DNA from: Halorubrum yunnanense | GTDB lineage: Archaea; Halobacteriota; Halobacteria; Halobacteriales; Haloferacaceae | Assembly (NCBI RefSeq): GCF_026586675.1 | Contig: NZ_JAODIX010000068.1 | Span: forward strand, 10,981-68,028 | Direction: 5' to 3' | Length of the DNA: 57,048 bases | Position numbers and translations under genes: made by a program | Shown here: piece after piece, positions 1-57,048 of the stretch | Layout: each line of letters starts with the position of its first letter | How positions within the stretch are numbered: position 1 is the stretch's first letter | Notes under the pieces: generated by a model | The model's input: the letters and a program-made list of their open reading frames with translations, nothing else | The model's database searches: none | Told to the model about the DNA's origin: nothing

Positions 1-264
1 ACCGACGAGGCTGGGGAGGCGTGAGGTGCGGTTGCCGTGCGGGGTGGGACTCAAAGGGGCAGCCGCGAGGACGAAGACGGGCGACGCAAGCACCGCAGGG
101 AGCGAGTGAAACGAGCGACTGAGGAGCGCAGCGAGTCCATCGAGTCCTCGCGGCTGGGGCTTTGGAGGTGTTCACCACCGATCCGCAGTCATCAATTTAT
201 AAGCGAGCGGCCGAGGCTTCGAAGGAGATCAGTCCGCTGCCAACGCAACTCATTTATAAACAAC
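1..264 (+). repeat. Dispersed structured element, copy 1 (cut by window start)
   Basis: This is the tail two-thirds of a noncoding element that recurs three more times in the window, near 25.8, 40.7 and 49.3 kb. Seen here: a conserved box GGGACTCAAAGGGGCAG ending at 62; a hairpin with arms at 60-78 and 138-156, whose outer 13 bp pair perfectly; a conserved 59-nt loop; and two 57-nt tail units (151-207 and 208-264), each with ATTTATAA at unit positions 45-52. The tail points at the 3' end of rfcS. The head box and first hairpin lie outside the window. No convincing protein is encoded. Confidence 0.85.
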
Positions 265-313
265 CGAGATCACACGCCGCAATCGAAACGACCACTCCGA
301 CGGAACCGACCTA

Positions 314-1297
314 TTATTCCTCTAACGAAAGCGACGCGAGCAGCGACTCCAGTTGCACCTGCTCGTTGGCGCCCTCGGCGATCCGGTAGTCGGCCTCGCC
401 GACCCGCTCCATCAGTGCGACCGCCTCGCGCTCGCTCAGGTCGAACTCCCAGACGGAGCGGTGGAGCTGGTCGATCACGTCGCCCCCGGCCATCCCCGTC
501 TCCGTGAGGAGCGTGTCGAGCGTCGCCCGCGCCCGCGAGAAGTCGCCCTCTAGGGCGTCCGTCACCATCGACTCGATCTCCTCGGGCCGCGCGGTCGCCG
601 TGATCGCGTACACCGCCTCCTCGTCGACGACGTCGCCGGTCGTCGCCGCCGCCTGTAGCGAGTTGATGGCGCGGCGCATGTCGCCGTCAGCCGCGTACAC
701 GAGGGCGTCGACGCCCTCGTCGGTCACCTCGATCTCCTCCGCCGCCGCGATCTCGCGGGTTTGGGCGGCGACGGCCGCGTCCGAGAGCGGCGAGAAGCGG
801 AAGACGGCGCACCGCGACTGGATCGGGTCGATGATCTTCGACGAGTAGTTACACGAGAGGATGAAGCGCGTGTTGTCGGAGAACTGCTCCATCGTCCGCC
901 GTAATGCTGCCTGAGCCTCATCGGTAAGCGAGTCGGCCTCATCGAGAAACACGATCCGGAAGTCGCCGCCGAACGACGAGCGCGCGAACCCCTTGATCCG
1001 GTCGCGCACCACGTCGATTCCGCGCTGGTCGGAGGCGTTGAGTTCGAGGAAGTTGCCGCGCCAGTTGTCGTCGCCGTACACCTGGCGGGCGATGGCGGTG
1101 GCCGCGGTGGTTTTCCCGGTACCGGCAGGCCCCCCAAAGAGCAGGTGGGGGATGTCGTCCTGCTCAATGTAGCTCTGGAGGCGCTCGACGATCTCCTCCT
1201 GTCCGTGGATGTCGTCGAGCGACTGCGGCCGGTACTTCTCGATCCAGATCTCTCGGCCGGTCGCGGTCGCAACCGTCTGCTCGTCGGCCTCGCTCAT
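314..1297 (-). CDS. rfcS: Replication factor C small subunit (clamp loader)
   Basis: This AAA+ ATPase of the clamp loader opens the PCNA ring and places it on primed DNA during replication and repair. The 327-residue protein has Walker A (GPAGTGKTT) near residue 56, Walker B (FLDEADSL) near 117 and the clamp-loader SRC motif (QSRCAVFRF) near 160. Length fits the archaeal small subunit. There is no intein, although some haloarchaeal rfcS genes carry one. A TATA-like gtttatca on the minus strand (about 1319-1328) lies 26 nt before the ATG, so the mRNA is probably leaderless. Its 3' end faces repeat copy 1. Confidence 0.95.
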
Positions 1298-1398
1298 GCC
1301 GGATCGGAGGGTGGGCGGGGTGATAAACGAACCGAGAACGGGGCGTGCTCACGGCTCCGGAGAGGCGGTCGACGCGGCTGCCGAGCCACCGATGCCGC

Positions 1399-2346
1399 CT
1401 ACGCGAACTCGTCGATGAGTTCCGGAACGACCTCGAACAGGTCGCCGACGACGCCGTAGTCGGCGATGTCGAAGATGGGCGCGTTCGGGTCGGTGTTGAC
1501 CGCGACGATCGTGTCCGACCCCTTCATCCCGGCGACGTGCTGGACCGCGCCGGAGATGCCGATCGCGATGTAGACGTCCGGCGTGACGACCTTCCCGCTC
1601 TGTCCCACCTGCCGGTTCTTCGGGAGCCAGCCGTTGTCCACGATCGGCCGGGAGGAGGAGAGCGTCGCGCCGAGCGCGTCGGCGAGGTCTTCGACGAGCC
1701 CTAAGTTCTCTTCCTCCTCGATCCCGCGGCCGACCGAGACGAGCACCTCGGCGTCGGCGATGTCGACGTCGCCGCCGCCGACCTCCTCGAAGCCCGTGAC
1801 GCGCGCGCCGGACTCGGGCAGGTCGACCTCGACCGACTCGACCGCCGCGTCGCCGACGCCCTCCGCGGCCGGCCACTCGCCGCCTCGAATCGTGAGCACG
1901 TGGCGGTCGCCGTCGACGTCGACGGTCGTCTCTACCTTCGAGCCGTACATCTCGCGGGTGACCGTTAAGCCGCCGTCGTACTCGAACCCGATCGCGTCGG
2001 TCACCAGCGGGATACCGCGGTTCTCGGCCACCGCTGGGGCGTAGTCGAGCCCGTTGACCGAGTTCGGCGTCACGACCGTGTCGGCGTCGGTTCGGTCGAG
2101 CAGCGCCGCGACTGCCGTCTGGTAGACGTTGTGGTCGAACTCCTCCCCGTTCCCGACGGTGTGGATGGCGTCCACGCCCTCGCGGTTCAGGTCCTCGGCG
2201 AAGGCGTCGACGTCGCCCGCGATGGCGGCCACGTGGAGGTCGCCGCCGCGCGCGTCGGCGAGCTCGCGGCCGGCCGTAACGGCCTCGTAGGAGACGTCAC
2301 GGATCTCCCCGCGGCGGTGTTCGGCGACGACGAGCACGTCGGACAT
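1399..2346 (-). CDS. etfA: Electron transfer flavoprotein alpha subunit
   Basis: This is the FAD-binding subunit of the ETF heterodimer, which accepts electrons from acyl-CoA and related dehydrogenases and passes them towards the quinone pool. The C-terminal FAD domain is clear: VSVGRGI, then SSSRPIVDNGWLP, RQVGQSGK, IAIGISGAVQH and NTDPNAPIF. The N-terminal Rossmann-like half begins SDVLVVAEHRRGEI. Length (315 residues) is typical. The ATG overlaps the etfB stop as TGATG, so the two are probably translationally coupled; a GTG one codon earlier is possible. It is transcribed with etfB. Confidence 0.93.
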   Translation of the reverse strand: MSDVLVVAEHRRGEIRDVSYEAVTAGRELADARGGDLHVAAIAGDVDAFAEDLNREGVDAIHTVGNGEEFDHNVYQTAVAALLDRTDADTVVTPNSVNGLDYAPAVAENRGIPLVTDAIGFEYDGGLTVTREMYGSKVETTVDVDGDRHVLTIRGGEWPAAEGVGDAAVESVEVDLPESGARVTGFEEVGGGDVDIADAEVLVSVGRGIEEEENLGLVEDLADALGATLSSSRPIVDNGWLPKNRQVGQSGKVVTPDVYIAIGISGAVQHVAGMKGSDTIVAVNTDPNAPIFDIADYGVVGDLFEVVPELIDEFA

Positions 2347-3134
2347 CACGCGCTCACCCCCTTATCGCGGAGGAGCTCGGCGAGGCGTCCCGCGACCTCC
2401 CCGGCGTCGCCCTCGATCATCTCGGCGTCCGACTCGCTCTCCGGCTCGTACATCGACGTGATATCGAGCGCGCTCTCGACGTCACCGGCGGTCACTCCGA
2501 GGTCGCCGAGGTCCTTCGCGTCGATCTCCTTGCGCTGGGCCTGCCGGATGCCGCGCAGGCTCGCGTAGCGCGGCTCGTTGAGTCCGGTCTGGACCGTCAG
2601 CACGGCCGGGAGGTCGACGTCGGTCAGCTCTTCGACGCCGCCCTCCAGCTCGCGGTGGACGTGCGCGACGCCCGCGTCGGCGTCGACCTCGAGATCGTTA
2701 ACGACCGCGGCGTGCTCGAAGCCGATCCGCTCCGCGAGCGCGACGCCGGTCGCGCCGAACCCGGTGTCGGCGGCCTGGACCCCGCCGAGAACGAGGTCCG
2801 GATCCTCGGCCTCGACGACGGCCTCGATGGTCGAGACCTTCGCGGCCACGTCGGAAAACCCCTCCTCGAAGGCGTCGTCCCAGACGCGGACCGCCCGATC
2901 GGCCCCCTTCGCGAGCGCCATGCGGATCGTCTCCTCGGCGCGTTCCGGGCCGACGGTGACGGTGACGACCTCGTCGGCGATCCCCGCCTCGGCCAGCTGG
3001 ACCGCGGCCTCAACCGCGTAGTCGTCCCACTCGTTGAGGTCGTACTCGAGGTCCCCCTCCGCGATGTCGGTTCCCTCGATCGCGAAGTCGTCGTCCGCCT
3101 CCGCGACCTCCTTGACGGTCACCAGAACTTTCAT
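2346..3134 (-). CDS. etfB: Electron transfer flavoprotein beta subunit
   Basis: This is the AMP-binding partner of EtfA. The protein (262 residues from this start) opens MKVLVTVKEVAEADDDF and shows family features DLNEWDDYAVEAA, the ETF-beta core VLGGVQAADTGFGATG and LTVQTGLNEPRYASL. The start MKVLV was chosen because it matches the family N-terminus and has a TATA-like cccttacac at about 3157-3165 on the minus strand, 25-28 nt upstream. An upstream in-frame codon would add 16 unconserved residues. It is first gene of the etfBA pair. Confidence 0.92.
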   Translation of the reverse strand: MKVLVTVKEVAEADDDFAIEGTDIAEGDLEYDLNEWDDYAVEAAVQLAEAGIADEVVTVTVGPERAEETIRMALAKGADRAVRVWDDAFEEGFSDVAAKVSTIEAVVEAEDPDLVLGGVQAADTGFGATGVALAERIGFEHAAVVNDLEVDADAGVAHVHRELEGGVEELTDVDLPAVLTVQTGLNEPRYASLRGIRQAQRKEIDAKDLGDLGVTAGDVESALDITSMYEPESESDAEMIEGDAGEVAGRLAELLRDKGVSA

Positions 3135-3234
3135 GATCGTTACTCCGGCGCTGACCGTGTAAGGGTTTTCGAAACGCCCCACTCACCGCGAGGGGTTGCC
3201 GCCGGACGAATCCCCTCCTGCCGCCGGCCGCGCT

Positions 3235-4539
3235 CTACCGTCGGTCGGGGTCGTCGCTGCTGTCGCCGTCCGCGTCGCTGTCGTCGTCCGGGAGCGAGAT
3301 CAGGTTTTCGCGGCCCAGGCGGAGCTTCTCGACGCGCTCCCCGTCGGCCATCTCCGACAGGAGCTGTGAGACCTTCGCGTCGGACCACCCCGTCTCGGCG
3401 ACGATGTCGGCCTGTCGCATCCGCCCGCCGTTCTCCGTGAGGAGCCGCTCGACGCGCTCCTCGTCCGAGAGCAGCGAGAGGTCCTCCTCGGGCTCCGACC
3501 CCGCCGCCGCGCTGAGCTCTCCGTCGGGATCGGCGTCGGTAGACGCCCCCGTACCCGCGTTCGGGCCGGCGCTCGCGTCCGCCTCCGGTCGGGGACTCTC
3601 ACCGTTCCCGTCCGTCCCGTTCGCGCCCGCCGCACCGGACGTCCCCGCCGCGCCGCCTGCGCCGCTCTCTCGTCGCCGGTAGCCGACGACGCTCCCCGCG
3701 ATGAGCAGCGCGGCGACGACGATCGCGGCGGCGAGCATCCCCCACGGCGGTCCCACGGTCCCGGTCGACGCGTACACCACCGCGACCCGCTCGTCCTCGC
3801 CGAACGTCCGCGGCCCCTCGATTATCACGGCGTTGTCCCGGAGCGGGACGGTGGCCCCGGGGGTCCCGGTGACGGTGTACCCCTCCGGCGTCGCCACCTC
3901 CAATGTCTGTCCCTCGCCGAGCGACCGGAGCCACGTCCCTTCGGGAGTCGTCAGCGCGTCGCCCAACACGAGGTTCTCGCCCTCGGTCCCGAGGAACTTC
4001 GTCCAGACGAACGTCAGCCGGAGCTCGCCGACGGCGACGGCCTCGTCGCCGGCGAACTCGAACTCGGACGGGTCCTCGTGGACGATCACCTCGCGCTCGA
4101 CGCTCTCGATCCGCATTGTCCGATCCACGTTCCGGCTCGCCTCCCGCGCGAACCCCTCGAACAGCGCCGGACTCGGCCCGATCTCGCCGTCGAGGAAGCG
4201 CTCGCCAGCGGTCTCGAACGCCCCGACCTCAGTCTCGTCGGCGAGCGCGTACCTGACCGACACCTCCCACCGGGCGTCGCGGTCAGGGGTCGGTTCGATC
4301 CGGATCCCGGTCGCCGTGTTCGGGTCGAAATCGGTGTCGATCTGCGTGACGGGGCCCGCGGTCGTCCCGAGGGCATCCGCCGCCGGAATTTCGCCGCTCA
4401 GTCCCCCGTGCGAGGGCGTCGCGCCCGGCGCGGACGCCGCCGGCGCCGCGACCGCGCCTCCGGCGACCGGCGCCGCGACGCCGCCGACGAGGAGGAGGGC
4501 GAACAGCGAGACGAGGAAGACACGAGGGGGATTCCGCAT
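3235..4539 (-). CDS. Secreted/membrane protein with C-terminal winged-helix domain
   Basis: A 434-residue protein with an N-terminal signal or anchor (MRNPPRVFLVSLFALLLVGG), a large outside domain, one transmembrane helix near residues 290-315 (PWGMLAAAIVVAALLIAGSV), an acidic low-complexity linker and a cytoplasmic winged helix-turn-helix (LLTENGGRMRQADIVAETGW, then SDAKVSQLLSEM). This architecture, an outside sensor joined to an inside DNA-binding domain, is common in haloarchaea, and its signals are mostly unknown. The start at MRNPP sets the signal peptide at the N-terminus; upstream in-frame residues look noncoding. It is divergent from the secreted protein at 4686, so the two may be functionally linked. 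Confidence 0.75.
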   Translation of the reverse strand: MRNPPRVFLVSLFALLLVGGVAAPVAGGAVAAPAASAPGATPSHGGLSGEIPAADALGTTAGPVTQIDTDFDPNTATGIRIEPTPDRDARWEVSVRYALADETEVGAFETAGERFLDGEIGPSPALFEGFAREASRNVDRTMRIESVEREVIVHEDPSEFEFAGDEAVAVGELRLTFVWTKFLGTEGENLVLGDALTTPEGTWLRSLGEGQTLEVATPEGYTVTGTPGATVPLRDNAVIIEGPRTFGEDERVAVVYASTGTVGPPWGMLAAAIVVAALLIAGSVVGYRRRESGAGGAAGTSGAAGANGTDGNGESPRPEADASAGPNAGTGASTDADPDGELSAAAGSEPEEDLSLLSDEERVERLLTENGGRMRQADIVAETGWSDAKVSQLLSEMADGERVEKLRLGRENLISLPDDDSDADGDSSDDPDRR

Positions 4540-4655
4540 GCACGTCTGTCCTCTCGTGGACCGGGCAAAACGCTTTCCATAGCCGGTTTCGCCGGACGCG
4601 GGTGGCTCGGCGGCGGCGTCCTCGCCCGGAGTCCCGCGGAGCCGTTGAGGTGGAT

Positions 4656-4666
4656 TTTTTATAATA
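4656..4666 (+). promoter_or_regulatory. TATA box for the 4686 gene
   Basis: An AT-only run (tttttataata) in otherwise GC-rich DNA lies 25 nt before the ATG at 4686. This is the spacing of a haloarchaeal leaderless promoter. Confidence 0.7.
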
Positions 4667-4685
4667 GGGGGAGAACTCATGCGTG

Positions 4686-6017
4686 ATGAGAGCCCTCCCG
4701 GTCTTGGTCGCGATCCTACTGCTGGTGGTTCCGGTCGCGGCGGCGACCTCCCCCGCCGCCGACTCCGAATCGTCGGCGGCCGTCGAGGCTCCCGGTCCGG
4801 CCCCGATCGACTCCGCCGACGCGGTCGATCCCGCCGACGCGGTCGATCCCACCGATCCGGTCGAGCCGCCGCGGCTCCCGAGCGACCCCTCGCAGATCGA
4901 CGAGTCGAATCTCACGTTCCGGACGCTCTCGGCGCCCGCCGACGCCGACTCCCGGGTCACCAGCGTCGTGCGCGGCGCGAACCTCGGTCCCGCCCTCTCC
5001 TTCTCGGTCGACGAGGCCGGCGCCGCCGCCGAGACCGCGGCGGTCGTCGACCGAGTCGAGAACGCTGAGACGACTACGGAGCGACAGCGCCTGATCCTCG
5101 CGGCGCTCAGCCGCGTCGAGCGCGACGAGGTGAGCCTCTACAGCCGCCAGGCGGCGGCGTTCAGCGCGCACGCGTCCGGAAACCTCTCCGACCGGGAGCT
5201 GCTCGACGAGCTCGTCCGCATCTCCGCCACCGCCCGCGAGTACGACGAGCGGCTCGAGGAGATCGACGCGCTCGCGGAGCAGACCGACGGCTTCAGCTCG
5301 CCGACCCGGCTCGACGAGCTCCAGGTCGCGCTCCAGGTGTACGAGGGCCCGGTCCGCGACCTCGCGGTCGCGGCCGCCCGCGCCGAGGTCTCGGCCACGG
5401 AGATCCACGTTGAGTCGACCGCGAGCTCGGTCACGTTGGCGGCGATCGTCGACGGCGAGTACGTCCGCGAGACGTTCCGGAACGACCGCTGGGACCGCGG
5501 GGGCGGCGCGATCAGCAACGACGCGGCGATCAACGTGACGACGGAGTCGTACCCCGAGACGGCGGCGCTCAGGGCGCCCGACGCGTTCGGTGCCGGCTCC
5601 GTCCAGCGGATCACCATCCCGCACGAGTACGGGCTCCTCCGCGTCTTCGTCAGCGGCGGGACGGAGCAGGTGTTCGTCGAGCACCAGCGGATCGACCTCG
5701 ACGCCTTCCCCGACAGCGAGCGCGTCTCCGAGACCGGCGACGGGTTCAACGTCACCGTCGATCGGAGCTACGCCGGCGGACCGGTGACCGTGACTGTCCT
5801 CGACGAGGAGACAGGCGAGCCGGATCCCGACGTCACCGTCACGAAGAGCGTCGGCGGCGGCGACAGCAGGGCGATCGGGACCACGAATGCCGACGGCGTC
5901 GTCCGGACGCTCTCGCCGGCGGACTCGTACCGTATCACCGTCGTCGATGAGCCGCGGGTCGTCGTCGTCGACGGTCTCCGGCCGATCGCGACCCCGCGGC
6001 TTGAAGACGACGAGTAG
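4686..6017 (+). CDS. Secreted hypothetical protein with coiled-coil region
   Basis: Function unknown. The 443-residue protein starts with a signal peptide (MRALPVLVAILLLVVPVAAA), followed by a Ser/Ala/Asp/Pro linker with a short DAVDPADAVDP repeat. A charged, probably helical segment rich in ERQRLILAAL and REYDERLEEIDALAEQ covers about residues 125-240, and a beta-rich C-terminus ends in a region that looks like an Ig or carboxypeptidase-regulatory fold (GPVTVTVLDEETGEPDPDVT). It is probably exported and surface-associated. A GTG at 4683 is an alternative start. It is divergent from the membrane winged-helix gene. Confidence 0.7.
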   Translation: MRALPVLVAILLLVVPVAAATSPAADSESSAAVEAPGPAPIDSADAVDPADAVDPTDPVEPPRLPSDPSQIDESNLTFRTLSAPADADSRVTSVVRGANLGPALSFSVDEAGAAAETAAVVDRVENAETTTERQRLILAALSRVERDEVSLYSRQAAAFSAHASGNLSDRELLDELVRISATAREYDERLEEIDALAEQTDGFSSPTRLDELQVALQVYEGPVRDLAVAAARAEVSATEIHVESTASSVTLAAIVDGEYVRETFRNDRWDRGGGAISNDAAINVTTESYPETAALRAPDAFGAGSVQRITIPHEYGLLRVFVSGGTEQVFVEHQRIDLDAFPDSERVSETGDGFNVTVDRSYAGGPVTVTVLDEETGEPDPDVTVTKSVGGGDSRAIGTTNADGVVRTLSPADSYRITVVDEPRVVVVDGLRPIATPRLEDDE

Positions 6018-6100
6018 CGAGCCGCTTGGACCGACCCGCTCGCCGCTCCCGGCTCTCTTGGTTCCCTCACTTTTTACCGGATACCGCGGCCAGCCGCCCC

Positions 6101-6625
6101 GTGCCCTTCGACCGCTCACCGCCCCCACGCTCGCCGTTGCGTCGGGACTCTACCGCGGACGCCCGTCGCCCCGACCGGGCGCTCGCCCCGGTCGCCGGCG
6201 TTCTGTTGCTCGCGATCACCGTCGTCCTCGCGGGCGGCGTCGTCACCGTCGCGCTCGGCGCTCCCGCCGAACCCGCGCCGACGGCGTCGCTGTCGCTGTC
6301 GGCGACCGACGATCGGATCACCGTTGCGCACCGCGGCGGCGACGCCCTCAACGCGAGCGGACTTGACGTTCGCGTCAGCGTCGACGGCGAGCCGCTCGCC
6401 CGCCAGCCGCCGGTGCCGTTCTTCTCTGCCGCGGGGTTTCGACCGGGACCGACCGGCGCGTTCAACGCCGCCAGCGACGGCGACTGGCGGGTCGGCGGGG
6501 AAGCGTCGTTCCGCGTTGCCGGGACGAACGACCCGGTTCTCGAACCGGGTCGCACCGTCACCCTCGAGATATCGGTCGACGGACGGCCGGTCGCGACGCT
6601 GGAGACGGTCGTCGAACCGGAGTAG
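6101..6625 (+). CDS. Type IV pilin-like protein (archaeal pilin N-terminal domain)
   Basis: A 174-residue protein whose N-terminus (DRALAPVAGVLLLAITVVLA) has the pattern of haloarchaeal pilins and related surface proteins: a charged segment, then a hydrophobic helix that begins right after the A-P-V-A signature. The rest is a soluble beta-rich domain with a FRVAGTNDPVLEPGRTVTLE stretch near the end. The GTG at 6101 was chosen because a TATA-like ctttttacc lies 26 nt upstream; a longer reading would run through that promoter. Pilus or adhesion roles are inferred from the family only. Confidence 0.7.
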   Translation: MPFDRSPPPRSPLRRDSTADARRPDRALAPVAGVLLLAITVVLAGGVVTVALGAPAEPAPTASLSLSATDDRITVAHRGGDALNASGLDVRVSVDGEPLARQPPVPFFSAAGFRPGPTGAFNAASDGDWRVGGEASFRVAGTNDPVLEPGRTVTLEISVDGRPVATLETVVEPE

Positions 6626-6655
6626 AAGAGCGGTCGGGACCCTCTACGGCCCGCG

Positions 6656-7279
6656 CTACTCCTCGGAGACCCGCGCGACCGTCGTGATCGCTCTGGGGCT
6701 CTGCGGACTCGCCTGCTGGATGTGGTGGTCGAACGCCTCGTAGCCCGCCGCCTCGAACATCCGGTCGGCCTCGTCCTCGTCGTAGAAGAGCATGATCGCG
6801 TCGGCGACCCGCTGGAGGACGCGGTTGTGCGGGTAGTCGGGGCCGACGACGAGCACCTGCCCACCCGGCTTCGCGACGCGGCGCAGCTCTCGGAGCCCCT
6901 CGACGGGGTTCGGCCAGTACTCGATCGAGCCGGACGACCAGACGACGTCGAACGCGTCGTCGCGGAAGGGGAGCCGCTCGGCGTCGCCCCGGTAGAAGTT
7001 CACTCGGTCGTGTTTCCCGAACTTCCCGAACGCCTTCTCCATCTGGTGGACGCTCTGATCGAGCCCGTGGACGTCGTCGGCGTGTTCGAGCAGCCCCTCG
7101 GTGCCGAACCCGGTCCCGCACCCCACGTCAAGCACCTTCGGGTCGTCGTCGAACTCCAGCCAGGAGAGCGCCTCCGAGCGCATCTCCTCGGTCCAGGTGA
7201 ACCGGTTGACCCGGTCGTACACCTTCGAGAGGTATTTGTAGAACAGGCGAGCGTTCGACTTGTTCTCGAGGATCCCCAT
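6656..7279 (-). CDS. Class I SAM-dependent methyltransferase (quinone-biosynthesis type)
   Basis: A 207-residue methyltransferase with motif I VLDVGCGTGFGTEGL near residue 50, the acidic residue of motif II in HGLDQS, and post-I/IV signature VVWSSGSIEYWPNP. The N-terminus (NARLFYKYLSKVYDRVNRFT) resembles the plant and cyanobacterial methyltransferases that methylate plastoquinone and tocopherol precursors, and the UbiE/MenG group. Menaquinone methylation is therefore plausible, but the substrate is not proven. A minus-strand gttatggg near 7307-7314 lies about 30 nt before the ATG. Confidence 0.8.
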   Translation of the reverse strand: MGILENKSNARLFYKYLSKVYDRVNRFTWTEEMRSEALSWLEFDDDPKVLDVGCGTGFGTEGLLEHADDVHGLDQSVHQMEKAFGKFGKHDRVNFYRGDAERLPFRDDAFDVVWSSGSIEYWPNPVEGLRELRRVAKPGGQVLVVGPDYPHNRVLQRVADAIMLFYDEDEADRMFEAAGYEAFDHHIQQASPQSPRAITTVARVSEE

Positions 7280-7421
7280 TTACCGTTCCGTTGGGCCGGC
7301 ACCCCCATAACGACACGGATCCGCCACCGCGGCGACCTCGGCGTCCGGGGCGTGACCACCTCGTGGCCCCGTGCGCGCCCCGGTCCGTCCCGCTTATCCG
7401 CGCGCCGACCGATCCCCGTGT

Positions 7422-8237
7422 ATGGACCCGACGACGAGCGGCCGGTTCCGCGTGCACGACCGGCGGTCACGCCCGGACATCGAGGGGGACCCAGAAGCCC
7501 ACGACTCCGATGTCGACAACGCCCCGGACGAGTTCGTCCTCGTCGAGCTCCCGGACGGCTCGATCGACCCGACGGCGCCCGACGCCGAAGACCGGTTCGA
7601 CCCTCTGTACGCCACCGCGGAGGGGTACGAGGGAGCGCTCGCCGACCGCGTGGCGTCGCTGGAGCCCGGATACGTCGTCGACGCGACGCTGGCGTGGGCG
7701 GACGGCTCGGCGCGGTTCGACGACGTCGAGGTCGCCCGCGAGAGCCGATTCCGCTTCGCCGACGGCGTCGAGGGGATGTTCGAGGCGGCGGTCGAGACGT
7801 GGGAGCAGATACGCGCCGACGGCGAGGCCGTCGGCTCGATCACGACCCGGTCGAACGACGGCGAGCCGAACGGCGCGCTGTACCTGTTCGCCGACGCGCC
7901 CGGCGGCGACGCCTTCGCGGACCTCCAGGCGGGTCGACTCCCCGTCGAGCCGCTCGTCGCCCGCGTCAACGAGTCCCGCGAGGACGACGGCCCGCGCGAG
8001 GTGTTCGTGCTGCGTCCCGCCGCCCACGACTTCGTCGCCGTCTACGTCGTCTTCGACCGCGACGGGGTGCTCGCGCAGACGGTCCGGGACACGTACGACC
8101 TCGGTCTCGGGCTGGCGGCCGGGCTGGATGCGGGGGAGTTCGAAGCGGCGAAGGCGGACGACACTGGGGCGTCGGAGGACGGGTCCGGCGACAGTTCCGA
8201 GGACGGCGACGGGTTCGACGCCCTCGACCGCCTGTAG
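7422..8237 (+). CDS. Conserved haloarchaeal protein, DUF6663-like
   Basis: A 271-residue acidic soluble protein with no recognised catalytic motif. Visible blocks are DEFVLVELPDGSIDPTAPD near residue 38, LADRVASLEPGYVVDATLAW near 75, RFRFADGVEGMFEAA near 110, and VFVLRPAAHDFVAVYVVFD near 200, followed by an acidic low-complexity tail. The pattern matches what I recall as the DUF6663 family. The ATG at 7422 was chosen because a TATA-like cttatcc lies 26-29 nt upstream. Function unknown. Confidence 0.75.
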   Translation: MDPTTSGRFRVHDRRSRPDIEGDPEAHDSDVDNAPDEFVLVELPDGSIDPTAPDAEDRFDPLYATAEGYEGALADRVASLEPGYVVDATLAWADGSARFDDVEVARESRFRFADGVEGMFEAAVETWEQIRADGEAVGSITTRSNDGEPNGALYLFADAPGGDAFADLQAGRLPVEPLVARVNESREDDGPREVFVLRPAAHDFVAVYVVFDRDGVLAQTVRDTYDLGLGLAAGLDAGEFEAAKADDTGASEDGSGDSSEDGDGFDALDRL

Positions 8238-8270
8238 CCCGCTTCTCGCCGCGTACCGCCCATCGCAGCG

Positions 8271-9245
8271 CTACAGCCAGTCCGCGTCCGGATCGACTCG
8301 CCCGTCCGGGGTCTTGCCGTTGAGGACGGCGGCGACGTCGGCCGCGCCGCTGCGGTTCAGGTCGTCTCTCGCCTCCTCGCTGTACCACGCCGCGTGCGGC
8401 GTGACGAGCGTGTCGTCGCGACCGACGAGCGGGTCGTCTTCCGGGGGTTCCTCGGCGAGCACGTCGAGGCCGGCGCCCTTGATCTCGTCGCGCTCTAACG
8501 CGTCGAGCAGGGCGTCGGCGTCGACGACCGGCCCGCGGCTCACGTTGACGAGTACCGAGTCCTCGCCGAGGCGTGCGAGCGCGTCAGCGTCGACCATCCC
8601 GCGGGTCGCGTCGGTCAGGGGCGCGTAGACGCCGACGTGGTCGGCGCGGTCGAACAGCGCCTCGAACTCGACCTTCTCGACGCCGTACTCCGCCATCTCC
8701 TCGGCGTCGACGAACGGGTCGTGCGCGATCAGTTCCGCGTCGAAGCCGGCCAGCTGCTCCGCCGCGCGCTGCGCGATGGGACCGAACGAGAGCAGCCCGA
8801 CCGTCGACGCGCTCACGCGCCGGACCGGACTGCCCGCCTCCCAGCTCCAACCCCCGCCGGCGACGTCGTCGTCGTACGGCTTCAGCGAGCGCAGGCAGGC
8901 GAGGAGGAGCGAGACCGAGTGGGTCGCCACCTCGTCGGTGCAGTAGTCGGGGACGCGGGTGACGGTGACGCCCTCGTCGGCCGCGGCGCCGACGTCGACG
9001 TTGTCGACGCCGACGGCCGACCGGACGACCACCCGCAGGTCGAGCGCCGCGAGCGCCTCGGCGGTGACGGGCGTGTTGATGTCGGTGACGACCGCGTCGG
9101 CGCCTGCGGCCGCCTCGATCACTCGCTCGGCCGACCCCAGGTCGGCCACCTCGATCTCGACGGGTCCCTCGACGCGTTCGCTCAGGACCTCCCGGTACGT
9201 CTCCGGGTCGATCATCGGGAACGACGACAGGACGGCTCTGGCCAT
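8271..9245 (-). CDS. C-terminal-binding-protein-like D-2-hydroxyacid dehydrogenase
   Basis: A 324-residue NAD-dependent 2-hydroxyacid dehydrogenase of the CtBP/PGDH type. Catalytic elements are present: Arg in NVSRGPVVD, Glu in LAEEPPEDDP and His in VTPHAAWYSEEA. The dinucleotide-binding loop is unusual: the region reads GLLSFGPIAQ, so two of the three glycines of the usual GxGxxG are replaced by Ser and Ala. Substrate unknown; hydroxypyruvate and glyoxylate are common for relatives. The start MARAVLSSF was preferred because the 18 residues upstream are not family-like. Confidence 0.8.
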   Translation of the reverse strand: MARAVLSSFPMIDPETYREVLSERVEGPVEIEVADLGSAERVIEAAAGADAVVTDINTPVTAEALAALDLRVVVRSAVGVDNVDVGAAADEGVTVTRVPDYCTDEVATHSVSLLLACLRSLKPYDDDVAGGGWSWEAGSPVRRVSASTVGLLSFGPIAQRAAEQLAGFDAELIAHDPFVDAEEMAEYGVEKVEFEALFDRADHVGVYAPLTDATRGMVDADALARLGEDSVLVNVSRGPVVDADALLDALERDEIKGAGLDVLAEEPPEDDPLVGRDDTLVTPHAAWYSEEARDDLNRSGAADVAAVLNGKTPDGRVDPDADWL

Positions 9246-9394
9246 GATTCGGCTTCGACCCGATCCCACTTGATGGCTGGTATTGACGTTGTCAGGCACT
9301 CAAACGTCTGTTTCGATCGTGATGTTCTCGTCCGACCGGTCTCGTCCCGCGCGCTTCCGGTGGCTCTTTGCTGACCGGGCGACTACGATCTCCC

Positions 9395-9694
9395 GTGACC
9401 GACGAGAGCTCGTCTAAACCCCCCATGCTCGTCTTCCTCGAGTCGCTGGCGTTCTACCGGAACGTCCGGATCGGTCTCGTCGCGGGCGCCGGGGTCGCAC
9501 TCCTGTTGTACCTCGTCCGGACGCTGGAGCTGCTCGGCCCCGTGATCGACACGCGGGAGTACCCGCTGTTCGGGCCGGACGTCTGGTTCCTGTTCCTGGC
9601 GTTCGTGCTGGCGGCGACGTTCGCACTGCTGGTCGCCGTCGCGCTCACGATCGCCGAGGCGGCTCGCGGAGCCGGCGAGGTGTCGACGGAGTAG
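9395..9694 (+). CDS. Small two-helix membrane protein, unknown function
   Basis: A 99-residue protein with two predicted transmembrane helices (IGLVAGAGVALLLYLVRTL and WFLFLAFVLAATFALLVAVA) joined by a short loop containing REYPLFGPD, and a charged C-terminus. No catalytic motif is visible. The GTG start follows the last noncoding-looking stretch; an ATG at 9425 would remove ten residues but keep both helices. There is no clear TATA box. It stands alone between two minus-strand genes. Confidence 0.6.
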   Translation: MTDESSSKPPMLVFLESLAFYRNVRIGLVAGAGVALLLYLVRTLELLGPVIDTREYPLFGPDVWFLFLAFVLAATFALLVAVALTIAEAARGAGEVSTE

Positions 9695-9781
9695 GTCGAG
9701 CGAACCGGAGAACGGACCGCTCTGCGGTGCGAAAGAGCGAGCGATAGCTGGGGCGGATCGGGTGCGGACCGGCCGCAGCGG

Positions 9782-10063
9782 TCAGTCGGCGGTACAGGAG
9801 GCGTCGCTCTCCTCGCCGGTGAACTCCTGTGCGGGCTCGGTGAGCTTGTAGAGGTTCTGTCTGGCGTCCGCGAAGTAGACGTCCTCGTCGACAACCCCGA
9901 TCCCCTCCAACCGTTCGAGGGCGTACCGAACGGTACGGGCCGACAACATCGACTCCTGCACGATGCCCTTCTGCGTCAGCGGGCCGTTGTACTCGAGCAT
10001 CTTGAAGACGAGTTTGGCGCTCGGCGGGAGGTCGTCGAGACCCTCCGTTTGGCTTCCTTCCAT
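9782..10063 (-). CDS. Small winged-helix transcription regulator (MarR/TrmB-like)
   Basis: A 93-residue DNA-binding protein. The winged helix covers most of it: LPPSAKLVFKMLEYNGPLTQ, KGIVQESMLSARTVRYALER and the wing GIGVVDEDVYFADARQNLYK. The tail is acidic and contains one Cys. The start MEGSQ was chosen because a minus-strand TATA (catttatgcc, 10088-10097) lies 25-34 nt upstream, implying a leaderless mRNA. Targets are unknown; the divergent neighbour is the EMC6-like/rli1 unit. Confidence 0.75.
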   Translation of the reverse strand: MEGSQTEGLDDLPPSAKLVFKMLEYNGPLTQKGIVQESMLSARTVRYALERLEGIGVVDEDVYFADARQNLYKLTEPAQEFTGEESDASCTAD

Positions 10064-10347
10064 CGTGAGAATTTGAAACCGCACATCGGCATAAATGTTG
10101 ATGGCCCGCGGCCCTATTTCGCGGATTTTGCCGGTATAACAGGATCGTCCTGCCGGTTACTCCGTTGATAACCAGCAATATAGTCCGCTACCCCCGGTTC
10201 GACTGACCAGTCAGTCAGCGATGCGACTCGCGCGCGCTCCGCCGGGGCCGCCTCGCTCCCCTCGCGCCGGCCGCGTTCCACGACGCGATCCCCGGGCTCG
10301 ACGGCCGGAACGAACGGCTTTTCACGGGCGCTCGCGGATCCGTTGGT

Positions 10348-10656
10348 ATGAGCGACGAATCGGGCATATCCGGCCACGCGCGCGGTGTGGTCGTCACGAC
10401 GATCTGCTGTCTGGCGGGGATCGCCGCCGGCGTCGTCTCGGCTGCCTACGTGGGGACGACCGTGGAGGCCGCCCAGAGTACTACGGTCGTGCTGGTGCTC
10501 GGCGCGTTCGTGCTCGCCCAGTACCCCCTGTACAAGATCATCGGTGTCAGCGACTTCGGCGTCAAGGACAACCTCTACGTGGCGTTCCTCACGTTCACGC
10601 TGTGGTTCATCAGCTACACCGTGCTGGCGACGTCCGGCGTCCAACTGGTGGCGTGA
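10348..10656 (+). CDS. EMC6-like membrane protein
   Basis: A 102-residue membrane protein with three hydrophobic helices (GVVVTTICCLAGIAAGVVSA, TTVVLVLGAFVLAQYPLYK and NLYVAFLTFTLWFISYTVL). It resembles archaeal relatives of EMC6, a subunit of the eukaryotic ER membrane-protein insertase; that similarity is recalled, not searched. It is one base away from the rli1 ATG and almost certainly co-transcribed with it, linking a possible insertase part to ribosome recycling. A TATA-like cttttcac lies about 27 nt before the ATG. Confidence 0.75.
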   Translation: MSDESGISGHARGVVVTTICCLAGIAAGVVSAAYVGTTVEAAQSTTVVLVLGAFVLAQYPLYKIIGVSDFGVKDNLYVAFLTFTLWFISYTVLATSGVQLVA

Positions 10657-10657
10657 G

Positions 10658-12478
10658 ATGGCGGACGACAGCATCGCCGTGGTCGACCTCGATCGCTGCC
10701 AGCCCGACCGGTGTAACTACGAGTGCGCGAACTACTGCCCGCCGAACCGGACGGGCAAGGAGTGTATCACTCAGCGCGGCGAGGACACGGTCGAGGGCGA
10801 CCCGGACCAGATCCACATCTCCGAGGAGATCTGCTTGGGCGAGACCTGCGGTATCTGCGTCGAAAAGTGCCCGTTCGACGCGATCGAGATCATCAACCTC
10901 CCCTCCGAGCTCGACGAGGAACCCGTCCACCGCTACGGCGAGAACGCCTTCTCGCTGTACGGCCTGCCGACCCCCGAACCGGGCAACGTTACCGGTATTC
11001 TCGGTCCGAACGGGATCGGGAAGTCGACGGCGGTCCACGGGCTCGCCGGCGAGATGGTCCCGAACCTCGGCGACCACGAGTCGGACGCCGACTGGGACCG
11101 CGTGCTCGACCGCTTCCGCGGCACGGGGTTACAGAACTACCTGGCGGCGCTGCGGGACGGCGACGTGAGCGTCTCCCGCAAGCCCCAGTACGTCGACCAG
11201 ATCCCCAAGCAGTTCGACGGCAACACCCGCGAGCTGTTGGAGCGCACCGACGAGCGCGGCGCGCTCGACGAGCTGATCGACCGGCTCAACATCCGCCCGG
11301 TGATGGACCAGGACATCGACTCCATTTCCGGCGGCGAGCTCCAGCGCGTCGCCATCGCGGCGTGTCTGGCCCGCGATGCCGACTTCTACTTCCTCGACGA
11401 GATCACGCCGTACCTCGACATCGGCCAGCGGATGATCGTCGCCCAGCTCATCCGCGAGCTGGCGGACGACGACGCCGCCGACCGCTCGATGCTCGTCGTC
11501 GAGCACGACCTCGCCATCTTGGACCTGCTCGCCGACACCCTTCACGTCGCGTACGGGGAGCCGGGCGCGTACGGGGTTATCACCGACCCCAAGTCCGTCC
11601 GCAACGGTATCAACGAGTACCTGAAGGGATACCTCGACAACGAGAACATGCGGATCCGTCCCTCCGCGATCACGTTCGAGGAGCACGCGCCCCGCGTCGC
11701 CTCGCGCAGCGAGACGCTGATCGAGTACCCCGAGCTCTCGAAGTCGTACGGCGACGGGGAGTTCGAGCTCCGCGTCGAGGGCGGCGAGATCAACCACTCG
11801 GAGGTGCTCGGTGTCGTCGGCCCGAACGGGATCGGGAAGTCGACGCTCGCGAAGCTGTTCGCGGGCTCGCTGGAGCCGGACGAGGGGTCACTCGACTTCG
11901 CGCTCGACATCGCGCACAAGCCGCAGTACATCGAGATCGACCAGCCGATGCGCGTCGACGCGTTCCTCTCCTCTATCACCGACGAGTTCGGCGGCTCCTA
12001 CTGGAACACGGAGATCGCCCAGCCGCTCCAGCTCGACCGGATCATGGAACAGGACCTCACGGACCTGTCGGGCGGGGAGCGACAGCGCGTCGCCATCGCG
12101 GCGTGTCTCTCCGAGGACGCCGACCTGTACCTGCTCGACGAGCCCTCCGCCCACCTCGACGTCGAGCAGCGCGTCCGCGCGACGACGGCGATCCGGCGGT
12201 ACGCCGAGAACCACGACGCGACCGTGATGGTGATCGACCACGACATCTACATGATCGATCTCCTGGCCGACCGGCTGATGGTGTTCGACGGCGAGCCGGC
12301 CGAGCGCGGTCACGCCGCGCCGCCCCAGGACATGCGCGACGGGATGAACGAGTTCCTCGCCGACCTCGAAATCACGTTCCGCCGCGACGAACGCACGGGG
12401 CGCCCCCGGATCAACAAGCCCGGCTCGCAGCTCGACAGCCAGCAGAAGCGCGACGGCGAGTACTACTACTCCGGCTGA
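10658..12478 (+). CDS. rli1: Ribosome recycling ATPase ABCE1/Rli1
   Basis: A 606-residue twin-ABC ATPase that splits post-termination ribosomes. The N-terminal Fe-S domain carries two ferredoxin-like clusters (cysteines of CQPDRCNYECANYC and CLGETCGICVEKC). The first nucleotide-binding domain has Walker A GPNGIGKSTAV, signature SGGELQR and Walker B FYFLDEITPYLD, where Ile-Thr-Pro replaces the more usual Pro-Ser-Ser. The second has GPNGIGKSTLA, LSGGERQR and LYLLDEPSAHLD. Full length and apparently functional. It follows the EMC6-like gene by one base, so translation is probably coupled. Confidence 0.96.
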   Translation: MADDSIAVVDLDRCQPDRCNYECANYCPPNRTGKECITQRGEDTVEGDPDQIHISEEICLGETCGICVEKCPFDAIEIINLPSELDEEPVHRYGENAFSLYGLPTPEPGNVTGILGPNGIGKSTAVHGLAGEMVPNLGDHESDADWDRVLDRFRGTGLQNYLAALRDGDVSVSRKPQYVDQIPKQFDGNTRELLERTDERGALDELIDRLNIRPVMDQDIDSISGGELQRVAIAACLARDADFYFLDEITPYLDIGQRMIVAQLIRELADDDAADRSMLVVEHDLAILDLLADTLHVAYGEPGAYGVITDPKSVRNGINEYLKGYLDNENMRIRPSAITFEEHAPRVASRSETLIEYPELSKSYGDGEFELRVEGGEINHSEVLGVVGPNGIGKSTLAKLFAGSLEPDEGSLDFALDIAHKPQYIEIDQPMRVDAFLSSITDEFGGSYWNTEIAQPLQLDRIMEQDLTDLSGGERQRVAIAACLSEDADLYLLDEPSAHLDVEQRVRATTAIRRYAENHDATVMVIDHDIYMIDLLADRLMVFDGEPAERGHAAPPQDMRDGMNEFLADLEITFRRDERTGRPRINKPGSQLDSQQKRDGEYYYSG

Positions 12479-12557
12479 GCCGGCACGGGGGCCACGTTCC
12501 AGTCGGCCGATCCGCCGTATCGAAGCGATTAAGCGGGGAACCCGCCAACGACGGGGT

Positions 12558-12824
12558 ATGCAACACCTCATCATTCGCGGCGACCCCGAGATCCGGCGGG
12601 ACGCGGTGATCGAGTACGACGGCGAGGAGTTGGTCTGTTTCAGCATCAACGTCCAGGGCGGCTGGCACGGCCCGGACGAGCCCCAGCTCTGGTGTACGGT
12701 CGGCAGCGAGGACGAGCGCGAGGCGTACGACAAACGCGAGTACGTCCCCCACTGGCTCGACGTCGACGCGGTCGACGCCGAGGAGATCGAAGTGCTGAGC
12801 GAGAAGGGCGCGCTGTCGGTCTGA
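12558..12824 (+). CDS. HAH_0734-type small conserved haloarchaeal protein
   Basis: An 88-residue acidic protein of a conserved haloarchaeal family (MQHLIIRGDPEIRRDAVIEY at the start; VQGGWHGPDEPQLWC in the middle). It has one Trp-rich block and no known catalytic motif. TATA-like gattaagc at 12527-12534 lies 24-31 nt before the ATG. It converges with the threonylcarbamoyl-AMP synthase gene across a 15-nt T-rich gap (ctcttttata) that probably terminates transcription from this side. Confidence 0.8.
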   Translation: MQHLIIRGDPEIRRDAVIEYDGEELVCFSINVQGGWHGPDEPQLWCTVGSEDEREAYDKREYVPHWLDVDAVDAEEIEVLSEKGALSV

Positions 12825-12839
12825 GCGCGGAGTTCTCTT

Positions 12840-13502
12840 TTATATGGGCGGATCCGCAAGCCACGCCTCGATCGCGCCGGCCATCGCGCCGCGCCGGTGG
12901 ATCGTCCCCGCGTCGGGGTCGACGACGGTGCTCTCCGTGCCGGGCGTCTCGCCGTCGTCGATCGCGGCGCCGACGCCCTCGCGGATTTCGTCCCCGAGGT
13001 CGTCGAGATCGGTGACGCTGCCGGTCCCGGAGGCGTTCGCGCTCGTCGCGGTGAGGGGGCCGGTCTCGCGGAGGAGCGCCCTGGCGACCGGCTGGTCGGG
13101 GACGCGGAGGCCGACCCGGTCGCCCCCGGCGGTGAGCGCGTCCGGGACCCTGTCGCCGCGCTCGACGACGATGGTCACGGGGCCGGGGAGGAACGCCCGA
13201 GCGAACGCGACCGCGAACTCCGTGGGCCGGGCGTAGCGGAGCGCGTCGTCGACGCTCGCCACGCCCAGGGAGAGCGGGTCCGACCGCTCGCGGCCCTTCA
13301 GCTCGAAGACTCGTTCGACGGCGTCGGGGTCGAGCGCGTCGCCGCCGAGCCCGTACACCGTCTCCGTGGGGTAGACGACGAGCTCGCCGCCCGCGACCGC
13401 CGCGGCCGCCCGCCGGACGTCGTCTCGGCCGCTCGCGGCGTCGCGTCCGGCGTCCGGCTCGGATCCGGGGCGAGGCTCTCGACCGTTGGTGTCGTCCGTC
13501 AC
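12840..13502 (-). CDS. L-threonylcarbamoyladenylate synthase (YrdC/Sua5 family)
   Basis: This enzyme makes threonylcarbamoyl-AMP from threonine, bicarbonate and ATP, the first step of the t6A modification at position 37 of ANN-decoding tRNAs. The 220-residue YrdC domain shows VVYPTETVYGLGGDA near residue 37, KGRERSDPLSL near 70, PGPVTIVV near 108 and TSANASG near 153. The C-terminal Sua5 domain is absent, as in YrdC-type proteins. The GTG start is supported by a minus-strand TATA (tttttaaata, 13521-13530) 19-28 nt upstream. Confidence 0.9.
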   Translation of the reverse strand: MTDDTNGREPRPGSEPDAGRDAASGRDDVRRAAAAVAGGELVVYPTETVYGLGGDALDPDAVERVFELKGRERSDPLSLGVASVDDALRYARPTEFAVAFARAFLPGPVTIVVERGDRVPDALTAGGDRVGLRVPDQPVARALLRETGPLTATSANASGTGSVTDLDDLGDEIREGVGAAIDDGETPGTESTVVDPDAGTIHRRGAMAGAIEAWLADPPI

Positions 13503-13589
13503 GCGCGGTCGTTCGGCCGCTATTTAAAAAAGGGTGACGTGTACGGACGTCGTGATCGCACGCGAGAGCCGTCCGTGTCGACACCGACC

Positions 13590-14099
13590 TCAGTCGACGA
13601 GCCGGTCGACCGCGTCGTCGATCGCCTCGGCGTCGGGGAACTCGGGGTGGTCGCTCGCGACCCACGCGTGCTCCACGGTGCGGTCGCCGGCGAGCAGGAA
13701 CACGGCCGGGCGCGCCTCGGTGACCCCCGTCATGCCGTCGATGTCGTGAGCGACGCCGTACTCCTCGATCACGCCAGCGCCGGGGTCGGCGAAGATCCGA
13801 ACCCCGTCGCCGCGCTCGGCGAGCAGGCGCTTGTGGGCGTACGGCGACGAGATCGACAGACCGAGGACATCGAGGTCGTCGGCCCAGCCGTGGTCGTCGA
13901 TCGTGTTGTACAGGTACGTCCCCTGGAAGGCGCCGTCCATCGGGTGGAAGACGAGGAGCGTCGGCCCGTCGACGACGTCGTCGAGCGCGCGGTCCTCCCA
14001 GTACTCCTCGTTCACGAGGGGGCGGGTGAAGTCGGGCGCCGTGTCGCCCTCGGCGACGTGGTCCGTCTCGGGCAGGGAGACGACGTCGAAGTCGGGCAT
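13590..14099 (-). CDS. Peroxiredoxin-like thioredoxin-fold protein lacking the peroxidatic cysteine
   Basis: A 169-residue AhpC/TSA-type fold: GDTAPDFTRPLVNEEYW, then TLLVFHPMDGAFQGTYLYN, then DLDVLGLSISSPYAHKR and RPAVFLLAGDRTVEHAWVAS. In true peroxiredoxins the helix after the first strand carries the peroxidatic Cys (P-x-x-x-T-x-x-C); here the region reads HPMDGAFQGT and the protein has no cysteine at all. It cannot act as a thiol peroxidase by the usual mechanism. The ATG lies one base after the stop of the glutaredoxin-like gene, so the two form a unit. Role unknown. Confidence 0.8.
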   Translation of the reverse strand: MPDFDVVSLPETDHVAEGDTAPDFTRPLVNEEYWEDRALDDVVDGPTLLVFHPMDGAFQGTYLYNTIDDHGWADDLDVLGLSISSPYAHKRLLAERGDGVRIFADPGAGVIEEYGVAHDIDGMTGVTEARPAVFLLAGDRTVEHAWVASDHPEFPDAEAIDDAVDRLVD

Positions 14100-14100
14100 C

Positions 14101-14361
14101 TCAGGCACCTCCCTCGCCGTACGTCCCCTCTAAGTACTCCACGATGTTCGCGCTCTCGGACATCGTCACGCCGGTCTCGCGGTCGATGATCGCCGGGACG
14201 CTCCGGGCGCCGGAGACGCGCTTGACGACGTTCCGCTCCGAGTGCATCGGCTCGACGTACCGGGACTGATACTCCAGCCCGAACCGGTTCAGGGTCCGGA
14301 CCACGCGCTCGCAGTAGGGGCACGCCTGCAGCCTGTACAGGGTGATTTGTGGCTCCGTCAT
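14101..14361 (-). CDS. Glutaredoxin-like / GST N-terminal-domain protein
   Basis: An 86-residue thioredoxin-fold protein with the redox motif CPYC in LYRLQACPYCERVVR (Cys14 and Cys17), a cis-proline motif SVPAIID and a TMSESANIVEYLEGTYG helix typical of GST N-terminal domains. It probably catalyses thiol-disulfide exchange in the cytoplasm, with gamma-glutamylcysteine as the likely haloarchaeal thiol (known for the group, not shown here). It leads a two-gene unit with the Cys-less peroxiredoxin-like protein. Confidence 0.88.
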   Translation of the reverse strand: MTEPQITLYRLQACPYCERVVRTLNRFGLEYQSRYVEPMHSERNVVKRVSGARSVPAIIDRETGVTMSESANIVEYLEGTYGEGGA

Positions 14362-14541
14362 GGACGGTGATTCGACCGCGGGAGGTGTAACCGTGTCGGC
14401 CGCGGCACGCTCCGTGCGTGTCCGCGCGCGACCGGCGGCGACCGGCGACCCGCCTCGTCGACCCCGTCGTCGATCGGGTGAATCGTCCGACGACCCGGAC
14501 CGTCGAAGGTAATCCTTTAACCGTCCGCCGCCGGAAGGCGA

Positions 14542-15918
14542 ATGAATATGGGCTTGCCGCCGAGCGCGCTGACGGCCGATCTGCTACAGCTGCCGCCGCC
14601 GGGCGACAACGCCGTTATCGTCCTCGGCGTCCTCGCGATCGTGGTGCTGGTCGGCCTGTCCGCCTTCTTCTCCTCGTCGGAGATCGCGATGTTCTCGCTG
14701 CCGCAACACCGCGTCGACAGCCTCGTCGACGAGGGCGTCGCGGGCGCGGAGACCATCCGCGACATGAAGGAGAACCCCCACCGGCTGCTGGTGACGATCC
14801 TCGTCGGCAACAACATCGTCAACGTCGCGATGACCTCCATCGCGACCGCGCTGTTCGGCCTCTTCCTCAGCCGCGGACAGTCCGTGCTGGCGACGACGTT
14901 CGGGATCACGACGCTGGTGCTGATCTTCGGCGAGAGCGCCCCCAAGTCGTACGCTGTCGAGCACACCGAGTCCTGGGCGCTCCGGATCGCCCGCCCGCTG
15001 AAGGCCTCGGAGTACGCGCTGTACCCGCTCGTCGTCCTCTTCGATTACATCGTGAAGGCGATCAACGAGGTCATCGGCGGGTCGGCCGCGATCGAGTCGA
15101 CGTACGTCACCCGCGACGAGATTCAGGACATCATCGAGACGGGCGAGCGCGAGGGCGTCATCGAGGAGGAGGAGCGCGAGATGCTCGACCGCATCTTCCG
15201 GTTCAACAACACCATCGCCAAGGAGGTGATGACGCCACGCCTCGACGTCACCGCGGTCGCGAAAGAGCAGCCGGTCGAGGAGGCGATCGAGACGTGCATC
15301 CAGGCCGACCACGAGCGCGTCCCCGTCTACGAGGGGAACCTCGACAACATCGTCGGCGTGGTGAACGTGCGTGACCTGGTCCGCGAGCTGCGCTATTCCG
15401 AGGGAGAGCCCTCGCTGGCGCGGGTCGTCAAGCCGACGCTGCACGTCCCCGAGTCGAAGAACGCCGACGAGCTGCTCGCGGAGATGCAGGAGAACCGCCT
15501 TCAGATGGTCACCGTCATCGACGAGTTCGGGACCACGGAGGGGATCATCACCCTGGAGGACATGGTCGAGGAGATCGTCGGCGAGATCTTGGAGGGCGAC
15601 GAGGAGGCCCCCGTCGAGTTCCTCGAGGAGAACGTCGCCATCGTCCGGGGCGAGGTGAACATCGACGAGGTCAACGAGATGCTCGGGATCGACCTCCCCG
15701 AGGGCGAGGAGTTCGAGACGCTCGCCGGCTTCGTGTTCAACCGCGCCGGGCGCCTCGTCGAGGAGGGCGAAGAGATCGAGTTCGACGCGATCCGGATCCG
15801 CATCGAGCGCGTGGACAACACCCGGATCATGTCGGCGCGCGTGACGGTGCTCGACGTCGACGGCTCCGAAGAGGGCGAGGCGGGCGAGGCCGAGACGCCG
15901 GCCGACGACGCATTTTAA
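14542..15918 (+). CDS. CNNM/CorC (hemolysin C-like) membrane protein with CBS pair
   Basis: A 458-residue protein with a four-helix DUF21 membrane domain (VIVLGVLAIVVLVGLSAFFS and following helices to about residue 190), two CBS domains (RLDVTAVAKEQPVEEAIETC and VKPTLHVPESKNADELLAEM; about residues 225-345) and a C-terminal CorC/HlyC domain (ILEGDEEAPVEFLEENVAIV to about 435). Relatives take part in Mg2+ or Co2+ homeostasis. The TATA-like ctttaacc at 14515-14522 lies about 24 nt before the ATG. It is complete. Confidence 0.9.
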   Translation: MNMGLPPSALTADLLQLPPPGDNAVIVLGVLAIVVLVGLSAFFSSSEIAMFSLPQHRVDSLVDEGVAGAETIRDMKENPHRLLVTILVGNNIVNVAMTSIATALFGLFLSRGQSVLATTFGITTLVLIFGESAPKSYAVEHTESWALRIARPLKASEYALYPLVVLFDYIVKAINEVIGGSAAIESTYVTRDEIQDIIETGEREGVIEEEEREMLDRIFRFNNTIAKEVMTPRLDVTAVAKEQPVEEAIETCIQADHERVPVYEGNLDNIVGVVNVRDLVRELRYSEGEPSLARVVKPTLHVPESKNADELLAEMQENRLQMVTVIDEFGTTEGIITLEDMVEEIVGEILEGDEEAPVEFLEENVAIVRGEVNIDEVNEMLGIDLPEGEEFETLAGFVFNRAGRLVEEGEEIEFDAIRIRIERVDNTRIMSARVTVLDVDGSEEGEAGEAETPADDAF

Positions 15919-16078
15919 TAGGTTTATAAGGGCGTTTCAGTCAGCGTCGAGTGGTTATCGGGGTTGGTGGCGATGAGACAGAGACCGGTTCCGGAAGCCC
16001 GACCGCCTGCTTATAAACAGCGTCACCGCTCCCGATCGGGCAGCGTCTCGATCCCTACAGCGGTCACCGCTTCGGCTC

Positions 16079-16810
16079 TCACACCGCGTACGCCCGGGCG
16101 GCCGCGACGAGCGCTTTCCGGTAGTCGCTCTCGGAGGGGTCGGGGCCGAGCCCGAGGAAGCGCTCTTTGAACGCGCCCACGTCGACCGCGTCGGTGTCGC
16201 TGCCGGCGGCGCGCGCGAGGTCGTAGATCCGGTGCTCCGGGCCGGCGATGTCGTGGCGCTCGACTAAGGCCAGCGCGAACGCGGCGTTGACGGCGGTGAT
16301 CTCCGGGTCGGCGCCGGCCGTCACGGGCGGCGAGCCGTCGCGCGAGACGTCGGGGCGGTCGGCGACCGCGGCCGCGAGGGTGGACTCCAGGAAGCCGAGG
16401 AGCTTGTCGGCGGGCGCGACGGAGAGGGTGATGTCGTCGGCGTAGATATCTTTCATGTGATTCGCGATCTGGTAACAGTGCGCGAGCTTGCGGCGCTCCA
16501 CCTTCTCGCCGGAGAGCCCGAGGTACAGCGCCTCCTCCGTCGACTGGAGGTGGGATGGGTGACCCTCCTCGTAGCGGGCCATGTGCGAGAGCTCGTGGAC
16601 GGCCAGCTCGCGGGCCATCGCGCTCGTGGCCGCGCGCTTCGAGACGTTGAGGACGTGGTAGCCGTCGTAGTGGCCGGCCCACGTCCGCTCGTCGGGGTCC
16701 TCGCGCACCTTCACGTGGACGGGGTCGGCGAGCGACCACTCGGTCTCGAACAGGTCGGCGGCGCCGAGGAACGGGTCGGGGGGAACGTCACCCTGCACGC
16801 GGAGATCCAT
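16079..16810 (-). CDS. DUF5781-like protein with HExxH metalloprotease motif
   Basis: A 243-residue soluble protein with HELSH near residue 75 (AVHELSHMARYEEGHPSH), matching the HExxH zinc-peptidase signature; the following EEGHPSHLQSTEEAL offers candidate third ligands. The C-terminal half is helical. The pattern resembles the haloarchaeal DUF5781 family. Proteolytic activity is inferred only from the motif. The start MDLRVQGDV was chosen because a minus-strand acttatcg near 16835-16842 lies 25-32 nt upstream; the longer reading is not family-like. Confidence 0.78.
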   Translation of the reverse strand: MDLRVQGDVPPDPFLGAADLFETEWSLADPVHVKVREDPDERTWAGHYDGYHVLNVSKRAATSAMARELAVHELSHMARYEEGHPSHLQSTEEALYLGLSGEKVERRKLAHCYQIANHMKDIYADDITLSVAPADKLLGFLESTLAAAVADRPDVSRDGSPPVTAGADPEITAVNAAFALALVERHDIAGPEHRIYDLARAAGSDTDAVDVGAFKERFLGLGPDPSESDYRKALVAAARAYAV

Positions 16811-16911
16811 GCGTACCGTTCTCACGGCGTCTGCCGATAAGTCTCTTGCGCCCGCCGCAGACGTTTGCCGAGACGCGGACCGCCGGGCGGCCGGTCGAGC
16901 GACGCGGTCGC

Positions 16912-17637
16912 CTACTCGCGCACGGCGCCCACGACGAGGTAGACGACCGGGGTGTCGAGGACGGCGATGACGAGCTTGAGGAGGTACTGTCCGAGCCCGA
17001 GCGCGAGGAGGACGCCTCCCGGGAGGGGATCGCCGACGCCGAGCAGGACCGGGGCGGCGTAGAACGCGACGCCGACGAAGATCGCGGTGTCGAGCGCCTG
17101 ACTGCTCGCGGTCGAGGCGATGTTGCGCAGCCACAGCACCCCGGAACCGGTGCGGTCGCGGATCGCGTGGAAGACGAACACGTCCCAGTTCTGGCTCACG
17201 ACGTACGCCAGCAGGCTCCCGGCGACGACGTTCGTCGCGGGGCCGAGCGCGGTCTCGAACGCGGCCGATATCTCGGGATCCACTCCGGGCGCGGCGAGCG
17301 TCGACCAGACGAGGGCGAGCACGAGGAAGTTCGCGAGGAACGCGACGTTGATGACCACCTGCGTCGCGCGGCGGCCGTACAGCTCGGCGTAGCAGTCGGA
17401 CGCGAGAAACGTCAGCGCGTACGCGAGCGCGGCGCCCGGCAGCGTGACATCGGCGCCGACCACGGGAAGCGCGAACGGCAGCGGCAGCGAGATCACCTTT
17501 GCGGCGGTGAGCTGCGCGGTCGCGAGCGCGACGACGAACAGGGTGATCAGCCCGACGGCGGCCACCGCGGAGCGGTCGACCGGATCCGCCGCGAACGGAC
17601 CGTCGGTCCCGGTCTCCGTCGGCGCGCGACTACTCAT
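16912..17637 (-). CDS. Queuosine-precursor transporter family protein (VUT/YhhQ)
   Basis: A 241-residue membrane protein with about six helices. Family marks are LASDCYAELYGRRATQVVIN near residue 90, IRDRTGSGVLWLRNIAST near 155 and SQALDTAIFVGVAFY near 175. YhhQ-type proteins import 7-deazaguanine precursors; in archaea these would feed archaeosine synthesis in tRNA. The start overlaps the end of the ribbon-helix-helix gene by 8 nt, so the two are co-transcribed. Confidence 0.88.
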   Translation of the reverse strand: MSSRAPTETGTDGPFAADPVDRSAVAAVGLITLFVVALATAQLTAAKVISLPLPFALPVVGADVTLPGAALAYALTFLASDCYAELYGRRATQVVINVAFLANFLVLALVWSTLAAPGVDPEISAAFETALGPATNVVAGSLLAYVVSQNWDVFVFHAIRDRTGSGVLWLRNIASTASSQALDTAIFVGVAFYAAPVLLGVGDPLPGGVLLALGLGQYLLKLVIAVLDTPVVYLVVGAVRE

Positions 17638-17857
17638 CGCTCGCCTCTCCGTCGGGGTCGGTGCCGTCGACTCCGGCGTCCGCCCCGCCGGCGTCGAGCC
17701 GGTCGTGACGCGCGTCGATCTCGTCGAGGCGGTCGAGCGTCTTGCGGATCGACGCGCGGACCGCGTCGCTGCGGTTCACGAACTTCCCGTCCTCGCCGAC
17801 GTGCCCGTCGAGGTCGTCGAGCAGCTCGCCGGGGATCTCGACGCTGATCTTGGGCAC
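17630..17857 (-). CDS. Ribbon-helix-helix DNA-binding protein
   Basis: A 75-residue CopG/MetJ-type protein. The strand is PKISVEIPGELLDDL, followed by helix-turn-helix DGKFVNRSDAVRASIRKTLD, with an acidic disordered tail. It probably binds DNA as a dimer and could control its downstream partner, the precursor transporter, with which it overlaps by 8 nt. The target is inferred from position only. Confidence 0.85.
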   Translation of the reverse strand: MPKISVEIPGELLDDLDGHVGEDGKFVNRSDAVRASIRKTLDRLDEIDARHDRLDAGGADAGVDGTDPDGEASDE

Positions 17858-18115
17858 GACTCACTCACCCCCCGCAGGCTCTCTCAGTACCCGATCGACC
17901 GTACCGCCGCTCATTCTCCGAGATGCTCTCATAGTACTACTGCGGGATTATCGAGGGGGTGATTAAAGCTCACTGTTCCGACGGAGCTCCGTTGCGTCCC
18001 GACGTCGGCCCGTTACCCGTTCGGTCGATCTGTCGGACATCCGTTGTCAGAATCGGCCGCCGACGCGCCGCGATCGAACCCTTTTATACGATCAGTCTGC
18101 CGATATTCCCCGACT

Positions 18116-19440
18116 ATGGCACAACGAGAGTCGTGGGCGACCCGGGCGGGATTCATCCTCGCGGCGGCGGGCAGCGCCGTGGGGCTCGGGAACATCTGGC
18201 GTTTCCCTTCCTCACCGCCGAGTCCGGAGGCGCGGCGTTCCTCGTCGCGTACCTCCTGCTCGTCGTCGGGGTGGGGCTCCCGCTCGTACTCGCGGAGTTC
18301 GTGATCGGACGGCGGTCGAACCGGAACGTGATCGGCGCGTTCGAGGAGCTCGGCCGCTCGAACTGGCGGTTCATCGGCGGACTCGGCGCGCTCGCTGGCT
18401 TCGTCATCCTCTCGTACTACAGCGTGGTCGGCGGCTGGGTGATCCAGTACGTCATCGCGAGCGTCACCGGGGCGTACACCAGCGACCCCGCGGCGTACTT
18501 CGAGTCGGTGTCGGTCGGAGCGAACGCGATCGCCTTCGACGCGCTGTTCATGGCGTTCGTCGCGGGTATCGTCGTCTTCGGCGTTCGCAACGGGCTCGAG
18601 CGCGCGGCGAAGTTCATGATCCCGAGCGTCATCGTCCTGCTCGTGGTCCTCGCCGGCTACGGCGCGACGCTCGAGGGAGCGGCCGAGGGGTACGCCTTCT
18701 ACCTCTCGCCGGACGTCTCGACGCTGTTCGGCGACGCGCTCGCGCTGCTGCCCGACGCCGCCGGGCAGGCATTCTTCACACTCTCGCTCGGGATGGGCGT
18801 GATGGTCACGTACGCCTCCTACCTCGGCGAGGACCGCAGCCTGCTCAACGACAGCCTGATCATCCTCGTCGTCGACACCTCCATCGCTTTCTTGGCCGGG
18901 CTCGCTATCTTCCCGTTCCTGTTCTCGCAGGGCGTCGACCCGGGAACGGGCGGCCCGGGAACGGTGTTCGTCGCGCTCGGCACCGCGTTCGCCGAGTTCC
19001 CGGCCGGCCGGGTCGTCGGCACGGTGTTCTACATCGCGCTGTTCATGGCCGCGGTCACGAGCGCGTTCAGCATCCTCGAGGTGATCGTCGCGTACGTCAC
19101 CGAGACGTTCGACGTCGACCGGAAGCCGGCGACCGTCGGCCTCGCGGTCTTGATCTTCCTCGTGGGGATCCCGACCGCGACCGACCTGACGTACCTCACC
19201 GCCTACGACGTGCTCGCCAACCAGGTGCTGCTCATCGGCGGCGGGCTCCTGCTCGCGGTCTTCGTCGGGTGGGCGTACGCCGACGAGGGGATCGAGGAGT
19301 TCCGGACGGGCATGCGCGGCGGCGACGCGCTCAGCACGGTCTGGATCTGGCTGCTTCGGGTCCCGATCGCCCTGATCCTGCTGTACGTCCTCTACTTCGG
19401 CGTGCAGGCGACCGCTGAGGCCATGCAGGCGGCGCTGTGA
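18116..19440 (+). pseudogene. Na+-dependent neurotransmitter-symporter-family transporter, frameshifted
   Basis: Two overlapping frames together encode a complete 441-residue SNF/SLC6-type transporter that imports amino acids or amines with Na+. Frame one runs from ATG 18116 through the family signature GSAVGLGNIWRFP; frame two resumes with FLTAESGGAAFLVAYLLL and continues through about 11 more helices to 19440. The break is at 18205-18208, where three C stand where the family needs four. A one-base deletion (real or a read error) is the simple explanation. The promoter is intact: cttttatac at 18081-18089, about 30 nt before the ATG. Confidence 0.85.
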
Positions 19441-20234
19441 GCGCTCCGGCGCGCCGCTGACCGGAAATCGACGCGCTGATCTCCCCTCTTTTCGTTCGCT
19501 TCGCTCCCGATCCGACCGACCGTCTCGCGCGTCCCGGTCGGCCTGGTCGCGGGCGGTCGACCGTGTGAGGTGGCCCCTTTGCGGGCCGATCGCGGCGGCG
19601 CCGACGCCCCGGGGAGAGCGGAGCGTCGGTCGAGGGAAATCGGTGCGGCCGGGCGCCACGGCCTGCCGTCCCGGCCCCCAGTGTCCGGACGGACACAAAA
19701 AGGCCCACGTTGCCGGGGGACCGCGCTTATTGAGCTCCCGTCGCTACGATCAGGTGCCGGTGGCCGACGGCTCCATCGGCGATAGTAGAGCGGTACTCGT
19801 CACCGACGGTGTGTCCCCCTCCCTGTGGGACGCGCTCGTTACCCCCACGCCGCCCGTGAGCGATCCGCCGGGGCGCGTCTCGCGGTCCGTCGCACCCGCG
19901 GGGTGCGCCGCTAAGGCCTCGATCGCACCTCTCTTTCCCGCGCGTCGGGTTCGGTATCGGCCGAACGAACGCTGCACTCGACGAGCCGCGTCTCGATCCC
20001 GGCGCGTTGGCGCCCCACCCGGGTAACCCGCCGCCGCTCGAGGCGTGGCACCTCCACCCACGCGAACGCCGTAGCGAAGCGGTTAAGGGCGAACCGCGGG
20101 AAATACGGACAACTCGCTGGTGCGGACACAGCGGGCGCTCGCCGCCGGGATCCCGTCGACGCGATCGACGCGCCCCGGGACGAGACGACATGTGGCCGCC
20201 TCGCGGCTGAATCGCAACCGTCCGCGGACAACAT
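19441..20234. other. Long intergenic region before rpl15e
   Basis: There is no convincing gene over 794 bp. Seen here: a T-rich run just after the transporter (cctcttttcgtt, about 19486-19497) that may terminate it; a TATA-like gcttattg at about 19726-19733; and another gcggttaaggg at 20077-20087 whose expected start point would give rpl15e a 5' leader of about 125 nt. Open frames crossing the region lack the acidic composition of the neighbouring proteins. An undetected RNA gene is possible; signature motifs of RNase P and SRP RNA were not seen. Confidence 0.5.
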
Positions 20235-20825
20235 ATGGCACGAAGCTTCTACTCGCACATCAAGGAGGCGTGGCGGTCCCCCAAGGAGGGGAAACTGGCG
20301 GAGCTGCAGTGGCAGCGCAAACAGGAGTGGCGCAACGAGGGCGCCATCGAGCGCATCGAGCGCCCGACTCGGCTCGATAAGGCCCGCGAGCTCGGCTACA
20401 AGGCCAAGCAGGGCGTCATCGTCGCCCGCGTGAGCGTCCGGAAGGGCGGCTCGCGAAAGCAGCGCCACAAGGCGGGTCGCCGCTCGAAGCGCCAGGGCGT
20501 CAACCGTCTCTCGCGCCGCAAGTCGATCCAGCGCATCGCCGAGGAGCGCGCCTCGCGGAAGTACCGCAACCTCCGCGTGCTCAACTCCTACTGGGTCGGT
20601 GAGGACGGCTCGCAGAAGTGGCACGAGATCATCCTCGTGGACCCCGCCCACCCCGCGATCGAGAACGACGACGACCTCGGGTGGATCACCTCGGACGACC
20701 ACCGCGGGCGCGCCTTCCGCGGGCTCACCTCCGCCGGCACGAAGGGCCGCGGTCAGCGCACGCGCGGCACGGGCACGGAGAAGACCCGCCCGAGCGTCAC
20801 CGGCAACGACCGCCAGGGCAAGTAG
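20235..20825 (+). CDS. rpl15e: 50S ribosomal protein L15e
   Basis: A 196-residue archaeal/eukaryotic-type ribosomal protein of the large subunit. It opens ARSFYSHIKEAWRSPKEGK and contains the basic rRNA-binding stretch VSVRKGGSRKQRHKAGRRSK near residue 70, then YRNLRVLNSYWVGEDGSQKW near 110. It is one of few strongly basic proteins in the window, as expected. Length and sequence are complete. Confidence 0.96.
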   Translation: MARSFYSHIKEAWRSPKEGKLAELQWQRKQEWRNEGAIERIERPTRLDKARELGYKAKQGVIVARVSVRKGGSRKQRHKAGRRSKRQGVNRLSRRKSIQRIAEERASRKYRNLRVLNSYWVGEDGSQKWHEIILVDPAHPAIENDDDLGWITSDDHRGRAFRGLTSAGTKGRGQRTRGTGTEKTRPSVTGNDRQGK

Positions 20826-21140
20826 GCCCGTCCCGGTCTCGACAGACTTCTCTCGTTTATCAGCCGCGTAGTGGCGAGACCGACGTGTCCACAGCGCCCC
20901 CCGATCACAGTACGGTAACGACGAGTCCCGCGGCTCTCCGACTCGGCTCTCAAAAAATGAAACCAGGGGAACGCGAGCGTGCGTGTTCGAGGTGCGATGC
21001 GCGGTCGAAACGGGTCTGAGGGGTGTGAGTGAACCTATCCGAGACTCACGCCTCGCGGGTCGCTATCGCTCACGGGACGTATCGTCCCGTTCGCTTCGAG
21101 GTCTCCCTTCGGTCGACCTCGCTCGCTCCCCGCTCGGCAA
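20826..21140. other. Intergenic region between rpl15e and thermosome with hairpins
   Basis: This convergent gap holds no clear gene. Two inverted repeats are visible: CGGGACG at 21073-21079 with its complement at 21083-21089 (3-nt loop), and CGAGGTC at 21097-21103 with its complement at 21115-21121. A TATA-like gtttatca lies near 20853-20860 with no following reading frame of note. Confidence 0.5.
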
Positions 21141-21161
21141 CGAGGTTCTTTCAGAACCTCG
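21141..21161 (-). terminator. Hairpin directly after the thermosome stop codon
   Basis: CGAGGTTCT at 21141-21149 and its exact complement at 21153-21161 form a 9-bp stem with a 3-nt loop, one base beyond the stop codon of the thermosome gene. It could terminate or stabilise that mRNA. Archaeal termination usually needs only a T-tract, so a stability role is as likely. Confidence 0.55.
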
Positions 21162-21162
21162 C

Positions 21163-22821
<1,659 letters not shown>

Positions 22822-22844
22822 ACACTGTTTGATTGATTGTGATT

Positions 22845-22854
22845 CTATATAAAC
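22845..22854 (-). promoter_or_regulatory. TATA box of the thermosome gene
   Basis: On the minus strand this reads gtttatatag, 24-33 nt before the ATG. It is one of the strongest TATA matches in the window, in keeping with a highly expressed heat-shock gene. Confidence 0.8.
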
Positions 22855-22994
22855 CCGTCGGTGAGAAACGATCGAGCCGCGCCGGGATCGGCGGTCCGAA
22901 ATCCGACAAAAACGCCGGACTCCGGTCGCTTCCCCCGTCGCATATGCGGGTAGTTAGCATGCCACCCCGCGGCGATTCTGGCGCCCACACAGGC

Positions 22995-23006
22995 CTATTT
23001 ATATAC
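22995..23006. promoter_or_regulatory. Second strong TATA-like element upstream of the thermosome
   Basis: The run ctatttatatac is nearly symmetric and could work on either strand. On the plus strand it would start RNA near 23030, where two near-identical 21-nt sequences (about 23042-23062 and 23072-23092) follow but no gene is evident. On the minus strand it would give a long thermosome leader. Its role is open. Confidence 0.4.
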
Positions 23007-23136
23007 CTCGACGTCCGTCGCGGCGGGGAGACAGACGAGAGAGGCGCGTCGCTCTCGGAGTGCGAGACGGCGGGCGCGTCGCTCCCGGAGTGCGGTTACG
23101 AATCGAAAAGCGAAGGCGGCATTCGGTCGCGAGCGG

Positions 23137-23301
23137 TCACCGATCGAGCTCGTCCCCGTCGAGGTAGTTCGAGTCGACCTCGTCGAGCGTCGGTTCCGGC
23201 GGTTCGTCGGCGGCGTCGAGCTCGCGTTCGTTGAGGCGGCTCTCCAGCTGCCGGCGCTTGTTCTTCCCCTTCCGTTCGCGACCCGATTTCGTGTCTGGCA
23301 T
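23137..23301 (-). CDS. Small conserved charged protein, unknown function
   Basis: A 54-residue protein. The N-terminal half is basic (PDTKSGRERKGKNKRRQLES) and the C-terminal half is strongly acidic (DEPPEPTLDEVDSNYLDGDE). The split-charge design is seen in small haloarchaeal proteins that may bind nucleic acid, but no function is known to me. The start MPDTKSG was chosen because a minus-strand catatgtg lies about 30 nt upstream. Confidence 0.65.
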   Translation of the reverse strand: MPDTKSGRERKGKNKRRQLESRLNERELDAADEPPEPTLDEVDSNYLDGDELDR

Positions 23302-23413
23302 CGTCACCCGTGACAACACAACCCACACATATGAGTCTTGTGTCGGTGTGCGGAAACGTCGAGCGACGGGGTGGAGACGGCGCTGTGGCTACGAACTCGC
23401 GTCGGCCTGAAAA

Positions 23414-23495
23414 CGCCAGGAGAGGGATTTGAACCCCCGATCCCAGAAGGGAACACGCTTTCCAGGCGTGCGCCTTACCACTCGGCCATCCTGGC
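23414..23495 (-). tRNA. tRNA-Ser (anticodon GGA)
   Basis: On the minus strand a cloverleaf folds completely. The acceptor stem is GCCAGGA with TCCTGGC and discriminator G. The D arm is TGGCCGAGTGGTAAGGC, the anticodon stem CACGC/GCGTG has loop CTGGAAA (anticodon at plus 23461-23463), the variable arm is long (TCCC/GGGA stem), and the T loop is TTCAAAT. The long variable arm and discriminator G fit serine. No intron is present and CCA is not encoded. Confidence 0.97.
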
Positions 23496-23522
23496 TCACG
23501 TCGAGGTAATCCGCTGTGACTG

Positions 23523-23798
23523 TTAAGTCCTTCTCTTCGGGTGCTTCGTCCGCAGTCGATGCTCCGTCGCGTAGGCGATCCCGCCGGACGCGACGGCGAC
23601 CGCCGCGGCGAGCCCGATCACGCCACCGTATCCGACCGGGAGGTCGCCCGCGGCGATCCGGAACCCCTGCGCGAGCACGAGGAACGAGAACCCCCCGACG
23701 AGCCCCCACAGGGCGGCCGACTTCGCTCTGGCGCGCTTCGTCGGCCCGGGAGCCCGCGTCTCGGACCCGCCCGTGGCTCGTCCGCCGTCGCCGTTCAT
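23523..23798 (-). CDS. Small two-helix membrane protein, unknown function
   Basis: A 91-residue protein with a hydrophilic N-terminus, basic stop-transfer residues (TKRARAKSAALWGL) and two helices (GLVGGFSFLVLAQGFRIAAG and GYGGVIGLAAAVAVASGGIA), ending in a basic tail RTKHPKRRT. It begins one base after the ridA stop and is probably co-transcribed with it. No function can be assigned. Confidence 0.7.
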   Translation of the reverse strand: MNGDGGRATGGSETRAPGPTKRARAKSAALWGLVGGFSFLVLAQGFRIAAGDLPVGYGGVIGLAAAVAVASGGIAYATEHRLRTKHPKRRT

Positions 23799-23799
23799 C

Positions 23800-24180
23800 C
23801 TACTCGACGACGGCGACTGCCTCTATCTCGACGCCGACGCCCTTCGGGAGGGCGCCCGCCTGCACCGCCGAGCGCGCCGGCGGCGACTCGCCGAAGTAGC
23901 CCGCGTACGCCTCGTTCATCTCATCGAAGTCGTCGATGTCGGCGAGGAAGACCGTCGTCTTCAGCACGTCCGTCGGTTCCGCGCCCGCCTCGTCGAGCAC
24001 GGCGACGAGGTTGTCGAGGGCTCGCTCGGTCTGTTCCGCGATCGGCGCGTCGCCGAGGAGGTCGCCGTCAGGCGTCAGCGGGATCTGCCCGGCCGTGAAG
24101 ACGAGGTCGCCGTTCGTCGTCGCCTGGCTGTACGCCCCGACCGCCTCGGGCGCCCCGTCCGTGTGGACGATATCCTTCAT
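23800..24180 (-). CDS. ridA: RidA family deaminase (YjgF/YER057c/UK114)
   Basis: A 126-residue protein that hydrolyses reactive enamine/imine intermediates produced by PLP enzymes. Family marks are GAYSQATTNGDLVFTAGQIP near residue 15, the catalytic-pocket Arg in PPARSAVQAGALPKG near 103, and the terminal GVGVEIEAVAVV. It probably forms trimers. The start MKDIVHTD matches the family; upstream in-frame residues do not. It is followed directly by the small membrane protein gene. Confidence 0.94.
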   Translation of the reverse strand: MKDIVHTDGAPEAVGAYSQATTNGDLVFTAGQIPLTPDGDLLGDAPIAEQTERALDNLVAVLDEAGAEPTDVLKTTVFLADIDDFDEMNEAYAGYFGESPPARSAVQAGALPKGVGVEIEAVAVVE

Positions 24181-24300
24181 ACCCCTCCACGTTCGGCGGG
24201 CCGCCGTAAGAGTGGCGGGGGACGCCTCCTCGAGAGAACCGTACCGGACCTCCCTCAACCACCGTTGATCCTATATCCCTCGCCTGCTAACACGCGACAC

Positions 24301-24717
24301 ATGACGGGAGGTACCCTCCTTCCGGTCGCCTCGGTGTTCACGGCGGTGATCGCCGCCAACCTCGCCCTCGCGTGGCTCCTCGCGAGGCGGGACTGGGAGC
24401 GGCCCGAGATCCTCGGGTCGGCCGGCGATTCGTCGCCCTCGGAGTCGGAGTCCGGACCGGGAGCCCACCCGGACGGCTCCCCGGCAGCTGGCCCGGAGTT
24501 CGCCGCGGACGCCGACACCGGATCGTCGGCGACCGGAACCGTTCCGGACGGAGACCCGCCGTCGATCGACGTCGACGGCGAGACCGTCGTCTGCCAGCAC
24601 TGCGGGGCGGAGAACCGATCGGACTTCCGCTACTGCCGGTGGTGCGTCCGGTCGGGGTTCCCGGCCCAAGGCTCGGGCGCCGTCGGCGGCTCGGGGGTGA
24701 CCGAGGGTTCGCCGTGA
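24301..24717 (+). CDS. Membrane-anchored zinc-ribbon protein
   Basis: A 138-residue protein with one N-terminal helix (LLPVASVFTAVIAANLALAW), a long acidic Ser/Gly/Pro linker and a zinc ribbon with CQHCGAENRSDFRYCRWC near residue 100. Zinc ribbons of this kind usually mediate protein contacts. Similar proteins are annotated only by domain number. A TATA-like cctatatcc at 24270-24278 lies 23-31 nt before the ATG. It converges with ubaA. Confidence 0.75.
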   Translation: MTGGTLLPVASVFTAVIAANLALAWLLARRDWERPEILGSAGDSSPSESESGPGAHPDGSPAAGPEFAADADTGSSATGTVPDGDPPSIDVDGETVVCQHCGAENRSDFRYCRWCVRSGFPAQGSGAVGGSGVTEGSP

Positions 24718-24742
24718 CCGGCGTCGGACCACACCCGCAGAC

Positions 24743-25555
24743 TCAGTCCGCGTCCACGCGACAGCCGCCCGAGTAGTCGATCCCGTCGATCGTCTCGATG
24801 GCGTCGTCGCCGCACACCGGACAGTCCGGATTCCGCCGGTACGGGACCGTCTCGAAGCTCAGGTCCATCGCGTCGTAAAAGAGGAGTCGACCGCCAAGCG
24901 TCTCCCCGACCCCGAGCAGGAGCTTGATCGCCTCGGTGGCCTGGACGCAGCCGACCGTGCCGGGGAGCACGCCGAGCACGCCCGTGGCCGCGCAGTCGGG
25001 CACCGTCCCGGGCTCGGGCGCCTCCGGGAACAGACACCGGTAGCAGGGGCCCTCGGGGACGAGCGTCGTCGCCTGTCCCTCGAACTTGTAGATGGCGCCG
25101 TGGACCACCGGCAGCCCCTCGATCCGGGCTGCGTCGTTGACGACGTACCGCGTCCGGAAGTTGTCCGCGCAGTCGACGACCACGTCGTACCCGGCCAGCA
25201 GGTCGCGGACGTTCCCCTCGTCGAGGCGCGTCTCGCGGGCCTCCACGTCGATGTCGGGGTTGAGCCGGTCGACGTACCGCGCCGCGGACTCGACCTTGGG
25301 CTCGCCCACGTCGGCGTCGCCGTGGATCACCTGCCGCTGAAGGTTCGAGCGCTCGACGACGTCGTCGTCGACAATCCCGATGGTGCCCACGCCGGCGGCC
25401 GCGAGGTACTGGATGACCGGCGCGCCGAGCCCGCCCGCCCCGATCACGAGGGCGCGCCCGTCGAGGAGCCGCTTCTGCCCCTCCGGGCCGACCTCGTCCA
25501 TAATCACGTGTCTTGAGTACCGGTCGAGCTGGTCGGCGTCGAGCGAGAGACTCAT
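24743..25555 (-). CDS. ubaA: SAMP-activating E1-like enzyme / MoeB-type adenylyltransferase
   Basis: A 270-residue E1-like enzyme that adenylates the C-terminus of ubiquitin-like SAMPs, for both protein conjugation and sulfur transfer (tRNA thiolation, molybdopterin). Marks are ALVIGAGGLGAPVIQYLAAA near residue 31, the Arg-finger region NLQRQVIHGDADVGEPK near 70, VVDCADNFRTRYVVND near 121, zinc pairs CYRCLFP and CPVCGDD, and the catalytic-Cys region PDCAATGVLGVLPG near 180. Haloarchaea use one such E1 for all SAMPs. SAMP2 is encoded about 13 kb away. A minus-strand TATA (cgattatacc, 25578-25587) lies 23-32 nt upstream of the ATG. Confidence 0.93.
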   Translation of the reverse strand: MSLSLDADQLDRYSRHVIMDEVGPEGQKRLLDGRALVIGAGGLGAPVIQYLAAAGVGTIGIVDDDVVERSNLQRQVIHGDADVGEPKVESAARYVDRLNPDIDVEARETRLDEGNVRDLLAGYDVVVDCADNFRTRYVVNDAARIEGLPVVHGAIYKFEGQATTLVPEGPCYRCLFPEAPEPGTVPDCAATGVLGVLPGTVGCVQATEAIKLLLGVGETLGGRLLFYDAMDLSFETVPYRRNPDCPVCGDDAIETIDGIDYSGGCRVDAD

Positions 25556-25639
25556 GGATCGGTGTGTGTCGGGAGCCGGTATAATCGTGTTCCCGACTGT
25601 ACGACGTTTGAGTGTTCTCGGGGCTCGGCGGTTCTGTTG

Positions 25640-26052
25640 GTTGTTTATAAACAGCTGACCTCGATCTGACGATGAACACCTGCAAAGCCCAGGCCGCTCG
25701 CCTATAAATGGTTGACTGCAGACCGGCGGCGAACATATCCAAAGCCTCAGCCGCTCGGATCTGTGTGATCGACTTCCTCGCGGTGAACACCTCCAAAGCC
25801 CCAGCCGTGAGGACGGCGCACGCTCGCCGCGCTCCTCGGTCGTTCGCTTCGCTCACTCCCTGCGGTGCTCGCGTCGTCTGCGCCGTCCTCACGGCTGCCC
25901 CTTTGAGTCCCACCCCGCCCCGCACAGCAACCACACCTCACACCTCCCCAGCCTCGTCGCTCACTCCGTTCGCGACTCCCTCGCACGCGCTGACTCGCGG
26001 CCGCCGAGGGCGGCCGCTCGCAGGCGCGCGCCACCGCAGACTCATTTATAAA
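25640..26052 (-). repeat. Dispersed structured element, copy 2
   Basis: Read on the minus strand: a TATA-like tttataaat near 26044-26052; head box GCGGTGGCGCG near 26028-26038; hairpin P1 with 9-bp arms 25997-26005 and 26009-26017 (3-nt loop); conserved blocks GAGGCTGGGGAGG and GGGACTCAAAGGGGCAG; hairpin P2 with perfect 19-bp arms 25879-25897 and 25802-25820 around a 58-nt loop; then three tail units (25754-25807 of 54 nt, 25697-25753 and 25640-25696 of 57 nt). The last two units end in TATA-like sequences. The tail points at the ubaA promoter and the head lies before the ornithine-cyclodeaminase-family gene. Confidence 0.88.
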
Positions 26053-26162
26053 TCAAATTCATAAATCACGTCACCGACGCTCCCGTGTGGGACCTCACCG
26101 TCGCCCCCGCGCCCGCCGTCGATCCAGCAGGGTTCAAGTACCCTTCTGGCAAAGCTTGCGGT

Positions 26163-27221
26163 ATGCAGACGCTGCTTCTCAACGCGGACGACGTCGACGA
26201 GAACGCCCGGATGGACCGCGTCATCGACGCGGTGCGCGGCGCGTTCACGGCCTACGAGCGCGGGAACGCGAAGATGCCGGCGAAGTCGTACATCGACCTC
26301 CCGGAGTACGACGGCGACTTCCGGTCGATGCCCGCCTACCTCGACATCCGCGCCGAGGACACCGCGGAGGAGACCGGGTGGGACGCCGCCGGGATCAAAT
26401 GGGTGAACGCCCACCCGGACAACCCCGCCGACCACGGCCTCCCGACCGTGATGGGGACGATGATCTACTCCGACCCCGAGACGGCGTTCCCGCTGGCGAT
26501 TCTCGACGGCACGACGCTCACGATGAAGCGCACGGGCGCGGCCGCCGCGGTCGCCACCGACCACCTCGCGGTCCCCGACGCGACCTCGCTCGGGATCGTC
26601 GGCGCCGGCGTCCAGTCGTACACCCAGCTGGAGGCGATCGCCGAGGTGCGCGACATCGAGGAGGTCGTGGTCAGCGACCTCGACGAGGAGCGCGTGGCGG
26701 ACTTCGTCGACGCCTTCGGCGACCGGTTCGACGTCCGGGCGGGCTCTCCCTCGGCGGCCGGGCACTGCGACGTGCTCTCGACGGTGACGCCCGTCGAGGA
26801 CCCGATCGTCGGCCCCGACGACGTGGGCGAGCACACCCACGTCAACGCGATGGGCGCCGACGCCGAGGGCAAACACGAGCTCGCGGACGACCTCCTCCTC
26901 GACGCGACCGTCGTCATCGACGACCGCGAGCAGTGCACCCACTCCGGCGAGATCAACGTCCCCTACGCGGCGGGGACGCTCACCGACGACGACATCTATG
27001 GCGAGGTCGGCGAGATCGTCGTCGGGAACCGACCGGGCCGAGCCGGTGTCGACGCGGGAAGCGACGCCCCCGACGCGGACGCGGAGGGCGTCACCGGGGT
27101 CACTGTCTTCGACTCGACCGGCCTCGCGATCCAGGACGTCGCCGCCGCCCGCGTCGTCTACGAGCAGGCCGACGACAACGACAACGGCTACCCGTTCGAC
27201 CTGCTCGGGCTCGCGGAGTAA
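26163..27221 (+). CDS. Ornithine cyclodeaminase / alanine dehydrogenase family protein
   Basis: A 352-residue NAD-dependent enzyme of the OCD/mu-crystallin family. The N-terminal half has AKSYIDLPEYDGDFRSMPAY and the active-site Lys in AGIKWVNAHPDNP near residue 80; the Rossmann half has LGIVGAGVQSYTQLEAIAEV near 143 and HVNAMGADAEGKHEL near 228. Members make alanine, proline (from ornithine) or reduce ketimines; the substrate cannot be settled from sequence. The ATG at 26163 starts at the family N-terminus (MQTLLLNADDV). Confidence 0.88.
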   Translation: MQTLLLNADDVDENARMDRVIDAVRGAFTAYERGNAKMPAKSYIDLPEYDGDFRSMPAYLDIRAEDTAEETGWDAAGIKWVNAHPDNPADHGLPTVMGTMIYSDPETAFPLAILDGTTLTMKRTGAAAAVATDHLAVPDATSLGIVGAGVQSYTQLEAIAEVRDIEEVVVSDLDEERVADFVDAFGDRFDVRAGSPSAAGHCDVLSTVTPVEDPIVGPDDVGEHTHVNAMGADAEGKHELADDLLLDATVVIDDREQCTHSGEINVPYAAGTLTDDDIYGEVGEIVVGNRPGRAGVDAGSDAPDADAEGVTGVTVFDSTGLAIQDVAAARVVYEQADDNDNGYPFDLLGLAE

Positions 27222-27257
27222 CCGGAGCGACCGCCTTTTACCGCCGCCGCGCCTATC

Positions 27258-27866
27258 GTGCCCGTGCAACTCGTCAGCGTCGCCGCGCTCGCGGAGAACC
27301 GAGTGATCGGCAACGACGGCGGCGTCCCGTGGCCGGACCTCCCCGAAGACGTCCGCCAGTACCGCGAGCGCGTCGCCGGCTCGCCCGTCGTCCTCGGCCG
27401 CCGGACCTTCGACTCCATGCCCGACGACCTCCCCGGCCGCCGGCAGATCGTCGTGAGCCGCAGCGTCGATTCGGTGGACGAGCCCACCGCGGTCGTCGCC
27501 GACGGCGTCGACGCGGCGGTCGAACTCGCCCGCGAGAAAGTCCGCGAACGAACCGATGCCCGCGCGGCCGACGGCGTCGCCGGCGAGGCGTCGCCCGCCG
27601 GAACCGGACCGGTCGACGCTCGCCCGGATGACTCCCTCCCAGACGACCCCCTCTCGGACGCCGCCGTCTACGTCCTCGGGGGCGGGACGATATACGAGCT
27701 GTTCCAGCCCCGCGTCGACCGGATGGTCCTCAGCCACGTCGACGGCGCCTACGAGGGCGACACCCGGTTCCCGGCGTGGGACGAGACGGCGTGGCGCGTG
27801 GTCGACGAGACGGCGTACGACGGGTTCACCCTCCGCGAGTGGGTCCGGCGCGCGGACGCGACCTGA
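27258..27866 (+). CDS. folA: Dihydrofolate reductase with acidic insertion
   Basis: This enzyme reduces dihydrofolate with NADPH for thymidylate and purine synthesis. The 202 residues show the DHFR core VSVAALAENRVIGNDGGVPW, then VVLGRRTFDSM, RQIVVSRS and YVLGGGTIYELFQ. The usual length is about 160; the excess is an acidic insertion (about residues 95-132, ending DDSLPDDPLSD) between the central sheet and the GGG motif. The GTG start has a TATA-like cctttta at 27234-27240, 18-24 nt upstream; a second GTG two codons on is possible. Confidence 0.92.
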   Translation: MPVQLVSVAALAENRVIGNDGGVPWPDLPEDVRQYRERVAGSPVVLGRRTFDSMPDDLPGRRQIVVSRSVDSVDEPTAVVADGVDAAVELAREKVRERTDARAADGVAGEASPAGTGPVDARPDDSLPDDPLSDAAVYVLGGGTIYELFQPRVDRMVLSHVDGAYEGDTRFPAWDETAWRVVDETAYDGFTLREWVRRADAT

Positions 27867-27992
27867 CCGCCGCGGACGCCTCCCGCCGCGGACGCCTCCT
27901 GCCGCGGCTCGTCACACGAGCGCCTGTGGTTCTCACATCTGCGAGTCGGGGCCGTTGATTAAGTAGACTCGCTCTCTTCGACTAAGCTGAAC

Positions 27993-29678
27993 ATGGCTGT
28001 GTCATGGTGGTTCGCGGGGCTGTTCGCGCTCTCGGGAGCCGCCTGCTTCGCGGCCGCGCTCCACGGCTCCCGCCTGCGGAACGACGACGCCAGGCACGGC
28101 CTCCGCTGGCTGCTGATCCTCGTCGGCGTCTGGGGGGTCCTGCAGGCCGGCGTGCTGCTGGCCGGCACGGAGTCGACGGCGGTCGCGCTCTACGTCCTCG
28201 CGCTCCTCGCCGGCTTCGCCACGCCGTTCGCGTGGCTCTACTTCGCCTCCGCGTACGCCGCCCGCGACTACCACCGCCGACCGAGGTACCGGTGGGTCGG
28301 CCTCGGGGTGTACGTCGCTGTCGCCGGGATGAAACTCACGAACCCGATCCACGGCCGGTACTTCTCCGCGTCCTTCCGCACCGATCCCGCTCGTCGCCTC
28401 GTCATCGACGAAGGGGCGCTCTACTGGGGGTCGCTCGCCCTCGCGTACGCCCTCTCGCTCGTCGGCTTCTACCTGCTGTACCGTCTCTTCCAGGAGTCCG
28501 AGCATTCCTCGTGGACGCTCGTCGGGCTGTTCGCGGCGACCGGACTGGCCGTCGTCCCGAACGCGGTCGCACAGGCGGCGCCGAGCGTGCTTCCGGCGCT
28601 CAGCTACGAGCCGCTCGGGGTCGCGGTGTTCGCCGTCGGGACGGTGTACTTCGTGGAGGACACCTTCCTCGCGCTCGAACGGACGGCGACCAACTCGTTC
28701 GTCGAGCGCACCGCCGGCGGCGTGCTCGTCCTCGGCCCCGAGGGACAGGTCCGCGACCACAACGAGCGGTTCGCCGAGCTGTTCCCCTCGGTCGCGGCCG
28801 GTGCGACTCGCGTCGGGGAGATCTCGCCGGCCGTCGCCGACGCGTACCGCGAGGAGCGGACCGCTCTCGTCGACGTGGCCGAGTCCGAGAGAGACACGCG
28901 GACTTACTGCGTCACGAGCGAGTCGCTCTCCATCGGCGGGGCGGAGTTCGGGCACGCGCTGCTCGTCCAGGACGTGACCGAAATCGAGCGACAGCGCGAG
29001 CGGATCGAGCGCCACGAGGAACAGCTTGGGGACATGGCGGGCGCGATCGCCCACGAGCTTCGGAACTCCGTCGCGATCGCCGACGGCTACCTCGGGGACG
29101 CAGCGGGGCGGCTCGACGGCGGCGACGACCCGGACGCCGCCGAGTCGATCGCGGTGGCGCGCCGTCGGATCGATCGGATCGGCGACGTCGTCGAGGACCT
29201 CCACACGCTGGTGCGACACGCCCGCGACTTCGACGACCCGTCGCTCGTCGGCTTCGAGGGGGCGGTGCGCGACGCGGAGGCGGCCTCCGACGTCGGCGTC
29301 GACGTGGTCGTCGAGGGGTCCGGCCACATCCTCGCGGTCCCGACCCGATTCAAACAGCTGCTGAAAAACGCGTTCGCGTTCGCGGCGTTCAACGAGGCGA
29401 CCACGGTGACGGTGTCGCTGACGGACGGGGGATTCGCGGTCACGGACGACGGCCGGTTCGCCGCGGGCGCCGCCGCCGACGCCGAGCTGCTCTTCGAATA
29501 CGAGAGCGCCGAACCGGCCGCCGACGCCGGGATGTCGCTCCCCAACGTCCGCGCTCTCGCCCGGATCGAGGGCTGGTCCATCGAACCCGACGTCGCGCAC
29601 GACGAAGGGGTCCGGTACGTCGTCTGCGGTGCCACGGTCGAGCCGCCGGCGCCCGCCGAGCCGGAGCCCGACGCGTGA
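27993..29678 (+). CDS. Membrane sensor histidine kinase (7TM-PAS-kinase)
   Basis: A 561-residue sensor kinase. The N-terminal 230 residues hold about seven helices (HisKA_7TM-like, from WWFAGLFALSGAACFAAAL to PLGVAVFAVGTVYFVED). A PAS-like domain follows (about 240-345; VLVLGPEGQVRDHNERFAEL). The H box is GAIAHELRNSVAIADG with the phosphorylatable His near 354, and the N box is QLLKNAFAFAAFNEA. The ATP-lid is weak: the G1 region reads VTDDGRFAAGAAAD without the usual GxG, so catalytic power is uncertain. It converges with the transducer gene after a 48-bp gap. Confidence 0.87.
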   Translation: MAVSWWFAGLFALSGAACFAAALHGSRLRNDDARHGLRWLLILVGVWGVLQAGVLLAGTESTAVALYVLALLAGFATPFAWLYFASAYAARDYHRRPRYRWVGLGVYVAVAGMKLTNPIHGRYFSASFRTDPARRLVIDEGALYWGSLALAYALSLVGFYLLYRLFQESEHSSWTLVGLFAATGLAVVPNAVAQAAPSVLPALSYEPLGVAVFAVGTVYFVEDTFLALERTATNSFVERTAGGVLVLGPEGQVRDHNERFAELFPSVAAGATRVGEISPAVADAYREERTALVDVAESERDTRTYCVTSESLSIGGAEFGHALLVQDVTEIERQRERIERHEEQLGDMAGAIAHELRNSVAIADGYLGDAAGRLDGGDDPDAAESIAVARRRIDRIGDVVEDLHTLVRHARDFDDPSLVGFEGAVRDAEAASDVGVDVVVEGSGHILAVPTRFKQLLKNAFAFAAFNEATTVTVSLTDGGFAVTDDGRFAAGAAADAELLFEYESAEPAADAGMSLPNVRALARIEGWSIEPDVAHDEGVRYVVCGATVEPPAPAEPEPDA

Positions 29679-29726
29679 CTCGTCGTCGCCGACTCGGGCG
29701 CGAGTCGCCGAAGCGCTCGTCCGAGG

Positions 29727-32231
29727 TCAACGGCCGCCGGAGTCGCTTTCGGACTCCGCGTACGACCGGAGCTGTAGCTCCGCGCTCTCGGTGAGCCTGT
29801 CGAGCGCCTCCGCCGTCCCGTACTCCCGCGCCTCGACCGACGCCTCGGCGACGAGCGTCCGGACCGTGTCGAACGGCCCTATCCGGGCTCCCGTCGTGGC
29901 GACGCGGTCCTCGGCGTCCGCCAGCTGGTCCATCGCCGTCCGGTAGCCGGGGTTCTCGTTGAACCAGCCCTCCCGGGAAAGCCGGTCGACGGCCCCCTCG
30001 TGGACCGGGAAGTAGCCCGTCTCGCGGTGCCAGCGGGCCTGCCGCTCCGGGGCCGCGAGCCACCCGAGGAACGCGGCGGCCGCGCGCTTCGCGTCGGTCG
30101 GCGCGCCGTCGGCGACCCACAGCGACCCGCCCCCGACGACGACGCCGTGGCGCTCGTCGGCCACCGGGAAGTAGCCGGTGCCGACGGGGAACGATGCCCC
30201 CTCGCGAACGGTGACCATCGCCGAGGTCGACCCGATAAGCATGCCGGCGCGCCCGTCGTGGAACGCCTCTCTGGCCTGCCCCCGCGCCTCGATTCCGGGG
30301 TCGTGGTACAGCCCGTCGGCCGCCATCTCGGCGATCCACTCGTACACCCGCTCGCCCGCCTCGGCGTCGAAGTACGCCTCGGTCGGGGTCCCCGCCCGGC
30401 CGTTCTCGGCGTCGACGAGGGGCTGGCCCGCCTCGGCGAACCACTGCTCGACGAACCACGAGTAGTTCGCGAACGTGATGCCGGTCTCGACGCCGCCGCG
30501 CTCGACGAGCCGCTCGGCGCAGTGCCGCACCTCGGCGAACGTCGACGGCGGGTCGTCCGGGTTCAGCCCGGCGCGCTCGAAGGCCGCCCGGTCGTAGTAG
30601 AGTACCGGCGTCGAGGCGTTAAAGGGGAGCGAGTGGAGCCGCCCGTCCGTCCGGTAGTAGTTCGCGACCGGGTCGAGGAGGTCGTCGGGGTCGAGCGCGG
30701 CGTTGGCCCCGAACCGGTCGCGGTCGACCGCCTCCAACAGCCCCTCGACCGGCGCGAACGCGCCGCTGTCGAGCGCGCGCTTCGTCCCGATCTCGTAGAG
30801 GTGCGCGACCGTCGGCGGCTCGCCGCGCTCGGCGGCCGCCAGCGTCGCGTCGAACACGCCGCGGTAGCTCCCCTTCGAGGACGGTCGGATCTCGACCCCC
30901 TCGGTCGCCGCCTCGAACTCGGCGGCGAACTCGTCGAGCAGGTGGGCCTTCCGCCCGCCGAGGGCGTGCCAGAACTCCACGACGGTCGCGTCGTCGTCCG
31001 CGGTCGCCCCGTCGAGCGCGTACGTCTCCAACTCCTCGTCGAGCGCACCCGTCCGGTCGGAGAGCGTCGACGCGCCCGCAGCCACCTCGGTCAGCGATGT
31101 CTTCTGCGTGTGGGCGATCGTCGTCACGGCGGCGGCGTCGGCGGCCGTGTCGTCCGCGAGCGCGCCCACCGATTCGACCATGTCGACGGCCTCCTCGATC
31201 GAGGCCGCTTGGTCGTCGGTCGCCTCGCTGATCTCCTCGACTCCGCTCGTCGTCTCCTCGACGTCCTCGGCGAGGTCGGCGAACGCCTCCAGCGCGGTCT
31301 CGGCCGTGTCGATCCCGTCGCCGACGCGCTCGCGCATGTCGGCGATCTCCGCGACGGTCGCGTCCGTCTCCTCGCGCACGTCGTCGATGGACGCCTCGAT
31401 CTCGGCGGTCGCCTCCTGCGCCTCCTCCGCGAGCGACTTCACCTCCTCGGCGACGACCTCGAAGCCGGCGCCGGCCTCGCCGGCCCGCGCGGCCTCGATC
31501 GAGGCGTTCAGCGCGAGGATGTTCGTCTCGTCGGCGATATCGCGGATGAGGTCGGTGACGTCCTCGATCGCGGCGACTTCGCTCTCCAGCGACTCGACGC
31601 GCTCGCGGGCGGTCTCGGTGCGTTCGTCGACGACCCGGAGCTCGTCGATCGCGGCCGTGGCGGCGTCGTTGCCCTCGTCGGCGCGCTCGGCGACGCTCGC
31701 CGCGGTGGTCGCGACCTCCTCGGCGGAGGCGGCGACCTCCTCGGTCGCCGCGGAGACGCTCTGCAGCTCCCGCGTCGCCTCCGCGATCTCGTCGCGCTGC
31801 GTCGTCGCGGCCGCCTCGATGTCGTCGACCGCGGCGTACACGTCCTCGCTGCGGTCCTTCGCCCGCGCCACGTTCGACCGGACGTGATCGGACGCTCCCG
31901 CGACCTCGTCGCCGAACCCGTCGGCCGCCGAGAGGGTGTCGGCGACGTCGTCGACGAAGGCGTTGAGGTCGCTCGCGAGCGCGGCCGCCTCGGTGTCCCT
32001 CTCGTCCCCGTCAGGCTCCGGGAACCGCGCGCCCAGGTCGCCGTCGGCGAGCCGCGCCGCGACCTCGCGGAACGCCCCCGTCGGAAGCCCCTCGTCGTCA
32101 CCGGACGCCTCCGGCCCCTCGCTCGCTCCCGTCGCCGTCGCTCCGTTCGTCGCGTGCCCGTTCGACCGCTCTCCGTCCCCTCGGGACGGCTTCTCTCCGT
32201 TCGACCGTTCGCCGCCGCCGTTTCGACTCAT
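29727..32231 (-). CDS. Soluble chemotaxis transducer fused to an ABC-type solute-binding domain
   Basis: An 834-residue chimera. After a low-complexity N-terminus, a HAMP-like segment (about 50-100) leads into an MCP signalling domain; its hairpin tip [20 protein letters not shown] lies near residues 234-253. From about 416 an UgpB-like solute-binding domain follows ([52 protein letters not shown]). There is no signal peptide, lipobox or transmembrane helix, so both halves should be cytoplasmic and the binding domain would sense an internal solute. It could feed CheA like other soluble haloarchaeal transducers. TATA gtatataac at 32254-32262 (plus numbering) precedes the ATG. Confidence 0.88.
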
Positions 32232-32326
32232 TCGTCGCCGGTTTCGGATCGGGGTATATAACCACTCGACCGGAGTTCTCGGAACTGATAAGGGAACCGC
32301 GGGCGGCGGCCGCGAAAAGCGAGCGC

Positions 32327-33151
32327 CTACGCGTCGGCGTCGTCGGCGTGCGCTTCGTCACCCTCGTCGCGTTCCTCGGCGACATCGACGCGCTCCGCGA
32401 ACCCGAACCGCGGCTTGGCCTCGTCGATCTCGACGGTCACGGTCTCGCCGACCGCGGCGTCCGAGACGAAGACCGAGTACCCCTCGACGTACGCGATCCC
32501 GTCGCCCTCGTCGCCGAGCTCTTCGACGGTCACCTCCAGTCGGTCGCCCGCCTCGACGGGCGCCGTGTTCAGTCCCTTCGCGACGAGGTACACCTCCGAG
32601 GAGGAGTCGCGGGAGGCGGGCGGCGAGACGGTCCGGAGGTACTGGAACTCCCCGCGGACGTCCTCGCGGAAGGCGTCGAGGTCCTCGCCCTGGAAGGCCT
32701 TCGCGACGAAGTCGCCGCCGGGCGCGAGCAGCTCCTCGGCCACGTCGAACGCCTGCCTGGCGAGGTGAATCGACCGGGCGTGGTCGAGGGAGTACTCGCC
32801 GGTCATGTTCGGCGCCATGTCGGAGACGACGACGTCGGCCCCGCGCTCGCCGACCGCCTCGCGCAGGTAGTGACGCGTGCGCTCGTCGGTCATGTCGCCG
32901 CGGATCGTCTCGGCGTCGTGCTCCTCGAGGTCGTCGATGCGCTGGAGGTCGACGCCGACGACCGTCCCTGACTCGCCGACCTCTTCGGCGGCGACCTGTA
33001 GCCACCCGCCGGGCGCGGCGCCGAGGTCGACGACGGTGTCGCCGCGCTCGAACAGGTCCGACTCCTCGTCGATCTGTTTCAGCTTGTAGGCCGACCGGGC
33101 GCGGTACCCCTGCTGTTTCGACTTGTTGTAGTATTTGTCCTTTCCTGCCAT
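32327..33151 (-). CDS. rlmE: 23S rRNA 2'-O-ribose methyltransferase RlmE (FtsJ) with TRAM domain
   Basis: A 274-residue FtsJ-type enzyme that methylates the ribose of a uridine in the 23S rRNA A loop. The SAM site is [15 protein letters not shown] near residue 40. The K-D-K-E tetrad is visible as K in SAYKLKQ, D in [12 protein letters not shown] in DFVAKAFQ and E in [19 protein letters not shown]-binding domain follows (about 200-255; [20 protein letters not shown]). An 84%-identical copy of the first 88 bp recurs at 36309-36396 in a chimeric gene. Confidence 0.93.
33064..33151 (-). repeat. Direct repeat A (5' end of rlmE)
   Basis: The first 29 codons of rlmE. By eye about 74 of 88 positions match the segment at 36309-36396, ungapped and in the same orientation. 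The two copies bracket the roughly 3.2-kb island with tauE, the PolB remnant and the kinase chimera. Confidence 0.85.
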
Positions 33152-33237
33152 TGGTTGCGGGCCGTAGACGATACAGGCCTAAACCCGTGTCGTTGTCCCG
33201 ATTCGTCCGCCAAACATCCAGAGATTGTTACCGGTAC

Positions 33238-33408
33238 ATGAGACAGAAGATAATGAAGCAAACAACCGTATTAGACACTGAAATACCCGAAAGCGTCCGA
33301 CACGGGCGGCTATCGAACCTCCGAGATTCCCCGCTCGTTTACCGATTAGAAAGCGTGCAAGCCCATGAGGGACATATCCGGTGTATCTCCGACTCCCACC
33401 TCCTATGA
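33238..33408 (+). CDS. Possible small protein before the TauE-like gene
   Basis: A 56-codon frame (opening MRQKIMKQTTVLDTEIPESV) that ends by overlapping the next gene's ATG as ATGA, the usual sign of coupled genes. The region is more AT-rich than its surroundings and contains no recognised motif; the composition is not acidic. It may be a remnant carried with the island. No clear promoter is seen. Confidence 0.25.
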   Translation: MRQKIMKQTTVLDTEIPESVRHGRLSNLRDSPLVYRLESVQAHEGHIRCISDSHLL

Positions 33409-34328
33409 GTTCACAGGAATCGCACGTCGACGCTGAACAGTTCCTCACCAATCTTGTCAATTTCCGCTACCGGGAGGTGATGATGGCACTCGCGACACTC
33501 ATCGTCGTCGCCGGGTCGGTCGTCTTCTTTCCGGGGACGGACAACCTCACCGCGGGACTTCAGTCGGACGTGTCGGGTGGGTTGCTCGCCCTGTTCGTTC
33601 TCGTCGCAATCGCGGCCGGTGCGGTCAAGGGGATGATCGGCTTTGGCTACGCGCTCATCACGACGCCCATCTTCGCGTCGGTCATCGACCCGACGCTCGC
33701 GGTGGTCGTGCTCGCGATTCCCCCGTGGATGCTCAACGTCTTCCAAATCGGCGAGACGGACACTGGCATCGCGTTCATCCGGGAGGAGTGGGTGTTGCTC
33801 GGACTGGCTGTCGTCGGCTCTGTTATCGGCGTCACGTTCCTCTCGCAGTTCCGGACCGGCCCCATCGTCCCCTTCCTCATCGGGCTGGTCATCCTGGGCT
33901 ACGTCGTCTTTCAGGTCCTCCAGAACTTCGTCACGGTCGAGGAAGCCCACCACCCCGTCGCGCTCAGCGTCGCTGGCTTCCTGGAGGGATTCTTGCTCGC
34001 GGTGGCCAACCTCGGCCCGGTTCTCCCCACGTACTTCCACACGTTCGAACGTGACGTCGAGCGGTATATCGGCGGACTCTCGATGGTTCTCCTGACGATA
34101 TTCACCGTCCGCATCCTCCAGATGGCCTTCTTTACCGACCTCATGACGACATACCGGCTCTGGCTCGGTTCGGTCATCGCCGTCGTCACCATCGTCGGCC
34201 TGCTCATCGGCACCTACCTGCGACGGCTCGAAATCGACGAGGAGAAGTTCAACTGGCTCGTGGTCGGACTCCTCTTTCTCATCACGCTCAACATCTTCCG
34301 GAACACGATTCCGGCGCTGTTTTTCTGA
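33405..34328 (+). CDS. TauE/SafE-family membrane transporter (sulfite exporter type)
   Basis: A 307-residue membrane protein with about eight helices. Both TauE half-repeat signatures are visible: AIAAGAVKGMIGFGYALITT near residue 72 and LSVAGFLEGFLLAVANLGPV near 190. The family moves sulfite, sulfoacetate or related anions outwards. It is intact and is the only gene of the island that looks whole. Base composition is slightly less GC-rich than in flanking genes, consistent with transfer. The ATG at 33405 is preferred over one eight codons earlier. Confidence 0.85.
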   Translation: MSSQESHVDAEQFLTNLVNFRYREVMMALATLIVVAGSVVFFPGTDNLTAGLQSDVSGGLLALFVLVAIAAGAVKGMIGFGYALITTPIFASVIDPTLAVVVLAIPPWMLNVFQIGETDTGIAFIREEWVLLGLAVVGSVIGVTFLSQFRTGPIVPFLIGLVILGYVVFQVLQNFVTVEEAHHPVALSVAGFLEGFLLAVANLGPVLPTYFHTFERDVERYIGGLSMVLLTIFTVRILQMAFFTDLMTTYRLWLGSVIAVVTIVGLLIGTYLRRLEIDEEKFNWLVVGLLFLITLNIFRNTIPALFF

Positions 34329-34380
34329 TTACTGTCGTTCCCCACGGTAGACATTTGCTACCGCGGCACATACAGCCGGC

Positions 34381-35682
34381 ATGGCCTACTGCGAGCACTG
34401 CGGCTTTCGCATCGAGCGGGGGGTAGAAACCTGCCAACAGTGTGGCCACCTCGACTTCTCGTACGTCAGCGACGACGCCAAACCGATCGACCCCGAAGAC
34501 ATCAGGTGGGCCGACACCGAGCGGAACTTCGACTTCGAGACGACGAGCCGTGAACTGGCTGCCGGGCTCTCGGTGTTGCTTACCCAGCGCGGAGAGAAGC
34601 ACTCGTTGAAATACAGGGACGCAAAATCGTCGTACACGATTCGGACCTGTGACTACTACCGTTCCGGACGCGACCCGGTGCTAAACGACGTCGACCACGA
34701 CGGGTACGTCTACGACCTGAGTGTCGAAGAAAACGAGAACTTCGTCGACGGCGTCGGCGGTCTCGTCCTCCACAACACCGACTCGGTTATGTTAGAGGTT
34801 GGAGATGTCGGCCCCGAAGATGTCGAGGGCGGGGTCGAGATTACCGACGAGATGCGGGAGAAACACCCGGAAATGGATGAGGGGGAACTCGAAACCATCG
34901 CGGCGACAATCCAGAAGGGGTTCGAACTGGAAGACGTCATCAACAGTTCCTACGACGAGTTCGCCCTGGAGGAACTCAACGCGGCCGAACACCGCTTCCA
35001 GATCGAGTTCGAGAAACTCTACCGGCGCTTCTTCCAGGCGGGCAAGAAGAAACGCTACGCGGGACATATCGTCTGGAAGGAGGGCAAGGACGTCGACGAC
35101 ATCGACATCACGGGCTTCGAGTACCAGCGCTCTGACATCGCCGCCATCACGAAAGAGGTCCAGAAGGAGGTCATCGACATGATTGTGACCGGCGAGGACA
35201 CAGAGACGGTCAAGGAGTACCTCCACGAGGTCATCGAGGATTTCCGGGCGGGCAACGTCTCGCTGTCGGATGTGGGCATCCCCGGCGGCATCGGGAAGAA
35301 ACTGGACAACTACGACACCGACACCGCGCAGGTCCGGGGCGCGAAGTACGCCAACATGCTGCTGGGAACAAATTTCCAGAGCGGCTCGAAACCCAAGCGA
35401 CTGTATCTGAAGAAGGTCCACCCCGATTTCTTCCAGCGGGTGCAGGACGAGCAGGGGCTGGACCCCTCCGAGGACCCGCTGTATGGCGAGTTCAAGCGGG
35501 ACCCGGACGTCATCTGCTTCGAGTACGACGACCAGGTGCCCGAGGAGTTCGAGGTGGACTGGGACAAGATGCTCGACAAGACGCTGAAAGGCCCAATCGA
35601 GCGCATCATCGAGGCACTGGGCATCTCGTGGGAGGAGGTCAGGTCCGGGCAGGAACAGACCGGACTCGGGCAGTACATGTGA
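34381..35682 (+). pseudogene. Chimeric remnant: zinc ribbon + intein C-terminus + PolB C-terminal part
   Basis: An open 433-codon frame made of three parts. Residues 1-25 are a zinc ribbon (CEHCGFRIERGVETCQQC). Residues about 41-132 are the C-terminal end of an intein, with block F/G VYDLSVEENENFVDGVGGL and terminal LVLHN. From 133 it is family-B DNA polymerase from motif C (TDSVMLEVGDV) through the thumb (KKKRYAGHIVWKEGKDVDD) to the natural end LGQYM. The catalytic YGD, motifs A and B, exonuclease and most of the intein are absent, so neither polymerase nor splicing activity is possible. Foreign polB debris joined in frame to another gene's start is the best reading. Confidence 0.88.
34501..34776 (+). 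other. Intein C-terminal fragment (YGD|TDS insertion site)
   Basis: This part of the chimera carries the end of a LAGLIDADG-type endonuclease/splicing region (ELAAGLSVLLTQRGEKHSLK), then intein block F and block G ending His-Asn, directly followed by Thr-Asp-Ser of PolB motif C. That is the well-known polymerase insertion point. The left boundary is approximate. Confidence 0.85.
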
Positions 35683-35703
35683 CCGGACTGTCACCGCCAG
35701 CAG

Positions 35704-36396
35704 CTAGTCGGTCAGAATCTCGAAGCGCGCACCGCCGTCCTCGCCGTTCGTAATCTGCAATTCCCAGCCGTGGGCGTCGGTGACGTTCTCGACGATCTGG
35801 AGGCCGTACCGGCCTTTTTCGGTGTAGTAGTCGACGACGGACTGGCCGGCGGCGAGGGCATCCTCGGGAAAGCCGGGGCCGTCGTCTTCGACGTAGAATC
35901 CACCGTCGATGTCCCCGACGGTGACGGTTACGCCATCCTCGGCCTGTGACTGACTGTCCGTCGAACCGTGCTCCACGCTATTCCGAAAGAGGTTCTCGAA
36001 GCACTGTCTCAGGCGTCGTGGGTCGGCGTCGACGGTGGCTGTCGTCTCGACGTCGAGCGTTCCGGGCCCATCGCTGGTGGCGTCCCACACCTGCCGTGCC
36101 ATCGACTGTAGCTCCACGATCTCCGTCTCGTGGATGTCCCCGCCCGTGCGCGCAACCGTAAGAACCTGGTCGACGATTTCCTCCATCCGTTCTGTCGCCT
36201 CGGCTATCGACTGGAGCCGGTCTTCGTGTTCGGACTCTTCGATGAGTGCCAGATTCGCACTGATAATCTGGAGCGGGTTGCGCAGGTCGTGTGAGACGAG
36301 TCCGGCGGCCTCGTCTAACTGTTTGAGTTTGTAGGCCGACCGGGCGCGATACCCCTCCTGTTTGGCCTTGTTGTAGTATTCGTCTTTGCCGCTCAT
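35704..36396 (-). CDS. RlmE N-terminus fused to histidine kinase core
   Basis: A 230-residue in-frame chimera. Residues 1-29 are an RlmE start (SGKDEYYNKAKQEGYRARSA then YKLKQLDE). From residue 30 a complete kinase core follows: H box GLVSHDLRNPLQ, N box FENLFRNSVEH, G1 DDGPGFPED and G2 YGLQIVENVTDAHG. There is no sensor or membrane domain. Kinases of this type often read LDE-x-A-x-x-V-S-H-D-L-R-N before the H box, so the join at LDE fits recombination through a short shared sequence. It may be an expressed soluble kinase or a dead hybrid. The start is the rlmE-type ATG. Confidence 0.85.
   Translation of the reverse strand: MSGKDEYYNKAKQEGYRARSAYKLKQLDEAAGLVSHDLRNPLQIISANLALIEESEHEDRLQSIAEATERMEEIVDQVLTVARTGGDIHETEIVELQSMARQVWDATSDGPGTLDVETTATVDADPRRLRQCFENLFRNSVEHGSTDSQSQAEDGVTVTVGDIDGGFYVEDDGPGFPEDALAAGQSVVDYYTEKGRYGLQIVENVTDAHGWELQITNGEDGGARFEILTD
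36309..36396 (-). repeat. Direct repeat B (rlmE-like 5' end in the chimera)
   Basis: The second copy of the 88-bp rlmE start, about 84% identical to 33064-33151, in the same orientation. The differences are spread out, so this copy probably comes from another haloarchaeon and not from a recent local duplication. Confidence 0.85.
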
Positions 36397-36548
36397 CTGC
36401 CTCTCCTCCCGTCTCGTGACGCCTTGCGCGCGAAGACCGCTGGCGAAACTGCGTTCATAAGGTCGCATACGCCGCCGACGCGGAAAGGGACGTCGGATGT
36501 GCGCCCCCTCTCGCCCGCGGGCGACTCGGAAAGATTTACAAGTGTGCT

Positions 36549-36562
36549 TTTGTTCGTACAAA
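36549..36562 (+). promoter_or_regulatory. Candidate operator before cbtB
   Basis: An imperfect palindrome TTTGT-TCGT-ACAAA-like (5-bp arms) lies 11 nt before the cbtB ATG in an AT-rich stretch. A metal- or cobalamin-responsive repressor would be plausible from the neighbouring genes. This is inference from symmetry and position only. Confidence 0.3.
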
Positions 36563-36573
36563 TTAGATTGTCA

Positions 36574-36756
36574 ATGGCTGCGAACACGGTTCACGACCGG
36601 CTGTGACTCGCGCGAACGGAACTCACGCTCACGCAGGTGCTGTCCGTCCTCCTCGCGGTGGCGGCGCTCGGCTTCGCGCTCGCGCTGCTCCAGGAGCCGA
36701 CGGCACACGAGGCGATGCACGACTTCCGGCACGCGGCCGGCGTCGTCTGCCACTGA
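36574..36756 (+). pseudogene. cbtB: CbtB cobalt transporter subunit with in-frame stop
   Basis: The frame encodes a CbtB-like small membrane protein: VHDRL at the start, then LARTELTLTQVLSVLLAVAA, GFALALLQEPTAHEAMHD and the His-rich end FRHAAGVVCH. Codon 11 (36604-36606) is TGA, which breaks the protein after ten residues. The rest of the frame is well conserved, so the loss is recent, or the base is a read error. CbtB works with CbtA in Co2+ uptake for cobalamin. It ends one base before the cbtA start. Confidence 0.8.
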
Positions 36757-36757
36757 G

Positions 36758-37240
36758 ATGATCGCCGCCTACGTGGCGAACGGCGTCAAGTCCGGGCTCG
36801 TCGCGGGGCTCGCCTTCGGGCTGCTCGTGGCGCTCGTGGCGAACCCGCTCGTGGCGTTCGCCGAGGGGAGCGCGCACGTCGAAGGCGCGGGCGGCCACGA
36901 CCACGCGGGCGACTCTCACGGGGAGGGCGGGCTCTCGGCTTCCGTCGCCGACGGCGCGAGCGTGCTCTCCGGCGTCCTCTGGGGCGTCTTCCTCGGCGTC
37001 GTCGCGTTCGGGGTCGCCTTCTACCTCCTCGAGCCGATCGTCCCGGGATCCGGCGCGGTCCGGAGCTACGCGTTCGGCGCCGCAGGCCTGCTGACGGCCT
37101 CCGTCGCGCCGTGGCTCGCGTTCCCGCCCGGACCGCCCGGGAACGTCGGCCGTCGCGGCGGCAGCGGCCTCGCGGCCGGGCTGACGAACGAGCTGGTCCA
37201 CGTCGCCAGCGACGCCCGCGACGGCGGGGTCGAGCTGTGA
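36758..37240 (+). pseudogene. CbtA N-terminal part fused in frame to the end of CbiC
   Basis: The first about 133 codons are CbtA, a cobalt transporter with several helices and a His-rich loop (GAGGHDHAGDSHGEGG), and reach PWLAFPPGPPG. The remaining about 27 codons (NVGRRGGSGLAAGLTNELVH and on) match the conserved end of precorrin-8X methylmutase CbiC, whose relatives end G-R-[KR]-G-G-S-x-x-A-A. A deletion has joined the two genes, removing the end of cbtA, most of cbiC and whatever lay between. Neither function should survive. The stop overlaps the GTG of cbiE. Confidence 0.78.
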
Positions 37241-38010
37241 CGGGCGAGGAGGCGGCCCCCCCGGACCTCCCCGATCGCCCGGCCGAGGCGGCGAGCGCGG
37301 CGCCGGAGCCGTCCCGGGCCGACGACGAGGACCGCCGGCCCGTCCACGCCGTCGGCATCGGTCCGGGGAACGCCGAGCTGCTGACGCGGCGCGCGGGTCG
37401 GCTGCTCGGCGAGGCCGACGTCGTCGTCGGCTTCGAGACGGTGGTCGACTTCGTCGCCGGGGAGACCGACGCGGAGCTTATCACCTGTGGCTACCGCGAC
37501 GAGCCGGAGGCGCTCGGGCGGTTCGCCGCTCGCGCCGCCGACGGCGCGCGCGCGGTCGCCGTGCTGATGGGCGACCCGAACCACTCCGGCTACCAGTTCC
37601 TCGGCAAGGTCGAGGCCGCCGTCGACGCGCCGGTCGCGGTCGTCCCCGGGATCTCCTCGGTGCAGGTCGCCGCGAGCCGTGCGCGCACGCCGCTGGAGGC
37701 GTCGGTCTTCGAGACGCTCCACGTCAGGGGCGACGTCTCGCCCGCGCTCGCCCGCCTCGGCCGAGCCGTCGGCGACCGACACCTGATCGCGATCCCGCGC
37801 CCGTACGACTGGATGCCCGAGGACATCGCGGCCGAGCTCGTTTCCGGGGGCGCGGACCGGGGCCTCGACGCGCTCGTCTGCGAGCGGCTGACCCATCCCG
37901 ACGAGGCGATCACGCGAACCGATCTGGGAGCGCTCGCCGACGGCGCCGGCGGCGACGAGCCGGCCGACAGCGCCTTCTCCGACCTCTCCGTGCTCGTCGT
38001 CCGCGCCTGA
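37237..38010 (+). CDS. cbiE: Cobalt-precorrin-7 C5-methyltransferase
   Basis: A 257-residue SAM-dependent tetrapyrrole methyltransferase of cobalamin synthesis. Marks are the N-terminal HAVGIGPGNAELLTRRA near residue 36 (usual P-loop-like GxGxG), GRLLGEADVVVGFETVVDF, VLMGDPNHSGYQFLGK near 110 and VVPGISSVQVAASRARTP near 138. It carries a 30-residue acidic/proline N-terminal extension that may be a start-site artefact. The GTG overlaps the preceding stop as GTGA. It is intact, but its upstream partners are damaged, so the pathway here is probably broken unless complete elsewhere. Confidence 0.88.
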   Translation: MTGEEAAPPDLPDRPAEAASAAPEPSRADDEDRRPVHAVGIGPGNAELLTRRAGRLLGEADVVVGFETVVDFVAGETDAELITCGYRDEPEALGRFAARAADGARAVAVLMGDPNHSGYQFLGKVEAAVDAPVAVVPGISSVQVAASRARTPLEASVFETLHVRGDVSPALARLGRAVGDRHLIAIPRPYDWMPEDIAAELVSGGADRGLDALVCERLTHPDEAITRTDLGALADGAGGDEPADSAFSDLSVLVVRA

Positions 38011-38044
38011 TTCGGCGCGTGACTCCCGGGCAAGGGTCGCCGAC

Positions 38045-38551
38045 TCAGTCGCCCCGCTCGTCGGGATTCTCGCGGTCGCGGTCCTCGCTGACCCGGCGGC
38101 GACCTCGGAGTCGGCCCGGCTCGTCGGAGTCAGTCGCCGGGACCGCCTCGAAGTCGAGACCGGCGTAAAACCCCTCCAGTTTCGGGTCGAACTCCGCGGT
38201 CACGAGACCGACTCCGGCGTCGCGCTCGGCCCGTCGCACCGCGGCGGCGACGAGCGCGGAACCGATGCCCCGTCCGCGACGCGCCCGCCGGACGGCCACG
38301 GCGTCGACGTGTAGCCGGTCCGGCTCGGGGCGCGTGGCGACCAGCGCGCCGACGACCGCGTCCGTCCTTTTAAACCGGGCGACGAGCGCGTCGCCGCCGT
38401 CGATCGCGGCGGCGACGCCCTCGGAGTCCGTCTCCAGCATGGCGGCGTCGAGCACGCGGAGCACGCCGAGGCGGTCGTCCGGCGAGGCCGTCTCGACCGC
38501 GACACTGTCTGGGAGGTCGGTCGGATCGGCCGGACCGCGCTCCCCGCTCAC
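38045..38551 (-). CDS. GNAT family N-acetyltransferase
   Basis: A 168-residue acetyltransferase. The acetyl-CoA motif A is VDAVAVRRARRGRGIGSALV near residue 82, followed by motif B LEGFYAGLDFEAV near 125. The N-terminus and C-terminus are acidic or charged tails. The substrate is unknown. The GTG start overlaps the samp2 stop as GTGA, so the two are translated together; acetylation of SAMP targets is a speculation without support. Confidence 0.83.
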   Translation of the reverse strand: MSGERGPADPTDLPDSVAVETASPDDRLGVLRVLDAAMLETDSEGVAAAIDGGDALVARFKRTDAVVGALVATRPEPDRLHVDAVAVRRARRGRGIGSALVAAAVRRAERDAGVGLVTAEFDPKLEGFYAGLDFEAVPATDSDEPGRLRGRRRVSEDRDRENPDERGD

Positions 38552-38763
38552 GCGCCGTCCGTCGCGCCGCCCTTTATCAGTCGGAGCAGCTTCACCGACC
38601 CGGCGTCGACGACGCGGTCGCCGGGGACCGGAGAGCCGTCGACCAGCGCCGACGCCTCCTGCGGGTGGTAGCCGGCCTCCCGAATGAGGTCGGCGTAGGT
38701 GGCGTCGTCGGGGAGGTCCAGCTCGGCGGTCCCCTCGCCGACGACCTCGACGGTGACGTTCAT
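38548..38763 (-). CDS. samp2: Ubiquitin-like small archaeal modifier protein SAMP2 with C-terminal extension
   Basis: A 71-residue beta-grasp protein of the ThiS/MoaD/ubiquitin group (MNVTVEVVGEGTAELDLPDD; ASALVDGSPVPGDRVVDAGS; VKLLRLIKGG). SAMPs are activated by UbaA at a C-terminal Gly-Gly and joined to lysines or used as sulfur carriers. Here Gly65-Gly66 is followed by ATDGA, so the Gly-Gly is not the end. Those extra codons coincide with the overlap with the GNAT gene. Removal by a protease would be needed for conjugation. It lies between gatB and the GNAT gene on one strand. Confidence 0.87.
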   Translation of the reverse strand: MNVTVEVVGEGTAELDLPDDATYADLIREAGYHPQEASALVDGSPVPGDRVVDAGSVKLLRLIKGGATDGA

Positions 38764-38805
38764 CGGCGGAGCCGCTCGACGGTGACGTTCATCGGCGGAA
38801 CCGCT
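38748..38805. repeat. 29-bp tandem duplication over the samp2 start
   Basis: Two head-to-tail 29-bp copies (38748-38776 and 38777-38805) differ at one base. Each contains an ATG followed by the same first codons. The upstream ATG (minus strand, 38792) is out of frame and gives a ten-codon frame whose TGA overlaps the samp2 ATG as ATGA, so it could act as a coupled upstream reading frame. Confidence 0.85.
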
Positions 38806-38824
38806 CGACGACGCCGGTCACGAC

Positions 38825-40312
38825 TCACCCGTCCAGCTCCTCGCGGAGCAGCCCGTTCACCTCGCCGGGGTCGGCGCTCCCGCCCGTCGCCTGCATTACC
38901 TGGCCGACGAGGAAGTTGATCGCGCCCTCGTCGCCGTCGTGATAGTCGCCGACCGCGTCGGGGTTGTCGTCGATGGCGGCCGCGACCGCGGCCTCGACCT
39001 CGCCGGAGTCGGCGACGCCGAGCCCCTCGCGCTCGATGACGGTGTCGGGGTCGTCGCCCGCGTCGAGCATCTCGCGGAGGACGACCTCCTCGGCGTTTTT
39101 CACGGTGAGCTCCTCGGCGGCGACGAGTTCGACGAGGCGCTTGAACTCGTCCAGACGGTCCTCGACGTCCGTAATCTGCATCTCGCGGTAGTTGAGTTCG
39201 CCGAGGAGGTTGTCCGCGACCCACGTCGCCGCGAGGTCGGGGTCGAACGACTCCGCGACGTCCTCGAAGAAGTCGGCGACCGCCTTCGTCGAGGTGAGCT
39301 TCGAGGCGGACTCGCGGTCGAGCCCGTACGCCTCCCGGAAGCGCTCGCGGCGGGCGTCGGGCAGCTCCGGGATCGGGATCTGCTCTTTCCAGTCCGACAC
39401 CTCCAGGGCGGGGAGGTCGGCCTCGCGGAAGTAGCGGTAGTCCTTCTCGGCCTCCTTCGAGCGCATCGAGACGGTGACGCCGCGCCCCTCGTCCCAGTGG
39501 CGGGTCTCCTGTTCGATCTCGCGGCCGCGCCGGAGGACGTTCTCCTGCCGGGTGATATCGTACGCGAGCGCCTGCTCGGCGCCCTTGTGGCTGGAGATGT
39601 TCTTCACCTCGGCGCGGTTCACGTCCGCGAGGGCGTCGTCCGTGATCGTCCCGTCGTCGGCGACCTCGCTTTCGGGCACGAGCGAGACGTTGGCGTCAAC
39701 GCGCAGGCTCCCGTCGCGGGTCGGGTCGAAGACGCCGAGGTACTCGAGGACCTCCTCCAGCTTCGCCAGGAAGGCCCGCGTCTCCGCCGGCGACCGGAAG
39801 TCCGGCTCGGTGACGATCTCCATCAGCGGCGTCCCGGCGCGGTTGTAGTCCACGAGGGTGTGAGTGGCGCTCTCGATGGAGCCCCCGGCGTGCTGGAGGC
39901 TCCCGGGGTCCTCCTCTAGGTGCGCGCGCGCGATCCCGATGGTCCGGGGCTCGCTGTCGACGCGGACCTCCAGCTCCCCGGACTGGCAGATCGGGGCGTC
40001 GTACTGCGTGAGCTGGAAGTTTTTCGGCAGGTCGGGGTAGTAGTAGTTCTTCCGGTGGAACGTCGTCGTCTCGGGGATGTCGGCGTCGATCGCCTTGCCG
40101 ACCTTCACCGCGGCCTCGACGGCGCCCTCGTTGAGGACCGGCAGCGCGCCCGGCAGCCCGAGGCAGGTCGGGCACGTGCGCGTGTTCGGCTCCTCCTCGG
40201 CGGCGGGCTCCGTCGAACAGCCGCAGAAGATCTTCGTGTCGGTCTCGAGCTGGACGTGGACCTCCAGCCCGATCACGACCGTGTGGTCTTCCGTCGCGGC
40301 CTGAGTACTCAT
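38825..40312 (-). CDS. gatB: Asp-tRNA(Asn)/Glu-tRNA(Gln) amidotransferase subunit B
   Basis: A 495-residue subunit of the GatCAB amidotransferase, which converts mischarged Asp-tRNA(Asn) or Glu-tRNA(Gln) to the amide form. The catalytic cradle starts VVIGLEVHVQLETDTKIFCG, with a zinc-binding set of Cys (CGCS and CPTCLGLPG). Later marks are FHRKNYYYPDLPKNFQLTQY near residue 85, YNRAGTPLMEIVTEPDFRS near 154 and the GatB/YqeY tail (GQVMQATGGSADPGEVNGLL). A minus-strand gatttagg at 40338-40345 lies 26-33 nt before the ATG. Repeat copy 3 lies further upstream. Confidence 0.95.
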   Translation of the reverse strand: MSTQAATEDHTVVIGLEVHVQLETDTKIFCGCSTEPAAEEEPNTRTCPTCLGLPGALPVLNEGAVEAAVKVGKAIDADIPETTTFHRKNYYYPDLPKNFQLTQYDAPICQSGELEVRVDSEPRTIGIARAHLEEDPGSLQHAGGSIESATHTLVDYNRAGTPLMEIVTEPDFRSPAETRAFLAKLEEVLEYLGVFDPTRDGSLRVDANVSLVPESEVADDGTITDDALADVNRAEVKNISSHKGAEQALAYDITRQENVLRRGREIEQETRHWDEGRGVTVSMRSKEAEKDYRYFREADLPALEVSDWKEQIPIPELPDARRERFREAYGLDRESASKLTSTKAVADFFEDVAESFDPDLAATWVADNLLGELNYREMQITDVEDRLDEFKRLVELVAAEELTVKNAEEVVLREMLDAGDDPDTVIEREGLGVADSGEVEAAVAAAIDDNPDAVGDYHDGDEGAINFLVGQVMQATGGSADPGEVNGLLREELDG

Positions 40313-40468
40313 TACCGACCCGTTACGGGCGGGTCACCTAAATCGTGTCGGGACTGATATGACGTGTGATGAGGCCGATTCGTTTCGATTTCGGGGACTC
40401 GTTTTCGCGGTTCTCATCTCCACGTCGTTGCCGTCGCTGACGCGGAATACGCTCATATCGCCTCAGAA

Positions 40469-40934
40469 GTTCGCTTATAAATGACCGACTGCTACACGGG
40501 GACCGCTCACAAAGCCCCAGCCGATTACTGATAAATCGTTGACGGCGGATCGACGGCGGACTCCTCCGAAGCCCCAGCCGATTACTGATAAATCGTTGAC
40601 GGCAGATCGACGGCGGACTCCTCCAAAGCCCCAGCCGATTACTGATAAATCGTTGACGACAGATCGACGGCGGACTCCTCCAAAGCCCCAGCCGTGAGGA
40701 CGGCGCACGCTCGCTGTGCTCCTCGGTCGCTCGTTTCACTCGCTCCCTCCGGTGCTTACGTCGCCTGCGCCGTCCTCACGGCTGCCCCTTTGGGTCCCAC
40801 CCCGCCACGCACTACAACCGCGCCTCATGCCTCCCCAGCCTCGTCGGTCGCCCTCCGCGTTGCTCCGGACGACCCACTCCCTCGCACGCGCTCCTCGTGG
40901 CCTGTCGGCCACTCGGAGGCGCGCGCCACCGCAG
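40469..40934 (-). repeat. Dispersed structured element, copy 3
   Basis: Read on the minus strand: head box GCGGTGGCGCG near 40924-40934; hairpin P1 (GTGGCC 40897-40902 with GGCCAC 40907-40912); block GAGGCTGGGGAGG; box ending AAAGGGGCAG; hairpin P2 with perfect 19-bp arms 40766-40784 and 40689-40707 around a 58-nt loop; then four tail units. This is the longest copy because its tail array is expanded. The tail points at gatB; the head lies about 65 nt before the promoter of the phosphoribosyltransferase gene. No TATA-like box precedes this head, unlike copies 2 and 4. Confidence 0.88.
40524..40694 (-). repeat. Three near-perfect 57-nt tandem units (tail array of copy 3)
   Basis: Units 40524-40580, 40581-40637 and 40638-40694 differ from each other at only a few positions, mainly in the GATCNGNCGTC part; a fourth, diverged 55-nt unit lies at 40469-40523. 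Each has CTGGGGCTTYGGAGGAGTCC at its start and GATTTATCAG near its end on the minus strand. The uniformity within the array, against divergence between elements, points to recent local duplication. Confidence 0.9.
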
Positions 40935-40997
40935 TTCCGAATGAGTCGTGTCGCGTCGCTCGCTTCGGTCGATCCCCCGCTGGGAACGTTGCTAAAC

Positions 40998-41006
40998 CCT
41001 TATGAG
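40998..41006 (+). promoter_or_regulatory. TATA-like box of the phosphoribosyltransferase gene
   Basis: cccttatga lies 25-33 nt before the ATG at 41031, giving a leaderless start. The head of repeat copy 3 is about 65 nt upstream. Confidence 0.55.
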
Positions 41007-41030
41007 CGCGCGGATGAGAAGGACGGCCGT

Positions 41031-41726
41031 ATGAGCGACCTCCCGGACGACTTCGACTGCACCCTCACCAACTGGGAGTACATCTACGGGCTCTGCCGCA
41101 ACGTCTCCAACGAGGTGAAACGCGCCGACTTCGAGCCGGACGTGGTCGTCGCGCTGGCCCGCGGCGGCTGGTTCGCGGGGCGGTGCGTCTGCGACTTCCT
41201 CGGGCTCAACGACCTCACGAGCCTCAAGATGGAACACTACGTCGGGACCGCCGAAAAGAGCGGCGAGCCGCAGATCCGCTACCCGATGCCGGAGGGAAGC
41301 GTCGAGGGGAAAGACGTCCTAATCATCGACGACATCGCGGACACCGGCGGCTCGATCCGCCGCGCCGAGGAGTACGTCGACGACCGGGAGGCCGCCGAGG
41401 TCCGCACCGCGACGCTCCAGCTGCTCGGCACCTCCGAGTTCCAGCCCGACTTCGTGGGGGAGCGACTGGAGGAGTGGACGTGGGTCGTCTACCCGTGGAA
41501 CTTCCTCGAGGACATGATCGACCTCACCGAGGGCGCGATGGAGCGCGCCGACCGGAACGTCTTCGATCGGGAGGACGTCCGGCACTACCTCGACGAGTAC
41601 CACGGCATCGGCCGCATCGAGATGGAGGTCGCCCAGGCCGGCCGCCTCGACGAGGTGCTCGACGAGATGGTCCGCCGCGACGTCGCCGACCTGGCGGGCG
41701 AGAACGCCTGGACCCTCGCCGAGTAG
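41031..41726 (+). CDS. Purine-type phosphoribosyltransferase
   Basis: A 231-residue type I phosphoribosyltransferase that joins a base to PRPP. The PRPP-binding motif is DVLIIDDIADTGGSI near residue 95; upstream VVVALARGGWFAGRCVCDFL gives the family's first loop. The C-terminal hood is long and carries WTWVVYPWNFLEDM, as in archaeal xanthine/hypoxanthine-type enzymes. The exact base is not certain. The HD-domain gene follows after 9 nt, forming a salvage unit. Confidence 0.88.
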   Translation: MSDLPDDFDCTLTNWEYIYGLCRNVSNEVKRADFEPDVVVALARGGWFAGRCVCDFLGLNDLTSLKMEHYVGTAEKSGEPQIRYPMPEGSVEGKDVLIIDDIADTGGSIRRAEEYVDDREAAEVRTATLQLLGTSEFQPDFVGERLEEWTWVVYPWNFLEDMIDLTEGAMERADRNVFDREDVRHYLDEYHGIGRIEMEVAQAGRLDEVLDEMVRRDVADLAGENAWTLAE

Positions 41727-41735
41727 CCGCCCGCG

Positions 41736-42395
41736 ATGGCCGGAGACGAACCGGAGTCCGACGGCGACGCTCCCCCCGAGGCCGAGCCCGCCCTCGACGC
41801 CCTCCTCGACGCCTACGCCCTCAAAGACGAGCGGCGCACGGGCTGGCAGCTCCGCGGCGTCGACGAGCCCGAGTCGGTCGCCGCGCACGCGTGGGGCGTC
41901 GCGTACCTCGTCTTAACGCTCGGCGACCGCTTCCGCGGAGACCTCCCCGACGTCGACCTCGACCGCGCGCTCCGGCTCGCCGTGGTCCACGACGTCGCCG
42001 AGGCGGAGACGGGCGACGTCGCGACTCGCGCCGATTCGACGGCGGAGACGGTCGACCCCGACGCCAAGGAGGCCGCCGAGCGCGAGGCGATGCGCGACCT
42101 CGCCGGCCCGCTCCCCGACCGCGTCCGCGACGCGTGGGAGGCGTACGAGGCCCGCGACTCGCCGGCGGCCGCGCTCGTCAAGGAGTGTGACCTCCTCGAC
42201 GTCTGCCTGCAGGCCGTCGTCTACGAGCGTGACGACCGATACGACCCCGACCGGGGGGATCCGGACGCCTTCCGCGAGTACGACGACCTCGACGAGTTCT
42301 TCGCGACGACCGAGCCCCGGCTGCGGACCGAGACGGGCCGCGCACTGTTCGCCCGACTCCGGGAGCGGTATCGCGACGCCCGGGATGGGGCGTGA
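41736..42395 (+). CDS. HD-domain phosphohydrolase (YfbR-like 5'-nucleotidase)
   Basis: A 219-residue metal-dependent phosphohydrolase. The H...HD...D metal ligands are visible as His in ESVAAHAWGVAYL near residue 51, His-Asp in LAVVHDVAEAETGD near 84 and Asp in VKECDLLDVCLQA near 153. Bacterial YfbR removes phosphate from deoxynucleoside monophosphates; the same role is likely here. It follows the phosphoribosyltransferase and converges with the nucleoside phosphorylase (2-nt gap), so all three act on nucleotide salvage. Confidence 0.87.
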   Translation: MAGDEPESDGDAPPEAEPALDALLDAYALKDERRTGWQLRGVDEPESVAAHAWGVAYLVLTLGDRFRGDLPDVDLDRALRLAVVHDVAEAETGDVATRADSTAETVDPDAKEAAEREAMRDLAGPLPDRVRDAWEAYEARDSPAAALVKECDLLDVCLQAVVYERDDRYDPDRGDPDAFREYDDLDEFFATTEPRLRTETGRALFARLRERYRDARDGA

Positions 42396-42397
42396 AC

Positions 42398-43207
42398 TCA
42401 GTCCGACGCGCGCCAGGCGGCCGCGGCGGCGTCGATCACCGCCAGCGCGTCTCGACTGCCGTCCGCCTCGCCCTTCTCGAAGTCCTCCTCGGTCTGCCCC
42501 ATCTGGTTGGTCACGTGCGCGAAGCAGACGACCGCCCGGTCCCGGGCGTCCGCGAACGCGTACAGGGCCGCCGCCTCCATCTCCACCGCGAGGACCCCCT
42601 CGGACCGGGCGCGTTTGATCGCGGTCTCCGTCTCCCGGAAGGGGGCGTCGGTCGTCCACGTCGCTCCCGCGTACACCGGTCGAGACACCGCTTCGCACGC
42701 GCGTTCGACCGAAGCGCGGAGGTCGGGGTCGAGACTCGCGTACCGGCCCGACGACCGGTAGTGGTGGCTCGTCCCCTCGTCGCGGAGCGCGCGCTCGATG
42801 AGCACGAAGTAGGGCGGATCGTCTTTCGGCACGATCCGCCCGGACGAGGTGACGCTGACGAGGAACTCACAGCCGGCGGCGAACAGCTGCTCTGCGACGA
42901 GGACGGCGAACGACGCCCCCACGGCACAGCCCACGATCCCGAACTCCTCGCCGTTCCGTTCGAACCGGTAGAGGTCGGTGTGATACCCCGGCCACGTCTC
43001 GTCTTTTTCCGCCGCACCCGCGGCCGTCAGGTGACGGACGACGTCCCCGTCCGGGTCGAGGACGCAGACGTCCGGGACCCGGCGTTCCGGGAGGTCCTTC
43101 TGCCGCCGCGCGTTCTCCATGAGGGCCCCGGGCGCGAACACGGATGGTTCGTCGAACTCCTTCGCCTCGAAGAGCGGAGACGCCTCCGAGTCGGACGAAT
43201 CGGTCAC
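42398..43207 (-). CDS. Nucleoside phosphorylase (uridine phosphorylase type)
   Basis: A 269-residue phosphorylase-superfamily protein that cleaves a nucleoside with phosphate. Marks are GIVGCAVGASFAVLVAEQLF near residue 92, the phosphate/base loop EFLVSVTSSGRIVP near 116 and the ribose-binding VEMEAAALYAFA near 210, where Glu-Met-Glu is typical. The base preference is unknown. The GTG start has a minus-strand aaatatcc about 30 nt upstream; the longer frame would read through that promoter. Confidence 0.84.
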   Translation of the reverse strand: MTDSSDSEASPLFEAKEFDEPSVFAPGALMENARRQKDLPERRVPDVCVLDPDGDVVRHLTAAGAAEKDETWPGYHTDLYRFERNGEEFGIVGCAVGASFAVLVAEQLFAAGCEFLVSVTSSGRIVPKDDPPYFVLIERALRDEGTSHHYRSSGRYASLDPDLRASVERACEAVSRPVYAGATWTTDAPFRETETAIKRARSEGVLAVEMEAAALYAFADARDRAVVCFAHVTNQMGQTEEDFEKGEADGSRDALAVIDAAAAAWRASD

Positions 43208-43402
43208 ACGTCGACGTTCGCGGAACCGACGAAAGGATATTTCGGTCGCTCGGCTCGCCGGCTCGCGCCTCTCCCAGAGATTTCGACGACTGTCGAACCT
43301 CAAAACGACGAATGCAGGGCCTCTCCCGGCGGATTAGCGTCGAGAGATAGCAAGAACGTTAACGGCTGAGTTTGTTCCGATAAGTGAGAGCTTTCATCAC
43401 GC

Positions 43403-44890
43403 ATGTCCGAACACACTGATCTTGTCATCGTCGGCGGGGGTATCAGCGGGGCGTCGCTTTTATACGCGGTCGCGAAGTTCACCGACGTCGACGACGTCAC
43501 GCTGATCGAGAAGGAGCGGGAGATCGCCGCGGTGAACTCCCACCGCACGAACAACTCCCAGACGCTCCACTTCGGGGACATCGAGACGAACTACACCCTC
43601 GAGAAGGCCGAGGAGGTCAAGGAGGGCGCCGAGCTGCTCGCGGGCTACCTCGAAGGCACGGACCCCGACCGCGAGATGCACAGCAAGCGGAGCAAGATGG
43701 TGCTCGGCGTGGGCGACGAGGAGGTCGCCAAGCTGGAGGAGCGCTACCGAGAGAACGGGTTCGGCGACCTCTACCCGAAGCTGCGCGAGATCGGCCGCGA
43801 GGAGATCGGAGAGCTGGAGCCGAAGGTCGTCGAGGGGCGGGACCCCGACACGGAGCTCAAGGCGCTCCAGACCCCCGACGGCTACGTCGTCGACTACGGG
43901 GCGGTCGCGCAGTCGTTCGTCGACGACGCCCGCGCCGAGGACGGCGTCGCCGTCCACCTCGGTACCGCGGTCGAGAACGTCGACCGGACCCCCGACGGGT
44001 TCACCGTCGAGACCGACGACGGCGACTTCGAGTCCGACGCGGTCGTCGTCGCCGCCGGCTCCCACAGCCTCCAGTTCGCCAAGGAGATGGGGTACGGCGA
44101 GGACATGTCCCTATTACCGGTCGCGGGGAGCTTCTTCCTCGCCGACGACCTCCTGAATGGGAAGGTGTACACGCTCCAGATGAAGAAGCTCCCGTTCGCG
44201 GCGGTCCACGGCGACGCCGACGTCCACGACGACGGCGTCACCCGGTTCGGGCCCACGGCGAAGCTCGTCCCCGCCCTCGAGCGCGGCGAGCTCTCCACCG
44301 TGAGCGACTTCGCCGACGTGTTCGGCTTCTCGCCGGCCTCGGTCCTGAGCTACGTCAACATCCTCTCGGACCGTATCCTGTTCCCGTACGTGGTCCGGAA
44401 CCTCGTGTATGACATCCCCGGGATCGGCAAGCGCGCGTTCCTGCCCGACGTCCAGAAGGTCGTGCCGAGCGTCGACGTCGACGACATCGAGCGCGCGAAG
44501 GGGTACGGCGGCGTGCGCCCCCAGATCGTCGACACGGAGAACAAGGAGCTCGACATGGGCGAGGCGAAGATCACCGGCGACGGCATCCTCTTCAAGATCA
44601 CGCCCTCGCCGGGCGCCTCGACCGCGCTGAAGAACGCGATGACCGAGGTACAGGCCGTCCTCGACTTCTTCGACGAGGACCACGAGTTCGACGAGGCGGC
44701 CTTTCGCGACGCCACCATCGAGAACTTCCCGCGCGTCGACGACGCGGCCGAAGCGGCCGACACGGACGCCGAGAGCGACGACGCGGCCGCGGGAGACGCC
44801 GACGTCGAGAGCGACGACGCGGCCGCGGGAGACGCCGACGTCGAGGATCCCGATGACGACGACCGCGTCCCCGCCGAGGCCGACGACTGA
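43403..44890 (+). CDS. mqo: Malate:quinone oxidoreductase-type FAD protein
   Basis: A 495-residue FAD enzyme that most resembles malate:quinone oxidoreductase, which oxidises malate to oxaloacetate with quinone at the membrane face. Marks are the dinucleotide motif LVIVGGGISGASLLYAVAKF at the start, NSHRTNNSQTLHFGDIETNY near residue 46, DAVVVAAGSHSLQFA near 213 and GDGILFKITPSPGASTALKN near 393. The C-terminus has an acidic tail with two exact 12-residue repeats (codons 457-480). TATA-like cgataagtg sits about 20 nt before the ATG. Confidence 0.83.
   Translation: MSEHTDLVIVGGGISGASLLYAVAKFTDVDDVTLIEKEREIAAVNSHRTNNSQTLHFGDIETNYTLEKAEEVKEGAELLAGYLEGTDPDREMHSKRSKMVLGVGDEEVAKLEERYRENGFGDLYPKLREIGREEIGELEPKVVEGRDPDTELKALQTPDGYVVDYGAVAQSFVDDARAEDGVAVHLGTAVENVDRTPDGFTVETDDGDFESDAVVVAAGSHSLQFAKEMGYGEDMSLLPVAGSFFLADDLLNGKVYTLQMKKLPFAAVHGDADVHDDGVTRFGPTAKLVPALERGELSTVSDFADVFGFSPASVLSYVNILSDRILFPYVVRNLVYDIPGIGKRAFLPDVQKVVPSVDVDDIERAKGYGGVRPQIVDTENKELDMGEAKITGDGILFKITPSPGASTALKNAMTEVQAVLDFFDEDHEFDEAAFRDATIENFPRVDDAAEAADTDAESDDAAAGDADVESDDAAAGDADVEDPDDDDRVPAEADD
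44771..44842 (+). repeat. 36-bp tandem repeat in the mqo 3' end
   Basis: Two head-to-tail 36-bp copies (44771-44806 and 44807-44842) encode the acidic ESDDAAAGDADV twice. The identity at DNA level suggests a recent duplication in the disordered tail of the enzyme. Confidence 0.85.
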
Positions 44891-45455
44891 TCCGGTCGCT
44901 TCGCCGATCCCGACCCGTCGCTCCGTCGACCCGGTCTCCCGGCCGAGACCCGGACCGGGGCGCCCCCCCCCGCGGAATCGGTCGGATCCCGTCCGATTAC
45001 CCTCCTCTCACCGATCTCCCGTCGCTATCCGCGTTGAGCCGCGGACGACCGGATAAACTCGGCGAAGCAGATCTGCTCACGACGGCAACGCTCGCAATCG
45101 ACGCGGCCGAGGTGGCCCTGCAGGCTGGCCCGCCGGCCGACGCCGCCTCGCAGGCCCCCGCGTTCGTCCAAGAGATCCTCGCCGAGGTCGGTTCCAGGGC
45201 CGGCGACGCGGCCGGCGGCATCGGCGAGGCGATCAGCGGTCTGACGCCCGGCGGAAGCGACGCGGCCGAGCGCGCCGGCGAGGCCGCGAGCGACGCCGCG
45301 GGGAATGCCCCCGGCCGATAGCGTCGGCCGCCTGACCGAGAGCGATTCTCCCCTGCCCGACCCCGCTCGCCGGCTCCTTTCCGCGTACCCCCGACCGTAT
45401 CCGCGGTTTCGCGCACCCGTCCGAGCGCCGGCCGTCGACGGCGTCCCCGTCCGGG
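44891..45455. other. 565-bp region without a certain gene
   Basis: It contains a run of nine C (about 44964-44972) and one weak candidate. A TTG-initiated frame at 45034-45321 would encode 95 residues (IDAAEVALQAGPPADAASQA; AERAGEAASDAAGNAPGR) with haloarchaeal codon bias but no motif and no TATA box at a proper distance. It may be a remnant of an older gene. Nothing else was seen. Confidence 0.45.
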
Positions 45456-46925
45456 TCAGGTTCGCGTCTCCTCGACGACCTCCCGCTCGAACGCCTCTCG
45501 GAGCACCCGGATCGCCCGCCGCTTCGTCCCGTCGGGGACGAACACGAAGGGGATCGGCACGTCGAACGCGCGGTCGCCGTACAGCCCCCAGTCGCCGACG
45601 GACCGCGTCGTCCCGCCGTAGGCGATGGGGATGTCCTCCAGCTCGTCGGGGTCGTAGGCGGGGACGTACGAGCGGTCGATCCACACCTCGTGGACCGGCG
45701 CGTCGAGCGCGTCAGCGAGGAGCCGCTCCAGCCGGTCGTCGCTCTCGGTGAGCCACGCCGTGAAGTCGTCGAGGTCGGGGGCGCGTCCGTCGTCGCGGGT
45801 CTCCTCGTCCCCGTCGCCCTCGTCGTCCCCGTCGCCGAGATCGCCGCTGAGCTCCCCGCCGATCCGGTCGGCGAGCGCGATCCGGTGTTTCCAGCAGGTG
45901 GCGGGAAAGCGCCGCCCGCGGAACCGGTCGTACATCGACGCCAGCGTCGAGTCGGGGTGTTCGCGGGCCGCGATCCGGAGGCGTTCGAGCACGGCGTTGT
46001 CGTCGAGCTCCCGGGCGAGCACCCCGTCGACGGTCACCGGACTCTCGCCGGTCACGGCCTCGTACTCGCCGAGCAGCTCCTGGAGGAGGCGGTTGGCGTA
46101 GACCGCCTTGTGATGCTGGGTGACCCACATGTACAGCGCGATCCGCCCTTCGAGGTAGTTGCCGATGGTCGAGAGCGCCTTCTCGGTGAGCGCGAGCCCC
46201 TCCTCGGGGTGGGCCGTGTAGGCGTCGACCATGCGGTCGACGTCGAAGCTCAACACGCCGGCGCCGGTCATCTGGTTGTCGCGGGTGATGTAGTCGAGCC
46301 GGTCGACGTCAATGGGGGAGTGAAGCAGCTGCGCGCCGACCCCGTACTGCCAGGGCTCGCCGCGCTCGTACGCGAGGCTGTACCCGAGGACGTACGCGCA
46401 CACCTCGAAGGGGTCCACGTCGAACGAGCGCAGGGCGTCGCCGTACTCCTCGACGATCAGGACGCAGCCGAGCAGCTCGTGCGGGCTCGCCGACCGGAGC
46501 GGCGCCCCGCCGACGCCCGCCCGGTCGAAGGCGTCCATCAGCCCGGTGTCGACGATCCGCTCGCGGAGGGCGCCTTCGTCGAGGAACCCCTCCGAGAGGT
46601 GCGAGAAGGGCGGGTGGCCGACGTCGTGGAGGAGACAGGCGCACTCCAGCGTACGCTGGATCTCCTCGAGCTCGTCGGTCGTCACGTTCTGCGTGACGTA
46701 CGGCTGGCGGCGGAGGTTCTCGAAGACGGTCCGACCGAGGTGGTAGACGCCGAGCGAGTGCTCGAACCGCGTGTGGTTCGCGCCGGGGTAGACGAGGTGC
46801 GTCGCCGAGAGCTGCCGGACGTACCGCAGGCGCTGGAACGGACGCGTGTCGACGACGCCGTCGACGAGCGCGTCCGGCAGCTCCACGTAGCCGTGGACGG
46901 GGTCTTTGATCTGGGTGGTGGCCAT
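45456..46925 (-). CDS. HD-domain dNTPase-like phosphohydrolase (SAMHD1/dGTPase type)
   Basis: A 489-residue HD protein. Metal ligands are His in ANHTRFEHSLGVYHLGRTV near residue 55, His-Asp in CACLLHDVGHPPFSHLSEGF near 100 and Asp in SPIDVDRLDYITRDN near 210. DP(V/I)HGYVELP at the start and the DRLDYI element are typical of dGTPase/SAMHD1-like proteins, which cut dNTPs to nucleoside and triphosphate. An acidic insertion (GDGDDEGDGDEETRDD) lies near 375. It is divergent from the YeiH-type operon. Confidence 0.9.
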   Translation of the reverse strand: MATTQIKDPVHGYVELPDALVDGVVDTRPFQRLRYVRQLSATHLVYPGANHTRFEHSLGVYHLGRTVFENLRRQPYVTQNVTTDELEEIQRTLECACLLHDVGHPPFSHLSEGFLDEGALRERIVDTGLMDAFDRAGVGGAPLRSASPHELLGCVLIVEEYGDALRSFDVDPFEVCAYVLGYSLAYERGEPWQYGVGAQLLHSPIDVDRLDYITRDNQMTGAGVLSFDVDRMVDAYTAHPEEGLALTEKALSTIGNYLEGRIALYMWVTQHHKAVYANRLLQELLGEYEAVTGESPVTVDGVLARELDDNAVLERLRIAAREHPDSTLASMYDRFRGRRFPATCWKHRIALADRIGGELSGDLGDGDDEGDGDEETRDDGRAPDLDDFTAWLTESDDRLERLLADALDAPVHEVWIDRSYVPAYDPDELEDIPIAYGGTTRSVGDWGLYGDRAFDVPIPFVFVPDGTKRRAIRVLREAFEREVVEETRT

Positions 46926-47025
46926 CCGGATGTCCGAGGGACGGCCGCCCGGGCCCTGCCTCTTTCGGTCCCTCTCCCCTCCCGGCCACCGTTTGCCCCT
47001 CTCCCCACGGCACGTCCCGATTCCG

Positions 47026-47044
47026 TCCTTATAAGTAGCGAGCG
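47026..47044 (+). promoter_or_regulatory. Core promoter of the YeiH-type operon
   Basis: TCCTTATAAGTAGCGAGCG contains a TATA box centred 27 nt before ATG 47060. The same 19 nt occur before mtnP at 48229-48247. Confidence 0.75.
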
Positions 47045-47059
47045 CGGCGATCTACACGC

Positions 47060-47200
47060 ATGGTATCGGACGCCGGCGACGGGACCGCCTCCCCGCTCGT
47101 CGATCGATGGCTCGCGCTCGACCGGGGCTGGCAGGCGCTCGCGCTCGGGCTGGGAGTCGTCGCCGCCCACGCCGCGGGACAGGCCGCGGGCGTCTTCTGA
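47060..47200 (+). CDS. Small single-helix membrane protein before the YeiH-type transporter
   Basis: A 46-residue protein: an acidic start (MVSDAGDGTASPLVDRW), then one hydrophobic helix (ALALGLGVVAAHAAGQAAG). It has its own good promoter and its stop overlaps the transporter's ATG as TGATG, so coupled translation is almost certain. It may be a subunit or a split-off N-terminal helix of the transporter. No family was recognised. Confidence 0.7.
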   Translation: MVSDAGDGTASPLVDRWLALDRGWQALALGLGVVAAHAAGQAAGVF

Positions 47201-48195
47201 TGGGCGTCGTCGCCGCCGCTCGACCGTACCTCCCCGGTCTCGCGCTGCTGGCCGCCGGCGCGCTCCTCTCGCACCTCGTCGCCGGCGCGGTCGACGGGCT
47301 GCAGCCGCTCGTCGTCGCGGTTGCGCTCGGCGCGCTCGCCGGCAACACGGTGGGCACGCCAGAGGCTGCGAAACCGGGGGTTGGCGTCGACAAGCTCTTT
47401 TTGGAGACCGGGATCGTCCTGCTCGGCGCCGCGGTCGTCGTCGAGGAGTTCCTCGCGGCGGGGCCGACCGTGCTCGGCATAGTCGTCGTCGCGGTCGGCG
47501 GCGGGCTCCTGCTCGCCGAGGCGATCGCGCGGGTCCTCTTCCGACTGGACGGGACGACGCCCTCGCTGCTCGCCGCCGGCGCGAGCATCTGCGGCGTCTC
47601 CGCGGTCGTCGCGATCGGGCGCGTGCTCGACGCGCGCGGGTCAGCGATCACGTTCGCGGCGGCAACGATCCTCCTCTTCGACGCCGTCACGCTCGTGGCG
47701 TTCCCGATCGCCGGGGAGTGGCTCGGACTCACCGGCCGCCAGTTCGGCGTCTGGGCGGGCGTGAGCATGTTCTCGACGGGCCCCGTCGCGGCCGCGGGGT
47801 TCGCGCACTCGCCCGAGGCGGGCCAGTGGGCGACCGTGACGAAGCTCGCGCGCAACTCCCTGTTGGGGGGTGTCGCCGTCGTCTACTCGCTCGCGTACAC
47901 GGCTCGATCGGCGACCGAGCCCGGCGTGCGCCGGCTGTGGGCGGAGTTCCCGAAGTTCCTCCTCGGCTTCCTCGCGGTCGCCGCGATCGCGAACAGCGGG
48001 CTCCTCTCGCCGGCCGCGCTGGAGTCGATCGGGCGCGTATCGGACGCCCTCTTCACCCTCGCGTTCGTCGGCCTCGGCCTCTCGATTCGGGTCCGCGAGA
48101 TGCGCGAGGTCGGCGGGGCCGCCGTCGGCGCCGTCCTCGTCCACCTGCTCGTCGTGAGCGCGCTCGCGCTGGCGGCGGTGCGGTGGCTGCTGTGA
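47200..48195 (+). CDS. YeiH/UPF0324-type membrane transporter (putative sulfate exporter family)
   Basis: A 331-residue protein with about ten helices. Family marks are VVAVALGALAGNTVGTPEAA near residue 38, LFLETGIVLLGAAVVVEEFL near 65, the signature SLLAAGASICGVSAVVAIGR near 120 and KFLLGFLAVAAIANSGLLSP near 255. The substrate is uncertain; the family name rests on weak evidence. It is translationally coupled to the small membrane protein before it. Confidence 0.88.
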   Translation: MGVVAAARPYLPGLALLAAGALLSHLVAGAVDGLQPLVVAVALGALAGNTVGTPEAAKPGVGVDKLFLETGIVLLGAAVVVEEFLAAGPTVLGIVVVAVGGGLLLAEAIARVLFRLDGTTPSLLAAGASICGVSAVVAIGRVLDARGSAITFAAATILLFDAVTLVAFPIAGEWLGLTGRQFGVWAGVSMFSTGPVAAAGFAHSPEAGQWATVTKLARNSLLGGVAVVYSLAYTARSATEPGVRRLWAEFPKFLLGFLAVAAIANSGLLSPAALESIGRVSDALFTLAFVGLGLSIRVREMREVGGAAVGAVLVHLLVVSALALAAVRWLL

Positions 48196-48228
48196 GGCGC
48201 CCCGAGGCGCGCCGCCGCCCGCGTTCAC

Positions 48229-48247
48229 TCCTTATAAGTAGCGAGCG
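48229..48247 (+). promoter_or_regulatory. Core promoter of mtnP
   Basis: The same 19 nt as at 47026-47044, with the TATA box 27 nt before ATG 48262. The flanking sequence differs. Confidence 0.75.
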
Positions 48248-48261
48248 GGCGCACTCCGCGT

Positions 48262-49128
48262 ATGAGCACCATCGGCTTTATCGGCGGCAGCGGCATCTAC
48301 GAGGCGCTCCCCCTGAACGACGTGCGCGAGGTCGAGTACGACACGCCGTACGGCGAGCCGAGCGACGCGATCACGATCGGCGAGTTCGCCGACACGGGTA
48401 AGGAAGTCGCCTTCCTCCCGCGGCACGGCTCCGAACACGGCGTCTCGCCCACCGACCTCCCGTACCGCGCCAACATGTACGCCTTGAAAAAGGCCGGCGT
48501 CACCCACATCTTCGCGTCAAACGCGGTGGGGAGTCTGAAGGAGGAGCTGAAGCCCGGCACCCTCGTCGTCCCCGACCAGATCTACGACCGGACAAAACAC
48601 CGGCACCTCTCCTTTTACGGCGACGGCGTGGTCGTCCACCAGCCGTTCGCGGACCCGTACAGCCCCGAACTCGTCGACCACCTCACCGAGGCCGCGGAGT
48701 CGGCGGCGCCCGCCGACACCGGCGTCGTCAAAGGGGGCACCTACGTCTGCATCGAGGGCCCGCAGTACTCGACGCGCGCGGAGTCGGAGTTTTATAAGAG
48801 CCAAGGGTGGGACCTCGTCGGCATGACCGCGATCCCGGAGGCGAAACTCGCCCGCGAGGCCGAGATCGCGTACGCGACGATCGCGGGCGTCACCGACTAC
48901 GACGTCTGGAAGGCGGACAGCGAGGTCACCCTCGAAGAAGTGCTGGAGAACGCGGAGCGGAACCAGACGGCGATCAAGGCCGCCGTCGAGGCGGCCGTGC
49001 GGACGCTCCCCGAGGACTTGGAGTGTGACGCGCACACGTCCCTCGAAGGCACCGTCAACACACCGACCGAGGCGATTCCGGAAGAAACGCAGGAACGCGT
49101 CGAGCCGCTGCTGGGCGACTACTTATAA
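48262..49128 (+). CDS. mtnP: S-methyl-5'-thioadenosine phosphorylase
   Basis: A 288-residue enzyme that splits methylthioadenosine (from polyamine or SAM metabolism) into adenine and methylthioribose-1-phosphate. Marks are TIGFIGGSGIYEALPL at the start, the phosphate loop VAFLPRHGSEHGVSP near residue 53, ASNAVGSLKEELKPG near 89, and the substrate loop YVCIEGPQYSTRAESEFYKS near 165 followed by DLVGMTAIPEAKLAREAEI. The stop codon sits inside the TATA-like start of repeat copy 4. Confidence 0.94.
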   Translation: MSTIGFIGGSGIYEALPLNDVREVEYDTPYGEPSDAITIGEFADTGKEVAFLPRHGSEHGVSPTDLPYRANMYALKKAGVTHIFASNAVGSLKEELKPGTLVVPDQIYDRTKHRHLSFYGDGVVVHQPFADPYSPELVDHLTEAAESAAPADTGVVKGGTYVCIEGPQYSTRAESEFYKSQGWDLVGMTAIPEAKLAREAEIAYATIAGVTDYDVWKADSEVTLEEVLENAERNQTAIKAAVEAAVRTLPEDLECDAHTSLEGTVNTPTEAIPEETQERVEPLLGDYL

Positions 49129-49430
49129 ATAGACGAAGCCGTGCGGTGGCGCGTGCCGACGAACGCCCGAAGGGCATGAGTCGCACGCGCGAGGGACGCG
49201 GCGACCGGAGCGAAGCGGAGGGAGCCGCGAGGCTGGGGAGGCGTGAGGCTGCTGTGCGGGACGGTCGGGAGGACTCAAAGGGGCAGTCGCGAGGACGCCG
49301 TAGGCGACGTAAGCACCGCAGGGAGCGAGTGAAACGAGCGACTGAGGAGCGCAGCGAGCGTACGGCGTCCTCACGACTGGGGCTTTGGAGGTGTTCTCCG
49401 CCGATCCGCAATCAGCTATTTATAAGCGAT
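49123..49430 (+). repeat. Dispersed structured element, copy 4
   Basis: Read on the plus strand: TATA-like ttataaat at 49123-49130, overlapping the mtnP stop; head box GTGCGGTGGCGCG at 49141-49153; hairpin P1 (GCCC 49165-49168 with GGGC 49172-49175, plus an outer 4-bp stem 49157-49160/49180-49183); conserved blocks; hairpin P2 with 19-nt arms 49284-49302 and 49361-49379 (one mismatch) around a 58-nt loop; then one 57-nt tail unit (49374-49430) with ATTTATAA. It is the most compact full copy and points at the 3' end of scpA. Confidence 0.9.
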
Positions 49431-49470
49431 CGGCAATGACCTCGGAACCGGTGACGAAGTCGTAAACGTA

Positions 49471-50460
49471 CTAGTCCGCGATCGCTTCGGATTCGCCCGT
49501 CATCGCCGTGGGGTCTTTCACCCACAGGTCGCCGAAGAAGTCGTCCTGCTGGAGCCGGACCGAGCCGCGGTGGGCCATGAACAGCAGCGCGAGGTACGTC
49601 ATGAACGGGCGCCCGCCCGCGGTCTCGATCTCCGCGAACAACACCTCCGTGCGCCCGCGGTCGAAGTGGGTCCGGAGGGCGTTGTCGATCGCCACGATCA
49701 CCTCCTCGATGTCCTCGTCGTGGGTGCGGTCGGTCGCCTCCCCCGCGGTCGGCTCGCCCTCCCGCCGGAACTCGTCACCGGTGTGGTAGTCGAGGGTCTG
49801 GGTGCCGCGGTCGTACCCGTGCGGCGACTCGGAGGTGTCGTACTCGCGGGACTCCTTCCACCACGAGTCGCGCTCGGCCTCCCGGAGCTCCCGGACCAAC
49901 TCGTCGAGGGTCTCGGGGGAACCCCGGGTGTTCTTCCGGTCGAGCCGCCGGTCCATCTCCGCCTCCAGCTCGTCGATCGGGTCGAAGTCGCCGTCGGCGG
50001 GGTCCGGCGCGCCGCCCTCCATCGCGACCTCCCACGGCTCCGGCTCGGGCTCCTCGTCGTCGTCGTCGTCCGCCAGCATCCCGTCGCTTTTCATCCGTAA
50101 CAGGACGCTGGCGTAGAACAGCGCCCGACCCGTCGTCCGGAGGTCCGTCTCGTCGAGCCGCTCGAGGAAGGCGTCGGTCACCTGCACGATGTCGATGTCC
50201 CACGGCTCGATCTCGCCCTCCTCGGCGAGCTGGACGAGGAGCTCGACGGGCTCGACCTCGCCGTCCTCGCCGGGTACCTCCTCGGTGTCCTCGCCGGGTA
50301 CCTTCTCGGTGTCCTCGCCGTCGTCGCCGGCCTCGCCGTCGTCGCCGGCCTCGCCGTCGTCTGCGCCGCCGTCCCCCGCGACGCCCGCTCCGGGAACCCC
50401 GCCGCCGTCGCGCTCGCTCGTCAGATCGAGGTCGGGGACGTCCCCCGACTCCTCAGTCAT
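49471..50460 (-). CDS. scpA: Segregation and condensation protein A (kleisin)
   Basis: A 329-residue kleisin that bridges SMC heads in chromosome condensation. After an acidic N-terminal extension of about 85 residues with repeats (GEAGDDGEAGDDGED and EVPGEDTEEVPGED), the ScpA core follows: VEPVELLVQLAEEGEIEPWD, IDIVQVTDAFLERLDETDLR and RALFYASVLLRMKSDGML. The C-terminal winged helix ends near VKDPTAMTGESEA. The ATG overlaps the smc stop by 8 nt, so both are coupled. Confidence 0.92.
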   Translation of the reverse strand: MTEESGDVPDLDLTSERDGGGVPGAGVAGDGGADDGEAGDDGEAGDDGEDTEKVPGEDTEEVPGEDGEVEPVELLVQLAEEGEIEPWDIDIVQVTDAFLERLDETDLRTTGRALFYASVLLRMKSDGMLADDDDDEEPEPEPWEVAMEGGAPDPADGDFDPIDELEAEMDRRLDRKNTRGSPETLDELVRELREAERDSWWKESREYDTSESPHGYDRGTQTLDYHTGDEFRREGEPTAGEATDRTHDEDIEEVIVAIDNALRTHFDRGRTEVLFAEIETAGGRPFMTYLALLFMAHRGSVRLQQDDFFGDLWVKDPTAMTGESEAIAD

Positions 50461-53400
50461 CCGCGGTCACCTCCTCGTCGCCGTCGTCAGCGTCCTCGCC
50501 GAACTGCATTCCCGTGACCGCCGAGAGGTTGTCGCCCTGCATCGTGACGCCGATCGCGCGGTCGGAGCGCTCCAGCAGCGCCGAGCGGTGGCCGACCACG
50601 ACGAACTGCGCCTCCGCGGACAGTTCCTCGATCATCTCGCCGACGCGCTCGGCGTTGACCGCGTCGAGGAACGCGTCGATCTCGTCAAGCGCGTAGAACG
50701 GCGCGGGGTTGTGCCGCTGGATCGCGAAGATGAAGGAGAGGGCGGTCAGCGACTTCTCGCCGCCGCTCATCGCCTCCAGCCGCTGGACCGGCTTGTCCGC
50801 TGGCTGCGCCTTCATCGTCAGCCCCTCCTCGAACGGGTCCTCGGGGTTCTCCAGCAGGAGCTCCCCGCTGCCGGCGGAGAGGCGCGCGAAGATGTCCTCG
50901 AAGTGGTCGTTGATCGACTCGAACGTCTGCATGAACGTCTCCTTTTTCGCCGCCTCGTACCCCTCGATCCGCTCTTCGATCGCGTCCCGCTCCTCGACGA
51001 GAACGTCGCGGCGCTCCTGGAGCCGGTCGAGCGCCTCCTGCACCTCGTCGTACTCGTCGATCGCGAGCATGTTGACGGGCTCTAACGCCTCCATCTCGGC
51101 CTCCAGCTCCTCGATCCGCGACTCGACCTCGCCGAGGTCCGGGATCGCGTCGGCGTCGTACTCGCCGACTTGCGACTCCAGCTCGTCGATCTCCCAGTCC
51201 AGCCGGTCGCGGCGGTCGGTGAGGTCCTCCAGGTCGGACTCCGCCTCGGCGACGAGCGAGCGCTGCTCGTCGCGCTCGCGGGTCGCCGCCTTGATCGCCT
51301 CGCGGAGGTCCTCGCGGTCGGCCTTCAGCTCCGTCAGTTCCGCTTCGAGGTCGGCGATCGCCGCCTTCTTTTCCCCGAGCTCGGCCTCCCGCCCCTCGAT
51401 CGCGGCCTCGTGCTCGGCCACCGTCTCCTCGGCCTCCGCCTTCCGGTTCTGCGCCTCCTCGACGGTGTCGTGAAGCTCGTCGACCGCGTCCTCTGCGTAC
51501 CCCTTCTCCAGCTCCAGCTCGCTCTGCCGCCCGTCGAGCGAGCTCATCCGGTCCTCCAGATCGGATATGTCGCCGCGGATCTCGTCGGCGCGCTCGGAGA
51601 GCTCCGGAATCTTCGAATCGGCGAGCTCCGCCTCTATCTCCTCGATCTCGTCCTCCAGCGCCGTGATCTCCCCGTCGAGCTCGTCGAGCGCCGCGTCCAG
51701 CTCGCTCATCTCCTCGTCGACCGACTCGCGTTCGGCCTCCAGCTCCTCGAGTTCGGCCTCCAGTTCGTCGATGCGCTCCTCGGCATCCGCCAGGTCCTCC
51801 TCGGCGCGCTCAACGTCGGCCTCCAGCGACCGGACGCGCTCGGCGGCGTCGGCCTTCCGGTCGCGCGCGTCGTCGATGTCGGCCTCGAGGTCGTCGATCT
51901 CCGCCTCCAGCGACTGTCGCTCGTCCTCCAGCTCCGATATCTCGGTCGCGAGCCGCTCCAGCTTCCCGCCGCCGGACTTGGTAAACGCGTACCGCGAGCC
52001 CCCCCCGGAGCCGCCCGTCATCGCGCCCGACTTCTCGACGAGGTCGCCGTCCAGCGTGACCATCCGGTAGTCGCCCATCAGCTCGCGGGCCGTGTCCATC
52101 TCCTCAACGACGAGCGTCGAGCCGAGGACGTACGAGAACACCGAGGCGTACTCGGCGTCGTAGTCGACGAGGTTCCGCGCGAAGTCGACGACGCCAGGCA
52201 GCGAGGGCTTCCGCGGGAGGCTCCGGTCGTCCATCTCCGTGATCGGGAGGAACGTCGCCCGGCCCGCGTTCCGCCGCTTGAGGTAGTCGATACACGTCGA
52301 GCCGACGCCGTCGTCGTCGACGACGACGTTCGCGAGCCGGCCGCCGGCCGCGGTTTCGCACGCCTCCGCGTACTCGGCCTCGACCGACCCGAGCTCGCCG
52401 ACCGCGCCGTGGACCCCGTCGATGCCCCCGTTCTTTACCTCGGTCACCGCACGCGGCCAGGAGGTGTCGCCGCGCTCGTCGGCGGCGGCCTCCAGCTTGG
52501 CGTACTCGTTCTGCCGCTCGCGGAGCTCCTCCTCGACTCCCTCGAGGTCCTCGCTCCGCTCGGCCTTCTCCGAGAAGAGGTCGGCGACGACCTCCTCGAT
52601 CGTCGCCTCGTTCTTCTCGGCCTTGTCGAGCTCGCTGCGGAGCTCGGAGATCCGCGCTTTATGTTCCGGCAGCGACTCGCGGGCCTCCTCCAGCTCGGTC
52701 CGCGCCTCGCTCACCGCGTTCGACCGGCGGCGCGCCTCGTCGAGGAGTCGGTCCTTCTCGCGCTGCTTCTCGTTTTTCGCCTCGCGCAGCGACTCGATTG
52801 CCTCCTTCTTTTCAGCCAGCTCGCCTTTGAGCTCGTCGAACTCGGTGTCGGCGCCCTCGATCTCGGCCTCGACGTCCGCCAGCTCGGACCGCTTCGTCGC
52901 GATCTCGGACTTGACCGAGGCCTTCTCGACTTTCGCCTCCCGGATCTCCGCTTCGAGCTCCTCGATCGTCTCCTCCTTCCGGTCGATCTGGACGAAGGCG
53001 TCGCGCCGCTCCGTCTCGGCCTCCGCGGCGCGCTCCTCGGCCGCCTCGATCTTGTCCTCGAGCCGCGAGATCTCGCCTTTTACCTCCTCGATCTGCGAGC
53101 GGATCCGGATCTGCTCGTCTTCGCCCTTCGTCTCGATCTCGTGGTTGAGGTCGGCGAGATCCTCCTCTAAGCGGGTGAGCTTCCCCTGCCTCGCGTCGAG
53201 CTCCTCGCGGAGCTCCGCGAGCTCCCCCTCCGCGTCGTCGATGTCGCCTTCGACCCCGTCGAGCGCCTCGCGCTTCTCCTCCAGCTCGGAGGCCTTGAGG
53301 AAGCCGCGGTACTCCTCCAACTCGTCGCGGAACTCCTGATACCGGAGGGCGGTCTCGCGTTCGTCGGCCAACTGGTCGAGCCGGTCCTCCTTCTCGCCGA

Positions 53401-54043
53401 TCCGGAGGTCCGCCTCGCCGATCCGTTCCTCGACCGTGTCCAGCTCCTCGTAGGCCGCCTCCTTCTTCTCGTCGAACTCGGCGACGCCCGCGATCTCGTC
53501 GACGATCCCTCGCCGCTGGTAGGGGGTCATGTTGATGATCTCGGTGACGTCGCCCTGCATCACGACGTTGTACCCCTCCGGCGTGACGCCGGCGGCCGCG
53601 AGCAGGTCCTGCACGTCCGAGAGGTTCACCGAGCGCCCGTTGAGGTAGTAGTACGAGTAGTAGTTGTCCTCGGTCTCCTTGACGCGCCGTTTGATCGTGA
53701 TCTCGGAAACGTCGCCGACGTTCTCCGTGCCGGCCGCGGAAACCACCTGCGACCGGTCGAGGGCCCCGTCCTCGTTCGAGAGCACCACCGTCACCGAGGC
53801 CTCGTTCGGCCCGCCGGAGTCTTCTCCGCCGTCGTGACCGGGGTTGTAGATCAGGTCCGTGAGCTTCTTCGCTCTGATCCCGCGGGTGCGCGCCAGTCCG
53901 AGCGCGAAGAGGACGCCGTCGATGATGTTCGACTTGCCGGAGCCGTTCGGCCCCGTGACGACCGTGAAGTCGTCGTAAAAGGGGATCCTCGTCGTCCGCC
54001 CGAAGCTCTTGAACCCGTCCAGAACGACTTCAGTGATGTGCAT
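50453..54043 (-). CDS. smc: Chromosome segregation protein SMC
   Basis: A 1196-residue SMC ATPase. The N-terminal head has Walker A VTGPNGSGKSNIIDGVLFAL near residue 30. Long coiled coils flank the hinge at about 520-660 (IDGVHGAVGELGSVEAEYAE; GRATFLPITEMDDRSLPRK). The C-terminal head has the signature LEAMSGGEKSLTALSFIFAI and Walker B FYALDEIDAFLDAVN. The start MHITEVVLDGFKSFGRTTRI is the family N-terminus; the longer reading would cross into the next gene. It forms an operon with scpA. Confidence 0.96.
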   Translation of the reverse strand: MHITEVVLDGFKSFGRTTRIPFYDDFTVVTGPNGSGKSNIIDGVLFALGLARTRGIRAKKLTDLIYNPGHDGGEDSGGPNEASVTVVLSNEDGALDRSQVVSAAGTENVGDVSEITIKRRVKETEDNYYSYYYLNGRSVNLSDVQDLLAAAGVTPEGYNVVMQGDVTEIINMTPYQRRGIVDEIAGVAEFDEKKEAAYEELDTVEERIGEADLRIGEKEDRLDQLADERETALRYQEFRDELEEYRGFLKASELEEKREALDGVEGDIDDAEGELAELREELDARQGKLTRLEEDLADLNHEIETKGEDEQIRIRSQIEEVKGEISRLEDKIEAAEERAAEAETERRDAFVQIDRKEETIEELEAEIREAKVEKASVKSEIATKRSELADVEAEIEGADTEFDELKGELAEKKEAIESLREAKNEKQREKDRLLDEARRRSNAVSEARTELEEARESLPEHKARISELRSELDKAEKNEATIEEVVADLFSEKAERSEDLEGVEEELRERQNEYAKLEAAADERGDTSWPRAVTEVKNGGIDGVHGAVGELGSVEAEYAEACETAAGGRLANVVVDDDGVGSTCIDYLKRRNAGRATFLPITEMDDRSLPRKPSLPGVVDFARNLVDYDAEYASVFSYVLGSTLVVEEMDTARELMGDYRMVTLDGDLVEKSGAMTGGSGGGSRYAFTKSGGGKLERLATEISELEDERQSLEAEIDDLEADIDDARDRKADAAERVRSLEADVERAEEDLADAEERIDELEAELEELEAERESVDEEMSELDAALDELDGEITALEDEIEEIEAELADSKIPELSERADEIRGDISDLEDRMSSLDGRQSELELEKGYAEDAVDELHDTVEEAQNRKAEAEETVAEHEAAIEGREAELGEKKAAIADLEAELTELKADREDLREAIKAATRERDEQRSLVAEAESDLEDLTDRRDRLDWEIDELESQVGEYDADAIPDLGEVESRIEELEAEMEALEPVNMLAIDEYDEVQEALDRLQERRDVLVEERDAIEERIEGYEAAKKETFMQTFESINDHFEDIFARLSAGSGELLLENPEDPFEEGLTMKAQPADKPVQRLEAMSGGEKSLTALSFIFAIQRHNPAPFYALDEIDAFLDAVNAERVGEMIEELSAEAQFVVVGHRSALLERSDRAIGVTMQGDNLSAVTGMQFGEDADDGDEEVTADD

Positions 54044-54065
54044 GTGGCGCGGGAGTGGGGACGGG

Positions 54066-54485
54066 TTACGCGACGATGATGTCGCTGTCGGACTCCTCGT
54101 CGTCGCTCTCCCCGTCGGCCTCGCCGGCCTCGGCGTCCGGCGTCGTCGCCTCCTGCTCGGAGACGACCATGTCGTCGCCATCGGCGTCGGCGTCCGCGGT
54201 CCCGTCGGTCGCCTCCCCGTCGCCCGTCCGCTCGACGACCTCCACGTGGTCGTCGGAGTGGGTCCGGGTCTCGCCACCGGCGGACTCGGCCGCCCCGGCC
54301 GATCCCTCCGAGCTCTCGGCGGCTCCCGCGTCCTCGCCGGCGGCGTCCGCCGCCACGGACACCTCTTGGGCGTCTTCCACCTGTCGGACGCGCTCTTTCA
54401 TCTCGACCAGCTCCTCGGTGAGCCCGTTGACCGCCGCCTGCAGCTCCGCGACCTGTCGTTCGAGGTCCTCGACGCGGTTACTCAT
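54066..54485 (-). CDS. Small coiled-coil protein with acidic tail (DUF7518-like)
   Basis: A 139-residue protein. The N-terminal 45 residues are a clear coiled coil (NRVEDLERQVAELQAAVNGL; TEELVEMKERVRQVEDAQEV). The rest is disordered and very acidic (DADADGDDMVVSEQEATTPD) and ends DSDIIVA. It lies directly before smc and may be in the same operon, so a role in chromosome organisation is possible but unproven. A minus-strand TATA (ggtttatacg, 54510-54519) lies 25-34 nt before the ATG. Confidence 0.78.
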   Translation of the reverse strand: MSNRVEDLERQVAELQAAVNGLTEELVEMKERVRQVEDAQEVSVAADAAGEDAGAAESSEGSAGAAESAGGETRTHSDDHVEVVERTGDGEATDGTADADADGDDMVVSEQEATTPDAEAGEADGESDDEESDSDIIVA

Positions 54486-54665
54486 ATACACACGTATGCC
54501 CACGCGGGGCGTATAAACCTGCGTCAGACACATGTGTGACCATGTGTCATGACTCTCGCCGGCCGCGGCGGCTCGGGGCGTCGTTTCGGGCGGACGAAAC
54601 GCCGATCCGCCGTCGTCCGATATCGGGGGAGAAGATACTTGTAGTGCGGTCGACATGGCGTTCGT

Positions 54666-55262
54666 ATGAGCAAGATCACCTTCCGGGCCGACGACGACCT
54701 CGTCGAGCGGCTGGAAGCGTGTGACGCCTCCAAGAGCGAGGTGATGCGGGAGGCCCTCCGCGCCCACCTCGACGACGCCGAGGCGGGTCCGACCGCTCAC
54801 GATGCGTATTCGACCGCCCCAGGCGAGACGGTCGACGCCGCGCTGGCGGAGCGGGTCGACGACCTCATCGCCGAGCGGCTCGACGCGGCGTTAGACGACC
54901 GGCTCGGCGGACGGCCCGGTCCGTCCGACGCGACGTATGCGCCCGGAAACCCGGCCGAGATCAACGTGAACGTCTCTCTCGACGCCCCTGACGGCGACGC
55001 GGAGGACGCGCGTGTGACACGTGAGACGTCGGCGGACGCCGAGACCGAGCCGCGTAAGACGCCGTCGAAGGTGGCCCCGGTCGAGAACGCGTGTGGCGGC
55101 TGCGGGGAGAGCGTCCCCGAAGACCACGTCTACTGCCCGAACTGCGGGGAAAAGCAGTCTCACAGGGCGTTCTGCGACTGCGGCGACGAGCTGCGGACCG
55201 ACTGGGCGTTCTGCCCCGGCTGCGGCCGCCGAACCCCCGCTGCGGACGTGTTGAACGACTGA
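54666..55262 (+). CDS. cdrL: CdrL-like ribbon-helix-helix and zinc-ribbon regulator
   Basis: A 198-residue protein. The N-terminus is a ribbon-helix-helix DNA-binding domain (SKITFRADDDLVERLEACDA; SKSEVMREALRAHLDD), followed by a variable linker and a double zinc ribbon (CGGCGESVPEDHVYCPNCGE and CDCGDELRTDWAFCPGCGRR). In Halobacterium and Haloferax a long RHH protein, CdrL, lies upstream of cdrS-ftsZ2 and takes part in cell-division control; order and architecture match here. The likely target is the motif-rich cdrS leader that follows. TATA-like gatacttg lies about 29 nt before the ATG. Confidence 0.87.
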   Translation: MSKITFRADDDLVERLEACDASKSEVMREALRAHLDDAEAGPTAHDAYSTAPGETVDAALAERVDDLIAERLDAALDDRLGGRPGPSDATYAPGNPAEINVNVSLDAPDGDAEDARVTRETSADAETEPRKTPSKVAPVENACGGCGESVPEDHVYCPNCGEKQSHRAFCDCGDELRTDWAFCPGCGRRTPAADVLND

Positions 55263-55311
55263 TAGGCCGGTAAAGCGTCCGAAACGTCCGAATTCGCCCG
55301 TTTCCGAGGTT

Positions 55312-55463
55312 GTCTTACACTCGCCGGTAGCTTTATATTGATAGCCTCGGTGATTCAAACTGCGTAAGACGGTCGTCTTACAGCGACCGTCCGCGGCGGG
55401 GTGACCCCGCCGACGGGCGACCCGTCGCCGTAAGACACACGCGTCGCGTGTTCACCGTCTTAC
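55312..55463 (+). promoter_or_regulatory. Five GTCTTAC/GTAAGAC sites around the cdrS promoter
   Basis: The heptamer GTCTTAC or its complement occurs at 55312-55318, 55364-55370, 55375-55381, 55430-55436 and 55457-55463. The second and third form the perfect palindrome GTAAGAC-GGTC-GTCTTAC. The TATA box (ctttatattg, 55331-55340) lies between the first and second site. Such spacing suits an RHH repressor or activator; the two RHH proteins encoded on either side, CdrL and CdrS, are the obvious candidates. Confidence 0.75.
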
Positions 55464-55476
55464 CGGGGGAATACCA
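55362..55476 (+). ncRNA. Predicted structured 5' leader of cdrS-ftsZ2
   Basis: From the TATA box a start near 55362 is expected, giving a leader of about 115 nt where most genes in the window have none. It folds into successive hairpins: GTAAGAC/GTCTTAC (55364-55381), CGGCGGGG/CCCCGCCG (55394-55412), CGACGGG/CCCGTCG (55411-55427, sharing two bases with the previous one) and GTAAGAC with inner ACACGC/GCGTGT (55430-55463). A Shine-Dalgarno-like GGGGGA (55464-55469) follows 7 nt before the ATG, just outside the last stem. Confidence 0.55.
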
Positions 55477-55656
55477 ATGGAGCGTGTGACACTACGAATC
55501 CCGAAACAGCAGATAGACGAGGTCGAACAGATGGTCGAGACGGGCGAGTTCCCGAACCGGAGCGAGGCGATCCGGTCGGCCGTCCGCGACATGTTGAACG
55601 AACAGGACGGCGAGCGCGACGAGCGCGGCCGCAACCGCAACTGGGCGAAGGTGTAA
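55477..55656 (+). CDS. cdrS: CdrS ribbon-helix-helix cell-division regulator
   Basis: A 59-residue RHH protein. The strand is [20 protein letters not shown], followed by helix-turn-helix [19 protein letters not shown] and a basic tail [10 protein letters not shown]. CdrS is known in Haloferax and Halobacterium to control ftsZ2 and cell division. It lies 4 nt before ftsZ2 and shares its mRNA. The upstream GTCTTAC motifs suggest autoregulation. Confidence 0.9.
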
Positions 55657-55660
55657 ACTG

Positions 55661-56875
55661 ATGCAAGATCTCGTTCAGGACGCCCTCGACAACGCGGAAG
55701 CGGAGCAGCGCGACATGGACGACGTCGACATGGACGACGACGAGTTCGGGGACCCCCGAATCGTCATCGTCGGTGCCGGCGGCGCCGGGAACAACACGGT
55801 CAACCGGCTGTACAACATCGGCGTCAACGGCGCCGACACCGTCGCCATCAACACGGACAAACAGCACCTCAAGATGGTTGAGGCCGACACCAAGATCCTC
55901 GTGGGCAAGTCGCTCACGCAGGGGCTCGGCGCCGGCGGCGACCCCAAGATGGGCGAGCGCGCGACCGAGATGGCCCAGGGGACGATCAAGGAGGTGCTCG
56001 GCGATGCCGACCTCGTCTTCGTCACCGCCGGGATGGGCGGCGGCACCGGGACCGGCGCGGCGCCGGTCATCTCGAAGATCGCCAAAGAGCAGGGCGCCAT
56101 CGTCGTCGGGATGGTCTCGACGCCGTTCAACGTCGAGCGCGCCCGCACCGTGAAGGCCGAGGAAGGCTTGGAGACCCTCCGCAACGAGGCCGACTCGATC
56201 ATCGTCCTCGACAACAACCGACTGCTCGACTACGTGCCGAACCTGCCGATCGGGAAGGCGTTCTCCGTGATGGACCAGATCATCGCGGAGACGGTGAAGG
56301 GGATCTCCGAGACGATCACCCAGCCGAGCCTCATCAACCTGGACTACGCCGACATGTCCACGATCATGAACCAGGGCGGCGTGGCCGTCATGCTCGTCGG
56401 CGAGACCCAGGACAAGAACAAGACCCAAGAGGTGGTCAACGACGCGATGAACCACCCGCTCTTGGACGTCGACTACCGCGGGGCCTCCGGCGGACTCGTC
56501 CACATCACGGGTGGCCCGGACCTCACGCTGAAGGAGGCCGAGGGGATCGCGAACAACATCACCGAGCGACTGGAGGCGAGCGCCAACGTGATCTGGGGCG
56601 CCCGCATCCAGGACGAGTACAAGGGAAAGGTCCGCGTCATGGCGATCATGACGGGCGTCCAGAGCGCGCAGGTGCTCGGCCCCTCGACGCAGAAGCAGGC
56701 CGACAAGTCCCGCGCCGCGGTGGACGCCGACGACCTCGGCGACTCGCGCTCGCGGGCGGCCGAGACGAACGGCACCGCCGGCGCGACGGCCTCCGGCGGC
56801 GCCGACAAGGGCTGGGAGTCCGACGGCGGCACCGAGCCGACCGAGAAGAGCAACGGTCTCGACGTCATCCGCTAG
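55661..56875 (+). CDS. ftsZ2: Cell division tubulin homologue FtsZ2
   Basis: A 404-residue GTPase that forms the division ring with FtsZ1; FtsZ2 drives constriction. Marks are [20 protein letters not shown] near residue 34, the tubulin signature [20 protein letters not shown] near 124, the T5/T6 region [20 protein letters not shown], and the catalytic loop [20 protein letters not shown] near 226. The C-terminus is a disordered linker ending KSNGLDVIR. Its placement after cdrS supports FtsZ2 rather than FtsZ1. Confidence 0.94.
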
Positions 56876-57048
56876 GCGTCCCGCTGCCGCCGGCCACCGA
56901 CGTCCGGTTTCGATCTCATTTTCGACCCGTCGGCGCGCGTCCGCCCGCCAGTTTACATGCCGGCTTCGACCCGCCCGACCGTAGTGTTCAGATAAGCTGA
57001 TTCCATGCGAAAGCGAACGATCTGAGCCACTCGTCAGCAGTTTCTGCT
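56876..57048. other. Region after ftsZ2, possible insertion-sequence end
   Basis: The GC-rich intergenic part changes at about 56981 to AT-richer sequence (GTGTTCAGATAAGCTGATTC and on). This abrupt shift at the window edge is the kind of sequence seen at haloarchaeal insertion-sequence ends, but no transposase frame or inverted repeat can be seen before the window stops. Confidence 0.25.

Follow-up and report, generated by a model that had tools for sequence, protein, structure and literature searches.

The window analysed here, a stretch of 57,048 nucleotides from Halorubrum yunnanense (host genome G000; Halorubrum-like refers below to genus g1), contains an uninterrupted open reading frame on the forward strand at positions 34381-35682, which runs from an ATG to a TGA and encodes 433 amino acids. 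The first-pass annotation had described this frame as a zinc ribbon followed by the end of an intein and the end of DNA polymerase B (PolB), all within 433 codons, and both the translation and the Pfam matches bore this out. The three parts occupy residues 1-45, 46/47-132, and 133-433, respectively. They come from unrelated families and lie within one frame, as in composite genes. The chimeric frame (ZnR-intein-PolB) belongs to a larger foreign import in this Halorubrum-like genome, which spans approximately 33122-36396, or about 3.24 kb (Table 1). The earlier reading was incomplete in this respect: the import also holds a TauE/SafE permease, a truncated histidine kinase (HK), a foreign rlmE 5' end, and a second chimera, RlmE-HK.

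Table 1. Features of the import and of its insertion site in window coordinates.
Feature	Position	Strand	Remarks
Native rlmE (FtsJ/TRAM, 23S rRNA methyltransferase type)	32327..33151	-	Halorubrum-like body, 90-93% DNA identity to genus relatives; leader changed
Left crossover region, rlmE bp 19-30 (TACTACAACAAG)	33122..33133	-	Identical in both rlmE copies; flanking sites switch affinity
Imported intergenic region	33152..33380		GC 52%; holds rlmE leader and TauE start region
TauE/SafE permease, complete, imported	33381..34328	+	PF01925; 82% DNA and 84% protein identity to f4; GC3 0.84
Zinc-ribbon gene 5' end, first part of chimera	34381..34509	+	About 43-45 codons; Zn_Ribbon_1 E 1.2e-4 (residues 1-45 scanned alone); GC3 0.84
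C-terminal part of motif-C polB intein, ending ...GGLVLHN	34510..34776	+	Intein_splicing match; DNA homology to G223, G465, and other polB inteins starts here
PolB C-extein, TDS of motif C to natural stop	34777..35682	+	DNA_pol_B match; 83% DNA identity to G223, contiguous with intein part
Histidine kinase C-terminal part (HisKA and HATPase_c), imported	35704..36306	-	PF00512, PF02518; GC3 0.79; in frame with rlmE fragment
Second rlmE 5' end	36307..36396	-	26-29 codons; foreign from about bp 31; in-frame fusion to kinase
Right crossover region, rlmE bp 19-30	36367..36378	-	Counterpart of left region
Native rlmE upstream region (uORF leader, cbtA region)	36397..37140	-	83-86% identity, contiguous with rlmE in G118 and G108; 79% in G130

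The frame had been said to start as a zinc-ribbon protein. A clear CxxC...CxxC pair agrees with this, but the family match was weak: Zn_Ribbon_1 matched residues 3-23 at E 2e-3 in the whole frame and at E 1.2e-4 when residues 1-45 were scanned alone, with 22.2 bits against a cut-off of 25 in the latter scan. The intein part comprises only the last ~86 residues of an intein, and the N-terminal splicing blocks and the first Cys/Ser are absent. Intein_splicing matched residues 102-132, covering profile positions 127-155 of 155 (E 1e-4, below the gathering cut-off). The C-terminal His-Asn is present and, as previously described, stands directly before PolB, with Thr as the next residue (VLHN/T, residues 129-133). 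The PolB part was matched by DNA_pol_B at residues 203-319 (E 2e-11), over profile positions 261-384 of 453 only. As the intein splits motif C (YGD/TDS), this part starts at TDS and lacks YGD; the earlier description of PolB from motif C to the natural end was right about the end but holds for only half of the motif. The C-terminus is near-intact and carries a PIP-like QTGLGQYM tail. The sequences spanning the fusion joins are WADTERNFDF and LDEAAGLVSHDL.

The frame lacks the N-terminal blocks of the intein and, on the polymerase side, the exonuclease domain, motifs A and B, and half of motif C. Neither splicing in cis nor polymerisation is therefore expected, in line with the original claim that both are impossible. 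Judged from its sequence, ZnR-intein-PolB most likely works neither as an intein nor as a polymerase. As to a possible split-intein partner, the host has only a complete motif-C intein, located in polB.

Base composition set the block apart. The GC content of the window drops from ~71-73% to ~60% between 33 and 36 kb, and the GC3 of the imported TauE, zinc ribbon, intein end, PolB end, and kinase was 0.79-0.85. The three native genes measured, namely the MCP/solute-binding gene at 29727-32231, rlmE, and the gene at 38825-40312, had GC3 values of 0.94-0.96. The first of these (minus strand) encodes an 834-residue protein with an MCP signalling domain (residues 187-355) followed by an extracellular solute-binding domain (residues 435-762), an unusual order for a chemoreceptor. 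TauE, the intein/PolB part, and the right rlmE 5' end were each closest to family f4, which we take to be Haloarculaceae. Within f4, the permease is patchy (32 of 142 genomes), and near relatives occur on many haloarchaeal plasmids; it may be a passenger worth keeping. A plasmid source was rejected, as the best 15 plasmid matches covered TauE only (72-78%). No integrase or transposase was found among the ORFs of the import. A tRNA-borne element was also rejected, the only tRNA of the window lying at 23414-23495 and none near the import. No useful DNA relative of the intergenic region at 33152-33380 was found, and the left junction region was matched by 2 of the 392 order genomes, the host itself and one with a 22-bp chance-like match.

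The native host polB lies on another contig (C41), where it is complete, with inteins at motifs B and C in a single frame of 1807 aa. Protein identity to it was only 76% for the PolB part of the chimera and 85% for the intein part; the fragment was therefore not copied from the resident gene. The best DNA relatives of this piece were in f4, mostly at 81-83% identity. The polB of one f4 genome, G223, matched it at 83% over 1,177 bp, contiguously across window 34510-35686, which confirms the PolB descent of the C-terminal part and extends the match to f4 polB as far as 35686. Together, the f4 affinity and the distance from the host polB agree with the import of a foreign intein-bearing polB fragment proposed at first. 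The donor family could be placed in this way for the polB/intein part, but no donor was found for the zinc ribbon. The G223 gene itself (L065:7216-13770, minus strand) has three inteins, at motifs A, B, and C, in one frame of 2184 residues. A viral source was dismissed because viral contigs gave just two PolB matches, at 55%. A search for f4 polB elsewhere in the host genome found none.

The PolB piece has no visible decay. One of 120 near-invariant columns was altered, as compared with 0-2 in nearly all intact homologues. Its dN/dS against the 15 nearest relatives was 0.15-0.20. The median over the nearest 25 relatives was 0.17, nominally slightly above that of intact pairs (0.12; 5th-95th percentile 0.04-0.18). 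Lineage-specific amino-acid changes averaged 19.7, versus 16.2 for the nearest intact gene. The undecayed state implies that the import is recent or that it has been maintained, and the data fit either. The first-pass annotation had stressed that the frame had stayed open; the frame is indeed open, but this is no sign of functional retention, as a recent import is equally explanatory.

The zinc-ribbon/intein join lies at ~34509-34518. Strong DNA matches to haloarchaeal polB inteins start at 34510-34520 and never earlier, indicating that the join is real as sequence. Across it, none of the 170 family genomes or 392 order genomes matched by DNA. Intein homology begins at about CGAGCGG. The best relative of the zinc ribbon was a double-zinc-ribbon protein of G292, with a weak identity of 41% over residues 4-44, and the second ribbon of that protein would begin at the join (WACPDCG versus WADTERN); that microhomology acted here would be a guess. 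No close relative of the zinc-ribbon piece was found in 146 f4 genomes, 392 order genomes, or the named genome collection. The idea that it is a regular neighbor of TauE was discarded, since this was not seen among the f4 TauE loci examined. The piece was first regarded as another gene to which the polB fragment had been joined. The in-frame join stands, but the zinc ribbon has the same foreign base composition, lies inside the larger import, and is not demonstrably a host gene.

A second in-frame chimera is present on the minus strand. In the frame at 35704-36561, the first codons of rlmE are fused to HisKA-HATPase_c. The best relatives of the kinase piece had 49-53% protein identity, and none in f4 exceeded ~53%. 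The sequence around the rlmE-kinase join is KQLDEAAGLVSHDLRNPL. RlmE of f4 reads (Q/K)QLDETAG and f4 kinases read RLDEFA(S/G)xVSHDLRNPL, so that an in-frame LDE-x-A block is common to both, and the fusion bears signs of joining at a short shared sequence.

This second chimera bears on whether ZnR-intein-PolB is a new functional gene that is expressed and retained. The product of such a gene could, for example, be a zinc-ribbon protein carrying the thumb and PCNA-binding tail of PolB, or an intein C-fragment active in cleavage or in trans-splicing. The open frame with its ATG, the near-intact PolB C-terminus with the PIP-like tail, and the undecayed PolB piece would be compatible with such a gene. 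However, the presence of two chimeras in one block suggests a mechanical cause, the intein has lost its N-terminal blocks, ZnR-intein-PolB was found in no other searched genome, and a recent import predicts the absence of decay equally well. We consider a new functional gene most improbable, and the features of the sequence lend no positive support to a PCNA-binding or zinc-ribbon role.

The import lies at rlmE. In G118, G108, and G130, rlmE is continuous with the equivalent of window 36309-37140; the native unit, rlmE together with 36397-37140, has therefore been split by the import. The second rlmE 5' end duplicates 33064-33145 at 86.6% identity. Base frequencies in sequences from the genus (29) and from f4 (13) gave affinity scores for the two copies. 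Over rlmE bp 31-87, the log10 f4/Halorubrum score was -5.1 for the left copy and +6.5 for the right copy, and bp 1-30 did not discriminate between the two groups. The leaders showed the reverse arrangement: that of the right copy is of the native type with a conserved uORF, and that of the left copy is of a different type. The best scores of the left leader, both weak, were to one f4 leader (z 6.2) and one Halorubrum leader (z 5.6). The left leader is non-native, and an f4 origin is uncertain.

Leaders of rlmE also vary among relatives. Many Halorubrum-like genomes have a conserved uORF of 20-21 residues, M(N/S)AxSPA(I/V)..., before rlmE (36397-36459, minus strand, in the window; also L128, L130, L132-L134, L136, L138-L141, L143, L144, and L146-L153). 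Its TGA overlaps the rlmE ATG (ATGA), and indels between species preserve the uORF frame; this arrangement suggests possible translational coupling of uORF and rlmE. A second leader type in the same genus has no uORF (L127, L129, L131, L135, L142, L145, L154, and L155). The gene upstream of rlmE differs among relatives, and the site is hence a variable spot.

Campbell-type integration by a single crossover leaves the homologous region repeated in direct orientation at either end, together with reciprocal hybrids. Here, direct repeats lie at both ends of the import, and host and foreign parts have been exchanged between the two rlmE copies. Reciprocal hybrids of this kind are the mark of one crossover within rlmE bp 1-30, for which integration of a circle is the best explanation. 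Unlike typical cases, this one involves no plasmid or phage genes, the homology is shorter than 90 bp, and the circle is putative.

It could be argued that the reads of a co-occurring haloarchaeon were wrongly joined into a Halorubrum-like contig, as the assembly is a draft of 116 contigs and the join is carried by no second genome. However, completeness is 99.36% and estimated contamination 0.39%, and the block is internal to its contig and flanked by native sequence on each side. Several independent misjoins would be required, the rlmE copies are diverged, with at most ~20 consecutive identical bases, and f4 polB is absent elsewhere in the genome. Assembly error or contamination is accordingly very unlikely.

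We propose, with a probability of roughly 0.6, that the chimeric frame is a by-product of horizontal transfer via mosaic foreign DNA that integrated at rlmE. A Halorubrum-like cell would have taken up DNA of f4. Unrelated pieces, presumably in this number, would have been joined: an rlmE 5' end, TauE, a zinc-ribbon 5' end, a polB 3' end cut within the motif-C intein, and a histidine-kinase 3' end. The joining was probably microhomology-mediated, and the product was probably a circle of ~3.24 kb (about 3,245 bp). Integration of the circle would then have taken one homologous crossover at the start of rlmE, within bp 1-30; the TACTACAACAAG shared at bp 19-30 is the simplest place for it. The native rlmE body would thereby have gained the imported leader and the native leader would now precede the RlmE-HK fusion, ZnR-intein-PolB being the other fusion product. 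The full version of this course, in which end-joined pieces from several loci formed a small non-replicating circle and one crossover in less than 90 bp of diverged homology at once gave two chimeras and exchanged the leader of an rRNA methyltransferase gene, is put forward only tentatively. The homology, at ~84-87% identity, is short for a crossover. Searches found no donor genome holding the pieces, and no circle, and the f4 genomes compared by coordinates showed no rlmE-TauE adjacency.

The same foreign DNA might also have arrived stepwise or in linear form. One end would then have entered by a crossover at rlmE and the opposite end by illegitimate joining, and later deletions, such as between zinc ribbon and intein or between kinase and rlmE, would have shortened an import that was once larger. 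All parts are foreign, the donor loci are non-adjacent in the sampled genomes, and the origin of the left leader is uncertain, as such a course would allow. Larger contiguous donor pieces are conceivable, since polB and a kinase gene are convergent in one MAG, QS_1_68_20 (L185). This arrangement was seen once among ~100 PolB loci; it is possible in a donor but could be chance, and it was rejected as proof of a contiguous donor piece. Moreover, a stepwise course needs a coincidence to place the leader/body exchange at the same point in both rlmE copies, which one crossover explains. We therefore regard the stepwise course as rather unlikely.

The import and its chimeras are known kinds of event that are unusually readable here. 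Composite genes have been reported in numbers from haloarchaea (PMC5992828). As far as described there, they resemble the present frame in that parts of unrelated families share a single frame and some were acquired horizontally; those genes are conserved and have bacterial parts, whereas ours occurs in a single genome, is apparently recent, and has a haloarchaeal donor. The flow of polB inteins among Halobacteria (PMC4071816) likewise involves intein-bearing polB DNA crossing lineages, but the inteins there are mobile alleles within polB, whereas the truncated intein here is a passenger on a polB 3' piece at an unrelated site. Microhomology-mediated end joining operates in Haloferax volcanii, which has no Ku (PMC7776575). 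Joins at few shared bases, for which Ku-type joining is unneeded, are common to both cases; there the pathway repairs host breaks, and here it may have joined foreign pieces.

Events that form composite genes are usually too old to read. At this locus, the host, the foreign family, the site, and the joins are visible within 3.2 kb. The locus is also a caution for annotation, as family searches will label the frame a DNA polymerase or an intein protein, although neither identity is expected to hold. It indicates how a truncated intein can move without homing, on a polB 3' end, and how chimeras and a new leader for a resident gene could both arise from one crossover. If the proposed joining and single crossover are correct, archaeal composite genes could form in this way with no mobile element involved.

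Follow-up and report, generated by a model that had tools for sequence, protein, structure and literature searches.

Hybrid reading frames of the pseudogene type, in which two partial genes come to lie in one frame following the loss of the DNA between them, represent a recognized outcome of gene fusion by internal deletion. Among cobalamin loci, a described counterpart of the region analyzed here is the cobalamin (cobalt-early) cluster of Haloferax volcanii, which, in the portion of its description drawn upon here, extends from HVO_B0048 (cbiE) and B0049 (cbiC) to B0062 (cbiT) (PMC8305020). Loss of B12 synthesis with retention of salvage has in turn been described, in the part of the source that concerns this topic, as gene loss of the Black Queen type (PMC6719526).

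The window, i.e., the whole 57,048-nucleotide stretch of Halorubrum yunnanense DNA analyzed, was found by reading its open frames to contain an open reading frame of 160 amino acids at positions 36758-37240 of the forward strand, which is composed of residues 1-128 of CbtA and, after these, the 32 C-terminal residues of CbiC, with cbiE located downstream. An initial sequence-only reading had proposed that cbtA is fused in frame to the end of cbiC directly ahead of cbiE, its usual neighbour, and both proposals are borne out by the profile and alignment data. The cbtA 5' half (36758-37141, forward strand; codons 1-128 of approximately 267) is recognized by the N-terminal half of the Pfam CbtA profile PF09490, which matches residues 4-128 of the hybrid with 64 bits (cut-off 30.7; profile positions 3-133 of 239), and it exhibits 86% and 80% identity to the intact CbtA proteins of the Halorubrum genomes G014 and G026, respectively. 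Profile positions 134-239 are missing, and the hybrid contains two hydrophobic stretches compared to five in full-length CbtA. The tail of the hybrid, NVGRRGGSGLAAGLTNELVHVASDARDGGVEL, encoded by the last 32 codons plus stop of cbiC (37142-37240, forward strand), is identical to the CbiC end of G014 at 31 of 32 residues (96.9%, E 5.6e-14); being all that is left of CbiC, it returns no Pfam match to the CbiC domain PF02570 (precorrin-8X methylmutase) within the hybrid. CbtA therefore does break off early, as had been claimed, but the join falls after residue 128 rather than at approximately 133, with the CbiC end beginning at residue 129. The hybrid ends in a TGA (37238-37240) that shares bases with the GTG start, at 37237, of an intact cbiE gene of 257 codons (37237-38010, forward strand), and this stop/start overlap is also present in three of four syntenic relatives. 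Judging from the alignments, both halves of the hybrid correspond to named genes in an order conserved in four genomes, and chance resemblance is thus excluded.

The relatives in question emerged when the hybrid was searched against 52 Halorubrum genomes, 17 of which, including that of the organism itself, gave a match. In G014, G004, G018 and G026 the sequences matching the two parts of the hybrid, CbtA and CbiC tail, are located on one contig and one strand, approximately 16-17 kb apart, while most other genomes with both parts have a different arrangement, in which these lie approximately 7 kb apart on opposite strands. The gene order at the same place in the four genomes is rrmJ, cbtB, cbtA, cbiT-L-F-G-H-H, ferredoxin, cbiX, chlID, cobN, cbiC, cbiE, GNAT and gatB, and blastn comparison demonstrates that the window is collinear with it, sharing rrmJ, cbtB and cbtA on the left and cbiE, GNAT and gatB on the right. 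Comparison with complete Halorubrum loci, as proposed in the sequence-only reading, thus furnishes four intact operons at the same position. As far as the consulted portion of PMC8305020 goes, the block of these relatives has a gene set similar to that of the Hfx. volcanii cluster, and its layout is likewise similar, with cbiC adjoining cbiE, and cbiT, cbiF and cbiG at the other end; the place differs, being the rrmJ-gatB interval here and megaplasmid pHV3 in Hfx. volcanii. Unlike the Hfx. volcanii cluster, the window has cbtA codon 128 joined directly to the final 32 codons of cbiC, with all of the intervening DNA gone.

The break points agree closely between the relatives. Alignments with G014 and G004 end at window position 37140 and restart at 37141; the right part of the alignment with G026 restarts at 37142 and the left part of that with G018 extends to 37156, i.e., within approximately 16 bp of 37140/37141 in both of the latter. 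The DNA missing from the window amounts to 15,686 bp relative to G014, 15,761 bp relative to G004, and approximately 17 kb (up to 17.3 kb) relative to G018 and G026, and both of its edges are intragenic, one at codon 128 of cbtA and the other 32 codons short of the cbiC end. In G014, the missing block comprises the second half of cbtA, cbiT, cbiL, cbiF, cbiG, two cbiH genes, a ferredoxin gene, a gene for a CbiX protein, a ChlI/VWA chelatase subunit gene on the other strand, cobN and most of cbiC. The loss of the cbtA end, most of cbiC and the genes between, which had been suspected from the window, is upheld by this synteny and by the failure to find the block anywhere else in the genome (see below). 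Both torn ends are collinear with an intact locus in four relatives, as expected of a deletion scar, and the hybrid is very probably the scar of one deletion of approximately 16 kb in a chromosomal cobalamin (cobalt-early pathway) operon. This reading rests on the synteny with four relatives and on the absence of the block, both of which are directly shown. The kind of scar is already known and its mechanism is ordinary, and what is unusual is its clarity. No categorical difference separates this hybrid from other pseudogene hybrids formed by internal deletion, its join happening to be in frame, and a literature search did not return a description of this cbtA-cbiC hybrid.

According to the proposed course of events, an ancestor would have possessed the operon at the same place, as the four Halorubrum genomes do, and a single deletion would have cut from cbtA codon 128 to 32 codons before the cbiC end. 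The junction (GCCCGG joined to GAACGT, 37140-37141, delimited by the blastn break points and junction alignments) reads GCCCGGGAACGTC in the window, compared to GCCCGGCGTC in the left parent and GTGACGAACGTC in the right parent. No base is common to both parents at the join, so that no microhomology is visible relative to the present-day relatives, which suggests a repair of the break by end joining that did not rely on long homology; one or two bases of microhomology could have been hidden by later change. Microhomology-mediated end joining that produces deletions has been reported for Haloferax, according to the part of the source considered here (PMC7521656). The junction was also inspected for a mobile element or a repeat, and none was seen.

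The remainder of the genome was searched for the missing genes, as had been recommended on the basis of the window. The CbiC profile PF02570 returned no match in the organism's own genome at E <= 10, in a search whose control was positive in 10 of 14 known genomes, CbiG was absent from the genome, and the 15.7 kb block, used as a DNA query, yielded only 44 short scraps, none longer than 150 bp, the best of which is 72% identical over 150 bp. CbiE-like tetrapyrrole methyltransferases (E <= 1e-3) number one in this genome, namely cbiE itself, compared to three to six in the 16 genomes with the pathway. The profile and block searches rule out an intact cbiC copy elsewhere in the genome, and a natural CbtA family with this ending was rejected as the hybrid occurs in one of the 52 Halorubrum genomes with no second case; neither of the two observations that had been named in advance as fatal to a deletion was therefore made. 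The absence of the block also bears on the suspicion that distant contig ends were wrongly joined during assembly and that the living strain still possesses the missing genes. Such an artefact would be compatible with a draft genome in 116 contigs, yet the block is on no other contig at 99.36% completeness and 0.39% contamination, both sides of the join have their expected neighbours in the expected orientation, and a nonsense codon in cbtB (see below) provides independent evidence of decay, rendering an assembly error very improbable.

Among 86 CbiE-bearing genomes of the family, only that of the organism has a CbiC torn inside a contig beside cbiE; the CbiC of G033 is cut by its contig end, and that of G041 lies in two frames. 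In the latter genome (locus L157, contig C377), CbiC is split over two overlapping frames beside an intact CbiE, representing either a frameshift or a sequencing error.

Decay is also apparent upstream of the deletion. The cbtB relic (36574-36756, forward strand, delineated by alignment with the four relatives), encoding the small cobalt-transporter subunit, carries a TGA at codon 11 (36604-36606), at which two of the relatives have CGA and two GCG, and the remaining cbtB frame beyond this codon is still readable. The region preceding it (36497-36573, forward strand) is partly conserved in alignments with the four relatives, and we infer that it is the probable promoter of the relic operon. 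The numbers of amino-acid and silent changes in cbtA are 7 and 11 on the window branch versus 2 and 10 on the branches of two relatives (Fisher p 0.25), while those in cbtB are 5 and 2 versus 1 and 6 (Fisher p 0.10); pooled, the two genes give p = 0.052, from small counts and with pooling decided after the fact. These counts lean towards relaxed constraint, short of proof, and together the cbtB nonsense codon and the trend to amino-acid change would point to decay of cbtA and cbtB. The corresponding counts for cbiE (13 nonsynonymous and 12 synonymous changes versus 16 and 25, Fisher p 0.32) reveal no clear relaxation. This gene scores 339 bits against NF004457, cobalt-precorrin-7 C5-methyltransferase (cut-off 302), and 104 bits against TIGR02467, CbiE (cut-off 92.9), and thereby qualifies as an equivalog, in a genome from which its pathway partners CbiC and CbiG are both absent. 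Given an open hybrid frame and a cbiE gene without clear relaxation, the deletion could be recent, or parts of the locus could still be used.

The latter option, in its strong form, holds that selection acted either on the hybrid as a functional protein or on the in-frame join, so that translation would continue into cbiE via the TGA/GTG overlap. It would account for the open join, for an overlap kept as in three of the four relatives, and for an intact cbiE, a gene which other Halorubrum genomes keep without the pathway. A join is in frame by chance in one case out of three, however, and coupled translation along the entire message should suffer from the nonsense codon located upstream, in cbtB; the hybrid also lacks half of CbtA and the greater part of CbiC, with its Pfam domain, and is seen in a single genome of 52. 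Selection for the hybrid or for its frame is accordingly very unlikely. The deletion would instead have left a protein without cobalt-transport or methylmutase function, in frame by chance, and the function of the hybrid is most likely none, with cbiE remaining as an orphan that may decay slowly or be kept for another role.

The sequence-only reading had further noted two other in-frame hybrids nearby, and these are indeed present. They are located in an insertion of approximately 3.2 kb (33146-36308, delimited by overlapping blastn blocks in the relatives) with a low GC content of 0.58-0.63, which lies between rrmJ and cbtB and splits rrmJ from its own upstream region. The insertion is flanked by a repeat of approximately 80 bp of rrmJ 5' sequence, corresponding to the overlap of the blastn blocks, the two copies of which have diverged, and it contains a TauE-like gene in addition to the two hybrids. 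The first hybrid (34381-35682) has a zinc-ribbon start joined at approximately residue 42 to an intein end, which is followed by the tail of PolB, a family B DNA polymerase; contig 41 of this genome also carries a polymerase gene that includes this intein stretch, at 78-81% identity. The second (35704-36561, reverse strand) combines an RrmJ start (34 residues, sharing 74% identity with the intact copy) with a histidine kinase possessing HisKA and HATPase domains. The insertion with its two hybrids is an event separate from the deletion, approximately 0.8 kb from the junction, and neither frequent rejoining of DNA in the area nor, as had alternatively been suggested, selection in favour of open frames finds support given a chance of one in three per in-frame join and, for the latter, the signs of decay in cbtA and cbtB. 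If exactly three joins existed, the chance of all three being in frame is approximately 1 in 27, and with this prior, and with open frames being what readers notice, selection need not be assumed.

The proximity of this insertion does invite the thought that the fragment was not produced by deletion at this site but imported in finished form on foreign DNA, for instance along with the 3.2 kb insertion. Genomes with the operon at this place do not form one clade in the rrmJ tree, which requires three changes, two of them forced by well-supported branches, so the segment may move between species. Against this, the rrmJ 5' repeat, cbtB, the hybrid, cbiE, GNAT and gatB are arranged as in the relatives apart from the absence of the block, and even a transferred segment would have originated by deletion of the same operon; ready-made arrival is thus very improbable, and a deletion at this site is the preferred reading. 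As the operon carriers are not one clade, the segment was either lost repeatedly or moved by recombination, a choice on which the rrmJ tree, representing one gene, is not decisive.

The surroundings of rrmJ in other genomes provide no second example. Of 50 rrmJ regions fetched, 31 have rrmJ and GNAT 60 bp to 2.2 kb apart without the operon, four have the operon, and 15 exhibit neither state, in some cases because the contig ends. No operon relics were found between rrmJ and GNAT in the 31 genomes, where the matches are confined to the rrmJ upstream region, which is shared, and to short scraps rich in GC; a second scar was hence not encountered. The operon between rrmJ and the GNAT gene is located at loci L031, L035, L038 and L040 of the four Halorubrum genomes. 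In Hrr. lacusprofundi ATCC 49239, the operon is carried by a 431 kb replicon listed among plasmids. None of the 13 records obtained from a plasmid collection has one place covering 80% of the query.

With regard to the remaining B12 genes, contig 41 of the genome contains, at 58-78 kb, a cluster encoding CbiA-like, CobS, aminotransferase, CbiZ, CobA/BtuR and CbiP-like proteins. Two strong GATase_3 proteins are encoded approximately 6 kb apart, and GATase_3, a family which also contains other amidotransferases, is above cut-off in all 52 Halorubrum genomes, the matches of G041 all being weak. A B12-binding domain is likewise present in 52 of 52 genomes, including that of the organism. Since the late-assembly and salvage genes (CbiA/CbiP, CobS, CbiZ, CobA) and a B12-binding protein are kept, the organism is, by its gene content, probably a corrinoid salvager that no longer makes the corrin ring and that would use salvaged corrinoids via its intact late genes. 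This predicts a corrinoid dependency of the strain that is testable by feeding. The pattern resembles Black Queen type loss, to the extent covered by the consulted part of PMC6719526, in that the corrin-ring genes are gone and the late-assembly genes, salvage genes and B12-binding protein are kept; it differs from the clean absence described in that part by a single junction at which both torn ends are visible. The loss of a costly pathway, CbiC being absent from 36 of the 52 Halorubrum genomes, has thus been caught with both torn ends legible.

The less expected part of the finding is the distribution of cbiE. CbiC is encoded by 16 of the 52 Halorubrum genomes and CbiG by exactly the same 16, while CbiE (at least 279 bits) is present in 27, all with open sequences, which poses the sharper puzzle: 11 genomes, including that of the organism, possess CbiE without CbiC and CbiG. 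Nine of the ten other orphan cbiE genes adjoin the same 292-residue protein, which has no clear family, and these therefore represent one shared locus rather than ten independent scars. Among the ten, pN/pS ranges from 0.18 to 0.45 (45 pairs, median 0.36), compared to a median of 0.27 in 12 genomes with the pathway at another place (65 of 66 pairs, with pS between 0.05 and 0.6). Outside Halorubrum, CbiE (E <= 1e-30) occurs in 59 genomes of the family, in 51 of which CbiC is directly upstream, while eight have no CbiC in the adjacent position, as judged by neighbouring position only. The deletion took the whole corrin-ring block but left precisely cbiE in place, and an open cbiE without CbiC and CbiG is also present in ten further Halorubrum genomes; on these grounds one might speculate that Halorubrum CbiE performs an additional function outside the pathway and that the hybrid serves as a short carrier frame expressing cbiE from the old cbtB promoter, an idea that we consider rather unlikely. 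The orphan cbiE genes of the other Halorubrum genomes are located at loci L174-L183, and at six of these ten (L175, L176, L177, L180, L181 and L183) the contig ends approximately 0.5-2 kb upstream, which hints at a repeated element there.
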